Shown here piece after piece: positions 1-64,000 of a DNA stretch of 64,000 nucleotides. The notes under the pieces are model-generated. The model was not told the origin of the DNA. It made no database searches and saw only the letters and a list, made by a program, of their open reading frames with translations. The stretch covers positions 2,170,001 to 2,234,000 of the forward strand of contig NZ_CP049989.1 of NCBI RefSeq assembly GCF_011388215.1, written 5' to 3'. The first letter of the stretch is position 1. The number at the start of each line of letters is the position of its first letter. Made by a program: the position numbers and the translations under genes. The stretch comes from Hydrogenophaga crocea (GTDB lineage Bacteria > Pseudomonadota > Gammaproteobacteria > Burkholderiales > Burkholderiaceae_C).

Positions 1-25
1 CGATCCCTTCACCCCACACGAACAC

Positions 26-796
26 ATGAGACCGAACCGACTGCGCGAGATCTGGGCCCAGGGCGGCGCCGTGATCAACGGCTGGCTGGCCATTGCCAAC
101 AGCTTCTCCGCCGAAACCATGGCCCACCAGGGCTGGGACTCGCTCACCATCGACCTGCAGCACGGCGTGGTGGACTACGCGGGCATGGTGCCCATGCTGC
201 AGGCCATCTCCACCACCAACACCGTGCCCGTGGTGCGCGTGCCCTGGCTCGAGCCCGGCATCATCATGAAAACGCTCGACGCGGGCGCCTACGGCGTGAT
301 CTGCCCCATGGTGAACACGCGGGCCGACGCCGAGAAGCTCGTGGCCTACACGCACTACGCGCCGCAAGGCACGCGCAGCTTCGGCCCGGTGCGCGCCCTG
401 CTCTACGGCGGCGCCGACTACCCGCAGCACGCCAACGACACCATCGTGGCCTTCGCCATGATCGAGACCGCGCAGGCGCTCGAGAACCTCGACGACATCC
501 TGGCCACGCCGGGCCTCGACGCGATCTACATCGGCCCCTCGGACCTCTCGCTCGCGCTCGGCTGCAAGCCCGCCTTCGACGACCTCGACCCCAAGGCCGC
601 CGAGGCGGTGCAGCACATCCTCAACCGCGCCAAGGCGCACGGCGTGGTGGCCGGCTGCCACAACGGCACGCCCGAGGCCGCGCTCAAGCGCATCGCCATG
701 GGCTTCCAGTTCGTCACCATCAGCTCCGACGCGCGCCTGATGGCCGCGGGCGCGCAGCAGGTGGTGAACACCATGCGCGCGGGCGTTCGCGCCTGA
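26..796 (+). CDS. HpcH/HpaI-family class II aldolase
   Basis: A 256-residue protein of the HpcH/HpaI family, which are metal-dependent aldolases that cleave 2-keto-3-deoxy or 4-hydroxy-2-oxo acids to pyruvate and an aldehyde. The expected active-site elements are in order: DLQHG with the general base His46, RVPW with Arg71 that holds the pyruvate carboxylate, MIET with metal ligand Glu147, and GPSDLS with metal ligand Asp173. The length is normal for the family. Thirty bases downstream lies a tartronate-semialdehyde reductase-like gene. That pairing is typical of glucarate/galactarate or related sugar-acid routes, where a GarL-like aldolase makes tartronate semialdehyde. The exact substrate cannot be read from the sequence; HpaI (homoprotocatechuate) and GarL activities are both possible. 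Confidence 0.9.
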   Translation: MRPNRLREIWAQGGAVINGWLAIANSFSAETMAHQGWDSLTIDLQHGVVDYAGMVPMLQAISTTNTVPVVRVPWLEPGIIMKTLDAGAYGVICPMVNTRADAEKLVAYTHYAPQGTRSFGPVRALLYGGADYPQHANDTIVAFAMIETAQALENLDDILATPGLDAIYIGPSDLSLALGCKPAFDDLDPKAAEAVQHILNRAKAHGVVAGCHNGTPEAALKRIAMGFQFVTISSDARLMAAGAQQVVNTMRAGVRA

Positions 797-825
797 CCAC
801 CCAACCCCCAACTCCCCTTAGCAGC

Positions 826-1722
826 ATGAAACTCGGATTCATCGGCCTCGGCATCATGGGCACGCCCATGGCGCTGCACCTTGCCAACGCGGGCCACCAG
901 CTCTTTGTGCACACGCGCCGCAGCGTGCCCGAGGCCATCACCGCCGCGGGCGGCGTGCGCGCCGAGAACGCGGCCGCCGTGGCGCGCGAGGCCGAGGTGG
1001 TCTTCACCATGGTGCCCGACACGCCCGACGTGGAAGCCGTGCTGTTCGGCCCCGGCGGCGTGGCCGAAGGCCTGCAAGGCGCGGGCGGCGCGCGCAAGGT
1101 GGTGGTGGACATGAGCTCCATCTCGCCCATGGCCACCAAGGCCTTCGCGCAGCGCATCAACGCGCTCGGCGCCGACTACATCGACGCGCCCGTGTCGGGC
1201 GGCGAAGTGGGCGCCAAGGCCGCGTCGCTCACCATCATGTGCGGCGGCGACGAAGCCGTGTTCCACCGCGTGAAGCCCCTGCTGGAGCTGATGGGCAAGA
1301 ACATCACGCTCGTGGGCGGCAACGGCGACGGCCAGACCACCAAGGTGGCCAACCAGATCATCGTGGCGCTGAACATCGCGGCCGTGAGCGAGGCCCTGGT
1401 GTTCGCGAGCAAGGCCGGCGCCGACCCGGCCAAGGTGCGCCAGGCCCTCATGGGCGGCTTCGCATCCAGCCGCATCCTGGAAGTGCATGGCGAGCGCATG
1501 ATCAAGCGCAGCTTCAACCCGGGCTTTCGCATCAAGCTGCACCAGAAGGACCTGGGGCTGGCGCTGCAGGGCGCGCGTGAACTGGGCGTGGCGCTGCCGC
1601 AGACGGCGGGTGCGGCGCAGCTGATGCAGGCCTGCGCCGCCAACGGCCTGGCCGAGCTGGACCACTCGGCGCTGGTGCAGGCGCTGGAGCTGATGGCCCA
1701 GCACCCGGTTGCCAAGGGCTAA
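826..1722 (+). CDS. glxR: 2-hydroxy-3-oxopropionate reductase-like beta-hydroxyacid dehydrogenase
   Basis: A 298-residue cytosolic beta-hydroxyacid dehydrogenase. The N-terminal Rossmann fold carries GFIGLGIMG (residues 4-12) for NAD(P). The substrate signature APVSGGEVGA holds Ser124, and the catalytic lysine is Lys173 in TTKVANQ. This layout matches GarR/GlxR, which reduce tartronate semialdehyde to D-glycerate; 3-hydroxyisobutyrate dehydrogenase is a close relative and the main alternative. It follows the HpaI-type aldolase by 30 bp on the same strand, so aldolase and reductase probably work in sequence. The 3' end overlaps the end of a convergent hypothetical gene by four bases. Confidence 0.87.
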   Translation: MKLGFIGLGIMGTPMALHLANAGHQLFVHTRRSVPEAITAAGGVRAENAAAVAREAEVVFTMVPDTPDVEAVLFGPGGVAEGLQGAGGARKVVVDMSSISPMATKAFAQRINALGADYIDAPVSGGEVGAKAASLTIMCGGDEAVFHRVKPLLELMGKNITLVGGNGDGQTTKVANQIIVALNIAAVSEALVFASKAGADPAKVRQALMGGFASSRILEVHGERMIKRSFNPGFRIKLHQKDLGLALQGARELGVALPQTAGAAQLMQACAANGLAELDHSALVQALELMAQHPVAKG

Positions 1723-2147
1723 GGCGCCTCAAACAGCAAGCGCCGGCCCGGGGCATCGCCCACGGGCCAACCATCGGTGGTGCGCAACTGCGGATCGCGG
1801 CCCCGCTGAAACAGCAGCGGGCCCACGGCGGGCGATTCGCCCGGCGCGGGCGCCCACAGCGCGCCCATCCAGTCCAGGGCCCAGCGCGGGCCGGCGCCGC
1901 GCCGCGGTGCAAGGCGCGCAATGCCGCTCAAGTCCGCCGCGGGCATCTGGGCCAGCAGATCCAGCAGGCTCGCGTCCCAACCCACCAGCGTGGTCTGCGA
2001 CCGCCGCTGGCCGTGGCAGCACACGTCGTGCACCAGCAGGTACCAGGGCCGCTCCAGCGCGAGCGTGACGGCGGGCCAATGCGTCTGGCGCGGGGCGACC
2101 TGGGACGGGTGGAGGTACTGGAAGAGGCCGGGGGCGGTGATGAACAC
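1719..2147 (-). CDS. hypothetical protein
   Basis: A 142-residue open frame starting with GTG, divergent from the HTH regulator gene. The family was not recognised. The protein has no obvious signal peptide, membrane segment or metal motif. Its composition (several Trp, Cys-Cys at about residues 43-44, a Pro/Arg-rich C-terminal half) is plausible for a real protein. Frames on both strands stay open by chance in this GC-rich DNA, so its reality is uncertain. It would share the 2148-2223 intergenic region with the regulator. Confidence 0.4.
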   Translation of the reverse strand: MFITAPGLFQYLHPSQVAPRQTHWPAVTLALERPWYLLVHDVCCHGQRRSQTTLVGWDASLLDLLAQMPAADLSGIARLAPRRGAGPRWALDWMGALWAPAPGESPAVGPLLFQRGRDPQLRTTDGWPVGDAPGRRLLFEAP

Positions 2148-2209
2148 GGGTGGGCTCCCAAAAATTCGAACACAAAAATGTGCCTCTAATTAGCAATCCC
2201 ACCGTGTTC
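2142..2209. promoter_or_regulatory. three GAACAC-type repeats in a divergent promoter region
   Basis: The hexamer GAACAC occurs twice directly (2142-2147, within GAACACGGGTGGG; and 2168-2173, within TTCGAACAC) and once inverted (GTGTTC at 2204-2209, within CCCACCGTGTTC). The outer copies form an imperfect 12-13 bp inverted repeat around the AT-rich stretch where promoters of the two divergent genes should lie. A short CACA-AAAA-TGTG palindrome sits in the middle copy. Autoregulation by the adjacent HTH protein is an inference. Confidence 0.4.
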
Positions 2210-2223
2210 GGTGCCAACCTTTT

Positions 2224-2688
2224 TTGGTGTCTGAACCAGCACCCGAACTTCTGCCCTGCCTTGCCCGGTTGGCGGCCAACCTGCGCGCGCTTCGAGCGGA
2301 GAGCAACTGGACGTCCAGCGCGCTGGCGGACCAAGCGCATGTGAGCCGACGCATGCTTCAACTGCTGGAGATGGGCAAGGTCAACGTTTCATTGGGCACG
2401 GTGGACAAGCTGGCGCGGGCCCTTGGCGTCACCACGGGTTCGCTGCTGGGGAAACGGCCTATGGCCCGGCAAGCCGGCGCGACCTCGATCGAGCAGGTTC
2501 TGGCATCGAACCTCCAATCGGCGAGGAAAGAGCGGCAGATGACCCAGGAAGCCCTGGCTCAACAATCCGGTGTCAGCAGACCCGTCATCGCGCACATCGA
2601 ACGCCAGGCGCGCAACCCATCGCTGCAAACGCTGGCGCGGCTTGCGGCGGCGCTGGATTTGTCGGTTGAAGGGCTGCTGAGCAGGTAG
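2224..2688 (+). CDS. tandem-domain XRE/Cro-like transcriptional regulator
   Basis: A 154-residue protein made of two consecutive XRE-type helix-turn-helix domains, about residues 15-75 (core ALADQAHVSRRMLQLLEMGK) and 92-153 (core EALAQQSGVSRPVIAHIERQ). Each resembles HipB/C.AhdI-like DNA-binding domains. A single chain with two HTH units may bind as an internal pseudo-dimer. Possible starts are TTG at 2224 or GTG at 2227; neither has a clear ribosome-binding site. It lies upstream of the low-GC DUF4365/AbiGi/HEPN-like genes on the same strand, 369 bp away. It may control that block, or it may belong with the divergent unknown gene. Confidence 0.85.
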   Translation: MVSEPAPELLPCLARLAANLRALRAESNWTSSALADQAHVSRRMLQLLEMGKVNVSLGTVDKLARALGVTTGSLLGKRPMARQAGATSIEQVLASNLQSARKERQMTQEALAQQSGVSRPVIAHIERQARNPSLQTLARLAAALDLSVEGLLSR

Positions 2689-3057
2689 GTGGGGCCGACG
2701 CGGACGGTGTTGCCGTGCGGTTGGGTGTCTCAGTTGCAGCGATTGCAGTCTGTGGAGCCACCTCGCCACCTGTCCGCTCCAGGCCACCTAGCAGTCGTTC
2801 GTCCTCGATACCGCTAGATCGCCTCCTCGCTACTGGCGCGGTGAGGGCTAGACTGCCGCGATCGGCCAGAAGGCTAGCTTCGCATGCGTCGGCCACTTAT
2901 CGCCGCATGGGGAAGCGCGCTGTATGGTTGGGTGACGATCACCCGGCGGTTCAATGAGACCGGAAGCACATGTTGCATCGCTCGTCTGGGACAAGACTCA
3001 GGTGGCCTGCCGAAGTCGCGCAATAGCCACCACTTCAACGACAGCTGGGAGGACTTC
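2689..3057. other. non-coding gap at the left edge of a low-GC block
   Basis: No convincing gene is seen in these 369 bases. The stretch holds four CTAG tetranucleotides within about 90 bp (2788, 2814, 2848, 2874), a word that is rare in proteobacterial chromosomes. Frames running into the next gene from upstream encode nothing recognisable. A promoter for the downstream gene probably lies here, but no clear -10/-35 pair was identified. An AGGA-type Shine-Dalgarno (GGGAGGA) lies at 3047-3053. Confidence 0.5.
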
Positions 3058-4002
3058 ATGGCTGCACCAAAAACCGAGCGTCTCGGCGTTTCAGCACTAG
3101 ACCATTTCTTTTCGCAGCACGGTTGGTTGTTCCGAGAGCAAACCACTCATGACTATGGGATCGATGCGCACATTGAGGTCGTGAATAAGGAGCGACCCAC
3201 TGGAAAGCTTGTCGCCTTGCAGATCAAGAGTGGCACAAGCTTCTTTACCGAGGAGACCAACGACTCTTTCGTTTTTAGGATCGACGATAAGCACGTCGCC
3301 TACTGGGTTGATCACTCAATGCCCGTGGTCCTTGTAATTTACAACCCCGAGACGAAATCGGCCTACTGTCGCGAGGTGACCCGTGACACCGTCATGAAGA
3401 CCGGCAAGCTGTGGAAGATTGAAGTTCCAAAGATTGACATGCTTGCCAATCCAAAAAAGTGGCTTCATGAACTAGAGTCGCTCACCCAGCCAGAGCTGTA
3501 CGTCCGGCGCATGAACAGGTTGCGCATTGATCGTCGTTGGATGGACCTTATCGCGGAAGGTTGGGAAGTTCGTGTGACCTTCGACCATTGGGTAAACAAG
3601 TCACTCCCGCGCTATCAGGTGACGATCTACGCCGACGAAGAGAGGGAGACTTGGCCTACTCTTTACGCCCCCGGAGTTGGGGTCAAAGGCATGCTCCAGC
3701 ACTTTTTTCCATGGGCTGACTTCACCGTGGACGGCGAAGAACATGAGGAGGGGGCACAGGGACGTTACGAGGCGGAGTGCTACTCTCGCTATGACGCGGA
3801 AACCGGGGAAGCGTTCTACGACCAAGAATTCGACGAGTGGTACGAGCCGCCAACAGGCCTTGTCCCAGTCTCAGACAACGGTGAGACCGAAACCTACGTA
3901 TTGATTCTGTCGTTGAACGAGCTCGGCAAAAGCTTCTTGGCCGTTGACGACTATCTTTCTGACCCCGAAGTTCAAGAAGCCATCGGATTCGAACTGAAGT
4001 GA
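3058..4002 (+). CDS. DUF4365-like protein with nuclease-fold signature
   Basis: The start ATG at 3058 has GGGAGGA four bases upstream and begins exactly where similarity begins, although the frame is open further upstream. The product is 314 residues. The N-terminal 150 residues look like DUF4365: a helix with GWLFREQ, then DYGIDAHIEV (residues 32-41) and LQIKSG (54-59). Asp36, Glu40 and the Gln55-x-Lys57 pair fit a PD-(D/E)xK restriction-endonuclease core. The remaining half (from about 170) has no recognised domain and is rich in acidic and aromatic residues. DUF4365 proteins are often found in defence islands, and here two further defence-like genes follow. Base composition is lower in GC than the surrounding chromosome, suggesting transfer. 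A role as effector nuclease is inferred. Confidence 0.8.
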   Translation: MAAPKTERLGVSALDHFFSQHGWLFREQTTHDYGIDAHIEVVNKERPTGKLVALQIKSGTSFFTEETNDSFVFRIDDKHVAYWVDHSMPVVLVIYNPETKSAYCREVTRDTVMKTGKLWKIEVPKIDMLANPKKWLHELESLTQPELYVRRMNRLRIDRRWMDLIAEGWEVRVTFDHWVNKSLPRYQVTIYADEERETWPTLYAPGVGVKGMLQHFFPWADFTVDGEEHEEGAQGRYEAECYSRYDAETGEAFYDQEFDEWYEPPTGLVPVSDNGETETYVLILSLNELGKSFLAVDDYLSDPEVQEAIGFELK

Positions 4003-4122
4003 GATCGGCAGAGCGCGCGGTCAGCCATCGTTCGACAGATGGACTTGGATCCCGGCCATCGGCCAATAGCTGTAGCGCCAATGCACTCTCGTTTTCGAAA
4101 CACGCGCAACCCCAAACCACCC

Positions 4123-4890
4123 ATGCTGCCGACGCTCCGATTCCTCCACTCCATGCGCGAACTCGAGTTCCTTCGGTTGGCGTTGTCAGAGGGACTGATG
4201 TTCACCGATCACGAGGCCGCTTACGTGCCGGCCTCATCGACAGCTGAGTGGGAGGAGCTCTCGGCTGGGGTCACCGTATTGCTCAAGCAGCGGCTCGCAG
4301 CGCTGGGCAAACCGTGGCAGTCTTTGTCGGAGGGCCGGAGAGAAACGCTGATGAGCGGCATCGGCTCAATGCGCGGCAAGATTCCCATGATCTGTTTCAC
4401 GGAGATTCCGGAAGGACGACAGCTCTGGTTCCAACAATTCACGTTCGGCCGGTATGGAGTTGTCGTCTCAAGAAGCTGGCTCGAGCGGAATGGAGGCGAC
4501 CGAGTGCTGTATGTTGGTGAAAACTCCGAACTTTCCCGTCGGTTGTACCGCGTAATTGCGACATTCATGGCCTCGACCGTACTGCTGGGCCAAGATGGAG
4601 AACCGGTATTCTCCCACCACTCCTTCCCGCCGATCCTCGATCTATTGGCGTGCATGGAGCAGCGGTCAAACCTCGCGGAGCTTGAGTGGCGCATCCCCGG
4701 CCATCATGGTTTTCACTCAGGTCAGCGCGCAACGGGAAGGCGACTGCCGCTCCCACTCGGCGACGTCGAAGCAGTTCTTGTGAAAGAGGCATCTGAGGTC
4801 GCAGAGGTTGAGCGCCTAATGCGCACTCTGCCAGGCTCAAACTCACTGCCATCGCTGCCTTTGGTCATCCATCAGCCGGCGGTACTTTGA
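4123..4890 (+). CDS. AbiGi-like abortive-infection family protein
   Basis: A 255-residue protein when started at ATG 4123; in-frame ATGs at 4081 and 4039 would add 14 or 28 residues, and none has a strong ribosome-binding site. The pattern resembles the AbiGi family, annotated in Lactococcus as the antitoxin side of an abortive-infection pair. It shows an N-terminal LRFLHSMRELEFLRLALSEG segment, then KIPMICFTEIPEG (about residues 86-98), then FGRYGVVVSRSWLERNGGDRV (108-128), the equivalent of the family's 'CFtdiPl...YG.fGigfsk.w' pattern. The similarity is from memory and is moderate. The usual AbiGii nucleotidyltransferase partner is not next to it. Its neighbours are a DUF4365 protein and a HEPN-like protein. 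All three genes share strand and low GC. Confidence 0.6.
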   Translation: MLPTLRFLHSMRELEFLRLALSEGLMFTDHEAAYVPASSTAEWEELSAGVTVLLKQRLAALGKPWQSLSEGRRETLMSGIGSMRGKIPMICFTEIPEGRQLWFQQFTFGRYGVVVSRSWLERNGGDRVLYVGENSELSRRLYRVIATFMASTVLLGQDGEPVFSHHSFPPILDLLACMEQRSNLAELEWRIPGHHGFHSGQRATGRRLPLPLGDVEAVLVKEASEVAEVERLMRTLPGSNSLPSLPLVIHQPAVL

Positions 4891-4971
4891 TGCCTAACCT
4901 CTCCATCCAGTGGCTGTCGACTAGGCTTCGCTTTTTTCCGTCTTTCCTGTCGCACGTTGAGCAAATAAACC

Positions 4972-5730
4972 ATGAAGTTGCGCCTCCCATGCATGCAGTG
5001 CTTCCAAGAGCTCGGGAGGCCGACTGACGAGATGTTGCCCGTTGAGCTACGTGATGACGGCCTTTACGAGGCGACATGCGAACGCGGACACACCACAGTG
5101 ACGGCGATCCAAGAGCAAAAGTACGAAGTACTGTTTGACCTTGCTGCGATGGCCCTTCTCGACGGCTATCCTCGCGAAGCAATTGCCAGCATGGCGGCTG
5201 CACTCGAGCGGTTTTATGAGTTCTATGTTTTCGTGCTCTCCTTAGAGCACAAAGTCGATCCCAATGCATTTGCCGCCACCTGGAAGCTAGTGGACAACCA
5301 GTCGGAAAGGCAATTCGGTGCTTATTTGTTTGCTTCACTGCTATACAGCCCGAATACAGTTCCAAAAGTCATTGAGGAAGAGCAACCTTTACTTCCTGGA
5401 ATTGCCAAAGGCCAGACAAGAACGTGGCGTTCGTTCCGCAACGCTGTAGTGCACAAGGGATACATGCCGTCGACGGCAGAGTGCCTTGTGTACGGCGACC
5501 TTGTGTATCGGCACATTACTGAGTTGACGCTCGAGCTGAAGAGGTCATGCGCCGAGTCCCTACAAAGAGCTAACTTTGCGCACCTCTCTAAGGCGCATGG
5601 CGGGGGTAAGTCCGTGTCCACGATGTCTATCCCCACCCTCCTGTCCTTTGTCCGCGAAGAGCGCCCGGCGTCTTTGGCGGAAGCATTGAAAGAACTTGAA
5701 AAGTACCGTACGTGGCTGCACCACAAATGA
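4972..5730 (+). CDS. zinc-finger/HEPN-like protein, possible toxin
   Basis: A 252-residue protein of no recognised named family. The N-terminus has a possible zinc site, Cys7-x2-Cys10 with Cys36-x3-His40 (CERGH). The middle is helical, with ALERFYEFYV (77-86), and then RSFRNAVVHKGY, in which Arg156-x4-His161 (RNAVVH) matches the RX4-6H motif of HEPN ribonucleases. Such a motif after a long helical bundle is typical of HEPN toxins in defence and toxin-antitoxin systems. The gene is 81 bp downstream of the AbiGi-like gene and has similarly low GC. It could be the toxic effector, but the HEPN assignment rests on one short motif plus helix pattern and needs a structure comparison. Confidence 0.65.
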   Translation: MKLRLPCMQCFQELGRPTDEMLPVELRDDGLYEATCERGHTTVTAIQEQKYEVLFDLAAMALLDGYPREAIASMAAALERFYEFYVFVLSLEHKVDPNAFAATWKLVDNQSERQFGAYLFASLLYSPNTVPKVIEEEQPLLPGIAKGQTRTWRSFRNAVVHKGYMPSTAECLVYGDLVYRHITELTLELKRSCAESLQRANFAHLSKAHGGGKSVSTMSIPTLLSFVREERPASLAEALKELEKYRTWLHHK

Positions 5731-5983
5731 AATTCAACGAGCAGCTCCGGCTAACACATTCGCGTTGCGCGCGAGTTTTTCGGCTGGAACCGCGGTAACG
5801 AATGTCTTCTTCCACGACTGAAAAATGCTCACCACTGGCCGATCACAGCAGCCTAGCAATGGCATCGCTAATCGCAAGCGGTCCGCGTCCAAGACCAGCT
5901 TCCAAATGGCTGCGAGGTAACGCAGATCTGACGTTCACGGCGCCGACACGACCGGCAGCACCCCGTCTGAAGCCGCCCCTCCC

Positions 5984-6901
5984 TCACCCCACCACCCCCC
6001 TCACCCCCACCAACAACTCCTCCACCAACGCCCCCGTCGCCGGCGACAAATGGCTCTCCTGCCGCCGGTACAGCGCGTACCGCCGCGTGGTCTGCACGTC
6101 GCGCAGCGGCAGGATGCGGATGGCCTGGCCCGGGTTGGGGGCCGGTGGTTCGAACAGGGCGCGCGGCATCCAGCCCAGGTAGCCGCCGCCCGCCACCAGC
6201 CGGCGCAGCAGGTTGATGGACTTCGATTCCACGCTCGCGGCGGGCACCGGCAGTTGGCGCTCGGCAAACAGTTGCTGCCAGTCTTCGCGCGGCTGCAGGC
6301 CGCGCGGCACCAGGGCCCAGCGCTGCTCGGCCAGGTCGGCCAGGCGCATGTCGGTGCGGCCGCACAGCGGGTGGGTTTCGCCCAGCACCACGTAGCAGCC
6401 TTCCTGCCACGCGCCTTCGGTGATGCGCTCCAGCCCGGGCGCGGTGGGCACGTCGAAGGTCAGGGCCAGGTCGATCTCGCCGCGCGCCAGCTGCGCCAGC
6501 AGGTCTTCGGTGAGGCCCTCTTCCACGCTGGCCTGCAGCCCGGGCCACTTCTGCAGCAGGCGCTCCACCGTGGCGGGCACAAAGCTCTCCAGCGCGCTGG
6601 CCACCGCGCCCACGCGCACGCGGCCGCGGCCCATGCCGCGCAGCGCCTCGATGGCCTGCACCGCGCGCGCCGATTCGTTCAGCAGCAGCCGTGCATGGGG
6701 CGCGAGTTGCGCGCCGTACTCGGTGAGCGTGGCGCCGCGCTGGTGGCGCTCGAACAAGGGCACGCCCAACTGCTCTTCCAGCCGCTTCACGATGCGGCTC
6801 AGGGCCGGCTGCGTCACGTGCAGCACCTCGGCCGCCTTGCCCAGCGAACCGCAGTCGACGATGGTCTGAAAAGCGTGGATCTCGCGCAGGTTCAGCAGCA
6901 T
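5984..6901 (-). CDS. LysR-family transcriptional regulator
   Basis: A 305-residue LysR-type regulator started at ATG 6901; a TTG start four codons upstream is possible but less likely. The N-terminal winged HTH is complete (LGKAAEVLHVTQPALSRIVKRLEEQLGVPLFER, in two pieces about residues 19-55), followed by the co-inducer-binding domain. It is transcribed divergently from a class II aldolase gene across 150 bp, the standard LysR arrangement, and so probably controls that gene. The ligand cannot be inferred. Confidence 0.93.
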   Translation of the reverse strand: MLLNLREIHAFQTIVDCGSLGKAAEVLHVTQPALSRIVKRLEEQLGVPLFERHQRGATLTEYGAQLAPHARLLLNESARAVQAIEALRGMGRGRVRVGAVASALESFVPATVERLLQKWPGLQASVEEGLTEDLLAQLARGEIDLALTFDVPTAPGLERITEGAWQEGCYVVLGETHPLCGRTDMRLADLAEQRWALVPRGLQPREDWQQLFAERQLPVPAASVESKSINLLRRLVAGGGYLGWMPRALFEPPAPNPGQAIRILPLRDVQTTRRYALYRRQESHLSPATGALVEELLVGVRGVVG

Positions 6902-7051
6902 GGCAGGGCCCAAAAAAGTTCGGCGGCATCTTACGGGCGGGCGCGCGCGGGTCGCACCGCATCGGTATGCCTTGGGGCCGATTCGTCATGCCCGCGCGCG
7001 GCAGGCCGTGCCTAGACTGCGTCGCCCCCTCCACCCCCCAAGACACAACCC

Positions 7052-7840
7052 ATGCTCACCAACGAAGAACTCCAGCGCGTGCTGCAGCAGCGCCAGCAAC
7101 TGCGCACCCAGGTGTCGCCCGAGGAATGGGCCGCGCGGGTCGAGCTCGCGGCCTGCTACCGGCTCATCGCGCACTTCCGCATGACGGACTGGATCTACAA
7201 CCACATTTCGTCGCGCGTGCCGGGCTCGCACGAGCACTACCTCATCAACCCCTTCGGCCTGCTGTACGAAGAGGTGTCGGCGTCGAACCTGGTGAAGGTG
7301 GACGTGCACGGCCGGCTGGCGGAAGACGTGCCGCTGGAGGTGAACCCCGCGGCCTTCGTGATCCACGGCGCGATCCACACCGCGCGGCCCGACGTGGGCT
7401 GCGTGCTGCACACCCACACCGCCGCGGGCGTGGCGGTGGCCGCGCAGGCCGATGGCTTGCTGCCGATTTCGCAGCACGCCATGCGCGTGTACGGCCAGAT
7501 CGGCTACCACGACTTCGAGGGCATTGCGCTGGACAACGCCGAGCAGCAGCGGCTGGTGGCCGACATGGGGTCCAACAACATCCTCATCCTGCGCAACCAC
7601 GGCCTGCTCACCGCGGGCCGCACCGTGCCCGAGGCCTTCGAGCTCATGTTCTACCTGGAGCGCGCCTGCCAGATCCAGATCGCGGCCACCTCGGGGCCGC
7701 AGAAGCTGGTGTTTCCCTCGGCCGAGGTGCAGTCGCGCGCCATCGCGCAGTTCGCGGACTCGCCCTCGTACATCCAGGGGCGCGACTGGCTCGCGCTCAT
7801 CCGGCTGCTCGACCGCATCGATCCTTCGTACCGCAGCTGA
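7052..7840 (+). CDS. class II aldolase/adducin-family protein
   Basis: A 262-residue protein of the class II aldolase/adducin head family. Zinc ligands are visible as HTHT (His120 and His122) and a later His in RNHGLL, with the AFVIHGAIHTAR segment preceding them. The family includes fuculose-phosphate and ribulose-phosphate aldolases and epimerases, but this branch, with the longer N-terminus, is usually of unknown substrate. It stands alone behind a divergent LysR gene, which suggests an inducible catabolic step. Confidence 0.88.
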   Translation: MLTNEELQRVLQQRQQLRTQVSPEEWAARVELAACYRLIAHFRMTDWIYNHISSRVPGSHEHYLINPFGLLYEEVSASNLVKVDVHGRLAEDVPLEVNPAAFVIHGAIHTARPDVGCVLHTHTAAGVAVAAQADGLLPISQHAMRVYGQIGYHDFEGIALDNAEQQRLVADMGSNNILILRNHGLLTAGRTVPEAFELMFYLERACQIQIAATSGPQKLVFPSAEVQSRAIAQFADSPSYIQGRDWLALIRLLDRIDPSYRS

Positions 7841-7852
7841 GCCGGGCCGCCT

Positions 7853-9370
7853 TCAGGCGGGCGCCGGCGGGCTCTGCGGCCACAGCAGCGCCAGCCGCTC
7901 GCCCACGCGCCGGCCGTGGGTGAGCGCGATGTCGGCCACGCCCATGCCCGCGCACAGGCGGCGCGCCTCGGCCAGGGCCGCGGCCGCTGCGGCCGGCTGG
8001 CCCTGGCGGTCCAGCAAGGCGGCTTCGAGCACGCGCGCGAGGTGAAAGCGCGGGTCGCGCCGGGCGGCTTCGCGTGCTTCGGCCAGGGCTTCGGCCTCGC
8101 GCCCCACGCGCAGCAGGAAGGTGCCCAGCGCCCAGCGCCAGAAGCCCTGGCGGCGGTCGCGCGGGCTGATGGCCATGCCGTGGCGCATCTGCTCGATGCC
8201 GGCTTCGAGCCGGCCCGTGAGCGCCAGCGAGGCCCCGAGCGCCACGTGCGCCTGCGCATTGCTCGGGTCGATGGCGAGCGCGCGCTGCAGCACCTCCACG
8301 CCGCGCTGGTGCTGCCCCAGGTCGCACAGCGCGCAGCCCGCGTAGCCCAGCACCTCGGAGCTGCCGTCGTCGAGCGCGATCGCGCGATCGGCCGTGCGCA
8401 AGGCATCGGCCGCGAGCCGGGCCGCGTCGGGCAGTTGTGTGAGGTTGGTGGAGAGGGCCGTCAGCAGCGCGTAGTGCGCGTGGCCCAGCCCGAAGGCCGG
8501 ATCCAGCGCGGTGCTCTTGAGCAGCAGCGCACGCGCTTCGGCGATCGCGTCGGGGCCCCAGCCCTGCAGGGCGATGGCGCCGATGGCCTGGTGGTAGTGG
8601 GCCCAAACGCCCTGGTGCTCGGGCCGCTGGCGGCGGATGTGGGCGATCTCGGCGCGCGTGAGTTCGGGCTCGAGCTCCGACATGATCCCGCGCGCGATGT
8701 CTTCCTGCAGGTCCACGGCCGCGTCGCGGCGGCGCTCGAAGCGGCCGCTCCACAGCACGTGGCCGCTGCTCGCGTCGATCAGTTGCGTGCCCACGCGCAC
8801 GCCCTCGCCCGCGGGGCGCACGCTGCCCTCGACCACGAAACGCACGCCGAGCTCGCGCGCGATCTCGGGCACCGTCGTGCCCTGCCCGCGGAACGCGAAC
8901 GACGAGGCGCGCGACACCAGCCGAAAACCCGGCACGCGCGCCAACAGCGCAATCGTGTCTTCGGCCAGGCCGTCGGCGAGGTAGCGGATCTGCGGCTCGT
9001 CGCACAGCACGTTGAACGGCAGCACCGCGATGGTGGGCCCGCTGGCCAGGCCCGCGGCCGGCGCTGCGCCCGCGGCGCGCAGCGGCAGGGCCCACTGGTA
9101 GCCGCGGCCCGCCACGGTGGCGATGCTGTCCGGCCCCAGCAGCTTGCGCAGCGCGGCCACCTGCACCGAGAGGTTGTTGTCCTCCACCACCAGGCCGGGC
9201 CACACGGCGTCGAGGATCTCGTCCTTGCCCACCACGCGGTCGTGGCGCGCCAGCAGGCACAGCAGCAGGTCGAAGGCGCGCGCGCCCACGCTGGCGGGCA
9301 CGCCGTCGACAAGCAAGGCGCGTTCGGCGGGGCGCACTTCGAAGCGGTCGAACTGGTAGCGGTCGGGCAT
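7853..9370 (-). CDS. winged-helix regulator with TolB/FlgO-like and TPR domains
   Basis: A 505-residue soluble protein. Residues 1-95 form an OmpR/CadC-type winged helix (RAFDLLLCLLARHDRVVGKDEILDAVWPG, in pieces, ending GRGYQWALP). Residues about 107-215 resemble the N-terminal TolB/FlgO-like domain seen with adenylate cyclase-type regulators (GPTIAVLPFNVL; GVRFVVEGSVRP; SGHVLWSGRFER). The rest is a TPR-like helical array to about 480. There is no membrane segment, so it is not a CadC-type membrane sensor. Start ATG 9370 was chosen because the wHTH begins directly after it; the frame is open seven codons further upstream. Target genes are unknown; the divergent OsmC-like gene is one candidate. 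Confidence 0.85.
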   Translation of the reverse strand: MPDRYQFDRFEVRPAERALLVDGVPASVGARAFDLLLCLLARHDRVVGKDEILDAVWPGLVVEDNNLSVQVAALRKLLGPDSIATVAGRGYQWALPLRAAGAAPAAGLASGPTIAVLPFNVLCDEPQIRYLADGLAEDTIALLARVPGFRLVSRASSFAFRGQGTTVPEIARELGVRFVVEGSVRPAGEGVRVGTQLIDASSGHVLWSGRFERRRDAAVDLQEDIARGIMSELEPELTRAEIAHIRRQRPEHQGVWAHYHQAIGAIALQGWGPDAIAEARALLLKSTALDPAFGLGHAHYALLTALSTNLTQLPDAARLAADALRTADRAIALDDGSSEVLGYAGCALCDLGQHQRGVEVLQRALAIDPSNAQAHVALGASLALTGRLEAGIEQMRHGMAISPRDRRQGFWRWALGTFLLRVGREAEALAEAREAARRDPRFHLARVLEAALLDRQGQPAAAAAALAEARRLCAGMGVADIALTHGRRVGERLALLWPQSPPAPA

Positions 9371-9562
9371 GCACCTTCTCCGGGGCGGCATGTTTAGGAA
9401 CGTTTAGCCCGGACTTGAGCGCGTTAAAGGCCGGCGCGGCGCGCGCTCGATAAGGTCCGGACACGCCGCGTTGTACAGGGCTCCACGGCCCCCTTGCAAT
9501 GCTGCGCTGCGATGGCCGGGTGCAGCCCGGTGCCCGTCCCTCAACCCTTGTGGAGCCTCGTG

Positions 9563-10087
9563 ATGAACACCCGCCTCTTCGAAACCCAGTCCGCCCTGCG
9601 CGCGCGCTACAAGCAAGCGCCCGAACTCGCGCTCGTCACCGCGCAGGCGCGCACCCGCAGCGACAACCCCGCCGACCCTTTCCACCTGCAGGTGGTGCCC
9701 GCGCTGCGCGACGAGGCGGCGGTGCCGGTGGGCGTGCACGGCTCGGTCGGCGGCCCCTACGACGCACCCTGCCCCGGCGACCTGCTGTGCGCCGCGCTCG
9801 CGGCCTGCTACGACGCGTCGGTGCGCATGGTGGCGCAGGCCATGGGCATCGAACTCACGGCGCTCGAGGTGCACGTGCAGGCCAAGGTCGACATGCGCGG
9901 GGCCATGGGCATGGGGCGCGACCTGCCGGTGGGCTTCCAGTCGTTCAGCACCGACATCCACCTGCAGGCGCGCGAAGGCACGCCCGCCGAGGCGATCGAG
10001 CAATTGCGCGTGGCGGCGCAGCGCTGCTGCGTGGTGGCGCACACGCTGCGTTCAGCACCCGAGATGCAGACCCGGTTTCACGCCTGA
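9563..10087 (+). CDS. OsmC-family protein
   Basis: A 174-residue OsmC/Ohr-superfamily protein started at ATG 9563. The first redox cysteine lies in GDLLCAALAACYDASVRM and the second in AAQRCCVVAHTL, the positions expected for peroxide-reducing OsmC-like proteins. The family reduces organic hydroperoxides in the cytosol, but many members with this length (often annotated simply OsmC family) are uncharacterised. It is divergent from the winged-helix/TPR regulator across about 190 bp. Confidence 0.83.
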   Translation: MNTRLFETQSALRARYKQAPELALVTAQARTRSDNPADPFHLQVVPALRDEAAVPVGVHGSVGGPYDAPCPGDLLCAALAACYDASVRMVAQAMGIELTALEVHVQAKVDMRGAMGMGRDLPVGFQSFSTDIHLQAREGTPAEAIEQLRVAAQRCCVVAHTLRSAPEMQTRFHA

Positions 10088-10196
10088 GGCGTGGCCGCGG
10101 TGGCGGCGCCGGTCAAGCAACTGGCGTGCGCCGTCATGGCCGGCGGGGGCGCGCTGCGGCACAGTGCCGCCATCCGAACCGCATCCCCGCACGGCC

Positions 10197-11006
10197 ATGA
10201 ACCTTCCCACCCGCCAACTCACCCTGGGCCAGTCCCGGCTCGCCTACGACGACACCGGCGGCACGGGCCCGCTGCTGGTCTGCATGCCCGGCATGGGCGA
10301 TCTGCGCAGCGAATACCGCGCGCTGCGCCCGCTGCTGCAGCAGGCCGGCCACCGCGTGGTCACGCTGGACGTGCGCGGGCACGGCGAAAGCTCGGCGCAG
10401 TGGCCGGGCTACTCGGCGCGCGACGTGGGACGCGACGCGCTGGCGCTGATCGAGCACCTGGGCGCCGGCCCGGCGGTGGTGCTGGGCAACTCGTTCGCGG
10501 CGGGCTCGGCGCTGTGGGCCGCGCACGAAGCGCCCACCCGGGTGCGCGGCGTGGTGCTGCTCGGTCCCATCGTGCGCGACGTGCCCGCCCCCTGGTACGC
10601 CAAGGCCGCGCTCGCCCTGGGCTTTGCCGGGCCCTGGCGCGTGGCGTTCTGGATGGCCTACTGGAACAGCCTGTTCCCCCTGCGCAAGCCGGCCGACCAC
10701 GCGCAGGCCCGGGCCGCGCTGGCGGCCAACCTGCGCGAGCCGGGTCGCATGGCGGCGCTGCGCCACATGGTGTCGCTGAGCAAGGCCGACACCGGGGCCC
10801 TGGTGGCGCGCAGCCGCGTGCCCGCGCTGGTGGTGATGGGCTCGCGCGACCCCGACTTTTCCGACGCCACGGCCGAAGCGCACTGGCTGGGCCAGGCCCT
10901 GCGCACCGAGCCGCTGATCGTGCCGGGCGCGGGCCACTACCCGCACCTGGAAGCGCCCGAGCAGGTCGCGCCCGCGGTGCTCGCCTTCATCGCGAGCCTG
11001 CGGTGA
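10197..11006 (+). CDS. alpha/beta hydrolase
   Basis: A 269-residue alpha/beta-hydrolase-fold protein started at ATG 10197. The oxyanion region is MPGMGD. The nucleophile elbow reads GNSFAAG, so the residue two after Ser is Ala instead of the usual Gly. The acid is likely the Asp in GSRDPDF, and the histidine is in GAGHYPHLEAPE. Overall it looks like the haloalkane dehalogenase/3-oxoadipate enol-lactonase-like branch, but the substrate is unknown. It is convergent with an AraC-family gene that begins 17 bp after its stop on the other strand. Confidence 0.87.
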   Translation: MNLPTRQLTLGQSRLAYDDTGGTGPLLVCMPGMGDLRSEYRALRPLLQQAGHRVVTLDVRGHGESSAQWPGYSARDVGRDALALIEHLGAGPAVVLGNSFAAGSALWAAHEAPTRVRGVVLLGPIVRDVPAPWYAKAALALGFAGPWRVAFWMAYWNSLFPLRKPADHAQARAALAANLREPGRMAALRHMVSLSKADTGALVARSRVPALVVMGSRDPDFSDATAEAHWLGQALRTEPLIVPGAGHYPHLEAPEQVAPAVLAFIASLR

Positions 11007-11023
11007 GGCGCGCGATCCCGGGC

Positions 11024-12046
11024 TCAGCGCGCGGCGCGGCGAACGGCCGTGGGCGTGGTGCCGGTCCAGCGCTTGAAGGCGCGGTGGAAGGGGCTGGGTT
11101 CGGCAAAGCCGAGCAGGTAGGCCACCTCGCCCAGGGCCAGGCGCGGGTCGGCCACGTAGCGCAGCGCGAGTTCGCGGCGCACGCCGTCCACCAGCGCGGC
11201 GAAGCGCGTGCCCTCCTCGTCGAGCCGGCGCTGCAGGCTGCGCTCGCTCAGGTGCAGCCGCGCGGCCACCTGCCGCAGCGTGGGCGGGCCGTTGGCCATG
11301 GCCTCGGCCAGCAGACGGCGCACCTGGGCGGCCGTGGGTTCGTGCAGCGGCGCGTGCGCGGCCAGCAGTTGCTCGGCGTGCGCGGTGACGATGCGCGAGA
11401 GGCCGGGGTCGGCCGCGGGCACGGCGCGCTCCAGCACCGCGTCGGCCAGCACCAGGCACGACACCGGCGCGTCGAAGCGCGGGGCCACGCCGAACACCGC
11501 CCGGTAGGCCTCGGCATCGCCCCCGGCGCTGTGGGCGAACGCCACGGCCTGCGCGCGCACGGGCGCGCCGCCGATCTGCGTGGCCACCACCACCAGCGAG
11601 GCGAGCGTGAACTCGGCCGCCTGGCGGCAAGGGGTGACGCCCGCGGCATCAAAGCGGTGCTCGACGCGCAGCCCGCCCTCGACCGGCACGAGCACGAAGC
11701 TCGCAAGGTCGTGCACCAGGCGGTTGTAGCGGGCCAGCCGCTGCAGGGCGCTGCGCAGGTCGGGCGCGGTGCGCACGGCGTAATCGAGCACGTCGAAGGT
11801 GCCGGGCCGGATGGCCTGCGCTGCGCGCAGGCCGAACAGCGGGTCGCCGCAGCGTTCGGCGGCCAGGGTCCACAGGCGCTCTTCCACCGCCAGCGGCATG
11901 CGGGCCTCGGGGTCGGCCAACGCCGCGGCGGCCAGGCCGGCGTCGGCCATGAGCCGTCCGGCGTCCACCCCACGCGCGGCGGCCGCCTGCACCACGAACG
12001 CGCCGATGCGCGCGGCAACCTGCGGGGAGCGGTGGGGGGCGGGCAT
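11024..12046 (-). CDS. AraC-family transcriptional regulator
   Basis: A 340-residue AraC-type regulator of the OruR/ArgR-like type with an N-terminal 'arabinose-binding' domain of about 200 residues. The C-terminal double HTH (LRQVAARLHLSERSLQRRL and LGEVAYLLGFAEPSPFHRAF) ends in FKRWTGTTP. Start ATG 12046 was chosen because the family similarity begins there; the frame runs on upstream only as GC-rich background. It is divergent from the cupin remnant across 80 bp. Confidence 0.9.
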   Translation of the reverse strand: MPAPHRSPQVAARIGAFVVQAAAARGVDAGRLMADAGLAAAALADPEARMPLAVEERLWTLAAERCGDPLFGLRAAQAIRPGTFDVLDYAVRTAPDLRSALQRLARYNRLVHDLASFVLVPVEGGLRVEHRFDAAGVTPCRQAAEFTLASLVVVATQIGGAPVRAQAVAFAHSAGGDAEAYRAVFGVAPRFDAPVSCLVLADAVLERAVPAADPGLSRIVTAHAEQLLAAHAPLHEPTAAQVRRLLAEAMANGPPTLRQVAARLHLSERSLQRRLDEEGTRFAALVDGVRRELALRYVADPRLALGEVAYLLGFAEPSPFHRAFKRWTGTTPTAVRRAAR

Positions 12047-12126
12047 GGGCGGGGCGTGTTGGCGGGGCGGGTGGCGGGGTGCAATGATCGCACCCACGTT
12101 TGTGCCCGCAGCATGGGAGAGCCCGC

Positions 12127-12252
12127 ATGAAGATCGTCCGCAGCAAGACCTTCCGCGCCGAGCGCGCCTGGGGTGCGCTCGACATCGCCAACGTGGCGCA
12201 CCCGATCGGCGAGGCGCGCATTCTGGTGGTGGAAAAGGAAGGCTCGGTGTGA
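12127..12252 (+). pseudogene. cupin-domain gene with apparent in-frame internal deletion
   Basis: A 41-codon frame, ATG to TGA. The first 22 or so residues (MKIVRSKTFRAERAWGALDI) look like the N-terminus, and the last 18 (VAHPIGEARILVVEKEGSV) like the C-terminus, of a small single-domain cupin found in betaproteobacteria. The metal-binding barrel that should lie between them (about 60-70 residues, including the HxH and Glu ligands) is absent. The join falls after IAN and keeps the reading frame. It is therefore either a relic or a short expressed peptide. Its stop overlaps the start of the next gene (GTGA), so translation of the relic may still couple to the acyltransferase. The family comparison is from memory. 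Confidence 0.6.
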
Positions 12253-13370
12253 CACCGCCGCGCACGGTCTTCCTGGACCGGCTGCGCGTGGTGCTCACCG
12301 CGCTGGTGGTGCTGCACCACACGGCCATCACCTATGGCGGCAGCGGCGACTGGTTCTACCGCGAGGTGCGCGACGGCGGTGCGCCGTCGAGCCTGTTGCT
12401 CAGCGTGTTCTGCGCCGTGAACCAGGCCTTCTTCATGGGCTTTTTCTTTCTGATCGCCGGTCGCTTCACGCCGGGCTCGCTGGCACGCAAGGGCGCGCGC
12501 GCGTTCGCGCAAGAGCGCCTGCTGCGCCTGGGGCTGCCGCTGCTGGTGTTCGGCTTTGTGCTGGGGCCGCTGGCCGTGGCGCTGGCGGGCGTGCCGGCGG
12601 GGCGGCCCTGGGCGACGGCGTGGTGGGTACAAGTGCAGCAGCTGCGCTTCGTGGTCGGGCCGCTGTGGTTCGCGTGGGCGCTGCTGCTGTTCACCGCGGC
12701 GTTCATGCTCTGGCGGTGTTGGCGGCCCGGGCCCGCGCCCGCGCCCGCGCCCGATCGGCCGGTGCCGGGTTCGCCGTGGTGGCTGGCGTCGGCGCTGGCG
12801 GTGGGCGCGGTGGCGCTGGCGCTGCGGCAGTGGGTGCCGGTGGGGCAGAGCGTGTGGGGCCTGCAGCTCGGCTACTTCGCGTCGTACGCTTTTTTGTTCG
12901 CGCTGGGTTGCGCGGCGGCGCGCCACGGCTGGCTCGAACGCGTGCCGCCCGCGCAGGCCCGGCGCTGGCGGCGCGTGACGTGGCTGACCCTGCCGCTGTT
13001 GTTCGTGGTGGCAGCGCTGTCGGGCGCGCTCGCGGGCCGGCCGGTGAATGTCAACGGCGGGCTGGGGCTTCCTGCGGTGGTGTACGCCTTCTGGGAGCCT
13101 TTCATGGCCTGGGGCCTGATCGCATCGCTGCTGGTGCTGTTCCAGCGCCGCTTCAACACGCCCAGCCCGCGGTGGCAGCGCTGGAGCGAGCAGGCCTATG
13201 GCGCGTTCGTGCTGCACGCGCCGGTGCTGGTGGGCGTGTCGGTGGCGCTCGCGGGCTGGGGCGCGCCGGCGCTGCTCAAGTTCGCGCTGGTGGGCGCGGC
13301 CAGCGTGGTGCTGTCGTTCGCGCTGGCGCGGGGCCTGCGCGCGCTGCCCGGGGTACGGCGGGTGCTGTAG
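12249..13370 (+). CDS. acyltransferase 3-family membrane protein
   Basis: A 373-residue protein with about ten hydrophobic segments, resembling the acyltransferase-3 (OafB/OpgC-like) family that O-acylates exported carbohydrates or lipids. The N-terminal signature FLDRLRVVLTALVVLHH with the conserved His is present. The GTG start at 12249 overlaps the stop of the cupin remnant (GTGA). A Pro/Ala-rich repeat (PGPAPAPAP) occurs in a loop near residue 160. The substrate is unknown. Confidence 0.85.
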   Translation: MTPPRTVFLDRLRVVLTALVVLHHTAITYGGSGDWFYREVRDGGAPSSLLLSVFCAVNQAFFMGFFFLIAGRFTPGSLARKGARAFAQERLLRLGLPLLVFGFVLGPLAVALAGVPAGRPWATAWWVQVQQLRFVVGPLWFAWALLLFTAAFMLWRCWRPGPAPAPAPDRPVPGSPWWLASALAVGAVALALRQWVPVGQSVWGLQLGYFASYAFLFALGCAAARHGWLERVPPAQARRWRRVTWLTLPLLFVVAALSGALAGRPVNVNGGLGLPAVVYAFWEPFMAWGLIASLLVLFQRRFNTPSPRWQRWSEQAYGAFVLHAPVLVGVSVALAGWGAPALLKFALVGAASVVLSFALARGLRALPGVRRVL

Positions 13371-13391
13371 CGCGGCTCATAGCGCGGCTCA
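13368..13391. repeat. 12-bp tandem duplication carrying the stop codons of two convergent genes
   Basis: TAGCGCGGCTCA occurs twice in a row. The first copy contains the TAG stop of the acyltransferase, and the second contains the TCA that is the TGA stop of the convergent LysR gene. Each gene thus has a duplicated stop context. It looks like a simple slippage duplication with no coding effect. Confidence 0.7.
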
Positions 13392-14273
13392 GCCCGTGCC
13401 CGCGATCAGGGTCTCCAGCACCTCGATGCGGTGCCGGTGTGGCGTGGTGATCGCATAGAAGCGCTCCTGCAGATCGGTGAACCGCCCCACCGCCACCAGC
13501 GCCCCGGTGCGCAGTTCGTCCTGCACCACCACCTCGGGCAGCACGGTGAGCCAGCCGCTGTCGCGCGCGATCAGGCGCAGCATGGCCATGTCGTCGACCT
13601 CGGCGCGCAGGCGCGGCGTCACGTTGGCCGAGAGGCAGAGCGCGTCGAACTGCGCGCGCAGCGCATGCCGCGGGCCGGGCAGCACCACGTCCAGTCCGTC
13701 GAGGTCTTCGGGCACGCGCAGGGCCTGCGCGGCCCAGCGGCCCGCGGGGCCCACGAGCGACACCGCCTGGCTGCCGAGGAAGCGGCAGTGCAGCGGGCGG
13801 TCGGGGTCGGCGGGCACGGTTTCGTTGGCCAGCACCACGTCGAGCTGGTGCTGCACCAGCCGCTCGATCAGGCCTTGCAGCAGGCCGGACTCGAGCGTGA
13901 GCACCACGCTCGCATCGCTGAGCAGCGGGCGGATCCAGTTCTCCTGGTAGTTGCGCGAGAGCGTGGCCACGCTGCCCACGCGCAGCCGCGTGACGCCGGC
14001 CATGCGGCCCTGCAGCCGGCCCAGCATTTCCTGGCCCAGGCCGAAGATGTTCTCGGCATAGGCCAGCACGAGTTGGCCGGTGTCGGTCAGTTGCAGCCGC
14101 CGCCCTTCGCGCGCGAACAGCGGCTCGCCCAGGCGGTCTTCGAGCTGGCGGATCTGCGCCGACACCGCCGATTGCGAGGTGTTGAGCTCTTCGGCGGCCC
14201 GGGTGAGGTGGCCTAGCCGCGCCACCCGCCAGAAGTAGAACAGGTGGTGGAAATTGAGCTGATCGAGGCGCAT
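13389..14273 (-). CDS. NhaR-like LysR-family regulator of the dab operon
   Basis: A 294-residue LysR-type regulator. The opening LNFHHLFYFWRVARLGHLTRAAEELNTSQSAVSAQIRQLEDRLG (in pieces, residues 6-49) followed by a long linker helix (LVLAYAENIFGLGQEM) is closer to NhaR than to CbbR-type LysR proteins. NhaR in enteric bacteria responds to sodium/alkaline conditions. It is divergent from dabB across 98 bp and probably controls that operon. A CAGAA-N8-TTCTG inverted repeat lies 11 bp upstream of its start. A link to cation status or to inorganic carbon is an inference from the neighbour, whose pump uses a cation gradient. Confidence 0.87.
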   Translation of the reverse strand: MRLDQLNFHHLFYFWRVARLGHLTRAAEELNTSQSAVSAQIRQLEDRLGEPLFAREGRRLQLTDTGQLVLAYAENIFGLGQEMLGRLQGRMAGVTRLRVGSVATLSRNYQENWIRPLLSDASVVLTLESGLLQGLIERLVQHQLDVVLANETVPADPDRPLHCRFLGSQAVSLVGPAGRWAAQALRVPEDLDGLDVVLPGPRHALRAQFDALCLSANVTPRLRAEVDDMAMLRLIARDSGWLTVLPEVVVQDELRTGALVAVGRFTDLQERFYAITTPHRHRIEVLETLIAGTG

Positions 14274-14283
14274 CGTTCGTTTT

Positions 14284-14303
14284 TCAGAATGTTTTTGTTC
14301 TGA
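14284..14303. promoter_or_regulatory. inverted repeat in the LysR-dabB divergent promoter
   Basis: TCAGAA and TTCTGA arms separated by eight bases form a 6-bp dyad in an AT-rich stretch between the divergent start codons. LysR-type sites usually contain such dyads (T-N11-A class). It sits close to the LysR start and about 70 bp before dabB, consistent with autoregulation plus activation. Functional assignment is inferred. Confidence 0.45.
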
Positions 14304-14371
14304 TCAATGTATTTTACTGAACGGTCGCAAGCCGGGAAGATCGTGGGCAACGCAATACCGAGGCCCCCGCC

Positions 14372-15943
14372 ATGCCCCTCACCGACCTTGTGCCGACGAT
14401 CAGCGCGCTCACGCCCGCGGTGCTGATGGCCCTGGCCGCGGCCCATGCCGCGCTGGCCGGGCGCACGCCCACCCCGGGCCCCACCGTGCCGCCGCCCACG
14501 CTGTGGCGAGGCTTCCAGGGCTTGTCGCTGGCGGCGCTGGCGGCGGCGGCGCTGGCGCTGGCGCTGCCCTTCCTGGCCCGGCCCGACGCTGCGCCCGCCA
14601 ACGGCCTGGGCGCCTGGCTGGCGCCGTCCCCCTTCGCCGGTGTGCTGGCGCTGCTGGTGCAGCTGCTGGGCACGGTCATCGGCGCCTTCTCGGCGCGCTA
14701 CCTGCAGGGCGAGCGCGGCCAGCCGCGTTACGTGGCCATGCTGGCGGTGGTGCTGGCCGCGGTGCACGGGCTGCTGCTGGCCCAGCACTGGCTGGTGCTG
14801 ATCGGCGCCTGGGCCCTGGTGGGCGTGGCGCTGCAGCGGCTGCTGTGCTTCTACCCCGAGCGCGCCTTCGCCCGCCTGGCCGCGCACAAGAAGCGCCTGG
14901 CCGACCGCGTGGCCGACGCGCTGCTGCTGCTGGCCGCCGCGCTGGCCTGGGGCACGGTGGGCAGCGGTTCGCTGCCGGCCCTGTGGGACCACGTGGCCCA
15001 GCACGGCCTGAATCCCGCGCTGCACCTGAGCGCGGTGGCGCTGGTGCTCGCGGTGGTGCTGCGCACCGCGCTGCTGCCGGTGCACGGCTGGCTGATCCAG
15101 GTGATGGAAGCGCCCACGCCGGTGTCGGCGCTGCTGCACGCGGGCGTGGTCAACCTGGGCGGCTTCGTGCTGATCCGCTTCGCACCGCTGCTGGAGCAGG
15201 CCATGCCCGCGCGCGCGCTGCTGCTGGCCTTCGGCCTGGCCACCGCGGTGCTGGCGGGCATGGTCATGCTCACGCGCATCAGCATCAAGGTGCGGCTGGC
15301 CTGGTCCACCGTGGCGCAGATGGGCTTCATGCTGGTGGAGTGCGCGCTGGGCCTGTACACGCTGGCCGCGCTGCACCTGCTGGGCCACTCGCTCTACAAG
15401 GCGCACGCCTTCCTGTCGGCCTCCGAGGCGGTGCGCAGCACGCGGCTGCAGGCGCTGTCGGCGCCCTCCCCGGCCACGGGCGCGAGCCTGCTGTTCGCGC
15501 CGGTCCTGAGCGTGGCGGTGGTGCTGGGCCTCAGCGCCGCGCCCGATGTGGCCCCCTGGCCCTGGTGGTGGAGCGCCGTGCTCGCGCTGGCCTGGGCGCC
15601 GCTGCTGTGGCTGCCCTCGGCCCCGGCGCCGGCGGGCCTGCGCGCGCGGCAGGTGGTGTGCGGCGCGCTGATGGTGGCCGGGCTCACGCTGGCCGCGCTG
15701 TTCGCCCACGCCCTGCCCTTCGGCCTTGCGGACGCGCCGCAACACGCCCTGGGCCTGATCACGCTCGCGGGCATGGCCGCGCTGTACGCGGGCCTGGCGC
15801 TGCTGCAGCGCCGGCCCGGCCTGCTCTCGGGCTGGCGGCGCTGGAGCTACGCCGGCTTCTACGTGGACGAGGCCTACACCCGCCTGGCGCTGCGCCTGTG
15901 GCCCACACGCTGGACGCCCGAGACCGCCACGCCCCGCGCCTGA
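14372..15943 (+). CDS. dabB: DabB-like proton-conducting subunit of inorganic carbon pump
   Basis: A 523-residue polytopic membrane protein of the NuoL/MrpA (proton-conducting antiporter) family, with about 13-14 hydrophobic segments. The family core VMEAPTPVSALLHAGVVNLGG (in pieces, about residues 244-265) and the broken-helix region MLTRISIKVRLAWSTVAQMG are visible. It is directly followed by a DabA (DUF2309) gene 24 bp downstream. That pairing defines the DAB dissolved-inorganic-carbon transporter described in Halothiobacillus neapolitanus, in which DabB supplies cation flux to drive DabA. It lacks the extra C-terminal amphipathic helix of full NuoL. Gene start ATG 14372 has a weak GAGG upstream. 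Confidence 0.9.
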   Translation: MPLTDLVPTISALTPAVLMALAAAHAALAGRTPTPGPTVPPPTLWRGFQGLSLAALAAAALALALPFLARPDAAPANGLGAWLAPSPFAGVLALLVQLLGTVIGAFSARYLQGERGQPRYVAMLAVVLAAVHGLLLAQHWLVLIGAWALVGVALQRLLCFYPERAFARLAAHKKRLADRVADALLLLAAALAWGTVGSGSLPALWDHVAQHGLNPALHLSAVALVLAVVLRTALLPVHGWLIQVMEAPTPVSALLHAGVVNLGGFVLIRFAPLLEQAMPARALLLAFGLATAVLAGMVMLTRISIKVRLAWSTVAQMGFMLVECALGLYTLAALHLLGHSLYKAHAFLSASEAVRSTRLQALSAPSPATGASLLFAPVLSVAVVLGLSAAPDVAPWPWWWSAVLALAWAPLLWLPSAPAPAGLRARQVVCGALMVAGLTLAALFAHALPFGLADAPQHALGLITLAGMAALYAGLALLQRRPGLLSGWRRWSYAGFYVDEAYTRLALRLWPTRWTPETATPRA

Positions 15944-15967
15944 CCGACCCTTTTCCGGAGAACCGCC

Positions 15968-18523
15968 ATGTACTCGCTCAACGATTCGAGCCCCGCCGCG
16001 GCCCAGGCCGCGCCGACCGTGGACGACGCGCTGCACCGCGCGATCGACGAGGCCTGCGCGCAGGCCTGCCGCGCCATCGCACCCAGCTGGCCGCTGGACC
16101 GCGCGATCGCGGTGAACCCGCACTGGCAGCGCATCGGCCTGCCGCTGCGCCGCGTGGCCGCGCGCATGGCAGCGCTGGGCAACGTGCAGGTGTTCCCGCC
16201 GCGCGAGCGCCAGCGCGAGGCCTGGCAACAGGGCCGCATCCGCCCGGCCGATCTGGCGCAGGCGCTGCAGCAACTGCCGGCGGCCCAGAGCGCGGGCCTG
16301 AGCGCCGAGCGCTGCGTGCAGGCGCTCCACGAACCCGCGCCCAGCGCCCAGCTGCCGCTGCTGATCGACGTGCTCGACACCGACCCGCGGCGCGGCAACC
16401 GGCTGGGCTGGCGCCAGGCCGTCACGCACCAGGTGAGCCAGACCTGCGCGGCCTACTTCGACGCCCACCAGGCCGACTGGCAGCCCGAGCACCGCGAGGG
16501 CCTGTACGCCTTCTGGCGCGACACCCTCACGCACGACCACGGCATCGGCCTGCTGATGGGCCTGCCCGACCTGGGCCAGGCGATCGGCGCACTGCCCGCC
16601 ACCGCCCAGGACGCCGAGCGCTGGGTGATCGCGCGCCTGGGCCTGCCGCCCGCGGTGTGGGCCGACTACCTCGAATCGGTGCTGCTGTCGGTGAACGGCT
16701 GGGCCTCGTGGTGCGCCTACCTGGGCTGGCAGGCCGCGCAGCAGGGCGGGCACGACGCGCACCTGCGCGAGCTGCTCGCGATCCGCCTCGCCTGGGGGGT
16801 GCTGCTGCTCGAAGGCAAACACGACGACGACGCCGAACGGGCCTTCGCCGAGCTGCAGCAGGCCTGGGCCGACGCGCCCCAGGTGCTGCAAAAAGCAGAG
16901 CGGGCGCTGCTCGTGGACGAGGTGTGGCAGCTCGCGCTGGAGGTCGGCTACCAGCGCCAGCTCGCGCAACGCCTGCTCGCCACGGCCGCGCCGCCGCTGG
17001 TGCCGCCCGTGACCGAGGTGCAGGCCGCCTTCTGCATCGACGTGCGCAGCGAGCCGCTGCGCCGCGCGATCGAGGCCGAGTGGCCGGCCGTGCAGACGCT
17101 GGGCTTCGCCGGCTTCTTCGGCTTGCCCGTGGCCTACACGCCGCTGGCCACGGCCGCGCGCCGGCCGCAGCTGCCGGGCCTGCTCGCGCCCGCCATGGAA
17201 GTGACCGACCGCGTGGTGAGCGCCGACGCCGCGCACCGCGCCACCGACGCGCTGCTGCAGGCCGCGGCCGAGCGCTCGCGCCAGACGCGTCTGGCGCTCA
17301 AGGACCAGTGGCAGGCCGCCAGCCGCTGGCCCGGCGCGGCGTTTTCTTTCGTCGAGGCCGCGGGCCTGGGCTACCTCGGCAAGCTCGGCGGCTGGCTGGT
17401 GCCGGGCCGGCGGGCGCGCGCGCGCGACGACCTCGAAGGCCTGCCCGCGCGCTACCGCCCCGTGTGCCGTCCGGCCCTGATGGGCCTGGACACCGCGGCC
17501 AAGGTGGCACTGGCCGCGCGCGTGCTGCACGCCATGGGCCTGGGCGCGGCGGGCTCGCAGGTGGCGCCGCTGGTGCTGCTGGTGGGCCACGGCAGCCAGT
17601 CGGCCAACAACGCCCACGCGGCCGCGCTCGACTGCGGCGCCTGCTGCGGCCAGACTGGCGAGGTGAACGCGCGCAGCCTGGCGCAACTGCTCAACGAGGC
17701 CGCGGTGCGCGAAGGCCTGCGCGCGCAAGGGGTGGCCCTGCCCGATGACACGGTGTTCATGGCCGCGCTGCACAACACCACCACCGACGAGATCGAGGGC
17801 TTTGACCTCGACCTGCTGCCACCGGCCGCGCTCGCGCGCTGGGAGCACCTGCAGCGCGTGCTCGAACACGCCTGCGACCGCGTGCGCCGCGAACGCGCGC
17901 CCTCGCTCGGGCTCGACCCGCGCGCGCCGCACACCGAGCTGCTCGACCAACTGCGCCGCCGCGCCAACGACGGCGCGCAGACCCGCCCCGAGTGGGGCCT
18001 GGCGGGCAACGCCGCGTTCGTGATCGCGCCGCGCTGGCGCAGCCTGGGCAGCGTGCTCCAGGGCCGCAGCTTCCTGCACGACTACGACGCCGCGCACGAC
18101 CGCGACGGCAGCGTGCTCGAACTGCTGATGACCGCGCCCATGCTGGTCACGCACTGGATCAACTGGCAGTACCACGCGTCCACCTGCGACCCGCAGCACC
18201 TGGGCAGCGGCAACAAGGTGCTGCACAACGTGGTGGGCGGCCACCTGGGCGTGTTCGAGGGCAACGGCGGCGACCTGCGCGTCGGCCTGTCCAGGCAGTC
18301 GCTGCACGATGGCGAGCGCTGGGTGCACGAGCCGCTGCGCCTCACGGTGGTGATCGACGCTGCGCAGGAAGCGATCGACAAAGTGATCGGCCAGCATGCG
18401 GTGGTGCGGCAACTGATCGACAACGGCTGGCTGCACCTGTGGCGCTTCGCGGACTCGGGCTTCGAGCGCCGTGTGCACGGCGGCTGGCAGGCGGTGGCGA
18501 ACGTGGGGGCCGTGCGCGCATGA
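15968..18523 (+). CDS. dabA: DabA (DUF2309/UPF0753) inorganic carbon transporter subunit
   Basis: An 851-residue DabA-type protein, a zinc-dependent beta-carbonic-anhydrase-like subunit thought to hydrate CO2 unidirectionally when coupled to DabB. The proposed zinc and catalytic residues are in place: Cys356-Ile-Asp358 in FCIDVRSE, His541 in LVGHGSQS, and Cys556 in LDCGACCG. The C-x-D pair and the His-to-Cys spacing of 15 match those reported for H. neapolitanus DabA (C351, D353, H524, C539). A CGGAGA ribosome-binding site precedes ATG 15968. The stop overlaps the next start (ATGA), so a third gene is translationally coupled. Confidence 0.93.
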   Translation: MYSLNDSSPAAAQAAPTVDDALHRAIDEACAQACRAIAPSWPLDRAIAVNPHWQRIGLPLRRVAARMAALGNVQVFPPRERQREAWQQGRIRPADLAQALQQLPAAQSAGLSAERCVQALHEPAPSAQLPLLIDVLDTDPRRGNRLGWRQAVTHQVSQTCAAYFDAHQADWQPEHREGLYAFWRDTLTHDHGIGLLMGLPDLGQAIGALPATAQDAERWVIARLGLPPAVWADYLESVLLSVNGWASWCAYLGWQAAQQGGHDAHLRELLAIRLAWGVLLLEGKHDDDAERAFAELQQAWADAPQVLQKAERALLVDEVWQLALEVGYQRQLAQRLLATAAPPLVPPVTEVQAAFCIDVRSEPLRRAIEAEWPAVQTLGFAGFFGLPVAYTPLATAARRPQLPGLLAPAMEVTDRVVSADAAHRATDALLQAAAERSRQTRLALKDQWQAASRWPGAAFSFVEAAGLGYLGKLGGWLVPGRRARARDDLEGLPARYRPVCRPALMGLDTAAKVALAARVLHAMGLGAAGSQVAPLVLLVGHGSQSANNAHAAALDCGACCGQTGEVNARSLAQLLNEAAVREGLRAQGVALPDDTVFMAALHNTTTDEIEGFDLDLLPPAALARWEHLQRVLEHACDRVRRERAPSLGLDPRAPHTELLDQLRRRANDGAQTRPEWGLAGNAAFVIAPRWRSLGSVLQGRSFLHDYDAAHDRDGSVLELLMTAPMLVTHWINWQYHASTCDPQHLGSGNKVLHNVVGGHLGVFEGNGGDLRVGLSRQSLHDGERWVHEPLRLTVVIDAAQEAIDKVIGQHAVVRQLIDNGWLHLWRFADSGFERRVHGGWQAVANVGAVRA

Positions 18524-19371
18524 GTCGGCCCGGACCGTACGCGGGCCAGCGCGTGGCCCTGCTCACCCAGCACGGCAAGGAACGCGTGATCGCACCTGTG
18601 CTCGACCCCGGCCTGGGTTGCACCGTGCAGCTCGTGAGCGGCTTCGACACCGACCTGCTCGGCACCTTCACACGCGAGATCCCGCGCGAGGGCACGCAGG
18701 TGGAGGCCGCGCGGCGCAAGGCGCGCCAGGGCATGGCGCTGTCGGGCCTGCCCCTGGGCCTGGCGAGCGAAGGCAGCTTCGGCCCCGACCCCTTCACGGG
18801 CATGTTTCCCTGGAACGTCGAGGTGCTGGTGTGGATCGACGACGCGCAGGGCCTGGAGGTGGTGGGCGTGGCCCAGGGCCCGGCGCGCAACGGGCATGTG
18901 CACAGCAACGCCTGGGCCGACATCGAGGCCTTTGCGCAGCGCGAGGGTTTTCCGCGGCAGCAGCTCGTGATCCGCCCCGACGACGAGGACGGCCCGCCGC
19001 TGCACAAGGGCGTGGCCGACTGGGCGCTGCTGCGCCGCGGCTTCGACGAGGCGCTGGCGCAATCGCGGCAGGGCCGCGTGTTCGTGGAGCACGACCTGCG
19101 CGCCTTCGCGCACCCCGAGCGCATGGCGCGCATCGGCCAGGCCGCGCAAGACCTGCTGCAGCGCCTGCGCTCGGTCTGCCCGGCCTGCGGCGCGCCGGGC
19201 TTCGGCGTGAGCCACCGCGAACCCGGCCTGCCCTGCGCCGACTGCGGCAGCCCCACCAGCAGCTACCGCAGCGAGGTCTGGCGCTGCCCGTGCTGCGCGC
19301 ACCAGACCGACCGTCCGCGCACCGACCGGCTCACCGCCGAGCCGGCGCATTGCGGGCAGTGCAATCCCTGA
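18520..19371 (+). CDS. DUF6671-like zinc-ribbon protein coupled to dabA
   Basis: A 283-residue protein resembling DUF6671. The first ~200 residues form a compact alpha/beta domain (GQRVALLTQHGKERVIAP; VSGFDTDLLGTFTREIPR; SEGSFGPDPF). The C-terminal 70 residues carry four CxxC-type pairs (CPAC, CADC, CPCC, CGQC), suggesting two zinc ribbons. The ATG at 18520 overlaps the dabA stop by four bases, so it is the third member of the dab operon. No function is known to me. Context suggests assembly, metal delivery to the DabA zinc site, or regulation of the pump, but this is conjecture. Confidence 0.8.
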   Translation: MSRPGPYAGQRVALLTQHGKERVIAPVLDPGLGCTVQLVSGFDTDLLGTFTREIPREGTQVEAARRKARQGMALSGLPLGLASEGSFGPDPFTGMFPWNVEVLVWIDDAQGLEVVGVAQGPARNGHVHSNAWADIEAFAQREGFPRQQLVIRPDDEDGPPLHKGVADWALLRRGFDEALAQSRQGRVFVEHDLRAFAHPERMARIGQAAQDLLQRLRSVCPACGAPGFGVSHREPGLPCADCGSPTSSYRSEVWRCPCCAHQTDRPRTDRLTAEPAHCGQCNP

Positions 19372-19384
19372 TCGATGTGACGCT

Positions 19385-19822
19385 TCAGCGCAAGCGGGCG
19401 AGGTAAGACAACAGCTCGGGAGCCATGCGCGCCATGGCTTCGAGCGCAGCCTCCACATCGTCAGCGGTGGGCTCCATCCCCTGGTACTGGTTGTTGCGCA
19501 GGTCGCGGATGGCGTCGACACGATCGAACACCGACTCGGTCACGCCCACGATGGCCGCAGCGGCTTCAAGCGCCTCGGCGTGATGCCCGTTGGCCGAGGT
19601 ACAGCGCCAACCTTCGATCAGCAGCACGGCAAAGCTCAAATTGAGAACGGCATCGTAGGCAGCGCCCAGCCGCGTGCTGTTCGAGTTGGCGGCGCGGTGG
19701 GCATCGGCCGCCTTGCCTTGCGCAATGCTTCGCCAGCCGGCCACCGACATGCGGCTAACGGGCGCCTTGACGAACACTTTGCTGCCGGCGCGCAGGAAGT
19801 CCTGGGGTTGGCGCAAGGGCAT
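19385..19822 (-). CDS. HEPN-domain protein of an MNT/HEPN pair
   Basis: A 145-residue helical protein. Start ATG 19822 has AGGGAG six bases upstream; a second in-frame ATG at 19750 has none. Features of HEPN proteins paired with nucleotidyltransferases are visible: AWRSIAQGKAADAHRAA-type start (about 28-46), YDAVLNLSFAVLL, and RDLRNNQYQG (106-115). The RX4-6H catalytic histidine is not present; the position reads Arg-Asn-Asn-Gln-Tyr, a variant seen in HEPN proteins with 'RN..Y'. Its gene overlaps the upstream nucleotidyltransferase gene by 68 bp, an unusually long overlap. It probably forms a complex with that protein; whether it is an active RNase is doubtful. Confidence 0.78.
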   Translation of the reverse strand: MPLRQPQDFLRAGSKVFVKAPVSRMSVAGWRSIAQGKAADAHRAANSNSTRLGAAYDAVLNLSFAVLLIEGWRCTSANGHHAEALEAAAAIVGVTESVFDRVDAIRDLRNNQYQGMEPTADDVEAALEAMARMAPELLSYLARLR

Positions 19823-20396
19823 GGATGTCTCCCTGGAGTTCGATGACATCGCCCGACGCGATGTCTTGAACCAGTGAGTCCCCGCCCGACCGGGCTCTGC
19901 TCCAGTCGGCCAGTGTGTAAAGCAGCACGTTCACCGGCCGGCCGAGTGCGCGACCGGCCTTCTTGAAGTGCGACTGCGCCTGCAGGCGCGACAAACCATC
20001 GGCGATCAGCAGCAGGTCGATGTCGCTGTCGGGCCGGGGCTCACCGCGGGCGACCGAGCCGAAGATGGCCGCGGCGTGCACCCCGCCCCCGAGCTGCGAC
20101 ACCGCTTCGCGCAACACACGCACGGTCGTGTGGTCTTGTTGGAGCAGGGCGCGCAGCGGCTTCAAGGCCGGATCGCCGGACGCGCGGAACACCGTCTGGC
20201 CGAACTGCACCGACGATTCGAGCAGCCCCACGTCCACCCAGCGCCGCAACCAGCGCGAGGTATTGCCCGGGTCGACACCCGCCTCCATGGCCAGTTCACG
20301 CACCCGGAACGGGCGCTCGGGTTGCCCGTACAGGCAGCGCAGCACCCGGTACCGCGAGGCACCCCCCAGCAGTTCGGCCATGAGATCGGTGTTCAT
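19755..20396 (-). CDS. MNT-type nucleotidyltransferase with N-terminal winged helix
   Basis: A 213-residue protein. Residues 1-75 form a winged helix (RYRVLRCLYGQPERPFRVRELA; GNTSRWLRRWVDVGLLE). The minimal nucleotidyltransferase domain follows, with the GSX10DXD signature: Gly113-Ser114 and Asp125-x-Asp127 in IFGSVARGEPRPDSDIDLLL. MNT proteins of this kind act as antitoxins that AMPylate a partner HEPN toxin (type VII-like systems). The fused winged helix suggests that this one also autoregulates. The partner HEPN gene overlaps its 3' end. A 15-bp inverted repeat lies 26 bp before its ATG. Confidence 0.87.
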   Translation of the reverse strand: MNTDLMAELLGGASRYRVLRCLYGQPERPFRVRELAMEAGVDPGNTSRWLRRWVDVGLLESSVQFGQTVFRASGDPALKPLRALLQQDHTTVRVLREAVSQLGGGVHAAAIFGSVARGEPRPDSDIDLLLIADGLSRLQAQSHFKKAGRALGRPVNVLLYTLADWSRARSGGDSLVQDIASGDVIELQGDIHALAPTPGLPARRQQSVRQGAR

Positions 20397-20421
20397 GCGT
20401 TGCATGTTACACATCGATCGC

Positions 20422-20455
20422 TGTTGAATCACCATCAATCGATGGTGATTCAACA
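20422..20455. promoter_or_regulatory. perfect 15-bp inverted repeat upstream of the MNT/HEPN genes
   Basis: Arms TGTTGAATCACCATC and GATGGTGATTCAACA are separated by AATC. The repeat lies between the end of the LysR remnant and the MNT start. There is no T-run after it in the direction of transcription, so it is not an intrinsic terminator. An operator bound by the winged-helix domain of the nucleotidyltransferase is the simplest explanation. Confidence 0.65.
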
Positions 20456-20466
20456 ACTTGTATCGC

Positions 20467-21309
20467 TCAATCCCCCAGGCCGACCAGCACCTTCAGCACC
20501 GCATCCACCGCCGGGTCGGGCGTGGCCAGCCGCCGGTGTGCGAGCGCCATCGGCCGCATCAGGCGCGGGTGCAGGTGGCGCACCTGTACCCCGGGTGCGT
20601 CCAGTTGGTCCTGCACCTCTTCGAGCGGCAGCAGGGCCGCGCTCTGGCTGGCCGCGGCCAGGCTCTTGAGCGCGCCCGGGTAGCTCAGCGTGAGGTAGGG
20701 GCGCGGGTGGTAGCCGGCCTGGCCGAACCAGGCCGCCACCAGGCCGTGCATTTGCGTGGCCGGCGCGAACGACGCCCAGCGCCGGGTCACGAGCCAATCG
20801 GGCGTGACCCGCTCGGGCGCGTTCCACGACGCCGGCAGCAGCGCCACCATCGGGTCGTTGCGCCAGGGCGTCAGGCTCACCTCGGCCATGGGCGGCTGCG
20901 GGCTCGCGACGATGCCGATGTCCAGCGTGGCGCTCGTGAGGCGCCGCATGGCCTCGGCCGAGCCCACCGCTTCGAGCTTGACCTCCACACCCGGGCTCGA
21001 GCGCCCCAGGGCCTCGAGCGCCATGGGCAGCAAGCGCGTGCTCACGCCCGCCGACACGCCCACGCGCACCACGCCCTCGCGCCCGCTCGCGCGGCGCTGC
21101 ACCCGGTCCATCAGTTCGTCGCGCGCCGCGAGCAGCTTGCGCCCCTCGCGCACCAGCACCTCACCCGCGGGCGTGAGCTCGGCCCGCTTGCGCCCGCGCA
21201 CCACCAGCAAACGGCTGGTGCGCGCGCTGGCGAACGCTCTGGCGTGTGCCGAGCGGGCCGTGGGCGAGCGCTTTCGCGTGCCGCCGAACGGCGGCTGAGG
21301 CCGGCGCAT
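20467..21309 (-). pseudogene. LysR-family regulator lacking its N-terminal HTH
   Basis: From RTSRLLVVRGRKRAELTPAG onward (in pieces) the protein matches a LysR regulator: end of the wing, linker helix, then a complete co-inducer-binding domain (VRVGVSAGVSTRLLPMALEAL; LDIGIVASP). The normal first ~50 residues with the recognition helix are absent. The sequence before that point (MRRPQPPFGG onward) is unrelated and begins at an ATG inside the T-tract of the neighbouring terminator. A shifted frame in the same stretch gives weak HTH-like residues (VRRHAKALAHGPLGTR), so decay by truncation plus frameshift is possible. It probably does not bind DNA. If expressed, it would be a 280-residue ligand-binding fragment. 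Confidence 0.65.
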
Positions 21310-21310
21310 G

Positions 21311-21344
21311 AAAAAACCCCCGGGGCCCGGGGCCGCGGGGGTTT
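21311..21344 (-). terminator. intrinsic terminator after dctP
   Basis: On the minus strand a 9-bp stem AAACCCCCG/CGGGGGTTT encloses a GC-rich loop and runs into a T6 tract (21316 to 21311), 22 bases after the dctP stop. It would end the gntK-dctQMP transcript. Confidence 0.85.
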
Positions 21345-21365
21345 GTGAGCAAGGGTGGGCCGCGC

Positions 21366-22382
21366 TTACTTGCCGCCGCGCGCCTTGGCCACCGCGGCCT
21401 GGGTTTCCTTCCACAGGTCGTCGCCCACGTTGGCGGCGATGCCGGCGTTCACCGCGCTGAGCTTCTCGCGCATGCGGTTGGCTTCGGCGGGGCTGAGCTG
21501 GTTGATCTGCATGCCCTTGGCCTTGAGGTCGGCCAGCGCCTTGTCGGCCTCGGCACGCGTGTCCTTGCGCTCGAAGTCGCGGCTCTTCTTCGCGGCGTCC
21601 AGCAGCACCTTCTGCTCGTCCTTGCTGAGCTGGTCCCACCACTTCTTGCTCACGGTCACGATCCACGGGCTGTAGACGTGGTTGGTGACGGTGAGGAACT
21701 TCTGCACCTCGTAGAACTTGCTCGAGACGATGGTGTTGTACGGGTTCTCCTGGCCATCGACAGTCTTGGTCTCGAGCGCGGTGAACAGCTCGGAGAACGG
21801 CAGCGGCACGGCGTTGGCGCCCAGGGTCTTGAAGCTGTCGATGAAGACGTTGTTCTGCATCACGCGCAGCTTGATGCCGTCGAGGTCTTCGAGCTTGGTG
21901 ACGGCGCGCTTGTTGTTGGTGAGGTTGCGAAAGCCGTTTTCCCAGTAGACCAGGCCGACCAGGCCCTTGTCCTGCAGCTTGTCCATCACCTTCTGGCCGA
22001 CCGGGCCGTCGAGCACCACGTCGGCTTCCTGCGCGTTGTTGAACAGGAAGGGGGTGTCCCAGATGGCCATCTCTTTGGTGATGCCCACCAGCGTGGCGGT
22101 CGAGCCCACCATCATTTCCTGCGCGCCACCGATCAGGGCCTGCTGCATCTGGATGTCGGAGCCCAGCGCGGCCGCGCCGATGGCGCGCACCTTCATCTTG
22201 CCGCCCGAGGCCTTCTCGACCTCCTGCGCGAACAGCTTGACCGCGCGGCCCTGGTTGGAGTCTTCGTTGAGGCCGTAGCCGAAGCGGATCATGCGCGGCT
22301 TGATGTCCTGCGCGTGGGCGAGGCCACCGGCCACGGTGGCCAGGGCCACGGTGAGCGTGAGCGCGAGTTGCTTGAGTTTCAT
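21366..22382 (-). CDS. dctP: TRAP transporter substrate-binding protein (DctP family)
   Basis: A 338-residue periplasmic solute-binding protein. ATG 22382 was chosen because AGGAG lies six bases upstream; the ATG two codons earlier abuts the AGGAG. A signal peptide (KLKQLALTLTVALATVAGGLAHA) precedes the mature domain. The DctP pattern is clear: IRFGYGLNEDSNQG, the arginine in GIKLRVMQN that binds the ligand carboxylate, and KTVDGQENPYNTI. It is the last gene of the gntK-dctQ-dctM-dctP operon, followed by a terminator. Substrates of this family are mostly organic acids; the coupled gluconokinase suggests gluconate or a related sugar acid. Confidence 0.93.
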   Translation of the reverse strand: MKLKQLALTLTVALATVAGGLAHAQDIKPRMIRFGYGLNEDSNQGRAVKLFAQEVEKASGGKMKVRAIGAAALGSDIQMQQALIGGAQEMMVGSTATLVGITKEMAIWDTPFLFNNAQEADVVLDGPVGQKVMDKLQDKGLVGLVYWENGFRNLTNNKRAVTKLEDLDGIKLRVMQNNVFIDSFKTLGANAVPLPFSELFTALETKTVDGQENPYNTIVSSKFYEVQKFLTVTNHVYSPWIVTVSKKWWDQLSKDEQKVLLDAAKKSRDFERKDTRAEADKALADLKAKGMQINQLSPAEANRMREKLSAVNAGIAANVGDDLWKETQAAVAKARGGK

Positions 22383-22437
22383 GGTCATCTCCTGGGGTTG
22401 TTGGCGGCCGCGCCGCCGGGTGAAAACGGAAAGGGGT

Positions 22438-23715
22438 TCAGAACATCCACTTGAGCGGCTGGGTGACGATGGCCGGGAACACGATGAGCAGCGCCAGCAT
22501 GGCCAGGTAGACCAGCAGGAAGGGCATGACGCCGCGGATCACCGATTCCATGCGCAGCCCGCCCACGCCGGCCACCACGTTGAGCACCGTGCCCACGGGC
22601 GGCGTGAGCAGGCCCAGGCAGCCGATGAAGATGAACACGAAGCCGAAGTACACCGGGTCGATGCCGGCCTTGGCGGCCAGCGGCGCGAGCACCGGCGCGA
22701 GGATGAGGATGGTGGGCGTGAGGTCCATCACCATGCCCACGGCCAGCAGGAACACCGCCACCACCGCCATGAACAGCAGCGGGTTCTGCAGCAGCGGGCC
22801 CATGATGTCGGCGAGCTGGTTGGGCAGGTCGGCCAGGGTGATCATGTAGCTGGCCGCGGTGGCGGCGCCGCACAGGAACATCACCACGCCGGTGGTGCGC
22901 GCGGCGTCCACGAACACGCGGTACAGGCCGGCCACGCTGAGTTCGCGGTACACGAACATGGCCACCACCAGCGCGTAGGCCGCGGCCACCACGGCGGCTT
23001 CGGTGGGCGTGAAGATGCCCAGGCGCAGGCCGCCGATGATGATCACCGGCATGAACAGCGCCCAGATGCTCGACGCCAGCACCGAGCGGCGGAACGACCA
23101 ACTGGTTTTCTCGGCCACCGGCAGCTGTTCGCGGCCCGCGATGCGGCGCCACACCAGCACCAGGCTCACCGCCATCAGCAGGCCGGGCACGATGCCCGCG
23201 AGGAACAGCTTGCTGATCGAGGTGTTGGTGGTGACGCCGTAGATCACCATGGGCATGGACGGCGGGATGATGGGCGCGATGATGCCGCCCGAGGCGATCA
23301 GGCCCGCGCTCGGGCCTTCGGGGTAGCGCTGCTGGCGCATCATGGGCAACAGCAGCGTGGCCAGGGCGGCGGTGTCGGCGATGGCTGAGCCGCTCATGGA
23401 CGCGAGCATCACCGAGGCCGCAATGGCCACGTAGCCCAGGCCGCCGGGGATGTGGCCCACGAAGGCGCGCGCGAGGTCGATGATGCGCCGGCTCAGGCCG
23501 CCCGCGTTCATGAGCTCGCCCGCGAGGATGAAGAAGGGCACGGCCAGCAGCGGGAAGCTGTCGAAGCCCGCCTGCACGTTCTGCGCGAGCAGTTGGGCGT
23601 CGAAGAAGTCGAGCTGCACCATGAGCGCGAGCGCGGTGAGCATGAGCGCGAACGCGATGGGCACGCCCACCGTCATGGTGGCGAACAGCACCAGCAGGAA
23701 CAGCACGATGGTCAT
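22438..23715 (-). CDS. dctM: TRAP transporter large permease (DctM family)
   Basis: A 425-residue protein with about 12 membrane segments, the sodium/proton-coupled permease of the TRAP system. Family landmarks include FFILAGELMNAGGLSRRI, ASGGIIAPIIPPSMPMVIYG (in pieces) and GLLTPPVGTVLNVV. Its ATG overlaps the dctQ stop (ATGA), so the two membrane subunits are translationally coupled. It works with the preceding DctQ and the following DctP. Confidence 0.94.
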   Translation of the reverse strand: MTIVLFLLVLFATMTVGVPIAFALMLTALALMVQLDFFDAQLLAQNVQAGFDSFPLLAVPFFILAGELMNAGGLSRRIIDLARAFVGHIPGGLGYVAIAASVMLASMSGSAIADTAALATLLLPMMRQQRYPEGPSAGLIASGGIIAPIIPPSMPMVIYGVTTNTSISKLFLAGIVPGLLMAVSLVLVWRRIAGREQLPVAEKTSWSFRRSVLASSIWALFMPVIIIGGLRLGIFTPTEAAVVAAAYALVVAMFVYRELSVAGLYRVFVDAARTTGVVMFLCGAATAASYMITLADLPNQLADIMGPLLQNPLLFMAVVAVFLLAVGMVMDLTPTILILAPVLAPLAAKAGIDPVYFGFVFIFIGCLGLLTPPVGTVLNVVAGVGGLRMESVIRGVMPFLLVYLAMLALLIVFPAIVTQPLKWMF

Positions 23716-24191
23716 GCGGCACCGCCTTCCTGGCGGCCGAACAGCTCGGCCAGCGCCTGCAGCACCAGCAGCGCGGCCATGCACACCCCCATCACGAAAA
23801 TGGCGCCCGCGGCCAGCGCCAGCGGGTAGCCCATGACCGGGCTGTGGCTGCCCATGCCCACCACCACCTGCGCCCAGGCGCCGGTGATGAGGTAGTACAG
23901 CGACAGGCCGATGAGCCCGCGCGTGAGCCAGCGCAGCACCGCGGCGGGCACGCCGCTCAGGCGCGCGGTGACGAGGTCGAAGCCCAGGTGCTTGCCTTCG
24001 GCGAAGGTGAGCGTGGCCGCGATGGCCACCAGCCACACGAACAGCAGGCGCGAGAGTTCTTCGGACACCACCCAGCCCGTGCCCCACACGTAGCGCAGCA
24101 CCACGTTGCCGAACACGGCCACCACCATGCCCGCCAGGCACAGGGCCAGGAAACCCTCGGCCAGGTGCTTGAGGAAGCGGATCGCTTTCAT
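23712..24191 (-). CDS. dctQ: TRAP transporter small permease (DctQ family)
   Basis: A 159-residue four-helix membrane protein of the DctQ type (GNVVLRYVWGTGWVVSEELSR; LVAIAATLTFAEGKHLGFD, in pieces). It joins DctM in the membrane complex. The ATG at 24191 overlaps the gluconokinase stop by four bases, coupling sugar-acid kinase and transporter in one transcript. Confidence 0.92.
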   Translation of the reverse strand: MKAIRFLKHLAEGFLALCLAGMVVAVFGNVVLRYVWGTGWVVSEELSRLLFVWLVAIAATLTFAEGKHLGFDLVTARLSGVPAAVLRWLTRGLIGLSLYYLITGAWAQVVVGMGSHSPVMGYPLALAAGAIFVMGVCMAALLVLQALAELFGRQEGGAA

Positions 24192-24724
24192 GCCTTCACC
24201 TCCTGCCGCGGCGCGGGCGCGCTGCGCACCCACTGCGCCACCGCGCTCACGAGTTCGGGGATCGGGCGCATCGCGTCGAGCGCGAGCACGCCGGGCTCGG
24301 CGCTCGGGTCTTCGAGCGCTTCGAACTGGCTGTCGACCAGGCTCACCGGAAACAGGTGGCCGGGCCGCGTGGCCACGCGCTCGCGCGCCTGTTCACGCGT
24401 GAGCTGCAGGAACACGAAGCGCAGGCCCGGTGCGGCCGCGCGCAGGCGGTCGCGGTAGCGGCGCTTGAGCGAGGAGCAGGTGAGCACCACGCCCTCGGGG
24501 CGCAGCGCGAGCTGCTCGGCCAGGGTATCGAGCCAGGCGGCGCGGTCGTCGTCGCTGAGCGCGATGCCCGAGCGCATCTTGGCGACGTTGGCCGCGGGGT
24601 GGAAGTCGTCACCCTCCAGCAGCGGCAGGCCCAGGGCCCGGGCGCCATGCTGGCCCAGGCTGGACTTGCCGCAGCCGGCCACGCCCATGACGACGAGGCG
24701 GGTGGGAACGGGGTTGAGGGTCAT
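24188..24724 (-). CDS. gntK: gluconokinase
   Basis: A 178-residue GntK-type kinase that phosphorylates D-gluconate to 6-phosphogluconate. The Walker A motif GVAGCGKSS is at residues 14-22, and the family motif EGDDFHP at about 37-43, with CSSLKRRYRDRLR and VSLVDSQFEALE further on. It is the first gene of an operon with dctQ-dctM-dctP. An operator-like TAGCGCT element abuts its ATG. Together these suggest uptake and phosphorylation of gluconate (or a close aldonate) under the divergent LacI-type regulator. Confidence 0.93.
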   Translation of the reverse strand: MTLNPVPTRLVVMGVAGCGKSSLGQHGARALGLPLLEGDDFHPAANVAKMRSGIALSDDDRAAWLDTLAEQLALRPEGVVLTCSSLKRRYRDRLRAAAPGLRFVFLQLTREQARERVATRPGHLFPVSLVDSQFEALEDPSAEPGVLALDAMRPIPELVSAVAQWVRSAPAPRQEVKA

Positions 24725-24740
24725 TGGTAGCGCTGTCCAA
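24724..24740. promoter_or_regulatory. LacI-type operator next to gntK
   Basis: TTGGTAGCGCTGTCCAA carries the AGCGCT core common to LacI/GntR-family operators. It lies directly upstream of the gntK ATG, so bound repressor would block elongation or initiation of the kinase-TRAP operon. A second copy of the core lies at 24853. Confidence 0.65.
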
Positions 24741-24753
24741 AGAATCCGAAAGA

Positions 24754-24777
24754 AACGGTCCTGGGGTCAGGACCGTT
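24754..24777. repeat. 10-bp perfect inverted repeat in the gntK-gntR intergenic region
   Basis: AACGGTCCTG and CAGGACCGTT are separated by GGGT. No T-run follows on either strand, so it is not an ordinary terminator. It could be a leader hairpin of the kinase-TRAP mRNA or a second regulator's site; no assignment is made. Confidence 0.5.
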
Positions 24778-24852
24778 CATGGCGATCGCTTTGCTTCGGA
24801 ATGGCTGCCCGAGTGTGGGAACATCAGGGCCAATCCGGATGCGAAGCCCGCT

Positions 24853-24868
24853 ATGGTAGCGCTATCCT
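24853..24868. promoter_or_regulatory. LacI-type operator upstream of the regulator gene
   Basis: ATGGTAGCGCTATCCT contains the 8-bp palindrome TAGCGCTA flanked by GG/CC, the same core as the site next to gntK about 130 bp away. Two sites at this spacing could support looping and autorepression. Confidence 0.65.
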
Positions 24869-24905
24869 ATTCCCCGTTCCGTCACCGCTTTGACAGGGAA
24901 AACCC

Positions 24906-25940
24906 TTGCCCCCCACCCCACCCACCGAACGCCGCCGCCGGCCCAGCGGCCGCATCACCCTGCAGGACGTGGCCCGCGAGGCCGAGGTCAGCCCCATCAC
25001 CGCGTCGCGCGCGCTGCGCGGCGAGCGTGGCGTGGCCGCCGAACTGGTGGCGCGCGTGAAAGCGGCCGCGGCCCGGCTCGGCTACGTGCCCGACCCGGCC
25101 GCGCGCGCGCTGGCCTCGGCCCGCGGCACGCAGGTGCCGGTGCTGGTGCCGCTGCTGTCGAACGCGCTGTTCGTGGACGTGATCGAGGCGGTGCACCGGG
25201 TGCTGCTGCCGCACGGCCTGCAGCCGCTGATCGGCGTGACGCACTACGACCCGATGGAAGAAGAGCAGCTGCTGCGCAGCTACCTCGCGCAGCGGCCCGC
25301 GGGGGTGCTGCTCACCGGCTTCGACCGCACCGAAGCCGCGCGCCAGCTGGTGGCCGCCAGCGGCATTCCCTGCGTGTACCTGATGGAGCTCACCGACGCG
25401 CCCGGCGTGCACTGCGTGGGCTTCTCGCAGCAGGACGCGGGCCACGCGATCACGCAGCACCTGATCGAGCGCGGCCGCCGCCGCATCGCCTTCATCGCGG
25501 CGCAGCTCGACCCGCGCGTGCTGCAGCGTGCCGAGGGCTACCGCCGCTGCCTGCGCGCCGCCGGCCTGTACGACGCGCGGCTGGAGCTGCTGAGCCCGCA
25601 GCCATCGTCCATGCGCCTGGGCGGCGAGCTGCTCGAAGACCTGCTGCGCACGCGGCCCGAGGTGGACGCGGTGTTCTTCTGCAACGACGACCTGGCCCAG
25701 GGCGGCCTGCTCGCCGCGCTGCGCCTGGGCGTGGCCGTGCCCCAGCGCATCGCGGTGGCCGGCTTCAACGACCTCTCGGGCAGCGACCAGATGCTGCCGC
25801 CGCTGACCACCGTGCGCACGCCGCGCCGCGCCATCGGCGAGGTGGGCGCGGGCATGCTGCTGTCGCTGCTGCGCGATGAGCCGCTGGCGCGCAGCAGCGC
25901 CGACCTGGGCTTCGAGCTGGTGGTGCGCGGCAGCAGCTGA
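24906..25940 (+). CDS. gntR: LacI-family regulator, GntR-like
   Basis: A 344-residue LacI-type repressor: N-terminal HTH (ITLQDVAREAEVSPITASRALRG, in pieces, about 17-40) with hinge helix (PDPAARALASARG) and a periplasmic-binding-protein-like effector domain (FFCNDDLAQGGLLAAL; VAGFNDLSGS). The effector domain resembles gluconate repressors. The start appears to be TTG at 24906 with CAGGG upstream; no in-frame ATG fits before the HTH. It is divergent from the gluconokinase/TRAP operon, with two TAGCGCT-type operators between them. Confidence 0.9.
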   Translation: MPPTPPTERRRRPSGRITLQDVAREAEVSPITASRALRGERGVAAELVARVKAAAARLGYVPDPAARALASARGTQVPVLVPLLSNALFVDVIEAVHRVLLPHGLQPLIGVTHYDPMEEEQLLRSYLAQRPAGVLLTGFDRTEAARQLVAASGIPCVYLMELTDAPGVHCVGFSQQDAGHAITQHLIERGRRRIAFIAAQLDPRVLQRAEGYRRCLRAAGLYDARLELLSPQPSSMRLGGELLEDLLRTRPEVDAVFFCNDDLAQGGLLAALRLGVAVPQRIAVAGFNDLSGSDQMLPPLTTVRTPRRAIGEVGAGMLLSLLRDEPLARSSADLGFELVVRGSS

Positions 25941-26048
25941 GGCGTGCGAGCGCCGCCCGTCAGCCCGCCGCCCGCTTGTTACAGCTGGCAACCACCGCCC
26001 CACCCCGCGTTCACCGGGCTTCAGGCGGGCAGCGGACAATCGCGCCCC

Positions 26049-28391
26049 ATGTTGCAGAACCGCTCCCGCCGGGCCGCCCTGGCCCTGGCCCTGTCCGCCG
26101 CGCTCGCGGCAGCGCTGCCGGCCACCGTATCGGCTTTCGACATGCCGTCGCTCGACCGCATCGTCCACTACCAGCCCAAGCTGCCGCTGCAGGTGTTCAC
26201 CGCCGACGGCGAAGAGATCGCGCAGTTCGGCGCCGAGCGGCGCGAGTACGTGCCGCTCGCGCGCATCCCGCTGCAGCTGCAGCAGGCGCTGCTGGCGGTG
26301 GAAGACGCGCGCTTTCGCGAGCACTCGGGCGTGGACCCCAAGGGCATGGCGCGCGCGCTGGTGGCGGTGATCACGGGCGGGCGCAAGCAGGGCGCGTCCA
26401 CCATCACGCAGCAGCTCGTGCGCACCATGCTGCTCACGCGCGAGTTCTCGGCCGAGCGCAAGGCCAAGGAGATCTGGCTCGCGCTCAAGCTCGAGAACGA
26501 GCTCTCCAAGGACCGCATCCTCGAGATCTACCTCAACGAGATCTTTCTGGGCCAGCGTGCCTATGGCTTCGCGGCCGCGGCCAAGACCTACTTCGGCAAG
26601 CCGCTCGACCAGCTCACGCTGGCCGAGAACGCCATGCTCGCGGGCCTGCCGCAGAACCCCTATTACGCCAACCCGGTGGCGAACTTCCAGCGCGCCACGC
26701 AGCGCCAGCGCGTGGTGCTCGAGCGCATGCGCGAGACCGGCGTGATCACCGAACAGCAGCTCGCGGCCGCGCGCGCCGAGAAGCTCGTGATCCGCACGCC
26801 CGGCCTGCGCAGCGTGCACGCCGCCCACGTGGCCGAGATGGCGCGCCGCGCGGTGGTGGAGCGCTTCGGCACCGAGGCCTATTCCAGCGGCCTGCGCGTG
26901 ACCACCTCGCTCGTGGCCGCCGACCAGCGCGCGGCCCACGCCGCGGTGCAGCGCGGCGTGCTGGCCTTCGAGCGGCGCGGCGCCTGGCGCGGGCCCGAAG
27001 ACACCGAATCGCTGCCCGCGGGCACGGGCGCCGAGCTCGAACGCGCCGCGGCCGAGGCGCTCAAGGACCACCGCGACGACGAGACCCTGCGCGTGGGCAT
27101 CGTGCTCGACGCCAACCCCAAGGCCGTGCAGGTGCAGCTCGCCACCGGCGAGCGCGTGACGCTGCAGGGCGAGGGCCTGCGCTGGGCGCAGCGCGGGCTC
27201 GATCCCAAGGCCAAGGCGCCGCTCAAGCTCGCGCGCGGCGCGATCGTGCGCGTGGTGAGCACGGGCAAGGCCAAGGACAGGAAGACCGATGTGTGGGCCA
27301 TTTCGCAGTGGCCCGAGGTCGAGGCCGCGCTGGTCGCCATGGACCCGCAGAGCGGCCGCATCCGCGCGCTGGTGGGCGGCTTCGACTTCACCAACCAGCC
27401 GTTCAACCACGTCACCCAGGGCTGGCGCCAGCCGGGCTCGGCGATCAAGCCGCTGCTGTACTCGGCCGCGCTCGAATCGCGCGTGATGCCGGGCACGCTG
27501 GTGGACGACCTGCCCTTCACCGCGGCCAACGGCTGGAGCCCCACCAACAGCAACCACCAGACGCTGGGCCCGATCACGGTGCGCCACGCGCTCGCGGTGT
27601 CGAGCAACCTCGCGAGCATCCGCGTGCTGCAGCACGTGGGCACGCCCACGGCGCGCGACTGGCTGGGCCGCTTTGGCCTCGACCCGGCGCGCCAGCCCGA
27701 CGACCTCACGCTCGCGCTCGGCACCGGCAGCGCCACGCCGATCCAGATGGTGCAGGCCTATGCCACGCTGGCCAACGGCGGCTGGCGCGTGCCGCCCGTG
27801 GTGATCGAGAAGATCACCGACGCGCAGGGCAAGGTGCTGTTCGAAGCGCCGCCGGCCGCTCCGCTCACCGAAGACACCCGCGCCATTCCCGCGCGCAATG
27901 CCTACGTGATGTCCAGCCTGCTCAACGAGGTGACGCGCAGCGGCACCGCGGCGCGCGCGCAGGCCGTGCTCAAGCGGCCCGACATCTACGGCAAGACCGG
28001 CACCACCAACGAGGCGGTCGACGCCTGGTTCGTGGGCTTCCAGCCCACGCTGGCCACGGCCGTCTGGGTGGGTTACGACAAGCCGCGCAGCCTGGGCGGC
28101 GCCGAATCGGGCGGGCGCATCGCGCTGCCGATCTGGACCGACTACATGGGCGTGGCGCTCAAGGGCAAACCGGTGCAGCCCCTGCCCGAGCCGCCCGAGG
28201 GCGTGGTGGCCAGCGGCGGCGATCTGGTCTACAGCGAATGGCGCGACGGCGGCTGGGTGTCGGCCATCTCGGACACCGCGGGCGTGCAGTACCAGAGCAG
28301 CTTCGGCGCCGGCGTGGGCCGCGTGTTCGACGCCATCGGCGACTGGCTGCGCAGCGGCCGGCCCGCACAGCCCCAGCCGCCGGGGCAGTGA
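26049..28391 (+). CDS. mrcA: penicillin-binding protein 1A (bifunctional)
   Basis: A 780-residue class A PBP that polymerises and cross-links peptidoglycan at the inner membrane. Residues about 8-30 form the membrane anchor. The GT51 domain shows AVEDARFREHSGVD (catalytic Glu85), QGASTITQQLVR and KEIWLALKLENELSKDRILEIYLNE (in pieces). The transpeptidase has Ser464-x-x-Lys467 (SAIK), Ser518-Ser-Asn520 and Lys649-Thr-Gly (KTGTTN). The start ATG 26049 precedes the anchor; the frame is open upstream only as background. Confidence 0.95.
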   Translation: MLQNRSRRAALALALSAALAAALPATVSAFDMPSLDRIVHYQPKLPLQVFTADGEEIAQFGAERREYVPLARIPLQLQQALLAVEDARFREHSGVDPKGMARALVAVITGGRKQGASTITQQLVRTMLLTREFSAERKAKEIWLALKLENELSKDRILEIYLNEIFLGQRAYGFAAAAKTYFGKPLDQLTLAENAMLAGLPQNPYYANPVANFQRATQRQRVVLERMRETGVITEQQLAAARAEKLVIRTPGLRSVHAAHVAEMARRAVVERFGTEAYSSGLRVTTSLVAADQRAAHAAVQRGVLAFERRGAWRGPEDTESLPAGTGAELERAAAEALKDHRDDETLRVGIVLDANPKAVQVQLATGERVTLQGEGLRWAQRGLDPKAKAPLKLARGAIVRVVSTGKAKDRKTDVWAISQWPEVEAALVAMDPQSGRIRALVGGFDFTNQPFNHVTQGWRQPGSAIKPLLYSAALESRVMPGTLVDDLPFTAANGWSPTNSNHQTLGPITVRHALAVSSNLASIRVLQHVGTPTARDWLGRFGLDPARQPDDLTLALGTGSATPIQMVQAYATLANGGWRVPPVVIEKITDAQGKVLFEAPPAAPLTEDTRAIPARNAYVMSSLLNEVTRSGTAARAQAVLKRPDIYGKTGTTNEAVDAWFVGFQPTLATAVWVGYDKPRSLGGAESGGRIALPIWTDYMGVALKGKPVQPLPEPPEGVVASGGDLVYSEWRDGGWVSAISDTAGVQYQSSFGAGVGRVFDAIGDWLRSGRPAQPQPPGQ

Positions 28392-28435
28392 GGCCCGGGC
28401 GCGGGCCTCACTGAGCGGCCTTCACGGCGCGGGGA

Positions 28436-29416
28436 TCAGCCCGCGCAGATGCGGGCCTTGGCCTCGGCGTACTCGCGCTGGAAGCGCGCCACCAGTTCGC
28501 CCGCGCCGGTGATCTCGCGGATCGCGCCGATGCCCTGGCCGCAGCCCCAGATGTCGCGCCAGGCCTTGGCCGCGTTCGCGCCCTCGCCGGTCGAGAAGTT
28601 CATCTTGCTCGGGTCGCTCTCGGGCAGGTTGTCGGGGTCCATGCCGGCGTTGCGGATCGAGCCCTTGAGGTAGTTGCCGTGCACGCCGGTGTAGAAGTTG
28701 CTGTAGACGATGTCGTCGGAGTTGCTCTCGACGATCATCTGCTTGTAGCCCTCGACGGCGCGCGCCTCGTGCGTGGCGATGAAGGCCGAGCCGATGTAGG
28801 CCAGGTCGGCGCCCATGGCCTGCGCGGCCAGGATCGCGCCGCCCGAGGCGATGGAGCCCGACAGCGCCACCGGGCCGCCGAACCACTCGCGGATCTCCTG
28901 CACCATGGCGAACGGGCTCTTCACGCTCGCGTGGCCGCCGGCGCCCGCGGCCACCGGAATCAGCCCGTCGGCGCCCTTCTCGATCGCCTTGTGCGCGAAC
29001 ACGTTGTTGATCACGTCGTGCATGACGATGCCGCCCCAGGCGTGCACCGCCTGGTTCACGTCTTCGCGCGCGCCCAGGCTGGTGATGATGATGGGCACCT
29101 GGTACTTGGCGCACAGGGCCATGTCCTGCTCGAGCCGGTCGTTGCTCTTGTGCACGATCTGGTTGATCGCGAAGGGCGCGGCCGGCTTGTCGGGGTTGGC
29201 CTTGTTGTGCGCGGCGATGCCCTCGGTGATCTCGGCCAGCCACTCGTCGAGCTGCGAGGCCGGGCGCGCGTTGAGCGCCGGCATCGAGCCCACCACGCCC
29301 GCCTTGCATTGCGCGAGCACGAGCTTGGGGTTGCTGATGATGAACAGCGGCGAGCCGATCACCGGGAACTTGAGGTTCTTGAGGACCGGGGGCAGGTAAC
29401 GCTCGGGTGCGGGCAT
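28436..29416 (-). CDS. nitronate monooxygenase-family flavin oxidoreductase
   Basis: A 326-residue FMN-dependent TIM-barrel protein of the nitronate monooxygenase/2-nitropropane dioxygenase family. It has FPVIGSPLFIISNPKLV at the start, the FMN-binding AAGAGGHAS with the catalytic-type His, and SGSIASGGAILAAQAMGADLAYIGSAF (in pieces). It lies 19 bp after an acyl-CoA dehydrogenase gene on the same strand. In this context members often act as enoyl-reductase-like or unknown oxidoreductases rather than true nitronate oxidases. Confidence 0.88.
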   Translation of the reverse strand: MPAPERYLPPVLKNLKFPVIGSPLFIISNPKLVLAQCKAGVVGSMPALNARPASQLDEWLAEITEGIAAHNKANPDKPAAPFAINQIVHKSNDRLEQDMALCAKYQVPIIITSLGAREDVNQAVHAWGGIVMHDVINNVFAHKAIEKGADGLIPVAAGAGGHASVKSPFAMVQEIREWFGGPVALSGSIASGGAILAAQAMGADLAYIGSAFIATHEARAVEGYKQMIVESNSDDIVYSNFYTGVHGNYLKGSIRNAGMDPDNLPESDPSKMNFSTGEGANAAKAWRDIWGCGQGIGAIREITGAGELVARFQREYAEAKARICAG

Positions 29417-29435
29417 GGTGTCTCCGTTGGAAGGA

Positions 29436-31226
29436 TCAGAACGCTTCGAGGGCCATGGCCGTCACGCCCTCGGCGCCCTCGACGATGGACGCCGCCACGC
29501 CCGGGGCGCGGCTGAGGATGTGGTCGGCATAGAAGCGCGCGGTGGTGATCTTGGCCTGCATGAAGGCTTTGTCCTGTCCCTTGGCCGACAGGTCTTCGGC
29601 CACGAGCAGGGCGCGCGCCAGTTGCCAGCCCGCCATGAGATTGCCCGCGAGCATCAGGTAGGGCACGCTGCCCGCGAAGGCCGCGTTGGGGTTGGCCTTG
29701 GTGTTGGCGGCGATGAAGTCCACCGCCTGCTCGAAGGCCTCGCGCGCGGCCGTCAGGCGCTTGGCCACCGCCCGGGCGTTGTCGCTGCCCGAGCGGGCGA
29801 GCTCGGCTTCGGTGGTGCGCACCTGGCCGGCGATGGCCTTGGCCACGGTGCCCCCGTCGCGCGCGGTCTTGCGGCCCACGAGGTCGTTGGCCTGGATCGC
29901 GGTGGTGCCTTCGTAGATGGTGAGGATCTTGGCGTCGCGGTAGTGCTGGGCCGCGCCGGTTTCTTCGATGAAACCCATGCCGCCGTGCACCTGCACACCC
30001 AGGCTGGTGACCTCCAGGCTCATCTCGGTGCTGTAGCCCTTCACCAGCGGCACCAGGAATTCGTAGAAGGCCTGGTTCTGCTTGCGCACCTCGGCGTCCG
30101 GGTGGTGGTGGGCCGCGTCGTAGGCGGCCGCGGCCACGCTGGCCATGGCGCGGCAGCCCTCGGTGGCGGCGCGCATGGTCATGAGCATGCGCTTGACGTC
30201 GGGGTGGTGGATGATGGGCGCGGCGGTGTTCAGGCTGCCGTCCACCGGGCGGCTCTGCACGCGGTCGCGCGCGTACTGCACGGCCTGCTGGTAGGCGCGC
30301 TCGCTGATCGCGATGCCCTGCACGCCCACGGCGTAGCGCGCGGCGTTCATCATGATGAACATGTATTCGAGGCCGCGGTTTTCCTGGCCCACCAGGGTAC
30401 CGATGGCGCCGCCGTGGTCACCGTACTGCAGCACGGCCGTGGGGCTGGCCTTGATGCCGAGCTTGTGCTCGATGCTCACGCAGTGCACGTCGTTGCGCGC
30501 GCCCAGCGAACCGTCGGCGTTGACCAGGAACTTGGGCACCACGAACAGGCTGATGCCCTTGACGCCCTCGGGCGCGCCGACCACGCGCGCCAGCACCAGG
30601 TGCACGATGTTGTCGGCCATGTCGTGCTCGCCGTAGGTGATGTAGATCTTGGTGCCGAAGATCTTGTAGGTGCCGTCGGGCTGCGGCTCGGCGCGGGTGC
30701 GCACGGCGGCCAGGTCCGAGCCGGCCTGCGGCTCGGTGAGGTTCATGGTGCCGGTCCATTCGCCGCTGATGAGCTTGGGCAGGTAGGTGTCCTTCTGCGC
30801 GTCGCTGCCCGCGGTCAGCAGGGCTTCGATGGCGCCGTCGGTGAGCAGCGGGCACAGCGCGAAGCTCAGGTTGGCGCTGTTGAGCATTTCGCCGCAGGCC
30901 GAACCGATGGTCTTGGGCAGGCCCTGGCCACCGAAATCGGTGGGGTGCTGCAGGCCCTGCCAGCCGCCCTCGGCGTACTGGCGGTAGGCGTCCTTGAAGC
31001 CGGGCGTTGTGGTGACCACGCCGTCTTTCACGAACGAGGGCTTGAGGTCGCCCTCGCGGTTGAGCGGGGCCACCACGCCCTCATTGAGCTTGGCGCATTC
31101 CTCGAGCACCGCCTGAGCGGTTTCCAGGCCCGCGTCTTCGAAGCCGGGCAGTTGGGCAACCTGGTCGATGCGCGCCAGGTGCTCGATGTTGAACAGCATG
31201 TCCTTGACGGGGGCGGTGTAGCTCAT
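29436..31226 (-). CDS. acyl-CoA dehydrogenase (long, DmdC-like subgroup)
   Basis: A 596-residue FAD-dependent acyl-CoA dehydrogenase with the extra C-terminal domain of the DmdC/AidB-like subgroup. Visible are the MNLTEPQAGSDLAAVRTRA FAD/substrate segment, the HGGMGFIEET loop and the catalytic-glutamate loop TIYEGTTAIQANDL. ATG 31226 was chosen over an ATG seven codons upstream because similarity begins at MSYTAP. Electrons should pass to the ETF encoded just upstream on the same strand, although a terminator separates the two transcripts. It is followed by the nitronate monooxygenase-like gene. Confidence 0.92.
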   Translation of the reverse strand: MSYTAPVKDMLFNIEHLARIDQVAQLPGFEDAGLETAQAVLEECAKLNEGVVAPLNREGDLKPSFVKDGVVTTTPGFKDAYRQYAEGGWQGLQHPTDFGGQGLPKTIGSACGEMLNSANLSFALCPLLTDGAIEALLTAGSDAQKDTYLPKLISGEWTGTMNLTEPQAGSDLAAVRTRAEPQPDGTYKIFGTKIYITYGEHDMADNIVHLVLARVVGAPEGVKGISLFVVPKFLVNADGSLGARNDVHCVSIEHKLGIKASPTAVLQYGDHGGAIGTLVGQENRGLEYMFIMMNAARYAVGVQGIAISERAYQQAVQYARDRVQSRPVDGSLNTAAPIIHHPDVKRMLMTMRAATEGCRAMASVAAAAYDAAHHHPDAEVRKQNQAFYEFLVPLVKGYSTEMSLEVTSLGVQVHGGMGFIEETGAAQHYRDAKILTIYEGTTAIQANDLVGRKTARDGGTVAKAIAGQVRTTEAELARSGSDNARAVAKRLTAAREAFEQAVDFIAANTKANPNAAFAGSVPYLMLAGNLMAGWQLARALLVAEDLSAKGQDKAFMQAKITTARFYADHILSRAPGVAASIVEGAEGVTAMALEAF

Positions 31227-31255
31227 GGGGTGTCTCCGGGAAAGCAAAGATGCAG

Positions 31256-31283
31256 AAAAAAGGGCATCGCAAGCGATGCCCTT
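31256..31283 (-). terminator. intrinsic terminator after etfA
   Basis: On the minus strand an 11-bp stem AAGGGCATCGC/GCGATGCCCTT with a two-base loop runs into six T residues. It begins 17 bases after the etfA stop and would separate etfBA from the acyl-CoA dehydrogenase gene. Confidence 0.92.
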
Positions 31284-31299
31284 GGGGATGCGCTGCCGA

Positions 31300-32232
31300 T
31301 CAGAGCGCCTTGACGATCTCGGGCACGGCCTCGAAGAGGTCGGCCTCCAGGCCGTAGTCGGCCACGCTGAAGATCGGGGCCTCGGGGTCCTTGTTGATCG
31401 CGACGATCACCTTGGAGTCCTTCATGCCGGCCAGGTGCTGGATGGCGCCCGAGATGCCCGCGGCGATGTAGAGCTGCGGCGCCACGATCTTGCCGGTCTG
31501 GCCGACCTGCAGGTCGTTGGGCGCGTAGCCCGCGTCCACCGCGGCGCGGCTGGCGCCGATGGCGGCGCCGAGCTTGTCGGCCAGCGGCGTGATGACCTCG
31601 GTGAACTTCTCGGCGCTGCCCAGGGCGCGGCCGCCCGAGACGATGATCTTGGCCGCGGTGAGCTCGGGGCGGTCGCTCTTGGCGATCTCGCTGCCCACGA
31701 AGGTGCTCTTGCCCGAATCGGCCACGGCGCTGGCGCTCTCCACGGCGGCGCTGCCACCGCTGGCGGCGGCGGCGTCGAAGCCGGTGGTGCGCACGGTGAT
31801 GACCTTGACCTTGTCGCCGCTCTGCACGGTGGCGATGGCGTTGCCCGCGTAGATCGGGCGCTCGAAGGTGTCGGCGCTCACGACCTTGGTGACGTCGCTG
31901 AGCTGCGCCACATCGAGCAGCGCGGCCACGCGCGGGGCCACGTTCTTGCCCGAGGCGGTGGCGGGGAACAGGATGTGGCTGTAGTTGGCGGCCAGTGCGA
32001 TGACCTGCGCGGCCACGTTCTCGGCCAGGCCGTGGGCGAAGCCCTCGGCGTCGGCGTGGATCACCTTGCTCACGCCGGCGATCTGGCTGGCCGCCTGGGC
32101 GGCCGCCGCGGCGTTGTGGCCCGCGACCAGCACGTGCACCTCGCCGCCGCATTGCGCGGCCGCGGTCACGGTGTTGAGGGTGGCGCCCTTGATGGCGGCG
32201 TTGTCGTGTTCGGCAATAACCAGTGCAGTCAT
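31300..32232 (-). CDS. etfA: electron transfer flavoprotein alpha subunit
   Basis: A 310-residue ETF alpha subunit, which carries the FAD of the heterodimer that moves electrons from acyl-CoA dehydrogenases to ETF-ubiquinone oxidoreductase. The C-terminal FAD domain has [12 protein letters not shown] and the family signature [20 protein letters not shown] (about residues 225-245). It is 13 bp after etfB and is ended by a strong terminator. Confidence 0.97.
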
Positions 32233-32245
32233 TTCAGTGCGCTCC

Positions 32246-32995
32246 TCAGATCACCTTGGCTTCGTTCTTGAGCTTGCTCACAAGGGTGGCCACATCGGGC
32301 ACCTTCACGCCGGCGCCGCGCTTGGGCGGCTCGCTCACCTTGAGGGTCTTGATGCGCGGGGCCACGTCCACGCCGAGGTCCTCGGGCTTGATGGTCTCCA
32401 GCGGCTTCTTCTTGGCCTTCATGATGTTGGGCAGCGTCACGTAGCGCGGCTCGTTCAGACGCAGGTCGGTGGTGACCACGGCGGGCATGGCCACCGAGAG
32501 CGTCTCCAGGCCGCCGTCGACCTCGCGGGTCACTTTGGCGTTCTGGCCGTCGATCTCGACCTTGCTCGCGAAGGTCGCCTGCGGCAGGCCGGCCAGCGCG
32601 GCCAGCATCTGGCCGGTCTGGTTGCAGTCGTCGTCGATCGCCTGCTTGCCCAGGATCACCAGGCCGGGCTGTTCCTTGTCCACCAGCGCCTTGAGCAGCT
32701 TGGCCACGGCCAGCGGCTGCAGTTCGGCATCAGTCTCGACCAGGATGGCGCGGTCGGCGCCGATGGCCATGGCCGTGCGCAGCGTTTCCTGGCACTGCGC
32801 CACGCCGCAGGAGACGGCGATCACCTCGGTGGCCGCACCCTTTTCTTTCAGGCGCACCGCCTCTTCCACGGCGATCTCGTCGAAGGGGTTCATGGACATC
32901 TTCACGTTGGCGATGTCCACTCCGCTGCCGTCGCTCTTCACGCGGACTTTCACGTTGTAGTCGACCACGCGCTTGACGGGGACGAGGACCTTCAT
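32246..32995 (-). CDS. etfB: electron transfer flavoprotein beta subunit
   Basis: A 249-residue ETF beta subunit that binds AMP and contacts dehydrogenase partners. It starts [19 protein letters not shown] and contains [16 protein letters not shown]. The docking-loop region [20 protein letters not shown] (in the last third) includes the leucine-containing recognition loop. AGGAG lies nine bases before ATG. It is the first gene of etfBA, with a 16-bp palindrome 38 bases upstream. Confidence 0.97.
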
Positions 32996-33033
32996 GCTGG
33001 CTTGCTCCTATGGTGGTTGATGCGGTCGCGCAA

Positions 33034-33049
33034 TTGACGTGCACGTCAA
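33034..33049. promoter_or_regulatory. 16-bp perfect palindrome upstream of etfB
   Basis: TTGACGTGCACGTCAA reads the same on both strands and lies 38 bases before the etfB start. Palindromes of ACGTnnACGT type have been reported for regulators of acyl-CoA and branched-chain amino-acid catabolism in proteobacteria (LiuR-like, MerR family). Placement fits a repressor or activator site of etfBA. The identity of the regulator is not known from this window. Confidence 0.65.
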
Positions 33050-33179
33050 CTCGGCATTGTAGGCGCGGGTCTGGTGCGGGCCGCCCGCCGAAAAGCGAAC
33101 GATCGTGCTTTTTTGATTATAGAGATACCGGCACGGGCATCTTCGAATACCCCTGCGCGCACTTGTCGTTGCGCCGACA

Positions 33180-33203
33180 TTCGCCGACCGTTGGGTCGGC
33201 GAA
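33180..33203. repeat. 10-bp perfect inverted repeat between etfB and the second TRAP operon
   Basis: TTCGCCGACC and GGTCGGCGAA are separated by GTTG, in the 317-bp gap between the divergent etfB and dctP genes. No T-run follows. It may be an operator or a leader hairpin. The rest of this gap holds an AT-rich promoter-like stretch near 33108-33125 and the repeats listed next; no gene is seen. Confidence 0.5.
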
Positions 33204-33246
33204 CCCGGGTAAGTCTGGAGCCTCAGGCACGAACCCAAGGCCTATA

Positions 33247-33283
33247 TTGGGTCACCACCCGTTGGTTATGTTGGATCACCAAA
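33247..33283. promoter_or_regulatory. direct repeats TTGG(G/A)TCACCA upstream of dctP
   Basis: TTGGGTCACCA (33247-33257) and TTGGATCACCA (33271-33281) are spaced by 24 bp, about two helical turns, 30 bases before the dctP ATG. The TTGG/ACCA halves resemble sites of GntR-family regulators that often govern TRAP operons. A TATATT -10-like hexamer overlaps the first copy. Confidence 0.4.
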
Positions 33284-33312
33284 GGGCCAATCCCGTCGCT
33301 GGAGCAAACCGC

Positions 33313-34317
33313 ATGAAGCTGATTCCCCTTCTGGCCACCGCCGCCCTGCTGGGCACCGGCATGGCCTCGGCGCAGACCGTGTTCACCGCCTCTTCGTGGG
33401 TCGGCCCCACGCACACGCTGAGCGTGGCGCAGAAGTCGTGGTGCGACCTGCTCGAGAAGGAAAGCAGCGGGCGCATGAAGTGCAACATCCTGCCCAAGGG
33501 CGTGGCCGCCGCGCCGGGCACCTTCGACGCGGTGCGCGACGGCCTGGCCGACATCTCCTTCACCGTGGACGGCTACACGCCGGGCCGCTTCGTCTTCACG
33601 CAACTGGCCGAGTTCCCCTTCCTGGGCGACAGCGCGCTCGCCACCTCGGTGGCCTACCAGCACCTGTACACCAAGTACTTCGCGCCGCTGGGCGAGCACC
33701 GGGGCGTGAAGGTGCTGGGCGTGTTCACGCACGGCCCCGGCATCATCTTCAACAGCAAGCAGCCGGTGAAGACCGCCGAAGACGCCACCAAGCTCAAGTT
33801 CCGCATCGGCGGCGGCAACATCAACGAGCTCTCCAAGCTCATGGGCTTCAACACCACGCTCAAGCCTGCGCCCGATTCCTTCGAGCTGCTGTCCACCGGC
33901 GTCATGGACGGCACCTTCTTCCCCGACGAATCGGTGGCCTCGTTCAAGCTGAGCATGATCAAGCACGCCACCACCTTCCCGGGCGGGCTCTACAACACCA
34001 GCTTCGTGTTCATGATGAACCCGGCCAAGTACAACGCGCTGTCGGCGCAGGACAAGGCGGTGGTCGACAAGATCTCGGGCGAGACCGCCGCGCGCATCTT
34101 CGGCGAGGGCTGGGACAAGGTCGACGCCTCCAGCCGCGAGCTGCAGAAGACCCAGGGCGTGGCCCGCATCCAGGCCGACGACTCCTTCATCAAGGCCGTC
34201 ACCGCCAAGCAGGCCGAGCTCGAAGACAAATGGGCCGCGGCCGCGGCCGCCAAAGGCCTGAAGGACCCCAAGGCCGTGCTGGCCGAGTTCCGCGCGGAGA
34301 TCAAGAAGGTCAAGTGA
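33313..34317 (+). CDS. dctP: TRAP transporter substrate-binding protein (DctP family)
   Basis: A 334-residue periplasmic binding protein with a signal peptide ending ASAQ at about residue 20. The mature protein opens SSWVGPTHTLSVAQKSWCDLLEKES. It has the DctP-fold ligand arginine in LKFRIGGGN and a DGTFFPDESVASFK stretch. It is only distantly like the first DctP of the window, so the two TRAP systems should have different ligands. First gene of a dctPQM operon; the frame is open upstream, but ATG 33313 directly precedes the signal peptide. Confidence 0.92.
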   Translation: MKLIPLLATAALLGTGMASAQTVFTASSWVGPTHTLSVAQKSWCDLLEKESSGRMKCNILPKGVAAAPGTFDAVRDGLADISFTVDGYTPGRFVFTQLAEFPFLGDSALATSVAYQHLYTKYFAPLGEHRGVKVLGVFTHGPGIIFNSKQPVKTAEDATKLKFRIGGGNINELSKLMGFNTTLKPAPDSFELLSTGVMDGTFFPDESVASFKLSMIKHATTFPGGLYNTSFVFMMNPAKYNALSAQDKAVVDKISGETAARIFGEGWDKVDASSRELQKTQGVARIQADDSFIKAVTAKQAELEDKWAAAAAAKGLKDPKAVLAEFRAEIKKVK

Positions 34318-34348
34318 CACCCGGGTCCTGAACACCAGGCCCTCCCGC

Positions 34349-34378
34349 ACGGCGGGCAGTCATCCGGCTGCCCGCCGT
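34349..34378 (+). promoter_or_regulatory. intercistronic hairpin between dctP and dctQ
   Basis: An 11-bp perfect stem ACGGCGGGCAG/CTGCCCGCCGT with an eight-base loop lies in the 82-bp gap after dctP. There is no following T-run. Such stems after binding-protein genes commonly protect the upstream mRNA and so raise binding protein relative to permease; that role is inferred here. Confidence 0.6.
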
Positions 34379-34399
34379 TGTCGCATCACGGTTTCCCCC

Positions 34400-34903
34400 A
34401 TGCTCACCTTCCTGGATCGCGCACTGCGCTGGTCGACCGGCTTCATGGCCGCGATGGCCTTGTTCACCATCATGTGGCTCACCGTCTTCGACGTGACGGG
34501 CCGCAAGTTCCTCAACCACTCCGTGCCCGGCGGGCTGGAGCTCACCGAAGTGCTGATGGTCGTGGTGATCTTCGGCGCGCTGCCGCTGGTCTCGTGGCGC
34601 AGCGAGCACGTGGTGTTCGACTCGCTCGACCCCTTCATCCCCGACTGGATCCAGAGCGTCCAGCAGCGCCTGGTGCACCTGGTGTGCGCGCTCGCGTTCG
34701 GCTTCATGGCCTACCTCATGGTGCTGCGCGCCGACCGCTTCGCCGAGTACGGCGACATCACCGTGTACCTGCAGCTGCCGCTGTCGCCCGTGGCCTGGAT
34801 GATGGCCGTCTTTCTCGCCGTGACGGCGCTGGTGCACGCGGTGTTCGTGGTGGTGCGCGCGCCGCAGCGCGATGCGGGGCCGGGCGAAGGGAGCGTTGCA
34901 TGA
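34400..34903 (+). CDS. dctQ: TRAP transporter small permease (DctQ family)
   Basis: A 167-residue four-helix membrane protein (LFTIMWLTVFDVTGRKFLN; GGLELTEVLMVVVIFGALPLVSWRSEHVVFD, in pieces). Small subunit of the second TRAP permease. Its stop overlaps the dctM start (ATGA). Confidence 0.92.
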   Translation: MLTFLDRALRWSTGFMAAMALFTIMWLTVFDVTGRKFLNHSVPGGLELTEVLMVVVIFGALPLVSWRSEHVVFDSLDPFIPDWIQSVQQRLVHLVCALAFGFMAYLMVLRADRFAEYGDITVYLQLPLSPVAWMMAVFLAVTALVHAVFVVVRAPQRDAGPGEGSVA

Positions 34904-36195
34904 TCGAAGCATCCATCGGCTTCGCTGCCGTCTTCATCATGGCCGCGCTGCGCATCCCGCTGGCGGTGTGCATGGTCACCGTGGGCATGGGCGGCCTGGC
35001 CCTGCTGCGCGGCTGGCAGCCCGCGCTCGCCAGCACCAGCCAGGTGATCTTCGAGACCGGCTTCGCCTACGTGCTCTCGGTCATCCCGCTGTTCGTGCTC
35101 ATGGGCAACTTCGTCGCGCGCGCGGGCATGGCGCGCGAGCTCTTCCAGGCCGCCAACGCCTTCGTCGGCCACCGCCGCGGCGGCCTGGCCATGGCCAGCA
35201 TCATCGCCTCGGGCGGCTTCGGCGCCATCTGCGGCTCCTCCATCGCCACCGCCGCCACGATGACGCGCGTGGCCTACCCCGAGATGAAGCGCCACGGCTA
35301 CCGCGACGCGCTCGCGGCCGGCTCCATCGGCGCCGGCGGCACGCTGGGCATCCTCATCCCGCCCTCGACCATCATGGTGATCTACGGGATCATCACCGAG
35401 ACCGACATCGGCAAGCTCTTCGTGGCCGGCATCCTGCCCGGCATCGTGGCCATCGTCTGCCTGTGCCTGGCCGTGGTGGTCGTGACCTGGCGCGACCCCG
35501 CGGCCGGCCCCGCCGCCGAGCGCCACAGCTGGCCCGAGCGGCTGCGCGCGCTGCGCAACGTCTGGGGCGTGGCGCTGCTGTTCGCGCTCGTCATCGGCGG
35601 CATCTACGGCGGCGTGTTCACCGCCACCGAGGGCGCGGGCGTGGGCGCGGGCGGCGCCTTCGTGTTCGCGCTGCTGCGCGGCTCGCTCACGCCGCGCGCG
35701 CTGCTGGAGATCCTGCAGGAGAGCGCGCGCACCACGGCCATGCTGTTCACCATCCTGATCGCGGCCATGGTGTTCACCAGCTTCGTGAACTTCACCAGCA
35801 TGCCCAACGACCTGCGCGACTTCATCGTGCAGTTCAGCCCCGAGCCCATCATGGTCGTGGTGATGATGATGGTGATCTACATCCTGCTCGGCCTGGTCAT
35901 GGAGGAGCTCTCGATGGTGCTGCTCACCATCCCCGTGTTCTTCCCCGTCATCACCGGCCTGGGCTACGACCCGGTGTGGTTCGGCATCCTCATCGTCACC
36001 GTGATCGAGATCGGCATGATCTCGCCGCCCGTGGGCATGAACCTGTTCGTGATCAACGCGCTGCTGCCCAAGGTGCCGCTCAATCAGATCTTCCGCGGCG
36101 TCTGGCCCTTCGTGTTCGCCGACATCGTGCGCCTGGGCATCCTGGTGGCCTTCCCGGTGATCTCGCTCTGGCTGCCGGGGTTCATGAACCGCTGA
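34900..36195 (+). CDS. dctM: TRAP transporter large permease (DctM family)
   Basis: A 431-residue polytopic permease, partner of the preceding DctQ and DctP. Landmarks are VIPLFVLMGNFVARAGMA, GGTLGILIPPSTIMVIYGIITET (in pieces) and GMISPPVGMNLFVINAL. Start ATG 34900 overlaps the dctQ stop. The 3' end overlaps the convergent mscS gene by 14 bp. Confidence 0.94.
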   Translation: MIEASIGFAAVFIMAALRIPLAVCMVTVGMGGLALLRGWQPALASTSQVIFETGFAYVLSVIPLFVLMGNFVARAGMARELFQAANAFVGHRRGGLAMASIIASGGFGAICGSSIATAATMTRVAYPEMKRHGYRDALAAGSIGAGGTLGILIPPSTIMVIYGIITETDIGKLFVAGILPGIVAIVCLCLAVVVVTWRDPAAGPAAERHSWPERLRALRNVWGVALLFALVIGGIYGGVFTATEGAGVGAGGAFVFALLRGSLTPRALLEILQESARTTAMLFTILIAAMVFTSFVNFTSMPNDLRDFIVQFSPEPIMVVVMMMVIYILLGLVMEELSMVLLTIPVFFPVITGLGYDPVWFGILIVTVIEIGMISPPVGMNLFVINALLPKVPLNQIFRGVWPFVFADIVRLGILVAFPVISLWLPGFMNR

Positions 36196-37501
36196 ACGCC
36201 GCGCCCTCGCCGCCGCCCTGCCCCACCACGCGCACCACGCGCTGGGGGAAGGGGATGTCGATGTGGTGGGCGCGCAGCGCGTTCAGGATCGCGCGGTTGA
36301 TGTCCGAGCGCAGGTTGAGCTGGCCGTTCTCGGGATCGTCGATGGTGTAGCTCAGGGTGAACTCGAGGCCGTCGGCGCCGAAGTTGGACAGGGCCACCGA
36401 GGGCGCCGGGTCTGCGAGCACGCGGGGCCGGTCGCGCACCGCGTCGAGCAGCAGGCGCTCCACGAGTTCGATGTCGCTGTCGTAGTTGACGGTGAGCACC
36501 ACCGTCTGGCCCACGCGCCCGCGCACCGGCGAGAGGTTTTCCACGCGGCTGGTGATCAGCGTCTCGTTGGGCACGATGGATTCGCGCCCGTTGAGCGCGC
36601 GCACCAGGGTGTAGCGCGCGTTGATGTCGGTGATGCGGCCCTCGAAGTTGTCCACGCGCACGTTGTCGCCGATGCGCACGCTGCGCTCGGCCAGGATCAC
36701 GAAGCCGCTCACGTAGTTGGACGCGAGCTTCTGCAAACCGAAGCCGATGCCCACGCCCACCGCGCCGCCCAGCACCGACAGCGCGGTGAGGTCGATGCCC
36801 ACCGCCGACAGCGCCACGATCAGGCCCACGAACATGAGCAGCGCGCGCGTGAAGTTGCTCACCGCCTTGCGCAGCGAAAGCTCGCTGCCCACCGCGTTGC
36901 GCAGCAGACGTGCCTCGATGGCGGCCGAGATCCACAGTGCCACGATGAGCACGATGGACGCGGTGAGCAGCCCCTCGACCAGCGTGCGCAGGCTCAGGGT
37001 ACTGCTGCCGGTCTTCCAGGTGACCTGGTCCATCTCGGCCAGCACCACGGGCAGCAGGCCGCTCACCCACAGCACCATGGCGGCCCAGGCCACCCACGAA
37101 ATGGTGCGCTCGAGCAGGCGCACCCAGGGCTGGCCGTCGAAGGCCACCTGCAGCACCTTCACGCCGAGCCGGATGACCACCAGCGACACCAGCACCGGAA
37201 TGGCGACGTGGAACACCGCAAGCGGCACGAACTTGACCATCACGCCGCGCGCCACATAGCCGAGCAGCAGCAGCACCATGGGGAACAGCGCGCCGTCGAT
37301 GAGGCGTTCGCCGAACAGCACCGAGTTCGGCGCGTGCTGCATCGAGAGCGCGCGGCGCAGCGCGCGCGTGAACAGCCAGGCCACCAGCACCGCCACGGCG
37401 AGCGCGGCCAGTTCGGCCAGCGACGCGGGTTGCAGCAAGCCACGCAGCCAGGCGCCGAAATCGTCAACCGGGCGGGGGGCCGGGGGAATGAGGTCGTTCA
37501 T
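36182..37501 (-). CDS. MscS-family mechanosensitive ion channel
   Basis: A 439-residue inner-membrane protein. About four N-terminal hydrophobic segments precede the MscS pore helix region (GGAVGVGIGFGLQKLASNYVSGF, in pieces, about 270-292) and the beta domain (RIGDNVRVDNFEGRITDIN). The C-terminal alpha/beta domain ends VRVVGQGG. It should act as an osmotic safety valve, although longer members can have other roles. ATG 37501 was chosen; a frame-open extension upstream is probably not translated. It lies 53 bp after the deacetylase-like gene on the same strand. Confidence 0.92.
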   Translation of the reverse strand: MNDLIPPAPRPVDDFGAWLRGLLQPASLAELAALAVAVLVAWLFTRALRRALSMQHAPNSVLFGERLIDGALFPMVLLLLGYVARGVMVKFVPLAVFHVAIPVLVSLVVIRLGVKVLQVAFDGQPWVRLLERTISWVAWAAMVLWVSGLLPVVLAEMDQVTWKTGSSTLSLRTLVEGLLTASIVLIVALWISAAIEARLLRNAVGSELSLRKAVSNFTRALLMFVGLIVALSAVGIDLTALSVLGGAVGVGIGFGLQKLASNYVSGFVILAERSVRIGDNVRVDNFEGRITDINARYTLVRALNGRESIVPNETLITSRVENLSPVRGRVGQTVVLTVNYDSDIELVERLLLDAVRDRPRVLADPAPSVALSNFGADGLEFTLSYTIDDPENGQLNLRSDINRAILNALRAHHIDIPFPQRVVRVVGQGGGEGAAFSGS

Positions 37502-37554
37502 CGGGAGCCGACAAAAGAGAGAAAAGAAAGAAAAGGCGCGGCCCGGCGGGCCGC

Positions 37555-38508
37555 TCACACACCCGCGAGCACGCGCAGATGGGCCTCGACACTGCGCGCC
37601 AGCGCATCGAGCGCGTAGCCGCCTTCGAGGCAGCTCACGAGGCGGCCCTGCGCGTGGCGGTCGGCCACGGCCTTGATGCGTTCGGTCAGCCAGGCGTAGT
37701 CGGACTCGACCAGCCCGAGCTGGGCCATGTCGTCCTCGCGGTGGGCGTCGAAGCCCGCGCTCACGAAAACCATCTGCGGGCGGTGCTCGTCGAGCCGCGG
37801 CATCCAGTGGATGTCCACGAGCTCGCGGATGGCCATGCCGCGCGTGTAGGCGGGCACCGGCAGGTTCACGAGGTTGGGCGCCACCGCGTGCTCACCGGGC
37901 GGGTAGAACGGGTGCTGGTAGAAGCTGCACATGAGGATGCGCTCGTCGCCGGCCACGATGTCCTCGGTGCCGTTGCCGTGGTGCACGTCGAAATCGATCA
38001 CGGCCACGCGCTGCAGGCCGTGGCGCTCGAGCGCGTACTTGGCCGCCACCGCCACGTTGTTGACGAAACAAAAGCCCATGGCCTGGCGGCGCGTGGCGTG
38101 GTGCCCGGGCGGGCGCACGGCGCAGAAGGCGTTGGCGAGTTCGCCCGCCATCACCGCGTCCACCGCATCGATGGCGGCGCCCGCGGCCATCAGGATGGCG
38201 TCCCAGCTGTGCGGGTTCATGGAGGTGTCGGGGTCGACCTGGGCGCGCGAGGGGCCGCCGGCCTGCATGTCGTCGCGCAGCTGTTCGGCCAGGCCGCGCA
38301 GCGACGCGAGGTGCATGCGGTCGTGCGCGAGTTCGAGGTCGGCCAGCGCGGCCGCGGTGGCTTCGCGCCGCTCCAGCGCGGCGTCGAGGCCGGTCACGAG
38401 CAACCGGTCTTCGATCGCATCGAGCCGTTCGGGGCATTCGGGGTGGCCGGCGCCCATCTCGTGCTGCCAGCATGCCCGGTGGGTGAAATAACCTGTGGCG
38501 TGGGACAT
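37555..38508 (-). CDS. histone deacetylase-family amidohydrolase
   Basis: A 317-residue class II HDAC-like zinc amidohydrolase (acetylpolyamine/acetoin-utilisation type). Catalytic elements are in order: RPPGHHA with His136-His137, IDFDVHHGNGT with Asp174 and His176 as zinc ligands, and SAGFDAHRED with the third zinc Asp, then LEGGY. Bacterial members deacetylate polyamines or small amides. It is divergent from moxR with only 30 bp between the two start codons. Confidence 0.92.
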   Translation of the reverse strand: MSHATGYFTHRACWQHEMGAGHPECPERLDAIEDRLLVTGLDAALERREATAAALADLELAHDRMHLASLRGLAEQLRDDMQAGGPSRAQVDPDTSMNPHSWDAILMAAGAAIDAVDAVMAGELANAFCAVRPPGHHATRRQAMGFCFVNNVAVAAKYALERHGLQRVAVIDFDVHHGNGTEDIVAGDERILMCSFYQHPFYPPGEHAVAPNLVNLPVPAYTRGMAIRELVDIHWMPRLDEHRPQMVFVSAGFDAHREDDMAQLGLVESDYAWLTERIKAVADRHAQGRLVSCLEGGYALDALARSVEAHLRVLAGV

Positions 38509-38538
38509 CTCTGAACTGCTGTGAGAATCGCGGCCGCT

Positions 38539-39482
<944 letters not shown>

Positions 39483-39483
<1 letters not shown>

Positions 39484-40463
39484 TGAACCCGCTGCGTCCG
39501 CTGCGCCGCCGCCTCCAGACCTGGTTCCACAACCGGATCCGGCGCAGCGACACCCTCACGCTCACGCAGCGCAACGTCTACATCCTGCCCTCGAGCCCGG
39601 GCTGGATGCTGGCGCTGACCCTGGCCGTGCTGCTGCTGGCCAGCATCAACTACCAGCTCAACCTCGGCTACCTGCTCACTTTCCTGCTCGCGGGCAGCGC
39701 GCTGGTGGGCATGCACGTGTGCCACGGCAACCTGCGCGGACTCACGCTGCACCTGCACCCGCCCGAGCCCGTGCACGCGCACGAGGCCGTGGTGCTGGAG
39801 CTGCAGCTCGCCAGCGAGCGCCGCCGCGTGCGGCACGGCATCGGCCTGGGCGTGGTCGACGCCGACGGCAAGGCCCCGACGCTGGCCTGGACCGACGTGC
39901 CCGCCCAGGGCCGCACCCCGGTGCAGCTGGCCTGGCGCGCGCCCGGCCGGGGCCTGCATGCGCTGCCCACGCTGATGGCGCAAACCGGGTTCCCGCTCGG
40001 CACCTTCCGCGTCTGGGCCTTCTGGCGCCCCGCGTCCACCGCTCTGGTGTACCCCGAACCCGAAGCCCACCCGCCGCCCTTGCCCCCGGGCGAGCCGCAG
40101 GGCGGCGGCGCCGGCAGCGCGCGCGTGCAGGCCACGGGCGAGTACGACGGCGTGCGCCCCTACCGCCGCGGCGACCCGCTGAAATCCGTGGTGTGGAAGA
40201 AGGCCGCTCAGGCCTTCGCGAGCGGCCGCGACGAGCTCGTGAGCCGCGACGCGCTGTCCAGCCAGCGCCAGGCGCTGTGGCTGGACATCAACCAGTGCGG
40301 CGGCGCGGGCATGGAAGCGCGCCTGTCGCGCCTGACGGCATGGGTGCTCATGGCCGACCGGCTCGGCCTCGACTACGGCCTGCGCGTGCCCGGGCGCGAG
40401 ATCGCCCCCGACCAGGGCGCAGCCCACCGCGCCCGCTGCCTGGAGGCGCTGGCGCTGTGCTGA
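39483..40463 (+). CDS. DUF58 domain-containing membrane protein
   Basis: A 326-residue protein with two membrane segments near residues 42-80 and a DUF58 motif region (GEYDGVRPYRRGDPLKSVVWKKAA, in pieces, about 218-242). DUF58 proteins are found between moxR and transglutaminase genes, and are thought to form part of an envelope-associated complex of unknown function. ATG overlaps the moxR stop. The stop overlaps the next gene's start by seven bases. Confidence 0.9.
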
Positions 40464-42487
40464 CCCTGCACACTCCCGGCCGCGGCGCCAGCCTGCCCCG
40501 CGACACGCGCGACACGCTGTTCCTGCTCGCGGTCATCGCCTGGGTCGTCGCGCTGCAGGCGGCCCACATCCCCGCCTGGACCACCGCGCTCACCGGCGTG
40601 CTGCTGGCGTGGCGCGGCTGGCTTGCGCTCCAGGCCCGGCCGCTGCCGGGCTGGCCGTGGCGCGCGGGCCTGCTGGCCGTGGCCCTGGCCGGCACCTGGG
40701 CCAGCCACGGCACGCTGCTCGGTCAGAACGCGGGCGTGACCCTGGTGGTGGTGCTGCTGGCGCTCAAGACGCTGGAGCTGCGCGCGCGCCGCGACGCCTT
40801 CGTGGTGTTCTTCCTCGGCTTCTTCGCGCTGCTCACGCACTTCTTCTATTCGCAGTCGCTGGTCACGGCCGCGGGCATCCTGGTGGCGCTGCTGGGCCTG
40901 CTCACCGCGGTGGTCAATGCCCACATGCCGGTGGGCCGGCCGCCGCTCGCACAGGCCGCGCGCATCGCCGCCGGCATGGCGCTGATGGGCGCGCCCATCA
41001 TGCTGGTGCTGTTCCTGCTGTTCCCGCGCATCGCGCCACTGTGGGGCGTGCCCAACAACAACCCCACGGGCACCAGCGGCCTGTCCGAAGACATGCGCGT
41101 GGGCGATGTGGCGCAGCTCGCGCTCGACGACAGCATCGCCCTGCGCGTGCGCTTCGACGGCCCGCCGCCCCCTGCGGCCCTGAGCTACTTCCGCGGCCCG
41201 GTGCTGAGCCGCTTCGACGGCCGCCGCTGGACGCAGCAGCTCGAACCCACGGCGCTGTCGGCCGGCCTGCGCGCCGAGCTGCGCCCGCGCGGCGAGCCGC
41301 TGCGTTACGAGGTCACGCTGGAGCCGCACCAGCGGCGCTGGCTGTTCGTGCTCGAGGCCGCCACCGAAGCGCCCGAGCTGCCCGGCAACCGCGTGCGCAT
41401 GACCACCGACCTGCAGTGGGTCACGCAGCGCCCCATCGTGTCGCTGGTGCGCTACCGCGCGCAAAGCCACGTCGATTTCGGCCACGGCCCGCTGCAGGAC
41501 AGCGCCGCCCTGCGCGAGTTCGTCGACCTGCCCCCGGGCTTCAATCCCCGCACCCTGCAACTCGCGCAGGACCTGCGCCGCGTCCATGGCCCGGGGCCGC
41601 AGAACGCGCCCGCGCTGGTCGACGCCGTGCTCGAGCGCCTGCGCACCGGCGGCTTCGTCTACACCCTGGAGCCCGGCGTGTACGGCCAGCACACCGCCGA
41701 CGAGTTCTGGTTCGACCGCAAGGCCGGCTTCTGCGAGCACTTCGCGAGCGCCTTCGCGGTGCTCATGCGCGCCATGGACATCCCGGCCCGCGTGGTCACG
41801 GGCTACCAGGGCGGCGAGCTCAACGGCGTCGATGGCTACTGGACCGTGCGCCAGCGCGACGCCCACGCCTGGACCGAGGTGTGGCTGCAGGGCCGCGGCT
41901 GGGTGCGGGTGGACCCCACGGGCGCGGCGGTGCCCTCGCGCATAGGCTCGCTGCAACGGCTGCAGGCCCCGGCCGGCGCCGTGGCGGGTGCGTTGCAGGC
42001 CGCTGTGGGGCCCAACTTCATCGGCCTGCTGCGCGCCAACTGGGAGGCGCTCAACAACACCTGGAACCAGTGGGTGCTCAACTACACGCAAGACCGCCAG
42101 TTCGAGCTGCTGCGCTCCCTGGGCGTGGCGTCACCGAGCTGGCAGGACCTGGCCCTGGTGCTGTTCGCGGTGGTGGTCGTGGTGAGCCTGGTGGGCGCGG
42201 CCTGGGCCGTCTGGGAACGCCGTCGCCACGACCCCTGGCTGCGCCTGCTGCACCACGCGGGCAGGCGCCTGAGAACCCTGGGCCTGCAGGCCAGCGACCG
42301 GACCCCGCCGCGCGAACTCGCCTGCCAGCTGCGCGAGCGTTTTGCGCAAGACCCCGCCGCAGCGGCGCTGGCCGACTGGCTGCTGCGCCTGGAAGCGCAG
42401 CGCTACGCGCCCCACAGCACCACCACGCTGGCCGAACTGCGGCGCGAGTACCGCCGGCTGCGTTGGCCCCCGGCGCGCGGCGCGTGA
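40457..42487 (+). CDS. tgpA: TgpA-like transglutaminase-domain membrane protein
   Basis: A 676-residue protein: N-terminal DUF3488 region with about six membrane segments, a periplasmic domain, a transglutaminase core with the catalytic triad Cys426 (AGFCEHFAS), His470 (DAHAWTEVW) and Asp486 (VRVDPTG), then one more membrane helix (about 564-586) and a cytosolic C-terminal tail. TgpA of Pseudomonas aeruginosa has the same plan and is essential there. The start is GTG 40457 (overlapping DUF58), or CTG one codon later. The last gene of the moxR-DUF58-tgpA unit. Confidence 0.9.
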   Translation: MLTLHTPGRGASLPRDTRDTLFLLAVIAWVVALQAAHIPAWTTALTGVLLAWRGWLALQARPLPGWPWRAGLLAVALAGTWASHGTLLGQNAGVTLVVVLLALKTLELRARRDAFVVFFLGFFALLTHFFYSQSLVTAAGILVALLGLLTAVVNAHMPVGRPPLAQAARIAAGMALMGAPIMLVLFLLFPRIAPLWGVPNNNPTGTSGLSEDMRVGDVAQLALDDSIALRVRFDGPPPPAALSYFRGPVLSRFDGRRWTQQLEPTALSAGLRAELRPRGEPLRYEVTLEPHQRRWLFVLEAATEAPELPGNRVRMTTDLQWVTQRPIVSLVRYRAQSHVDFGHGPLQDSAALREFVDLPPGFNPRTLQLAQDLRRVHGPGPQNAPALVDAVLERLRTGGFVYTLEPGVYGQHTADEFWFDRKAGFCEHFASAFAVLMRAMDIPARVVTGYQGGELNGVDGYWTVRQRDAHAWTEVWLQGRGWVRVDPTGAAVPSRIGSLQRLQAPAGAVAGALQAAVGPNFIGLLRANWEALNNTWNQWVLNYTQDRQFELLRSLGVASPSWQDLALVLFAVVVVVSLVGAAWAVWERRRHDPWLRLLHHAGRRLRTLGLQASDRTPPRELACQLRERFAQDPAAAALADWLLRLEAQRYAPHSTTTLAELRREYRRLRWPPARGA

Positions 42488-42500
42488 TGAAATCGGGGCA

Positions 42501-43574
42501 ATGAAACGCCGATCGATCCCGCTCGCCCTGCTGGCCGCGAGCCTGCCACCCGCCTGGGCCACCGCCCCTTCGGGCCACCCCAAAACCCGCCCCGCCGCGC
42601 GCAAGGCCGCGCCCGAGCGCTTCTACCGCGACCACCCGGCCGCCATGGCCTTCGCCGACGATCTCGCCCAGCGCCGCGGTCTCGACACCGGGTGGGTGCG
42701 CGAGCAGATCGGCCGCGCGCGCCGGCTCGACGCCGCCATCCGCGGCGTCACGCCGCCACCCGCGGGCGTGCCCAAGAACTGGGCCGCCTACCGCGCGCGC
42801 TTCATCGAGCCCGTCCGCCTCGCCGCGGGCCAGCGCTTCTGGCTGGACAACCGCGCCACGCTGGCGCGCGCCGAGGCCGAGTTCGGCGTGCCCGCCAGCC
42901 TCATCGTGGGCGTGATCGGCGTGGAAACGCTGTATGGCCGCCACACCGGCACCCACAAGGTGATGGACGCCATCACCACGCTGGCCTTCGACTTCCCCGC
43001 CGTGCACCCCCGCGCGGCCGCGCGCACCGCCTTCTTCCGCGACGAACTCGAACAGCTGCTGAGCCTGTGCCAGCGCGGCGGCATCGATCCGCACAGCCTG
43101 CTGGGCAGCTTCGCGGGCGCCATGGGCTGGCCGCAGTTCATGCCCAGCAGCTGGGTGAAGTACGCGATCGACTTCGACGGCGACGGCCGCATCGACCTCT
43201 TCGACAGCCCGGCCGACGTGATCGGCTCGGTCGCGAACTACTTCAAGACCTTCGGCTGGCAAAGCGCCATGCCCACGCACTACCCGGTGCGCTTCGACCC
43301 GGCCCGGCTCGACCTCGACACCCTGCTCGCGCCCGACATCCTGCCCAGCTTCAGTGTCGAGAACTTCCTCGCCAACGGCGCGGTCGTGGACGGCGAGGCG
43401 CTGCAGCACCCGGGCAAGCTCGCGCTGATCGAGCTGCAGAACGCGGGCGCGCCATCCAGCTACGTGGCCGGCACCGACAACTTCTACGTGGTCACGCGCT
43501 ACAACTGGAGCAGCTACTACGCCATGGCCGTGATCGAGCTCGGCGAGGCGGTGAAGGCGGCGCTGCAGCGCTGA
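42501..43574 (+). CDS. mltB: lytic murein transglycosylase B
   Basis: A 357-residue MltB-family enzyme that cleaves peptidoglycan glycan strands in the periplasm. A short signal peptide (PLALLAASLPPAWA) lacks a lipobox cysteine, so this is a soluble-type MltB. The catalytic glutamate is Glu142 in VIGVETLYGRHTGTHKV (in pieces), and the family stretch GAMGWPQFMPSSWVKYAIDFDGDG follows. It starts 13 bp after tgpA and may be co-transcribed. Confidence 0.94.
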   Translation: MKRRSIPLALLAASLPPAWATAPSGHPKTRPAARKAAPERFYRDHPAAMAFADDLAQRRGLDTGWVREQIGRARRLDAAIRGVTPPPAGVPKNWAAYRARFIEPVRLAAGQRFWLDNRATLARAEAEFGVPASLIVGVIGVETLYGRHTGTHKVMDAITTLAFDFPAVHPRAAARTAFFRDELEQLLSLCQRGGIDPHSLLGSFAGAMGWPQFMPSSWVKYAIDFDGDGRIDLFDSPADVIGSVANYFKTFGWQSAMPTHYPVRFDPARLDLDTLLAPDILPSFSVENFLANGAVVDGEALQHPGKLALIELQNAGAPSSYVAGTDNFYVVTRYNWSSYYAMAVIELGEAVKAALQR

Positions 43575-43653
43575 GGCCGCCCAATGGGTTAAGCCGATTC
43601 GGCCTCTTGCATGAGGAACCGCCGCGGTGCGGTGCATTACGAATGCAGGGCCC

Positions 43654-44112
43654 ATGAACCCCGACCAAGTCCTGCAGGCGCTCGCCACCGCCTTCGACAC
43701 CCCCGACCTGCGATTCGACGCCAACGGTTGCGCGCGCCTGCGCGTGGACGACCGCATCGATGTGAACTTCGAGCGCAGCAGCGGGCACCTGCTGCACGTG
43801 TACTGCCCGCTGGGCCAACTGCCGGCCGACCACCGCGAGCCGATCTACGAGCGCCTGCTCACGGCCAACCTGTTCGGTGCCGAAACGGGCGGCGCCTCGC
43901 TCGCCATCGACCCGGAATTCGGTGAGATCGTGCTGTGCACCGACGTGGGCAACCACGGCTGGACGGCCGAACTCATCGCCTCGCGCATCGACCGCTTCGT
44001 GGACGCCGCCCTGGCCTGGCAAGAGCGCTTCACCGAACTCGCGGCCATGCCGGGCGATGCCGCGGCGCAGGCGAGCTTCCAGCGCCCGGTCGAATTTGTC
44101 GAGCATGCCTGA
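43654..44112 (+). CDS. CesT/Tir-chaperone-family protein
   Basis: A 152-residue protein resembling CesT-type type III secretion chaperones. It has an amphipathic start (MNPDQVLQALATAFDTPDL), alternating strands with VDDRIDVNFERSSGHLLHVYCPLG (in pieces), LYERLLTANLFGAETGGASLAID-type core and a C-terminal helix (IASRIDRFVDAALAWQERF). No secretion apparatus or obvious effector is nearby. Orphan members of this fold occur in Burkholderiales and may have been adopted for other roles. It is convergent with the alpha-E gene. Confidence 0.75.
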   Translation: MNPDQVLQALATAFDTPDLRFDANGCARLRVDDRIDVNFERSSGHLLHVYCPLGQLPADHREPIYERLLTANLFGAETGGASLAIDPEFGEIVLCTDVGNHGWTAELIASRIDRFVDAALAWQERFTELAAMPGDAAAQASFQRPVEFVEHA

Positions 44113-44197
44113 AACCTGGCCATTGGCAGGCCGACACCCTCGCTGGCCGACGCACTGAGGCGACCCGGCACCGGAACGAACGGGAAACCCGCCGCGC

Positions 44198-45157
44198 CTA
44201 GCCCGCCGGCACCAGAAAGTCCTGGCTGATGCGCCAGCCGAGTTCGTTCACGCGGTCGAGAAACTGCGTGAGGTAGGCGTGCAGGCCCGTGGCCAGGATC
44301 TCGTCGATGCGGCCGTACTGCAGTTCGGCCTTGAGCTTGCCCGCACGGCGCAGCGTTTCGGCGCTGTTGTCGTGCGCCACCACGCCCAGGTTGTTCACCA
44401 CCTCGTTCACGCTCGCGGCCAGGCTGCGCGGCATGTCGGCGCGCAGGATCAGCAGCTCGGCCACCCGCTCGGGCGTGATCACGTCGCGGTATACCTTGCG
44501 GTAGACCTCGAAGCCGCTCACGCTGCGCAGGATCGCGCTCCAGTGGTAGAAGTCGTACTCCTGGTCGAGCTCGCTGGCCGCGCCGTAGAAGTCGCTGTGC
44601 ACCGCGTGGAACTTCACGTCGAGCAGGCGCGCGGTGTTGTCGGCGCGCTCGAGGAAGGTGCCCATGCGGTAGAAGTGGAACGCCTCGTCCTGCAGCATGG
44701 TGCCGATGGCCACACCGCGCGAGAGGTGCGAGCGGAACTTGACCCACTCGAAGAACTCGCCCGGGTCGCGCTCGAAGTTCTTGCCCTTGAGCATGCGCGT
44801 GAGTTCGAGCCAGGTCTGGTTCTGCGTTTCCCAGAACTCGGTGGTGAGCGCGCCACGCACCGCGCGCGCATTCTCGCGTGCCGCGCGCAGGCACGACACG
44901 ATGCTCGACGGGTTGTTCTCGTCGCGCACCATGAAGTCGAGCACGTTGCGCGGCGTGATGGCCTCGCCGTACTTGGTGCGGTACGAAGGCATGAGCTCGC
45001 TGATGGTCAGCAGGCCTTCCCAGCCCACCTGCGCCACCGCGGCCGATTGCGGCAGCAGCGAGGTCTGGTAGTTGACATCGAGCATGCGCGCGGTGTTCTC
45101 CGCGCGCTCGGTGTAGCGCGACATCCAGAAGAGGTGGTCGGCGGTGCGCGACAGCAT
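44198..45157 (-). CDS. alpha-E domain protein (DUF403)
   Basis: A 319-residue all-helical alpha-E protein. The family start MLSRTADHLFWMSRYTERAENTARML (in pieces) contains the conserved RYTERAEN. A second copy of this pattern (GTFLERADNTARLLD) is seen at mid-length. Function is unknown; comparative studies link it to circularly permuted ATP-grasp and transglutaminase-like partners in a predicted peptide-modification or peptide-synthesis system. It lies 17 bp after the ATP-grasp gene on the minus strand. Confidence 0.93.
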   Translation of the reverse strand: MLSRTADHLFWMSRYTERAENTARMLDVNYQTSLLPQSAAVAQVGWEGLLTISELMPSYRTKYGEAITPRNVLDFMVRDENNPSSIVSCLRAARENARAVRGALTTEFWETQNQTWLELTRMLKGKNFERDPGEFFEWVKFRSHLSRGVAIGTMLQDEAFHFYRMGTFLERADNTARLLDVKFHAVHSDFYGAASELDQEYDFYHWSAILRSVSGFEVYRKVYRDVITPERVAELLILRADMPRSLAASVNEVVNNLGVVAHDNSAETLRRAGKLKAELQYGRIDEILATGLHAYLTQFLDRVNELGWRISQDFLVPAG

Positions 45158-45174
45158 GTGGGTCTCCCTTGGGT

Positions 45175-46617
45175 TCAGTCTTCGAGGATCCAGGTGTCTT
45201 TCGTGCCACCGCCTTGCGACGAGTTGACCACCAGAGAACCTTCCTTGAGCGCCACGCGCGTGAGGCCGCCGGGCACCAGCTGCACCTCCTTGCCCGAGAG
45301 CACGAAGGGCCGCAGATCGATGTGGCGGGGCGCCACGCCGCTTTTCACGTAGGTGGGACAGGTCGACAGCGAGAGCGTGGGCTGGGCGATGTAGCCCTCG
45401 GGCTTGGCGATCACGGCCTGGCGGAACTCCTCGATCTCGGCCTTGGTGGACGCGGGCCCGACCAGCATGCCGTAGCCGCCCGCGCCGTGCACCTCTTTCA
45501 CCACGAGCTCGGGCAGGTGGGCCAGGATGTACTTGAGGTCTTCGGGGTTGCGGCCCATGAAGGTGGGCACGTTGGCCAGGATGGGTTTCTGACCGAGGTA
45601 GAACTCGATCATCTTGGGCACATAGGGATAGATCGACTTGTCGTCGGCCACGCCGGTGCCCACCCCGTTGCAGATGCTCACGTTGCCGCTGCGGTACACG
45701 TCGAGCAGGCCCGCGCAGCCCAGCGTGGACGTGGGCCGGAACACCAGCGGATCGAGAAAGTCGTCGTCGACGCGGCGGTAGATCACGTCGACCCGGCGCG
45801 GGCCGCGCGTGGTGCGCATGTAGACGAAGTTGTCCTTCACGAACAGGTCCTGGCCTTCGACCAGTTCCACGCCCATCTGCTGCGCGAGGAAGGCGTGTTC
45901 GAAGTAGGCGCTGTTGTACATGCCGGGCGTGAGCACCACCACCGTGGGCTCGGCCGTGGTGGCCGGGCTCACCGAGCGCAGCGTCTCGAGCAGCAGGTCG
46001 GGGTAGTGCGCCACCGGCGCCACGCGGTTCTCGCCGAACAGCTCGGGGAACAGCCGCATCATCATCTTGCGGTCTTCGAGCATGTAGCTCACGCCGCTGG
46101 GCACGCGCAGGTTGTCTTCGAGCACGTAGTACTCGCCCTCGCCCTGGGCGTTGGGCGCGCGCACGATGTCGATGCCCGCGATGTGCGAGTAGATCTGGTG
46201 CGGCACGTCCACGCCCATCATCTCGGGGCGGAACTGCGCGTTCTGCAGGATCTGGTCGGCCGGGATCACGCCGGCCTTGATGATCTCCTGCTCGTGGTAG
46301 ACGTCGTGGATGAAGCGGTTGAGCGCGGCCACGCGCTGCACCAGACCCTCTTCCATGGTGCGCCATTCGTGGGCCGGGATGATGCGCGGGATCAGGTCGA
46401 AGGGAATGAGCCGCTCGGTGCCGGCGCCGTCTTCGTCCTTGGCGCCGTACACCGCGAAGGTGATGCCCACGCGGCGGAAGATCATCTCGGCCTCTTCGCG
46501 GCGGGCGGCCATGACCTCGTCGGGTTGCTCGGACAGCCAGCGTGCGTACTGCCGATAGTGCTCACGCACTTCGGATGGCGAGGCGTGCATCTCGTCGAAC
46601 ATCGGTCGTTGGCTCAT
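45175..46617 (-). CDS. circularly permuted type 2 ATP-grasp protein (DUF404/DUF407)
   Basis: A 480-residue ATP-grasp of the permuted type 2, predicted to form peptide-type amide bonds using ATP. Landmarks are FVYMRTTRGPRRVDVIYRRVDDDFLDPL (in pieces), ANVPTFMGR, VVKEVHGAGGYGMLVGP and LVPGGLTRVALKEGSLVVNSSQGGGTKDTW. Its ATG overlaps the comEC stop by four bases (ATGA). It is followed by the stand-alone alpha-E gene. Confidence 0.93.
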   Translation of the reverse strand: MSQRPMFDEMHASPSEVREHYRQYARWLSEQPDEVMAARREEAEMIFRRVGITFAVYGAKDEDGAGTERLIPFDLIPRIIPAHEWRTMEEGLVQRVAALNRFIHDVYHEQEIIKAGVIPADQILQNAQFRPEMMGVDVPHQIYSHIAGIDIVRAPNAQGEGEYYVLEDNLRVPSGVSYMLEDRKMMMRLFPELFGENRVAPVAHYPDLLLETLRSVSPATTAEPTVVVLTPGMYNSAYFEHAFLAQQMGVELVEGQDLFVKDNFVYMRTTRGPRRVDVIYRRVDDDFLDPLVFRPTSTLGCAGLLDVYRSGNVSICNGVGTGVADDKSIYPYVPKMIEFYLGQKPILANVPTFMGRNPEDLKYILAHLPELVVKEVHGAGGYGMLVGPASTKAEIEEFRQAVIAKPEGYIAQPTLSLSTCPTYVKSGVAPRHIDLRPFVLSGKEVQLVPGGLTRVALKEGSLVVNSSQGGGTKDTWILED

Positions 46618-49166
46618 GGTTGTTGTGCTCCTGGCAGCAGGATAGCAAGCTCCGGGCCAGCCGCCATGGGCGGGCGGGGTTCGCGGTGCTGCCAGTAGCG
46701 CGCGGCCTGCTCGCGCTCGCAACGCATGGCCTCGGGTTCATCGCTGCGCCAGGTGGCCGCGCCGCAGCGCGGCGTGTCCACCCAGGCCAGGCCGCGCGCG
46801 TCGTAACGCGCCAGCACGGCCGGCGCCGGATGGCCGTAGCGGTTGCGGTAGCCCGCCTGCACCACCACCCAGCGCGGCCGCAGGGTGTTGAGCAGCACCG
46901 GGCTCGACGAGCTGGCGCTGCCGTGGTGGGGCGCGAGCAGCAGCGCCACGCGTTCCTGCGGGCGCGCCAGCGCCAGCCGCGTCTCCTGCGCCGCGGGCAC
47001 GTCGCCCGTGAGCCAGGCCACCTGGGCGCCGGCCGCGATGCGCAGCACACACGACAGCGCGTTGGTCGGCACACCCACTCGGGCGTAGGTGGCGTCGTCG
47101 GGGTGCAGCAACTCGAAGTCCACGCCGTCCCAGTGCCAGCGCTCGCCCGCGCGGCAGCGCGAGGCCGGGTCGTCGTCGAACGACGAACGCCACACCGCCC
47201 CGGGGAACGCGCGCCGCAGGGCGTCGGCGCCACCGGCGTGGTCGCTGTCGCGGTGGCTGATCACCACCCGATCGGGCTGCACGCCCAGGGCGCGCAGCAG
47301 CGGCAGCACGGTGCGCTCGCCGGCGTCGGCCTCAGGGCTCCAGCGCGGGCCGCTGTCGTAGACCAGGGCGTGCCGCGCCGTTCGCACCAGCACCGCGCTG
47401 CCCTGCCCGACGTCGATGGCCAGCACCTCGAACACGCCTGGCGGCGGGCGCGGCGGCTCGTACAGCCAGGCCGGGGCCATGAGCAGCAGGCCGGCCAGGC
47501 GCATCACGGCGGGCAGCCGCATCACCAGCAAGGCGCCGCCGGCCACCGCGGCCAGCGCGGCCGAGAAGGGCACGGCGGGGCGGTGCACCACAGCCCAGGG
47601 CCATGCGGCCATGGGCTGCAGCAGCGCATTGAGCAGCTCCACCGCCCACGCGGCCAGCGACCACAGCGGGTGCAGCAACACGCCCAGCAAGGCCAGCGGC
47701 GTGACCACGAACCCTACCCAGGGCACGGCCACCAGGTTGGCGAGCAGGCCCACCAGCGAGAACTGGCCAAACAGCAGCAGGCCCAGCGGTGCGAGGCCCA
47801 GCGTCATCAACCATTGCTCGCGCCACAGGCGCGCCGCGGCACGCCCGCCGCGGTGCCACAGCGGCAGGCTGCGGGCGCCGGCCGGCGAAGGGCGGCCCGG
47901 GTCGGCCGCGAACAGCAGCGCCACGGCCAGAAAACTCAACCAGAACCCCGCGTCCAGCAGCGCCCAGGGGTCGAGCACCAGCACGGCCGCCATCGCGAAC
48001 AGCCACACGGCGGGCCAGGGCCATTGGCGCACGGTCACGCGCAGCCCCACGACCAGCGCCAGCATGAGCACGGTGCGCTGCGCAGGCACGTCGCCGCCGG
48101 CGAGCAGTGCATAGGCCGCGGCGGCCAGCACGCCGCCCACCGCCGCGGCGTGGCTCGCGGGCCAGCGCATGGGCAATGCGGGCCACCAGCGGCCGATGCC
48201 GCGCCACAGCGCCGCGATGAGCACGGTCGCCAGCCAGGCAAACAGCGTCACGTGCGCGCCCGAGATCGCCATCGCATGGGCGGTGGCGGTGTCGCGGTAC
48301 AGCGCCCAGTCGGCGCGGTCGATCGCGGCCTGGTCGCCCACCGCGAGCGCCGCGATCACCCCGGCGCTTCGCGGATCGCCCACCCGCTGCGCGATGGCCT
48401 GTGCAATGGCCTGCCGCGCGCGGTCCACCGGGTGCCAGGGCGTGGTGCCCAGGCGCCGGGGCGGCGCCGCCCGCGGGCCCAGGCGCACCGAGCCGGTCGC
48501 GCCGATGCCCTGCTCCCAGAGCCAGCGCTCGCGGTCGAAGCCGCTCGGATTGGCATCGCCGTGCGGGCGCTTCAGGCGCACCTCGAGGGCCCAGCGGTCG
48601 CCTGCGCGCAGGTCGGGCGGCTCGGTCTCGTCGTTGGCCGCACGGTACCAGCCCAGCAGCAGGCGCGGCGGCAGCCGCACCTGGGCGCCGGCGAGCGCCG
48701 CCCGCTCCACCACGAACACGAAGCGCAGGCCCGTGGCCCCGGCCTGCGGCAGCGAGGCCACGCGGCCCACCACCGCGATGTCGCGGCCTTCGAGCGCCGC
48801 ATCGAGACCGTCGGCCTGAAAGGCGTGCGCGCGCCAGCCGGTGCAGCCCACGGCCAGCGCCAGGCCGGCGAAGGCCCAGGCCGCGCGGGGGCGCAGCCAC
48901 AAAGCCAGCAGCCCGCAGAGCACCAGGCTCTGGTACACGGGCAGCGGCCACAGCGCCGCTTGCTGCAGTTGCAGCGCGGTGCCGGCCACGCCGGCGGCCA
49001 AGCACCAGCCCGCCCGCCAGGGGATGGGGGTCAGGCTTTGCAAGGGGACGGGGCGGCGGTGTCTGAGGGCATGGGGCCCGCATGCTTGGGCAGGGACGTG
49101 GGCCGGGCCATCGGCCACGAGGCCGATTGCTCCGGCGGCCGCCTCGCGCCGTCGCGCCAGCGTCAT
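46614..49166 (-). CDS. comEC: ComEC/Rec2-family DNA uptake channel
   Basis: An 850-residue protein with N-terminal membrane segments and a DUF4131 beta domain (about 110-220). The Competence transmembrane domain follows (AISGAHVTLFAWLATVLI; DPWALLDAGFWLSFLAVALLFA, in pieces). The C-terminal metallo-beta-lactamase-like domain has VISHRDSDHAGGADALR, LTGDVPAAQE and LAPHHGSASSSSP. It should carry single-stranded DNA across the inner membrane during transformation. It is unusual that its stop overlaps the ATG of the ATP-grasp gene. The exact N-terminus is uncertain. Confidence 0.93.
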   Translation of the reverse strand: MTLARRREAAAGAIGLVADGPAHVPAQACGPHALRHRRPVPLQSLTPIPWRAGWCLAAGVAGTALQLQQAALWPLPVYQSLVLCGLLALWLRPRAAWAFAGLALAVGCTGWRAHAFQADGLDAALEGRDIAVVGRVASLPQAGATGLRFVFVVERAALAGAQVRLPPRLLLGWYRAANDETEPPDLRAGDRWALEVRLKRPHGDANPSGFDRERWLWEQGIGATGSVRLGPRAAPPRRLGTTPWHPVDRARQAIAQAIAQRVGDPRSAGVIAALAVGDQAAIDRADWALYRDTATAHAMAISGAHVTLFAWLATVLIAALWRGIGRWWPALPMRWPASHAAAVGGVLAAAAYALLAGGDVPAQRTVLMLALVVGLRVTVRQWPWPAVWLFAMAAVLVLDPWALLDAGFWLSFLAVALLFAADPGRPSPAGARSLPLWHRGGRAAARLWREQWLMTLGLAPLGLLLFGQFSLVGLLANLVAVPWVGFVVTPLALLGVLLHPLWSLAAWAVELLNALLQPMAAWPWAVVHRPAVPFSAALAAVAGGALLVMRLPAVMRLAGLLLMAPAWLYEPPRPPPGVFEVLAIDVGQGSAVLVRTARHALVYDSGPRWSPEADAGERTVLPLLRALGVQPDRVVISHRDSDHAGGADALRRAFPGAVWRSSFDDDPASRCRAGERWHWDGVDFELLHPDDATYARVGVPTNALSCVLRIAAGAQVAWLTGDVPAAQETRLALARPQERVALLLAPHHGSASSSSPVLLNTLRPRWVVVQAGYRNRYGHPAPAVLARYDARGLAWVDTPRCGAATWRSDEPEAMRCEREQAARYWQHREPRPPMAAGPELAILLPGAQQP

Positions 49167-49255
49167 GGTGTTGTGGCGCAGCTCTTGCTAGCATGGGCCG
49201 CAGCCGCGCACCCTGGCGCGCGGCGCCCCCGATCCCTCGCAGAAAGCCCCGTTGC

Positions 49256-52200
49256 ATGGCCATCCACGTCGCCCTGAGCCACATCACGCACTACCGCTAC
49301 GACCGCCTGGTGCGACTGGGCCCGCAGGTGATCCGCCTGCGCCCCGCGCCGCACGCGCGGGCCAAGGTGCTCTCGTATTCGCAGCGCATCGAGCCGGCCA
49401 ACCACTTCATCAACTGGCAGCAGGACCCGTTCGCCAACCACCAGGCCCGGCTGGTGTTTCCCGAGCCCACCACCGAGTTCAAGATCACGGTGGACCTGGT
49501 GGTCGAGATGGCGGTGCACAACCCCTTCGACTTCTTCCTCGAGCCGCACGCCGAGCAGGTGCCCTTCGCCTACGCCGAGGCGCAGCGTGCCGAGCTCGCG
49601 CCCTACCTCGCCACCGAGCCGCTCACGCCGCTGCTGCAGGCCTACCTCGACGGCATCGACCGCGCGCCCCAGCGCACGGTGGACTTCCTGGTGCACCTGA
49701 ACCAGCGGCTGCAGCAGGACATCGCCTACACCATCCGCATGGAGCCCGGCGTGCAGACGCCCGAGCAGACGCTGCAGCTCAAACGCGGCTCGTGCCGCGA
49801 CAGCGGCTGGCTGCTGGTGCAGCTGCTGCGCCACCTGGGCCTGGCGGCGCGCTTCGTGTCGGGCTACCTGATCCAGCTCACGCCCGACGTGAAGGCCATC
49901 GACGGCCCCAGCGGCCCCGCGCAGGACTTCACCGACCTGCACGCCTGGTGCGAGGTGTTCCTGCCCGGCGCGGGCTGGATCGGCCTGGACCCGACCTCGG
50001 GCCTGCTCGCGGGCGAAGGCCACATTCCGCTGGCCTGCACGCCGCAGCCGGGCAGCGCCGCGCCTGTCGAGGGCCTGATGGACGAGGCCGAGGTGCAGTT
50101 CGAGCACCACATGCAGGTCACGCGCATCCACGAGTCGCCGCGCGTGACCAAGCCCTACACCGACGGGCAGTGGGCCGCGGTGCTCGCGCTCGGCGAGCAG
50201 GTGGACGCCGACCTGGTCAAACACGACGTGCGCCTCACGCAGGGCGGCGAGCCCACCTACGTGGCCACCGGCGACCGCGACGCCGCCGAATGGAACACCG
50301 ACGCGCTCGGCCCGACCAAGCGCGGCTACGCCACCGAACTGCTCGACCGGCTGCGCGCGCAGTACGGCCACGGCGGCTTCGTGCACATGGGCCAGGGCAA
50401 GTGGTACCCGGGCGAGCAATTGCCGCGCTGGGCGCTCTCCGTGTTCTGGCGCGCCGACGGCCAACCCTGCTGGAACAACCCCGCGCTGCTGGCCGACGAG
50501 CGCGACGAGGCCCACCACAACAGCGACGACGCGCGCCGCTTCACGCAGGCGCTGGCGCGCCGCCTGGGCATCGCCACGCGCTACATCACGGCCGGCCACG
50601 AGGACACCTGGTACTACCTGTGGCGCGAGCGCCGCCTGCCGGTGAACGTGGACCCGTTCGACAGCAAGCTGTCCGACGAGCTCGAACGCGTGCGCCTGCG
50701 CCGCGTGTTCGACCAGGGGCTGGACGCCGTGGTGGGTTACGTGCTGCCGCTGCAGGCCAACGCGGGCAACCCCGCGCTCGGCGGCACAGTGTGGTCCACC
50801 GGCCCCTGGTTCTTCCGCGACGAGCGCATGTACCTCGTGCCCGGCGATTCGCCCATGGGCTACCGACTGCCGCTGGACTCGCTGCCCTGGGTGAGCGCGG
50901 GCGATCACCCCTACCACATCGAACAGGACCCGTTCACGCCGCGCGCACCCCTGCCGGCGGCCACGCCCTGGCGCCAGCAGTCGCGCGATTCGGCCGATGC
51001 CGCGTGGTTCGAGGCTTCGGCGCCGCGCGCGGCCGGCGCGGCCACGGGTGCCGGCACCGGTCCGAACACGGAGGCCGGCCCCGGACCCGCCAGTGCCAGC
51101 GCCGGCACGGCACGCGCGCCGCAGCGCGGCGAATCGGCCGGCTGGCTCACGCGCACCGCCCTGTGCGTCGAGGCGCGCGACCCGCAGCGCGCCAACGGCC
51201 CCAAGGCCGAAAAGGCCGAGGGCGGCAAACGCCAGCACCTCTACGTGTTCATGCCGCCGCTCGCGCGGCTCGAGGACTACCTGAACCTGCTGGCCGCGGT
51301 CGAAGACACGGCCGAACGCCTGAACCTGCCCATCGTGCTCGAGGGCTATCCGCCGCCGCGCGACCCGCGCCTGAAGGTGCTGCAGGTCACGCCCGATCCG
51401 GGTGTGATCGAGGTCAACATCCACCCCGCGCACAGTTGGGGCGAGCTGGTGGAGCACACCGAATTCCTGTACGAGGCCGCGCACCAGACGCGCCTGTGCG
51501 CCGAGAAGTTCATGACCGATGGCCGCCACACCGGCACCGGCGGCGGCAACCACTTCGTGCTCGGCGGCGCCACGCCGGCCGACTCGCCCTTTCTGCGCCG
51601 TCCCGACCTGCTCGGCAGCCTGCTGGGCTTCTGGCACAACCACCCCTCGCTCAGCTACCTGTTCAGCGGCCTGTTCATCGGCCCCACCAGCCAGGCCCCG
51701 CGCGTGGACGAAGCGCGCAACGACCAGTTGCACGAGCTCGAGATCGCGCTCGAACAACTCGATCGCGCCAAAGGCATCTACGGCGACCACGTGCCGCCGT
51801 GGTTCGTCGACCGCACGCTGCGCAACATCCTGATCGACGTCACCGGCAACACCCACCGCAGCGAGTTCTGCATCGACAAGCTCTACTCGCCCGACGGCCC
51901 CACCGGCCGGCTGGGCCTCCTCGAGCTGCGCGCCTTCGAGATGCCGCCGCACGCGCGCATGAGCGTGGCCCAGCAGCTGCTGCTGCGCGCGCTGGTGGCG
52001 CGCTTCTGGCAGCAGCCCTACAAGGCGCCGCTGGCGCGCTGGGGCACCGAGCTGCACGACCGCTGGCTGCTGCCCACCTATTTGCGCATGGACTTCGAAG
52101 ACGTGATCGCCGAGCTGCGCGACTTCGGCTACGCCTTCGACATGGCCTGGTTCGCGCCGCATTTCGAGTTCCGCTTCCCGCTGATCGGCGAGGTCGCGGC

Positions 52201-52711
52201 GCGCGGCATCGAGCTCACGCTGCGCAGCGCGCTCGAGCCCTGGCACGTGATGGGCGAAGAAGGCGCCATCGGCGGCACCGTGCGCTACGTCGACTCCTCG
52301 CTCGAACGGCTCGAGGTGCACGTGCGCGGCTGGACCGACCGCCGCCACGCCATCACCTGCAACGGCCGTGTGCTGCCGCTGCACAGCACGGGCGTGGCCG
52401 GCGAGTACGTGGCCGGCGTGCGCTACAAGGCCTGGGCCCCGCCCTCGGCGCTGCACCCCTCGATCGGTGTGCACGCGCCGCTCACCTTCGACATCGTGGA
52501 CACCTGGATGCAGCGTTCATTGGGCGGCTGCCGCTACCACGTGGCGCACCCGGGCGGACGCAACTACGACACCTTCCCCATCAACGCCTTCGAGGCCGAA
52601 AGCCGCCGCCTCGCGCGCTTCTTCCAGATGGGCCACACGCCCGGCCTCATGCAGGTGCAGGCCGAGGCGGTCAACCGTGAATTCCCGTGCACGCTGGACT
52701 TGAGGCGCTGA
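49256..52711 (+). CDS. transglutaminase-like protein with DUF2126
   Basis: A 1151-residue cytosolic protein. The N-terminal 290 residues have a beta domain (IHVALSHITHYRYDRLVRLGPQVIRLRP, in pieces) and a transglutaminase-like core with triad Cys180 (RGSCRDSGW), His229 (LHAWCEV) and Asp245 (GLDPTSG). The rest is DUF2126, which includes HTGTGGGNHFVLGG and DVTGNTHRSEFCIDKLYSPDGP (in pieces), looking like a ligase-type or glutamine-synthetase-like domain. A Gly/Ala/Thr-rich linker sits near residues 590-630. It is followed by an ATP-grasp/alpha-E fusion and a second transglutaminase, together forming a plus-strand operon. ATG 49256 precedes the family start. Confidence 0.93.
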   Translation: MAIHVALSHITHYRYDRLVRLGPQVIRLRPAPHARAKVLSYSQRIEPANHFINWQQDPFANHQARLVFPEPTTEFKITVDLVVEMAVHNPFDFFLEPHAEQVPFAYAEAQRAELAPYLATEPLTPLLQAYLDGIDRAPQRTVDFLVHLNQRLQQDIAYTIRMEPGVQTPEQTLQLKRGSCRDSGWLLVQLLRHLGLAARFVSGYLIQLTPDVKAIDGPSGPAQDFTDLHAWCEVFLPGAGWIGLDPTSGLLAGEGHIPLACTPQPGSAAPVEGLMDEAEVQFEHHMQVTRIHESPRVTKPYTDGQWAAVLALGEQVDADLVKHDVRLTQGGEPTYVATGDRDAAEWNTDALGPTKRGYATELLDRLRAQYGHGGFVHMGQGKWYPGEQLPRWALSVFWRADGQPCWNNPALLADERDEAHHNSDDARRFTQALARRLGIATRYITAGHEDTWYYLWRERRLPVNVDPFDSKLSDELERVRLRRVFDQGLDAVVGYVLPLQANAGNPALGGTVWSTGPWFFRDERMYLVPGDSPMGYRLPLDSLPWVSAGDHPYHIEQDPFTPRAPLPAATPWRQQSRDSADAAWFEASAPRAAGAATGAGTGPNTEAGPGPASASAGTARAPQRGESAGWLTRTALCVEARDPQRANGPKAEKAEGGKRQHLYVFMPPLARLEDYLNLLAAVEDTAERLNLPIVLEGYPPPRDPRLKVLQVTPDPGVIEVNIHPAHSWGELVEHTEFLYEAAHQTRLCAEKFMTDGRHTGTGGGNHFVLGGATPADSPFLRRPDLLGSLLGFWHNHPSLSYLFSGLFIGPTSQAPRVDEARNDQLHELEIALEQLDRAKGIYGDHVPPWFVDRTLRNILIDVTGNTHRSEFCIDKLYSPDGPTGRLGLLELRAFEMPPHARMSVAQQLLLRALVARFWQQPYKAPLARWGTELHDRWLLPTYLRMDFEDVIAELRDFGYAFDMAWFAPHFEFRFPLIGEVAARGIELTLRSALEPWHVMGEEGAIGGTVRYVDSSLERLEVHVRGWTDRRHAITCNGRVLPLHSTGVAGEYVAGVRYKAWAPPSALHPSIGVHAPLTFDIVDTWMQRSLGGCRYHVAHPGGRNYDTFPINAFEAESRRLARFFQMGHTPGLMQVQAEAVNREFPCTLDLRR

Positions 52712-52745
52712 TCGTGTTCGTGGGGGCCCGGGCATACTGCGCGCC

Positions 52746-55334
52746 GTGAACCAAGATCCCGGCGATTCGCTCTTCGACGCCCTGCTGCCCGAACAACCGG
52801 GCGAGTGGGCGCAGTCCCTGGCCATGCCCGCCGACGCAGGCCACCTCGACGAACTGCGCGGCGACGGCCCGCACGGCCTGGCCACCCCCTGGGCCGACTT
52901 CTTCGAGCACATCGGCCAGGAAGGCCTGGCCGACCTGAACCGCCGCGCCGAGAACCTGCAGCGCCAGATCCGCGACAACGGCGTCACCTACAACGTCTAC
53001 GCCGACGAAGGCGGCCTGCAACGCCCCTGGTCGCTCGACCTCTTCCCCATGCTCGTGGGCCCGGCCGACTGGGCGCAGATCGAGGCCGGCGTGCACCAGC
53101 GCGCGCGCCTGCTCAACGCCATGATGGCCGACCTCTACGGCCCGCGCGAACTGCTCAAGCGCGCGCTGCTGCCCGCCGCGCTGGTGCAGGGCCACCCGGG
53201 CTACCTGCGCGCCATGCAGGGCGTGCGCCCGGCCGGCGGCACCTGGCTGCACATCGTGGGCTTCGACCTCGCGCACGGCCCCGACGGCCGCTGGTGGGTG
53301 GTGGGCCAGCGCACCCAGGCGCCCTCGGGCCTGGGCTACCTGCTCGAAAACCGCATCGCCATCGCGCGCCAGTTTCCCAAGGCCTTCGCGGGGCTGCGCG
53401 TGCAGCGCCTGGCCGCGAGCTACCGCGCGCTCATGGACGGCATCAAGGCCATCGCGCCCGAAGGCGAGAACGCGCGCATCGCGCTGCTCACGCCCGGCCC
53501 CTACAACGAAACCTACTTCGAGCACGCCTACCTCGCGCGCTACCTCGGCCTCATGCTGGTCGAGGGCAACGACCTCACGGTGCGCGACCAGCGCGTGTTC
53601 CTCAAGACGCTGGGCGGGCTCGAACCGGTGCACGCGCTGATCAAGCGCCTCGACGACGAATGGCTCGACCCGCTCGAGCTGCGCGCCGACTCCACCCTGG
53701 GCGTGCCCGGCCTGCTGCAGGCGCTGCGTGCGGGCAACCTGGTGCTGGCCAACGCGCCGGGCTCGGCGCCGCTCGAATCGAGCGCCCTGCTGGGCTTCCT
53801 GCCCGCCATCAGCGAGCACCTGCTCGGCGAACCGCTGGCCATGCCTTCCCTGGCCACCTGGTGGTGCGGCGAAGACGCGGCCCTGCGCAGCGTGCTGCCG
53901 CTGCTCAAGGGCGGCGTGATCAAGCCCACCTACCCGCGCTCGGGCCTGGAGACCGCGATCGGCCAGGCCCTGGGCGCTCGCGAGCTCGACGAGTGGTCGG
54001 GCCGCATGGCGCGCCGGCCCGAGGACTACACCGTGCAGTCCTGGCTGCCGCTGTCGCAAACGCCCACCTGGGACGGCGAACGCATCCTGCCGCGATCCAC
54101 GCTGCTGCGCGTGTTCGCGCTCGCCGACGGCACGGGTTCGTGGCACGTGCTGCCGGGCGGCCTGGTGCGGCTGGCGCCGCGCGGGCAGCTCGTGGCCGCC
54201 ATGCAACGCGGCGGCAGCAGCGCCGATTGCTGGGTGCTCACCGACGGCCCGGTCGACCACGCCACGCTCACGCAAAGCCAGCCCAGCACCTTCGCCATCG
54301 CGCAGCAGAAGCGCCCCGTGACCAGCCGCGCCGCCGAGAACCTGTTCTGGCTCGGCCGCTACACCGAACGCGCCGAGAACACCGTGCGCCTGGCCGAGAT
54401 CGTGCTCGACCAGCTCGACGGCGAAGAGCCCGGCACGCCCGCGTTGCTGGCCTGGCTCTCGGCCGTGGCGCGCGAGAACGCGCTGGTGCTGCCCGACGCG
54501 CCCGACGCCACGCAGTCGTCGCGCGTGTTCGCGCGCTGCCTCATGGCCAACCTCGCGCCGCCGCCGCACGATCCGCAGGCCGGCAGCTCGTTCAGCGTGG
54601 GCTTCAACCTGGGCGCGCTCAAGGCCGCGGCCTCGCAGGTGCGCGAGCGGCTCTCGCGCGAGCACTGGAAGCTCATCGAGCTGACGCACGCGGGCTTCAT
54701 GGGCTCGGCCGCGCAGCTCGCCGAAGACGCCGAGTACGCCACGGGCGAAGCGCAGTCCATGCTGCAGGAGGCCAGCGAGATGCTCGCCGCCATCACCGGC
54801 TCGCAGACCGACCGCATGGTGCGCGACGACGGCTGGCGGCTCTTGTCCGTGGGCCGCCACATCGAGCGCCTGATCACGCTCTCGCGCGCGCTCGCGCTGG
54901 GCCTGGAAACCGGCAGCCTGCACGAGCCCGCGGGCTTCGAGGCCATGGTGGCGCTGTTCGACTCCACCATCACCTTCCACGCGCAGTACCAGCAGCGCCG
55001 CGACATGGTCGCGCTGATCGACCTGCTGGTGCTCGACCCCGACAACCCGCGCTCGCTGGCCTGGGTGGTCAAGACCCTGCGCGCGCGCCTCGCGCGCCTG
55101 GGGCAGAACGTGGCGCCGCAAGACGCCGAGTTCGCGCGCGAACTGCCCGACCCCGCGCACTGGTCGCTCACCGAACTCAGCCACTGGCAGCGCGACGGCG
55201 ACGGCCAGCGCCGCTGGAGCGCGCTCGCCAGCGTGCTGGCCGACTGCGAAATCGCGGCCATGGACCTGTCGGAGGCCATCGCGCGGCTGCACTTCAGCCA
55301 CGCCGACCGCCGCAGCCAGAGCCTGAGCGCCTGA
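52746..55334 (+). CDS. fused circularly permuted ATP-grasp/alpha-E protein
   Basis: An 862-residue fusion: residues 1-~500 are a circularly permuted ATP-grasp (RIALLTPGPYNETYFEHAYLARYLG; VLPGGLVRLAPRG, in pieces). From about 527 an alpha-E domain follows, with AAENLFWLGRYTERAENTVRLAE. It is the fused counterpart of the two separate genes at 44.2-46.6 kb. Start GTG 52746, 34 bp after the DUF2126 gene. It is predicted to act with the flanking transglutaminase-like proteins, possibly synthesising and then processing a small peptide. Confidence 0.93.
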   Translation: MNQDPGDSLFDALLPEQPGEWAQSLAMPADAGHLDELRGDGPHGLATPWADFFEHIGQEGLADLNRRAENLQRQIRDNGVTYNVYADEGGLQRPWSLDLFPMLVGPADWAQIEAGVHQRARLLNAMMADLYGPRELLKRALLPAALVQGHPGYLRAMQGVRPAGGTWLHIVGFDLAHGPDGRWWVVGQRTQAPSGLGYLLENRIAIARQFPKAFAGLRVQRLAASYRALMDGIKAIAPEGENARIALLTPGPYNETYFEHAYLARYLGLMLVEGNDLTVRDQRVFLKTLGGLEPVHALIKRLDDEWLDPLELRADSTLGVPGLLQALRAGNLVLANAPGSAPLESSALLGFLPAISEHLLGEPLAMPSLATWWCGEDAALRSVLPLLKGGVIKPTYPRSGLETAIGQALGARELDEWSGRMARRPEDYTVQSWLPLSQTPTWDGERILPRSTLLRVFALADGTGSWHVLPGGLVRLAPRGQLVAAMQRGGSSADCWVLTDGPVDHATLTQSQPSTFAIAQQKRPVTSRAAENLFWLGRYTERAENTVRLAEIVLDQLDGEEPGTPALLAWLSAVARENALVLPDAPDATQSSRVFARCLMANLAPPPHDPQAGSSFSVGFNLGALKAAASQVRERLSREHWKLIELTHAGFMGSAAQLAEDAEYATGEAQSMLQEASEMLAAITGSQTDRMVRDDGWRLLSVGRHIERLITLSRALALGLETGSLHEPAGFEAMVALFDSTITFHAQYQQRRDMVALIDLLVLDPDNPRSLAWVVKTLRARLARLGQNVAPQDAEFARELPDPAHWSLTELSHWQRDGDGQRRWSALASVLADCEIAAMDLSEAIARLHFSHADRRSQSLSA

Positions 55335-55345
55335 GGAAGCCCGCC

Positions 55346-56296
55346 ATGGAGCTGCGCATCCGCCATTGCACCACCTACCGCTACCAGAGCCCGGTGGACA
55401 TGGCGCAGCACATGCTGCACCTCACGCCGCGCGAAACCGCCACGCAGCGCGTGCTCGCGCACCGGCTGGCGATCGCGCCCGAGCCCGCCACCGTGCACCA
55501 GACCAAGGACGCGCACGGCAACCTGCGCACCTTTTTTGCGCAGGAAGCACCACACGAGGCGCTGAGCGTGCTGGCCGACAGCACGGTACACACCCGCGCG
55601 CCCCAGCCCCTGCCCGAAGGCGCACCATGGCGGGGCATGGCCTGGGAGCGCGTGCGCGAGCACTTCCGCTACCGGGTGAACGCGCCCTACGAGGCCGCGG
55701 CCGAGTTCGTCTTCGCCTCGCCCATGGTGCCGCGCGACGAGGCCTTCAGCGAATGGGCGCGCCCGGCCTTCGAACCCGGCCTGCCGCTGCTGCAGGCCGC
55801 GCGCGCGCTGATGGAGCGCATCCACACCGAGCTGCGCTACGAAACCGCGAGCACCGAGGTCAACACGCCCGCGCTCGAAGCGCTGGCCCAGGGCAAGGGC
55901 GTGTGCCAGGACTTTGCGCACATCATGATCGGCTGCCTGCGCAGCCTGGGCCTGCCCGCGCGCTACGTGAGCGGCTACCTGCTCACGCAGCCGCCGCCGG
56001 GCAAGCCGCGCCTGATCGGCGCCGACGCCTCGCACGCCTGGGTGTCGGTCTACGCGCCGGCCAGCGGCGACACGCCGGGCCAGTGGTTCGACTTCGACCC
56101 CACCAACAACCGCTGCGGCGCGGGCAGCCCGGGCGAGGACTACGTGGTCCTGGCGATCGGCCGCGACTTCAGCGACGTCTCGCCCATGCGCGGCGTGATC
56201 CAGGGCGGCGCGCAGCACACGCTCGAGGTGGCGGTGACGGTGGCGCCGCCGGCGGAACTGGAAGGGCGCGAGCTCGATCCGCGCGAAGGGCACTGA
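55346..56296 (+). CDS. transglutaminase-like protein
   Basis: A 316-residue protein with the N-terminal transglutaminase-associated beta domain (MELRIRHCTTYRYQSPVDMAQHMLHLTPR, in pieces) and a core with triad Cys187 (GVCQDFAH), His230 (ASHAWVSV) and Asp251 (FDFDPTNN). The fold suggests a peptidase or amide-exchange activity. It is the last member of the DUF2126/ATP-grasp-alpha-E/transglutaminase operon, 11 bp after the fusion gene. Confidence 0.93.
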   Translation: MELRIRHCTTYRYQSPVDMAQHMLHLTPRETATQRVLAHRLAIAPEPATVHQTKDAHGNLRTFFAQEAPHEALSVLADSTVHTRAPQPLPEGAPWRGMAWERVREHFRYRVNAPYEAAAEFVFASPMVPRDEAFSEWARPAFEPGLPLLQAARALMERIHTELRYETASTEVNTPALEALAQGKGVCQDFAHIMIGCLRSLGLPARYVSGYLLTQPPPGKPRLIGADASHAWVSVYAPASGDTPGQWFDFDPTNNRCGAGSPGEDYVVLAIGRDFSDVSPMRGVIQGGAQHTLEVAVTVAPPAELEGRELDPREGH

Positions 56297-56350
56297 CGCA
56301 CCGGTCGATAGAATCGATCGCTCCTTTCAACCGCCTTCCTGGAGCGACCG

Positions 56351-56812
56351 ATGAGCGCACTCGCCAAGCTCAAGCAACTGGGCATCACCCTGCCCCCCGT
56401 GGCCGTCCCGGCCGCCGCCTACGTGCCCTTCGTGCAGACCGGCAACCTCGTGTTCATCAGCGGCAACATCGCGCGCAAAAACGGCCAGGCCTGGGTCGGC
56501 CAGCTCGGCCTGACCATGACCACCGAAGAAGGCAAGGAAGCCGCGCGCTCGGTGGCCATCGCCCTGATGGGCACGCTGCAGGCGGCCTGCGAAGCGGCCG
56601 GCAAGACGCTCGACGACGTCAAGCGCATCGTCAAGGTCATGAGCCTGGTCAACAGCACACCCACCTTCACCGAGCAGCACCTGGTCACCAACGGCTGCAG
56701 CGAACTGCTGGGCGAGGTCTTCGGCTCGGCCCACGCGCGCAGCGCCTTCGGCGTGGCGCAGTTGCCCATGGGCGCCTGCGTGGAGATCGAGCTGATCGCC
56801 GAGCTGGGCTGA
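56351..56812 (+). CDS. RidA/YjgF-family protein
   Basis: A 153-residue Rid-superfamily protein (about 20 residues longer than RidA, like the YoaB-type subgroup). The family pattern LVFISGNIARKNG and RSAFGVAQLPMGACVEIELIAEL (in pieces) keeps the arginine that binds the carboxylate of imines. Likely role is hydrolysis of reactive enamine/imine intermediates in the cytosol. GGAG lies eight bases before ATG. Its stop abuts the stop of the convergent small membrane protein. Confidence 0.9.
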   Translation: MSALAKLKQLGITLPPVAVPAAAYVPFVQTGNLVFISGNIARKNGQAWVGQLGLTMTTEEGKEAARSVAIALMGTLQAACEAAGKTLDDVKRIVKVMSLVNSTPTFTEQHLVTNGCSELLGEVFGSAHARSAFGVAQLPMGACVEIELIAELG

Positions 56813-56995
56813 TCAGCGTTGCTGGCGGCGCGCGTTCGCGCGCCGTACCTGGCGGCTCTGCGTGGCCTCAGCGGTCGCTTTCTCGCGCGCCGCGCGGCGC
56901 TGCATGACACGCCGCGTGGCCCAGCGCGACAGCGCAAACGCCACAAGGCCCACGGCCATGGCGATCAACACACCGGTGATCTCACCCGATTGCAT
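56813..56995 (-). CDS. small single-pass membrane protein
   Basis: A 60-residue protein with one hydrophobic helix (VLIAMAVGLVAFALSRWA, about residues 9-26) followed by a basic tail rich in Arg, Ala and Gln. It resembles no named family. It starts at an ATG 12 bp downstream of the YcaQ-like gene's stop on the same strand, so they may be co-transcribed. The short length leaves some doubt. Confidence 0.55.
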   Translation of the reverse strand: MQSGEITGVLIAMAVGLVAFALSRWATRRVMQRRAAREKATAEATQSRQVRRANARRQQR

Positions 56996-57007
56996 GGTCT
57001 TGACTCC

Positions 57008-58123
57008 TCAGGTCGGGCGCGCATAGCCCGACAAACACACCTCGAGGCGCGCCAACTCTTCGTCGAGCGCACGCCGGAACGCCGGGTCGCGCGGTGCGCG
57101 GCCCGACACGAAGCCCGGTGCCGGCAGCAGCCGGCCGTCCTGCATCCGCAGGTTGATCCAGCCCGGCACCTGTTCGCCCCACAGCAGGGGCAGCGCGTAG
57201 TGGCCCATGGTGCGGCGCGCCGCGGGCAGGTAGGCCTCGAAGCGGTAGGCCCAACCCCACAACAGCTCGAAACGGCGGCGGTCCCACACCACCGGGTCGA
57301 AGGGCGCGAGCACGCGCACGGCGTCGGCCGGCCGGTGGCGGCGCGAGGCGGGGTTTTCGTCGGCGGGCCAGAACCAGGCCGTGCCGTCCACCACCGCGTG
57401 GCCATAGCGCTGGCGCGCGGCCTTCGCCACGGCGCGCGCTTCGACCGCCAGATGGGGCGCGCCATAGCGCAGCAGCGTCACCAGGTAGCCGAGGCTGGCC
57501 GCGGGCAGCGGCGCGTAGAGGTTCACGATGGCGTCGACCAGGGCCTCGGCGCGGGCGCGCCGCGCCGCGGGGCTGTCTTCATGCGCGGGGTGCTGCATGG
57601 CCTCGTACAAGCGCGTGCCGCCCTCGCGGCGGCGCACGCGCAGCCAGCCGTGGTGGTGCATCTGGTCGAGCAGCCGCGTGCTGGCGTTGAGTTCGCCGCC
57701 CCAGTAACCGGCCACGCGGCCATGGTGCGCAAAGGCCTCGCCCACGTCGCGCGGATGCACCACACCACGCTCGCGCACGAACGCCAGCACCTCGCTGGCG
57801 CGGCGCGCGGTGGCCGCGTCCCAGGGGCGGCGCGGCGCACGCGGGTGCAGCAGGCCGAACAGGCTGCGCGGCACGAAACCGTAGTTGACGAATGCGTCTT
57901 CCTCGAGACCGAGGCGCTCGTAGCCGCGTTCGAGATCGCCAGCGCGGTAGCCACGCACGCGCTGGAACAGGATCAGGTCTTGCGCGCGGGCGGGGGCACG
58001 CAGGGGGTCGGCCTGCACGAAGCCCAGCCGCCGCACCGCGGCCGGCAAGGCCTGCGGTGCGAACAGGCTGCGGGCGATCGCGTGGCGGCGCAGCGCATCG
58101 GTCGTGAGCGCGGCGCCGGCCAC
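57008..58123 (-). CDS. YcaQ/AlkX-like winged-helix DNA glycosylase
   Basis: A 371-residue protein of the HTH_42 family (YcaQ/AlkZ). The motif GFVQADPLRAPARAQDLILFQR (in pieces) contains the Gln-x-Asp (QAD) signature of interstrand-crosslink glycosylases. The rest includes winged-helix repeats (VRERGVVHPRDVGEAFAHHGR) and the C-terminal WGWAYRFEAYLPAARRTMGHYALPLLWGE stretch. Likely role is unhooking DNA crosslinks made by alkylating antibiotics. It ends immediately before a small membrane-protein gene and starts four bases after the parC stop, so it may share the parEC transcript. Confidence 0.88.
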   Translation of the reverse strand: MAGAALTTDALRRHAIARSLFAPQALPAAVRRLGFVQADPLRAPARAQDLILFQRVRGYRAGDLERGYERLGLEEDAFVNYGFVPRSLFGLLHPRAPRRPWDAATARRASEVLAFVRERGVVHPRDVGEAFAHHGRVAGYWGGELNASTRLLDQMHHHGWLRVRRREGGTRLYEAMQHPAHEDSPAARRARAEALVDAIVNLYAPLPAASLGYLVTLLRYGAPHLAVEARAVAKAARQRYGHAVVDGTAWFWPADENPASRRHRPADAVRVLAPFDPVVWDRRRFELLWGWAYRFEAYLPAARRTMGHYALPLLWGEQVPGWINLRMQDGRLLPAPGFVSGRAPRDPAFRRALDEELARLEVCLSGYARPT

Positions 58124-58127
58124 CGCG

Positions 58128-62446
<4,319 letters not shown>

Positions 62447-62562
62447 GGGCGCGGATTGTAGGGGTGGATGGCGCAAACCACTGGATGCCCATACAGACCA
62501 TCGCGCAGCGGGCTTGCGGCGCAACAATCGGACCGCTGCCTCCACCGCTCCGCGCCTTCGCC

Positions 62563-64000
62563 ATGCCCCTGACCCCGCACGCCACCGCCTGCCCCGGCGC
62601 CCGCCGCCGCCGGCTCCGGGCCGCCGCCCCCGCCCTCCTTCTGGCGCTGCTGGCGGCGCTGCCCACCGGGGCGTTGTGGGCGCAGACCGCCGCGCCCCCG
62701 GCCGCGGCGGGCCAGCCGGCCCCGGCCCGGTCGCCGGCGCAGTGGCAGGCCTTGCTGGTGGCCGCCCGGCACAGCGCGGGGAGCCAGGCCTTCGAGTACC
62801 GGGCCGCCATCTACCCCAGCCTGGGCCAGGCACGGCTGGCCAGCTTCAGCGGCCTGGCGCGCAGCGTCACCACCCGGCAGGCGGCCAACCTGGTCGAGCC
62901 GGTGCCGCCGGTGCGCCGTGCCCTGCGCGATCTGCTGGTGCCGGGCACACGCTCGGCCCCCATCGAGGCGCCGCTGCCCAACAACGCCGGCCCGGGTTGG
63001 GTGGTGGTGGAGCTCGTGGCCCGAACGCCCGCCACGCTGGCGCTCGACCCCGGGCCGGCCTTCGAGGCCTGGGCCGCGCGCATGGTGCAACAGGGCCGGC
63101 TGCCACACCCCGACCAGCTGCTGGCAGACGCCCAGGCGCGCACCCAGGCCGCGTTCTGGGACACACGCCAGGCCGCGCAAATCGCCGCGCTGCCCGCGGG
63201 GCTCGATGCCAACACCCGCTTCGGCGACGACACCACGCCCCTGGTGCGCGCCGTGCAGCGGCGCGACCTGGCCGCCGTGCGCGCCCTGCTCGACCGCGGC
63301 GCCGACCCCAACCGCTGCACACCCCTGGGCTGCCCGCTCGACGTGGCCAGCGCCGTGCTCGACGGCCCCACCTTTGCCGCCTGGCTCGACGAGCTGAGCG
63401 GGCGCGGTGCGCGCATCGACGCGCTCGACAGCACCTGGCGCGGCAGCGCCAATACCCTGCTGACCAGCGCCATCCTGCGTGAGAACGACGCGCTCACCGA
63501 TCTGCTGATCGCGCGCGGCGCCTCGCCCGACGGCGCGCCCGGCGCGCTCATGACCCCGCTGCAGGCCGCCGCGCTGATGGGCAAGCGGCCGCTCGCCCAG
63601 GCCCTGCTCGAGCGCGGCGCCGACCCGCTGCCGTTCAACGACCGCGCCCCCGCGCCGCCGCCCGTGATGCGCTACAGCCTGTACCAGGGCGCGCTCGAAA
63701 GCGGCGACACCGCCCTGGCCACCTGGGCCGAGGGCGTGATGCTCGACGCTGCGAAACGCCGTCCGGGCCTGGGCTACCAGGTCTTCATCGAGCAGGGAGG
63801 CCAGCGCAGCGCATTGCCGCGCGACGGCGTGCTGCGCCTGAAAGCCGCGCCGTTCCGGCTCGTGGTGCGCTTCAACGATCCAACCCAGGGCAGCCTGCAG
63901 ATCGGCGCCTCGCTGGCGCACGAATGGCTGCAGGAGGTGCGCAGCGGTGACCGCCGCAACGCCATGTTCCATCCCTACTCGTCGGGTGCCACGGCCGAAC
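62563..64000 (+). CDS. exported ankyrin-repeat protein, 3' end beyond the window
   Basis: An open frame of 479 codons with no stop before the window ends. The start ATG is followed by an Arg-rich segment and a hydrophobic stretch (APALLLALLAALPTGALWAQ), a probable signal peptide, then an Ala/Pro-rich linker. Ankyrin-type repeats are visible, such as TPLVRAVQRRDLAAVRALLDRGADPN (in pieces, about 226-252) and later TPLQAAALMGKRPLAQALLERGADP. A role in the periplasm or outside through protein binding is likely. No enzymatic domain is recognisable in the part seen. Confidence 0.8.
   Translation, partial: MPLTPHATACPGARRRRLRAAAPALLLALLAALPTGALWAQTAAPPAAAGQPAPARSPAQWQALLVAARHSAGSQAFEYRAAIYPSLGQARLASFSGLARSVTTRQAANLVEPVPPVRRALRDLLVPGTRSAPIEAPLPNNAGPGWVVVELVARTPATLALDPGPAFEAWAARMVQQGRLPHPDQLLADAQARTQAAFWDTRQAAQIAALPAGLDANTRFGDDTTPLVRAVQRRDLAAVRALLDRGADPNRCTPLGCPLDVASAVLDGPTFAAWLDELSGRGARIDALDSTWRGSANTLLTSAILRENDALTDLLIARGASPDGAPGALMTPLQAAALMGKRPLAQALLERGADPLPFNDRAPAPPPVMRYSLYQGALESGDTALATWAEGVMLDAAKRRPGLGYQVFIEQGGQRSALPRDGVLRLKAAPFRLVVRFNDPTQGSLQIGASLAHEWLQEVRSGDRRNAMFHPYSSGATAE

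Follow-up and report, generated by a model that had tools for sequence, protein, structure and literature searches.

Three low-G+C genes of Hydrogenophaga crocea as the probable remnant of an integron gene-cassette array

Our analysis of a 64,000-nucleotide stretch of the Hydrogenophaga crocea contig NZ_CP049989.1 (hereafter the window) suggests that its segment at about 2.7–5.9 kb is probably what is left of a decayed array of integron gene cassettes, in which three unrelated genes, captured separately, occupy a slot immediately downstream of a resident unit made of a tandem-HTH gene and a 142-aa ORF. This reading was favoured because a congener (locus L075) carries an integron array past a shared left junction, two further loci (L071 and L073) have cargo in the corresponding slot, relatives of genes 1 and 3 lie in a cassette context, the window shows an attC-like site and a patch of low G+C content, and the three genes were not found together at the other loci searched. 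The original prediction had described a single candidate new defence module of four genes. Features are listed in Table 1.

Table 1. Features of the segment, in window coordinates
Feature	Position	Strand	Basis or remark
142-aa ORF, unknown family	1719..2147	-	Divergent partner of HTH gene; resident unit, outside trio
Tandem-HTH (XRE-type) regulator	2224..2688	+	PF01381; resident unit, outside trio
Gene 1, DUF4365 PD-(D/E)xK-type nuclease domain with own C-terminal part, 314 aa	3058..4002	+	PF14280, PDB 9jsb, motif
Gene 2, AbiGi-like, 255 aa	4123..4890	+	ATG at 4123; ORF opens at 4039; PF10899
Degenerate attC-like site	4892..4962	-	Between genes 2 and 3; covariance model, two-end weight matrix
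Gene 3, N-terminal Cys/His (Zn-ribbon-like) and HEPN-like, 252 aa	4972..5730	+	phrog_19381, motifs

The ORF listing of the window gives four ORFs in 2224–5730, all on the same strand, with successive spacers of 369, 120 and 81 bases and no further genes between the three effector-like ones; the next gene downstream of the trio encodes a LysR regulator, and the slot that holds the trio lies between it and a 3-hydroxyisobutyrate-dehydrogenase-like gene. G+C contents of the 1-kb bins starting at 3001, 4001 and 5001 were 0.537, 0.583 and 0.555, against a window mean of 0.705 (sd 0.044), and these were the sole bins below 0.63 among all 64. The HTH gene stretch has a G+C content of 0.650–0.656 (500-base windows over 2001–2750), and thus the patch begins past the HTH gene and contains three genes, not four. 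The ORFs and the patch of the original prediction are therefore real, except that the HTH gene lies outside the patch.

The HTH regulator is covered by PF01381 in two stretches (2.4e-27, Pfam), and the 142-aa ORF had zero matches in Pfam, PHROGs and NCBIfam. Ten copies of this pair were seen, confined to 3 of 60 same-genus genomes, and the ORF adjoins the HTH gene in all ten (that of the window and nine found by tblastn). As judged from these comparisons, the two genes are a separate unit, inherited apart from the trio. The HTH gene as regulator of the trio, and with it the tandem-HTH member of the predicted module, was dropped, since this gene travels with the 142-aa ORF and adjoins other cargo elsewhere. 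In L071 and L073, the cargo of the HTH-side slot, which has conserved sequence on either side, amounts to 1,609 or 62 bases, and other cassettes close to the unit are RelE-like or Imm70. A broader proposal, which we regard as speculative and rather improbable, is that the divergent pair represents a chromosomal element of an undescribed type, with its HTH end as the place where cassette arrays and other defence-like cargo of low G+C are inserted, swapped and lost time and again. In that proposal, the pair may regulate or license its cargo, the trio would be one such load, and two candidate single-gene defence types would be the phrog_19381 Zn-ribbon HEPN family and a DUF4365 protein with this particular C-terminal part.

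Integron structures are found around relatives of this segment. Window positions 25–2688 align with 3785–6495 of L075 at 82%, which defines the shared left junction; past it, the congener carries an array of integron cassettes in which attC sites and stop-containing integrase fragments are found, and its cargo differs from that of the window. The nearest relative of gene 1 (66%, L077) has as neighbours an attC-like site (18.4 bits, E 0.2) and a piece of the IntI N-terminus (52.5% over 40 residues, E 2e-6), and the nearest relative of gene 3 (56%, L002) comes directly after attC-like sites. Beside the gene 2 relative at L013, neither the arm-pairing scan nor the covariance model detected an adjoining attC-like site. 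At locus L092 of genome G324, which has an intact integrase, neither the arm-pairing scan (>= 7.5) nor the covariance model (E <= 1) found an attC.

Within the window, an attC-like site begins one base past the stop codon of gene 2, and its orientation relative to the genes matches that in L070 and L075. It was the best match of the 64 kb both by the covariance model (21.4 bits, E 0.017; next 18.1, a lead of only 3.3 bits) and by the two-end weight matrix (27.0; next 22.3), both built from other loci and not trained on this site. Support for the site comes from these two models only: the arm-pairing scan, which does recover the sites of L070, L075 and L002, gave a best value of 8.5 in the window block, equalled by 9% of 100 shuffles, and no site >= 10.5 in the whole 64 kb. 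No inverted repeats were found in 2600–6050 and no integrase pieces in 1601–7100 (best E 0.58). A complete integron in the same genome was rejected, with no integron integrase above the cut-off in a search where recombinases score weakly in all 14 control genomes as well. The orientation of the trio relative to the HTH gene is the reverse of that in L070 and L075. Counted against the cassette reading were the single attC-like site, the arm-pairing null, the narrow lead of the covariance match, the missing inverted repeat, integrase piece and genomic integrase, this reversed orientation and the empty surroundings of L013.

Integron cassette arrays and CALINs with anti-phage genes, as portrayed in the cited portions of PMC12409362 and PMC12444791, resemble this segment in their short single-gene defence-like cargo, low G+C and attC-like site, and in the arrays at the congener's equivalent slot and near the gene 1 and gene 3 relatives. 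They differ in that the window has only one degenerate attC-like site and its genome has no integrase over the cut-off. Under the rule given in the cited portion of PMC12444791, a CALIN has at least two attC sites, and the window is thus not a CALIN.

Gene 1 matches PF14280 at 4.9e-35 (Pfam) and the DREN-APAZ structure 9jsb at 1.5e-13 (PDB). D36 and E40 are present in all six aligned proteins and Q55-x-K57 in five of them, with R in place of K in the remaining one (window included in both counts), which bears out the PD-(D/E)xK-like DUF4365 protein of the original prediction. The PADLOC and PDB matches stop at residues 131–145. Compared with SPARDA or DUF4365-APAZ short-Argonaute systems as outlined in the cited text of PMC10810196, gene 1 shares the DUF4365 nuclease domain with the active-site Q-x-K, but its C-terminal part is different and without an APAZ match, and no Argonaute is encoded by neighbouring genes. 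None of the four proteins matched Argonaute in Pfam or PADLOC, and SPARDA membership was rejected on the absence of both APAZ and Argonaute.

Gene 2 is better started at 4123, because a Sphingobium relative begins at the equivalent residue. Its PF10899 match in Pfam exceeds the cut-off marginally (23.3 vs 22.4 bits), in residues 114–173 only, and spans 59 of the 185 positions of the AbiGi profile; a relative with 42% identity scores 28.4 bits, and PADLOC AbiGi matches at 1e-5. The predicted AbiGi-like assignment thus keeps its profile match, in marginal and partial form and with a shifted start. No AbiGii partner was found among the four proteins by Pfam or PADLOC, as had been predicted, and AbiG membership was dropped on this ground. 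The likeness to AbiG (AbiGi/AbiGii) of Lactococcus, in the account quoted from PMC3985639, is the marginal profile match, whereas the missing partner and the partial match set gene 2 apart. A single-sequence structure model (pLDDT 38.5) was set aside. The gene 2 relative has a TIR protein of CAP12/Pycsar type and a cyclase-annotated gene next to it; on plasmids, gene 2 is represented on one, beside an IS91-type transposase and an integrase.

Gene 3 carries CxxC, CxxxH and RNAVVH, confirming the Cys/His cluster and RNAVVH reported for a helical protein. R-N-x3-H (R156-N157...H161) is present in 9/9 aligned proteins and the Cys/His set in 8/9 (window included in both); the one protein without it comes from an annotated CDS whose start is placed more internally. 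The protein matches phrog_19381 (function unknown in PHROGs) at 4.4e-53 and had no match in Pfam, NCBIfam or PADLOC. Its structure model is mostly helical with low confidence (pLDDT 59.8) and resembles the HEPN structure 2q00 with probability 0.90–0.92, but with E 0.36–0.54; the structure search gave nothing at E <= 0.001, and the other top matches were mostly 14-3-3 proteins at low probability. A HEPN fold is hence suggestive only on this model. Gene 3 satisfies the HEPN motif rule of R-x4-6-H with a polar residue after R, stated in the cited part of PMC3710099. The HEPN RNases include an integron-cassette HEPN family (PDB 3jrt). Gene 3 resembles the HEPN RNases in R-N-x3-H, the mostly helical model and the cassette context of its relatives, and differs in belonging to a separate family, phrog_19381, which has a Cys/His ribbon, and in having no significant sequence match to a named HEPN family.

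According to the cassette reading, the three genes would have been captured one at a time by an integron-type system and left in the HTH-side slot, and cassette recombination would be the origin of the window's own block. Each gene probably acts alone. Gene 1 would be a predicted PD-(D/E)xK nuclease that uses its own C-terminal half for sensing or aiming, gene 2 a putative accessory defence protein, and gene 3 a predicted Zn-ribbon HEPN R-x4-H RNase that on triggering may halt growth or phage replication; these activities, and any defence role, are likewise predictions.

A new multi-gene defence module, in which the HTH regulator, DUF4365 nuclease, AbiGi-like protein and HEPN RNase act jointly, would fit the common strand and the adjacency of three effector-like families with no intervening genes. 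The searches for co-occurrence make it very improbable. Among 299 same-family genomes, matches were found in 5 for gene 1, 1 for gene 2 and 2 for gene 3, the genome of the window being the sole one with matches to more than one gene. Wider searches covered 369 class genomes (genes 2 and 3), 213 phylum genomes (gene 2), plasmids and phages (genes 2 and 3), plasmids (gene 1) and a genome contig collection (gene 3), and neighbourhoods were inspected at 36 fetched loci. None of the 19 relative-bearing loci had two of the trio, and the inspected loci yielded neither a further trio nor a further pair. Co-occurrence of even two genes is therefore missing from the searched data, the outcome that the original prediction had itself named as contrary to it, and the single module was rejected. 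The spacers and the inheritance of the HTH gene with another gene, next to other cargo, argue in the same direction.

Alternatively, the block may be a small genomic island whose three foreign genes arrived by another route, as pieces of a plasmid, phage or transposon, in which case the neighbourhood would resemble an integron by coincidence. Relatives of gene 3 occur on plasmids and in SPbeta phages, those of gene 1 on 54 plasmid records, and the IS91-associated gene 2 relative and the weak integron marks of the window agree with such an origin; no relative of gene 1, 2 or 3 was found in viral contigs. We nevertheless hold it unlikely in view of the array at the congener's same left junction, the cassette context of gene 1 and gene 3 relatives, the right place and orientation of the attC-like site, and the lack of any transposase or phage gene in 1719–5983 (ORF list and Pfam, PADLOC, NCBIfam and PHROGs searches). 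Somewhat more plausible, though still doubtful, is cassette cargo with no antiphage role, comprising genes that are silent or inert, or that stabilise in the manner of toxin-antitoxin genes. The activities of the trio are only predicted, the AbiGi match is marginal, and other cassettes near the HTH unit are RelE-like or Imm70, whereas the catalytic-type motifs kept among the aligned gene 1 and gene 3 relatives, and the TIR and cyclase neighbours of the gene 2 relative, speak for defence.

With the cassette reading, a proposed three-gene system gives way to three single genes, each testable on its own. Moreover, integron cargo may persist as an unmarked low-G+C patch after loss of the integrase and most attC sites, and such patches are thus open to misreading as operons. 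The Zn-ribbon HEPN family ranges over Proteobacteria, Paenibacillus plasmids and SPbeta-type phages, and this wide range, together with its absence from Pfam, NCBIfam and PADLOC matches, makes it a fair candidate for plaque tests.

The window comes from a genome of a single 4.56-Mb contig. Over its 64 kb the mean G+C is 0.705, and only the 1-kb bins at 3001, 4001 and 5001 fall below 0.63; this low-G+C patch is occupied by three plus-strand genes, here called the trio (table). The original prediction of a four-gene low-G+C block holds for these three and does not extend to the tandem-HTH gene upstream. The start of gene 2 was placed at 4123 because its Sphingobium relative begins at the equivalent residue.

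Features of the window, and cargo of fetched same-unit loci (L-numbers, positions within the locus)
Feature	Coordinates	Strand	Remarks
142-aa ORF	1719-2147	-	
Tandem-HTH gene	2224-2688	+	Upstream of trio; G+C 0.65-0.66
Gene 1, DUF4365	3058-4002	+	
Gene 2, AbiGi-like	4123-4890	+	ORF opens at 4039
Gene 3, Cys/His and R-N-A-V-V-H protein	4972-5730	+	
L070 array	6408-10546		Defence-like cassettes included: AbiV HEPN (1.1e-30); DUF4062 (1.7e-28); protein matching CBASS-effector and SduA models
L075 array	6630-10252		Defence-like cassettes included; weak MtlR match
L071 cargo			RelE-like
L072 cargo			Imm70

Data from surveys of relatives argue against joint inheritance of the trio. In 299 same-family genomes, apparently the same set for all three genes (E <= 1e-10 for gene 1, E <= 1e-6 for genes 2 and 3), gene 1 matched in 5, gene 2 in 1 and gene 3 in 2, and the own genome alone appears on more than one of the three match lists. 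Genes 2 and 3 had no match beyond the own genome in 369 class genomes; among 213 phylum genomes, a two-row gene 2 profile hit two, one of them being the own genome. Moreover, tblastn of the trio against 36 fetched loci found 19 with one gene and none with two. The predicted new multi-gene defence module thus found no second genome or locus with two of its genes, and the trio as one module was rejected on these 19 loci and the 299-genome survey. Six plasmid or phage records holding gene 3 relatives were inspected; none of the annotated neighbours bore the name DUF4365 or AbiGi, most being 'hypothetical', and tblastn for such genes in the same records returned nothing. Neighbourhoods of relatives also differ from gene to gene: one gene 1 relative, with a match spanning 94% of its length, adjoins ATPase genes and a gene for an LA2681 HEPN protein, and the gene 2 relative (L013) has as neighbours a CAP12/Pycsar-type TIR protein (PF10137, 2.6e-24) and an annotated guanylate cyclase gene. 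Titles and abstract openings of ten papers mentioning DUF4365 hold no description of the trio.

The HTH gene, proposed as regulator of the module, belongs to a separate two-gene unit and not to the trio. Similarity to the window stops at 1698-1729 in nine fetched same-genus stretches carrying gene 826-1722, which we take to be 3-hydroxyisobutyrate-dehydrogenase-like. Window 1721-2688 is a separate unit, composed of the 142-aa ORF, which matched nothing in Pfam, PHROGs or NCBIfam, and the divergent HTH gene. Of 60 same-genus genomes, three carry the unit, with 1, 4 and 5 copies, and in all ten copies the HTH gene is inherited with the 142-aa ORF beside it. One of the nine stretches (L048) carries two copies some kilobases further on. 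On the opposite side of another copy, McrC (PF10117, 2.6e-102) is found together with a large AAA protein (L076 655-5183).

The slot downstream of the HTH gene varies in content between copies. The DNA 100-1600 bases 3' of this gene has a G+C of 0.56-0.60 in seven of the ten copies, the window included (for two of them the measured stretch was only 531 and 663 bases long), and of 0.66-0.72 in the other three. L071 and L073 correspond to a single site seen in two genomes: the flanks align at 86-87%, and the distance from HTH stop to right flank is 1,609 versus 62 bases, a natural pair with and without cargo. No such cargo was seen in L048a or L073, and several ORFs scanned near copies of the unit had no family match. 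L075 has its left junction in common with the window (window 25-2688, 82%) and carries none of the trio genes.

L070 and L075 each carry an integron array as cargo: the genes are separated by palindromic sites whose ends have the form RYYYAAC and GTTRRRY, and pieces of integron integrase stand at the right ends (two with stop codons in L075; 29 residues at 76% in L070). A covariance model of attC built from eight sites, seven of L070/L075 and one of L002, recovers three L070/L075 sites outside its training set at 37.6-54.4 bits. Among eight genomes searched, one (G324) has an integrase above the family cut-off (508 bits). In L077, from another genus, a 66% relative of gene 1 is flanked on one side by an ilvD-like gene (identified by eye) and on the other by an N-terminal fragment of IntI (52.5% over 40 residues), and an attC-like site at 3640-3759 scores 18.4 bits (E 0.2) in the covariance model. 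Integrons located at ilvD are known from Xanthomonas (PMC12444791). The short array of L077 (1660-4554) comprises an antitoxin-like gene (PF21716) and its partner, the DUF4365 relative, a 188-aa ORF without family assignment and the IntI fragment. The 56% relative of gene 3 in L002 lies 3' of attC-like sites at 85-178, which was part of the model training, and 832-891, seen in the arm-pairing scan only. Upstream of a 38% relative (L079), an attC-like sequence was recognized by eye only, being absent from the arm-pairing and covariance scans.

In the window, the covariance model and a two-end weight matrix, both trained without window sequence, gave the same top site over 64 kb, 4892-4962, at 21.4 bits with E 0.017 (runner-up 18.1 at 26550) and at 27.0 (runner-up 22.3), respectively. 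This site begins one base past the gene 2 stop, takes up the greater part of the 81 bases between genes 2 and 3, and has the same orientation to the genes as in L070 and L075. On the other side, the arm-pairing scan lent the site no support, with a best score of 8.5 in the block, equalled by 9% of shuffles, and no site of at least 10.5 in the 64 kb. The block contained no inverted repeat, second attC-like site or integrase piece, and the own genome no integrase over the cut-off. In addition, the trio is directed away from the HTH gene, and the L070/L075 genes towards it. The block shares an attC-like site with CALIN, the class of attC clusters lacking an integrase, but is formally no CALIN because two sites are needed and one was found. 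Integron descent nevertheless accounts for more of the observations than the rival explanations do. Storage of small anti-phage genes in integrons has been published: in Vibrio cholerae, at least 16 of 179 cassettes are of this kind (PMC12409362).

According to our model, the trio genes would be separate units, each acting alone: gene 1 as a DUF4365 nuclease whose C-terminal part is its own, gene 2 as an AbiGi-like accessory protein and gene 3 as a Zn-ribbon HEPN RNase. From their families and company, we infer a role in defence.

The reading of gene 1 as having a nuclease-like domain was borne out. Its product matches the DUF4365 profile at 4.9e-35 and has the predicted D36, E40 and Q55-x-K57, with D and E conserved in 6/6 and Q-x-K in 5/6 aligned proteins. 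In the DUF4365 domain of TmuRE, Q62 and K64 are regarded as active-site residues and were mutated for an inactive form (PMC10810196). Among solved structures, the nuclease-APAZ subunit of a short-Argonaute system matches best (1.5e-13); likeness to the SPARDA type is that of the DUF4365 nuclease domain, matched over residues 17-145. For gene 2, similarity to the AbiGi profile is marginal, at 23.3 bits (cut-off 22.4) and covering 59 of 185 positions; a relative of 42% identity scored 28.4 bits. The gene 2 relative of L013, an unannotated AbiGi-like gene on a Sphingobium plasmid (5968-6756), lies directly 3' of the TIR protein and annotated guanylate cyclase genes, and no attC-like site or integron sign was found beside it.

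Gene 3 matched one family only, phrog_19381 (4.4e-53). The Cys/His cluster and RNAVVH are present as predicted: in an alignment of nine members, taken from Proteobacteria, from Paenibacillus plasmids and from a Bacillus SPbeta-type phage, R-N-x-x-x-H is found in all and the CxxC...CxxxH set in eight. The fold half of the Zn/HEPN-like reading is less firm. A low-confidence predicted structure (pLDDT 59.8) has helices and a small beta ribbon; Foldseek with it gave no structure at E 0.001, and matched 2q00, classed as a HEPN structure in PMC3710099, at probability 0.90-0.92 with E only 0.36-0.54. ApeA matched weakly (E 0.22). On motifs and modelling, gene 3 is likely a HEPN protein. A family member occurs in Bacillus phages SPbetaL4 and SPbetaL6 (L007 5001-5726), and on a Methylobacter plasmid (L008 4570-6492) a Zn-ribbon HEPN-like gene appears split, with an IS630-family transposase gene between the halves. 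Beyond the trio, the LysR gene and gene 7052-7840 (window 5984-7840) have relatives near each other in G308, a genome of the same genus, where a further gene separates them.
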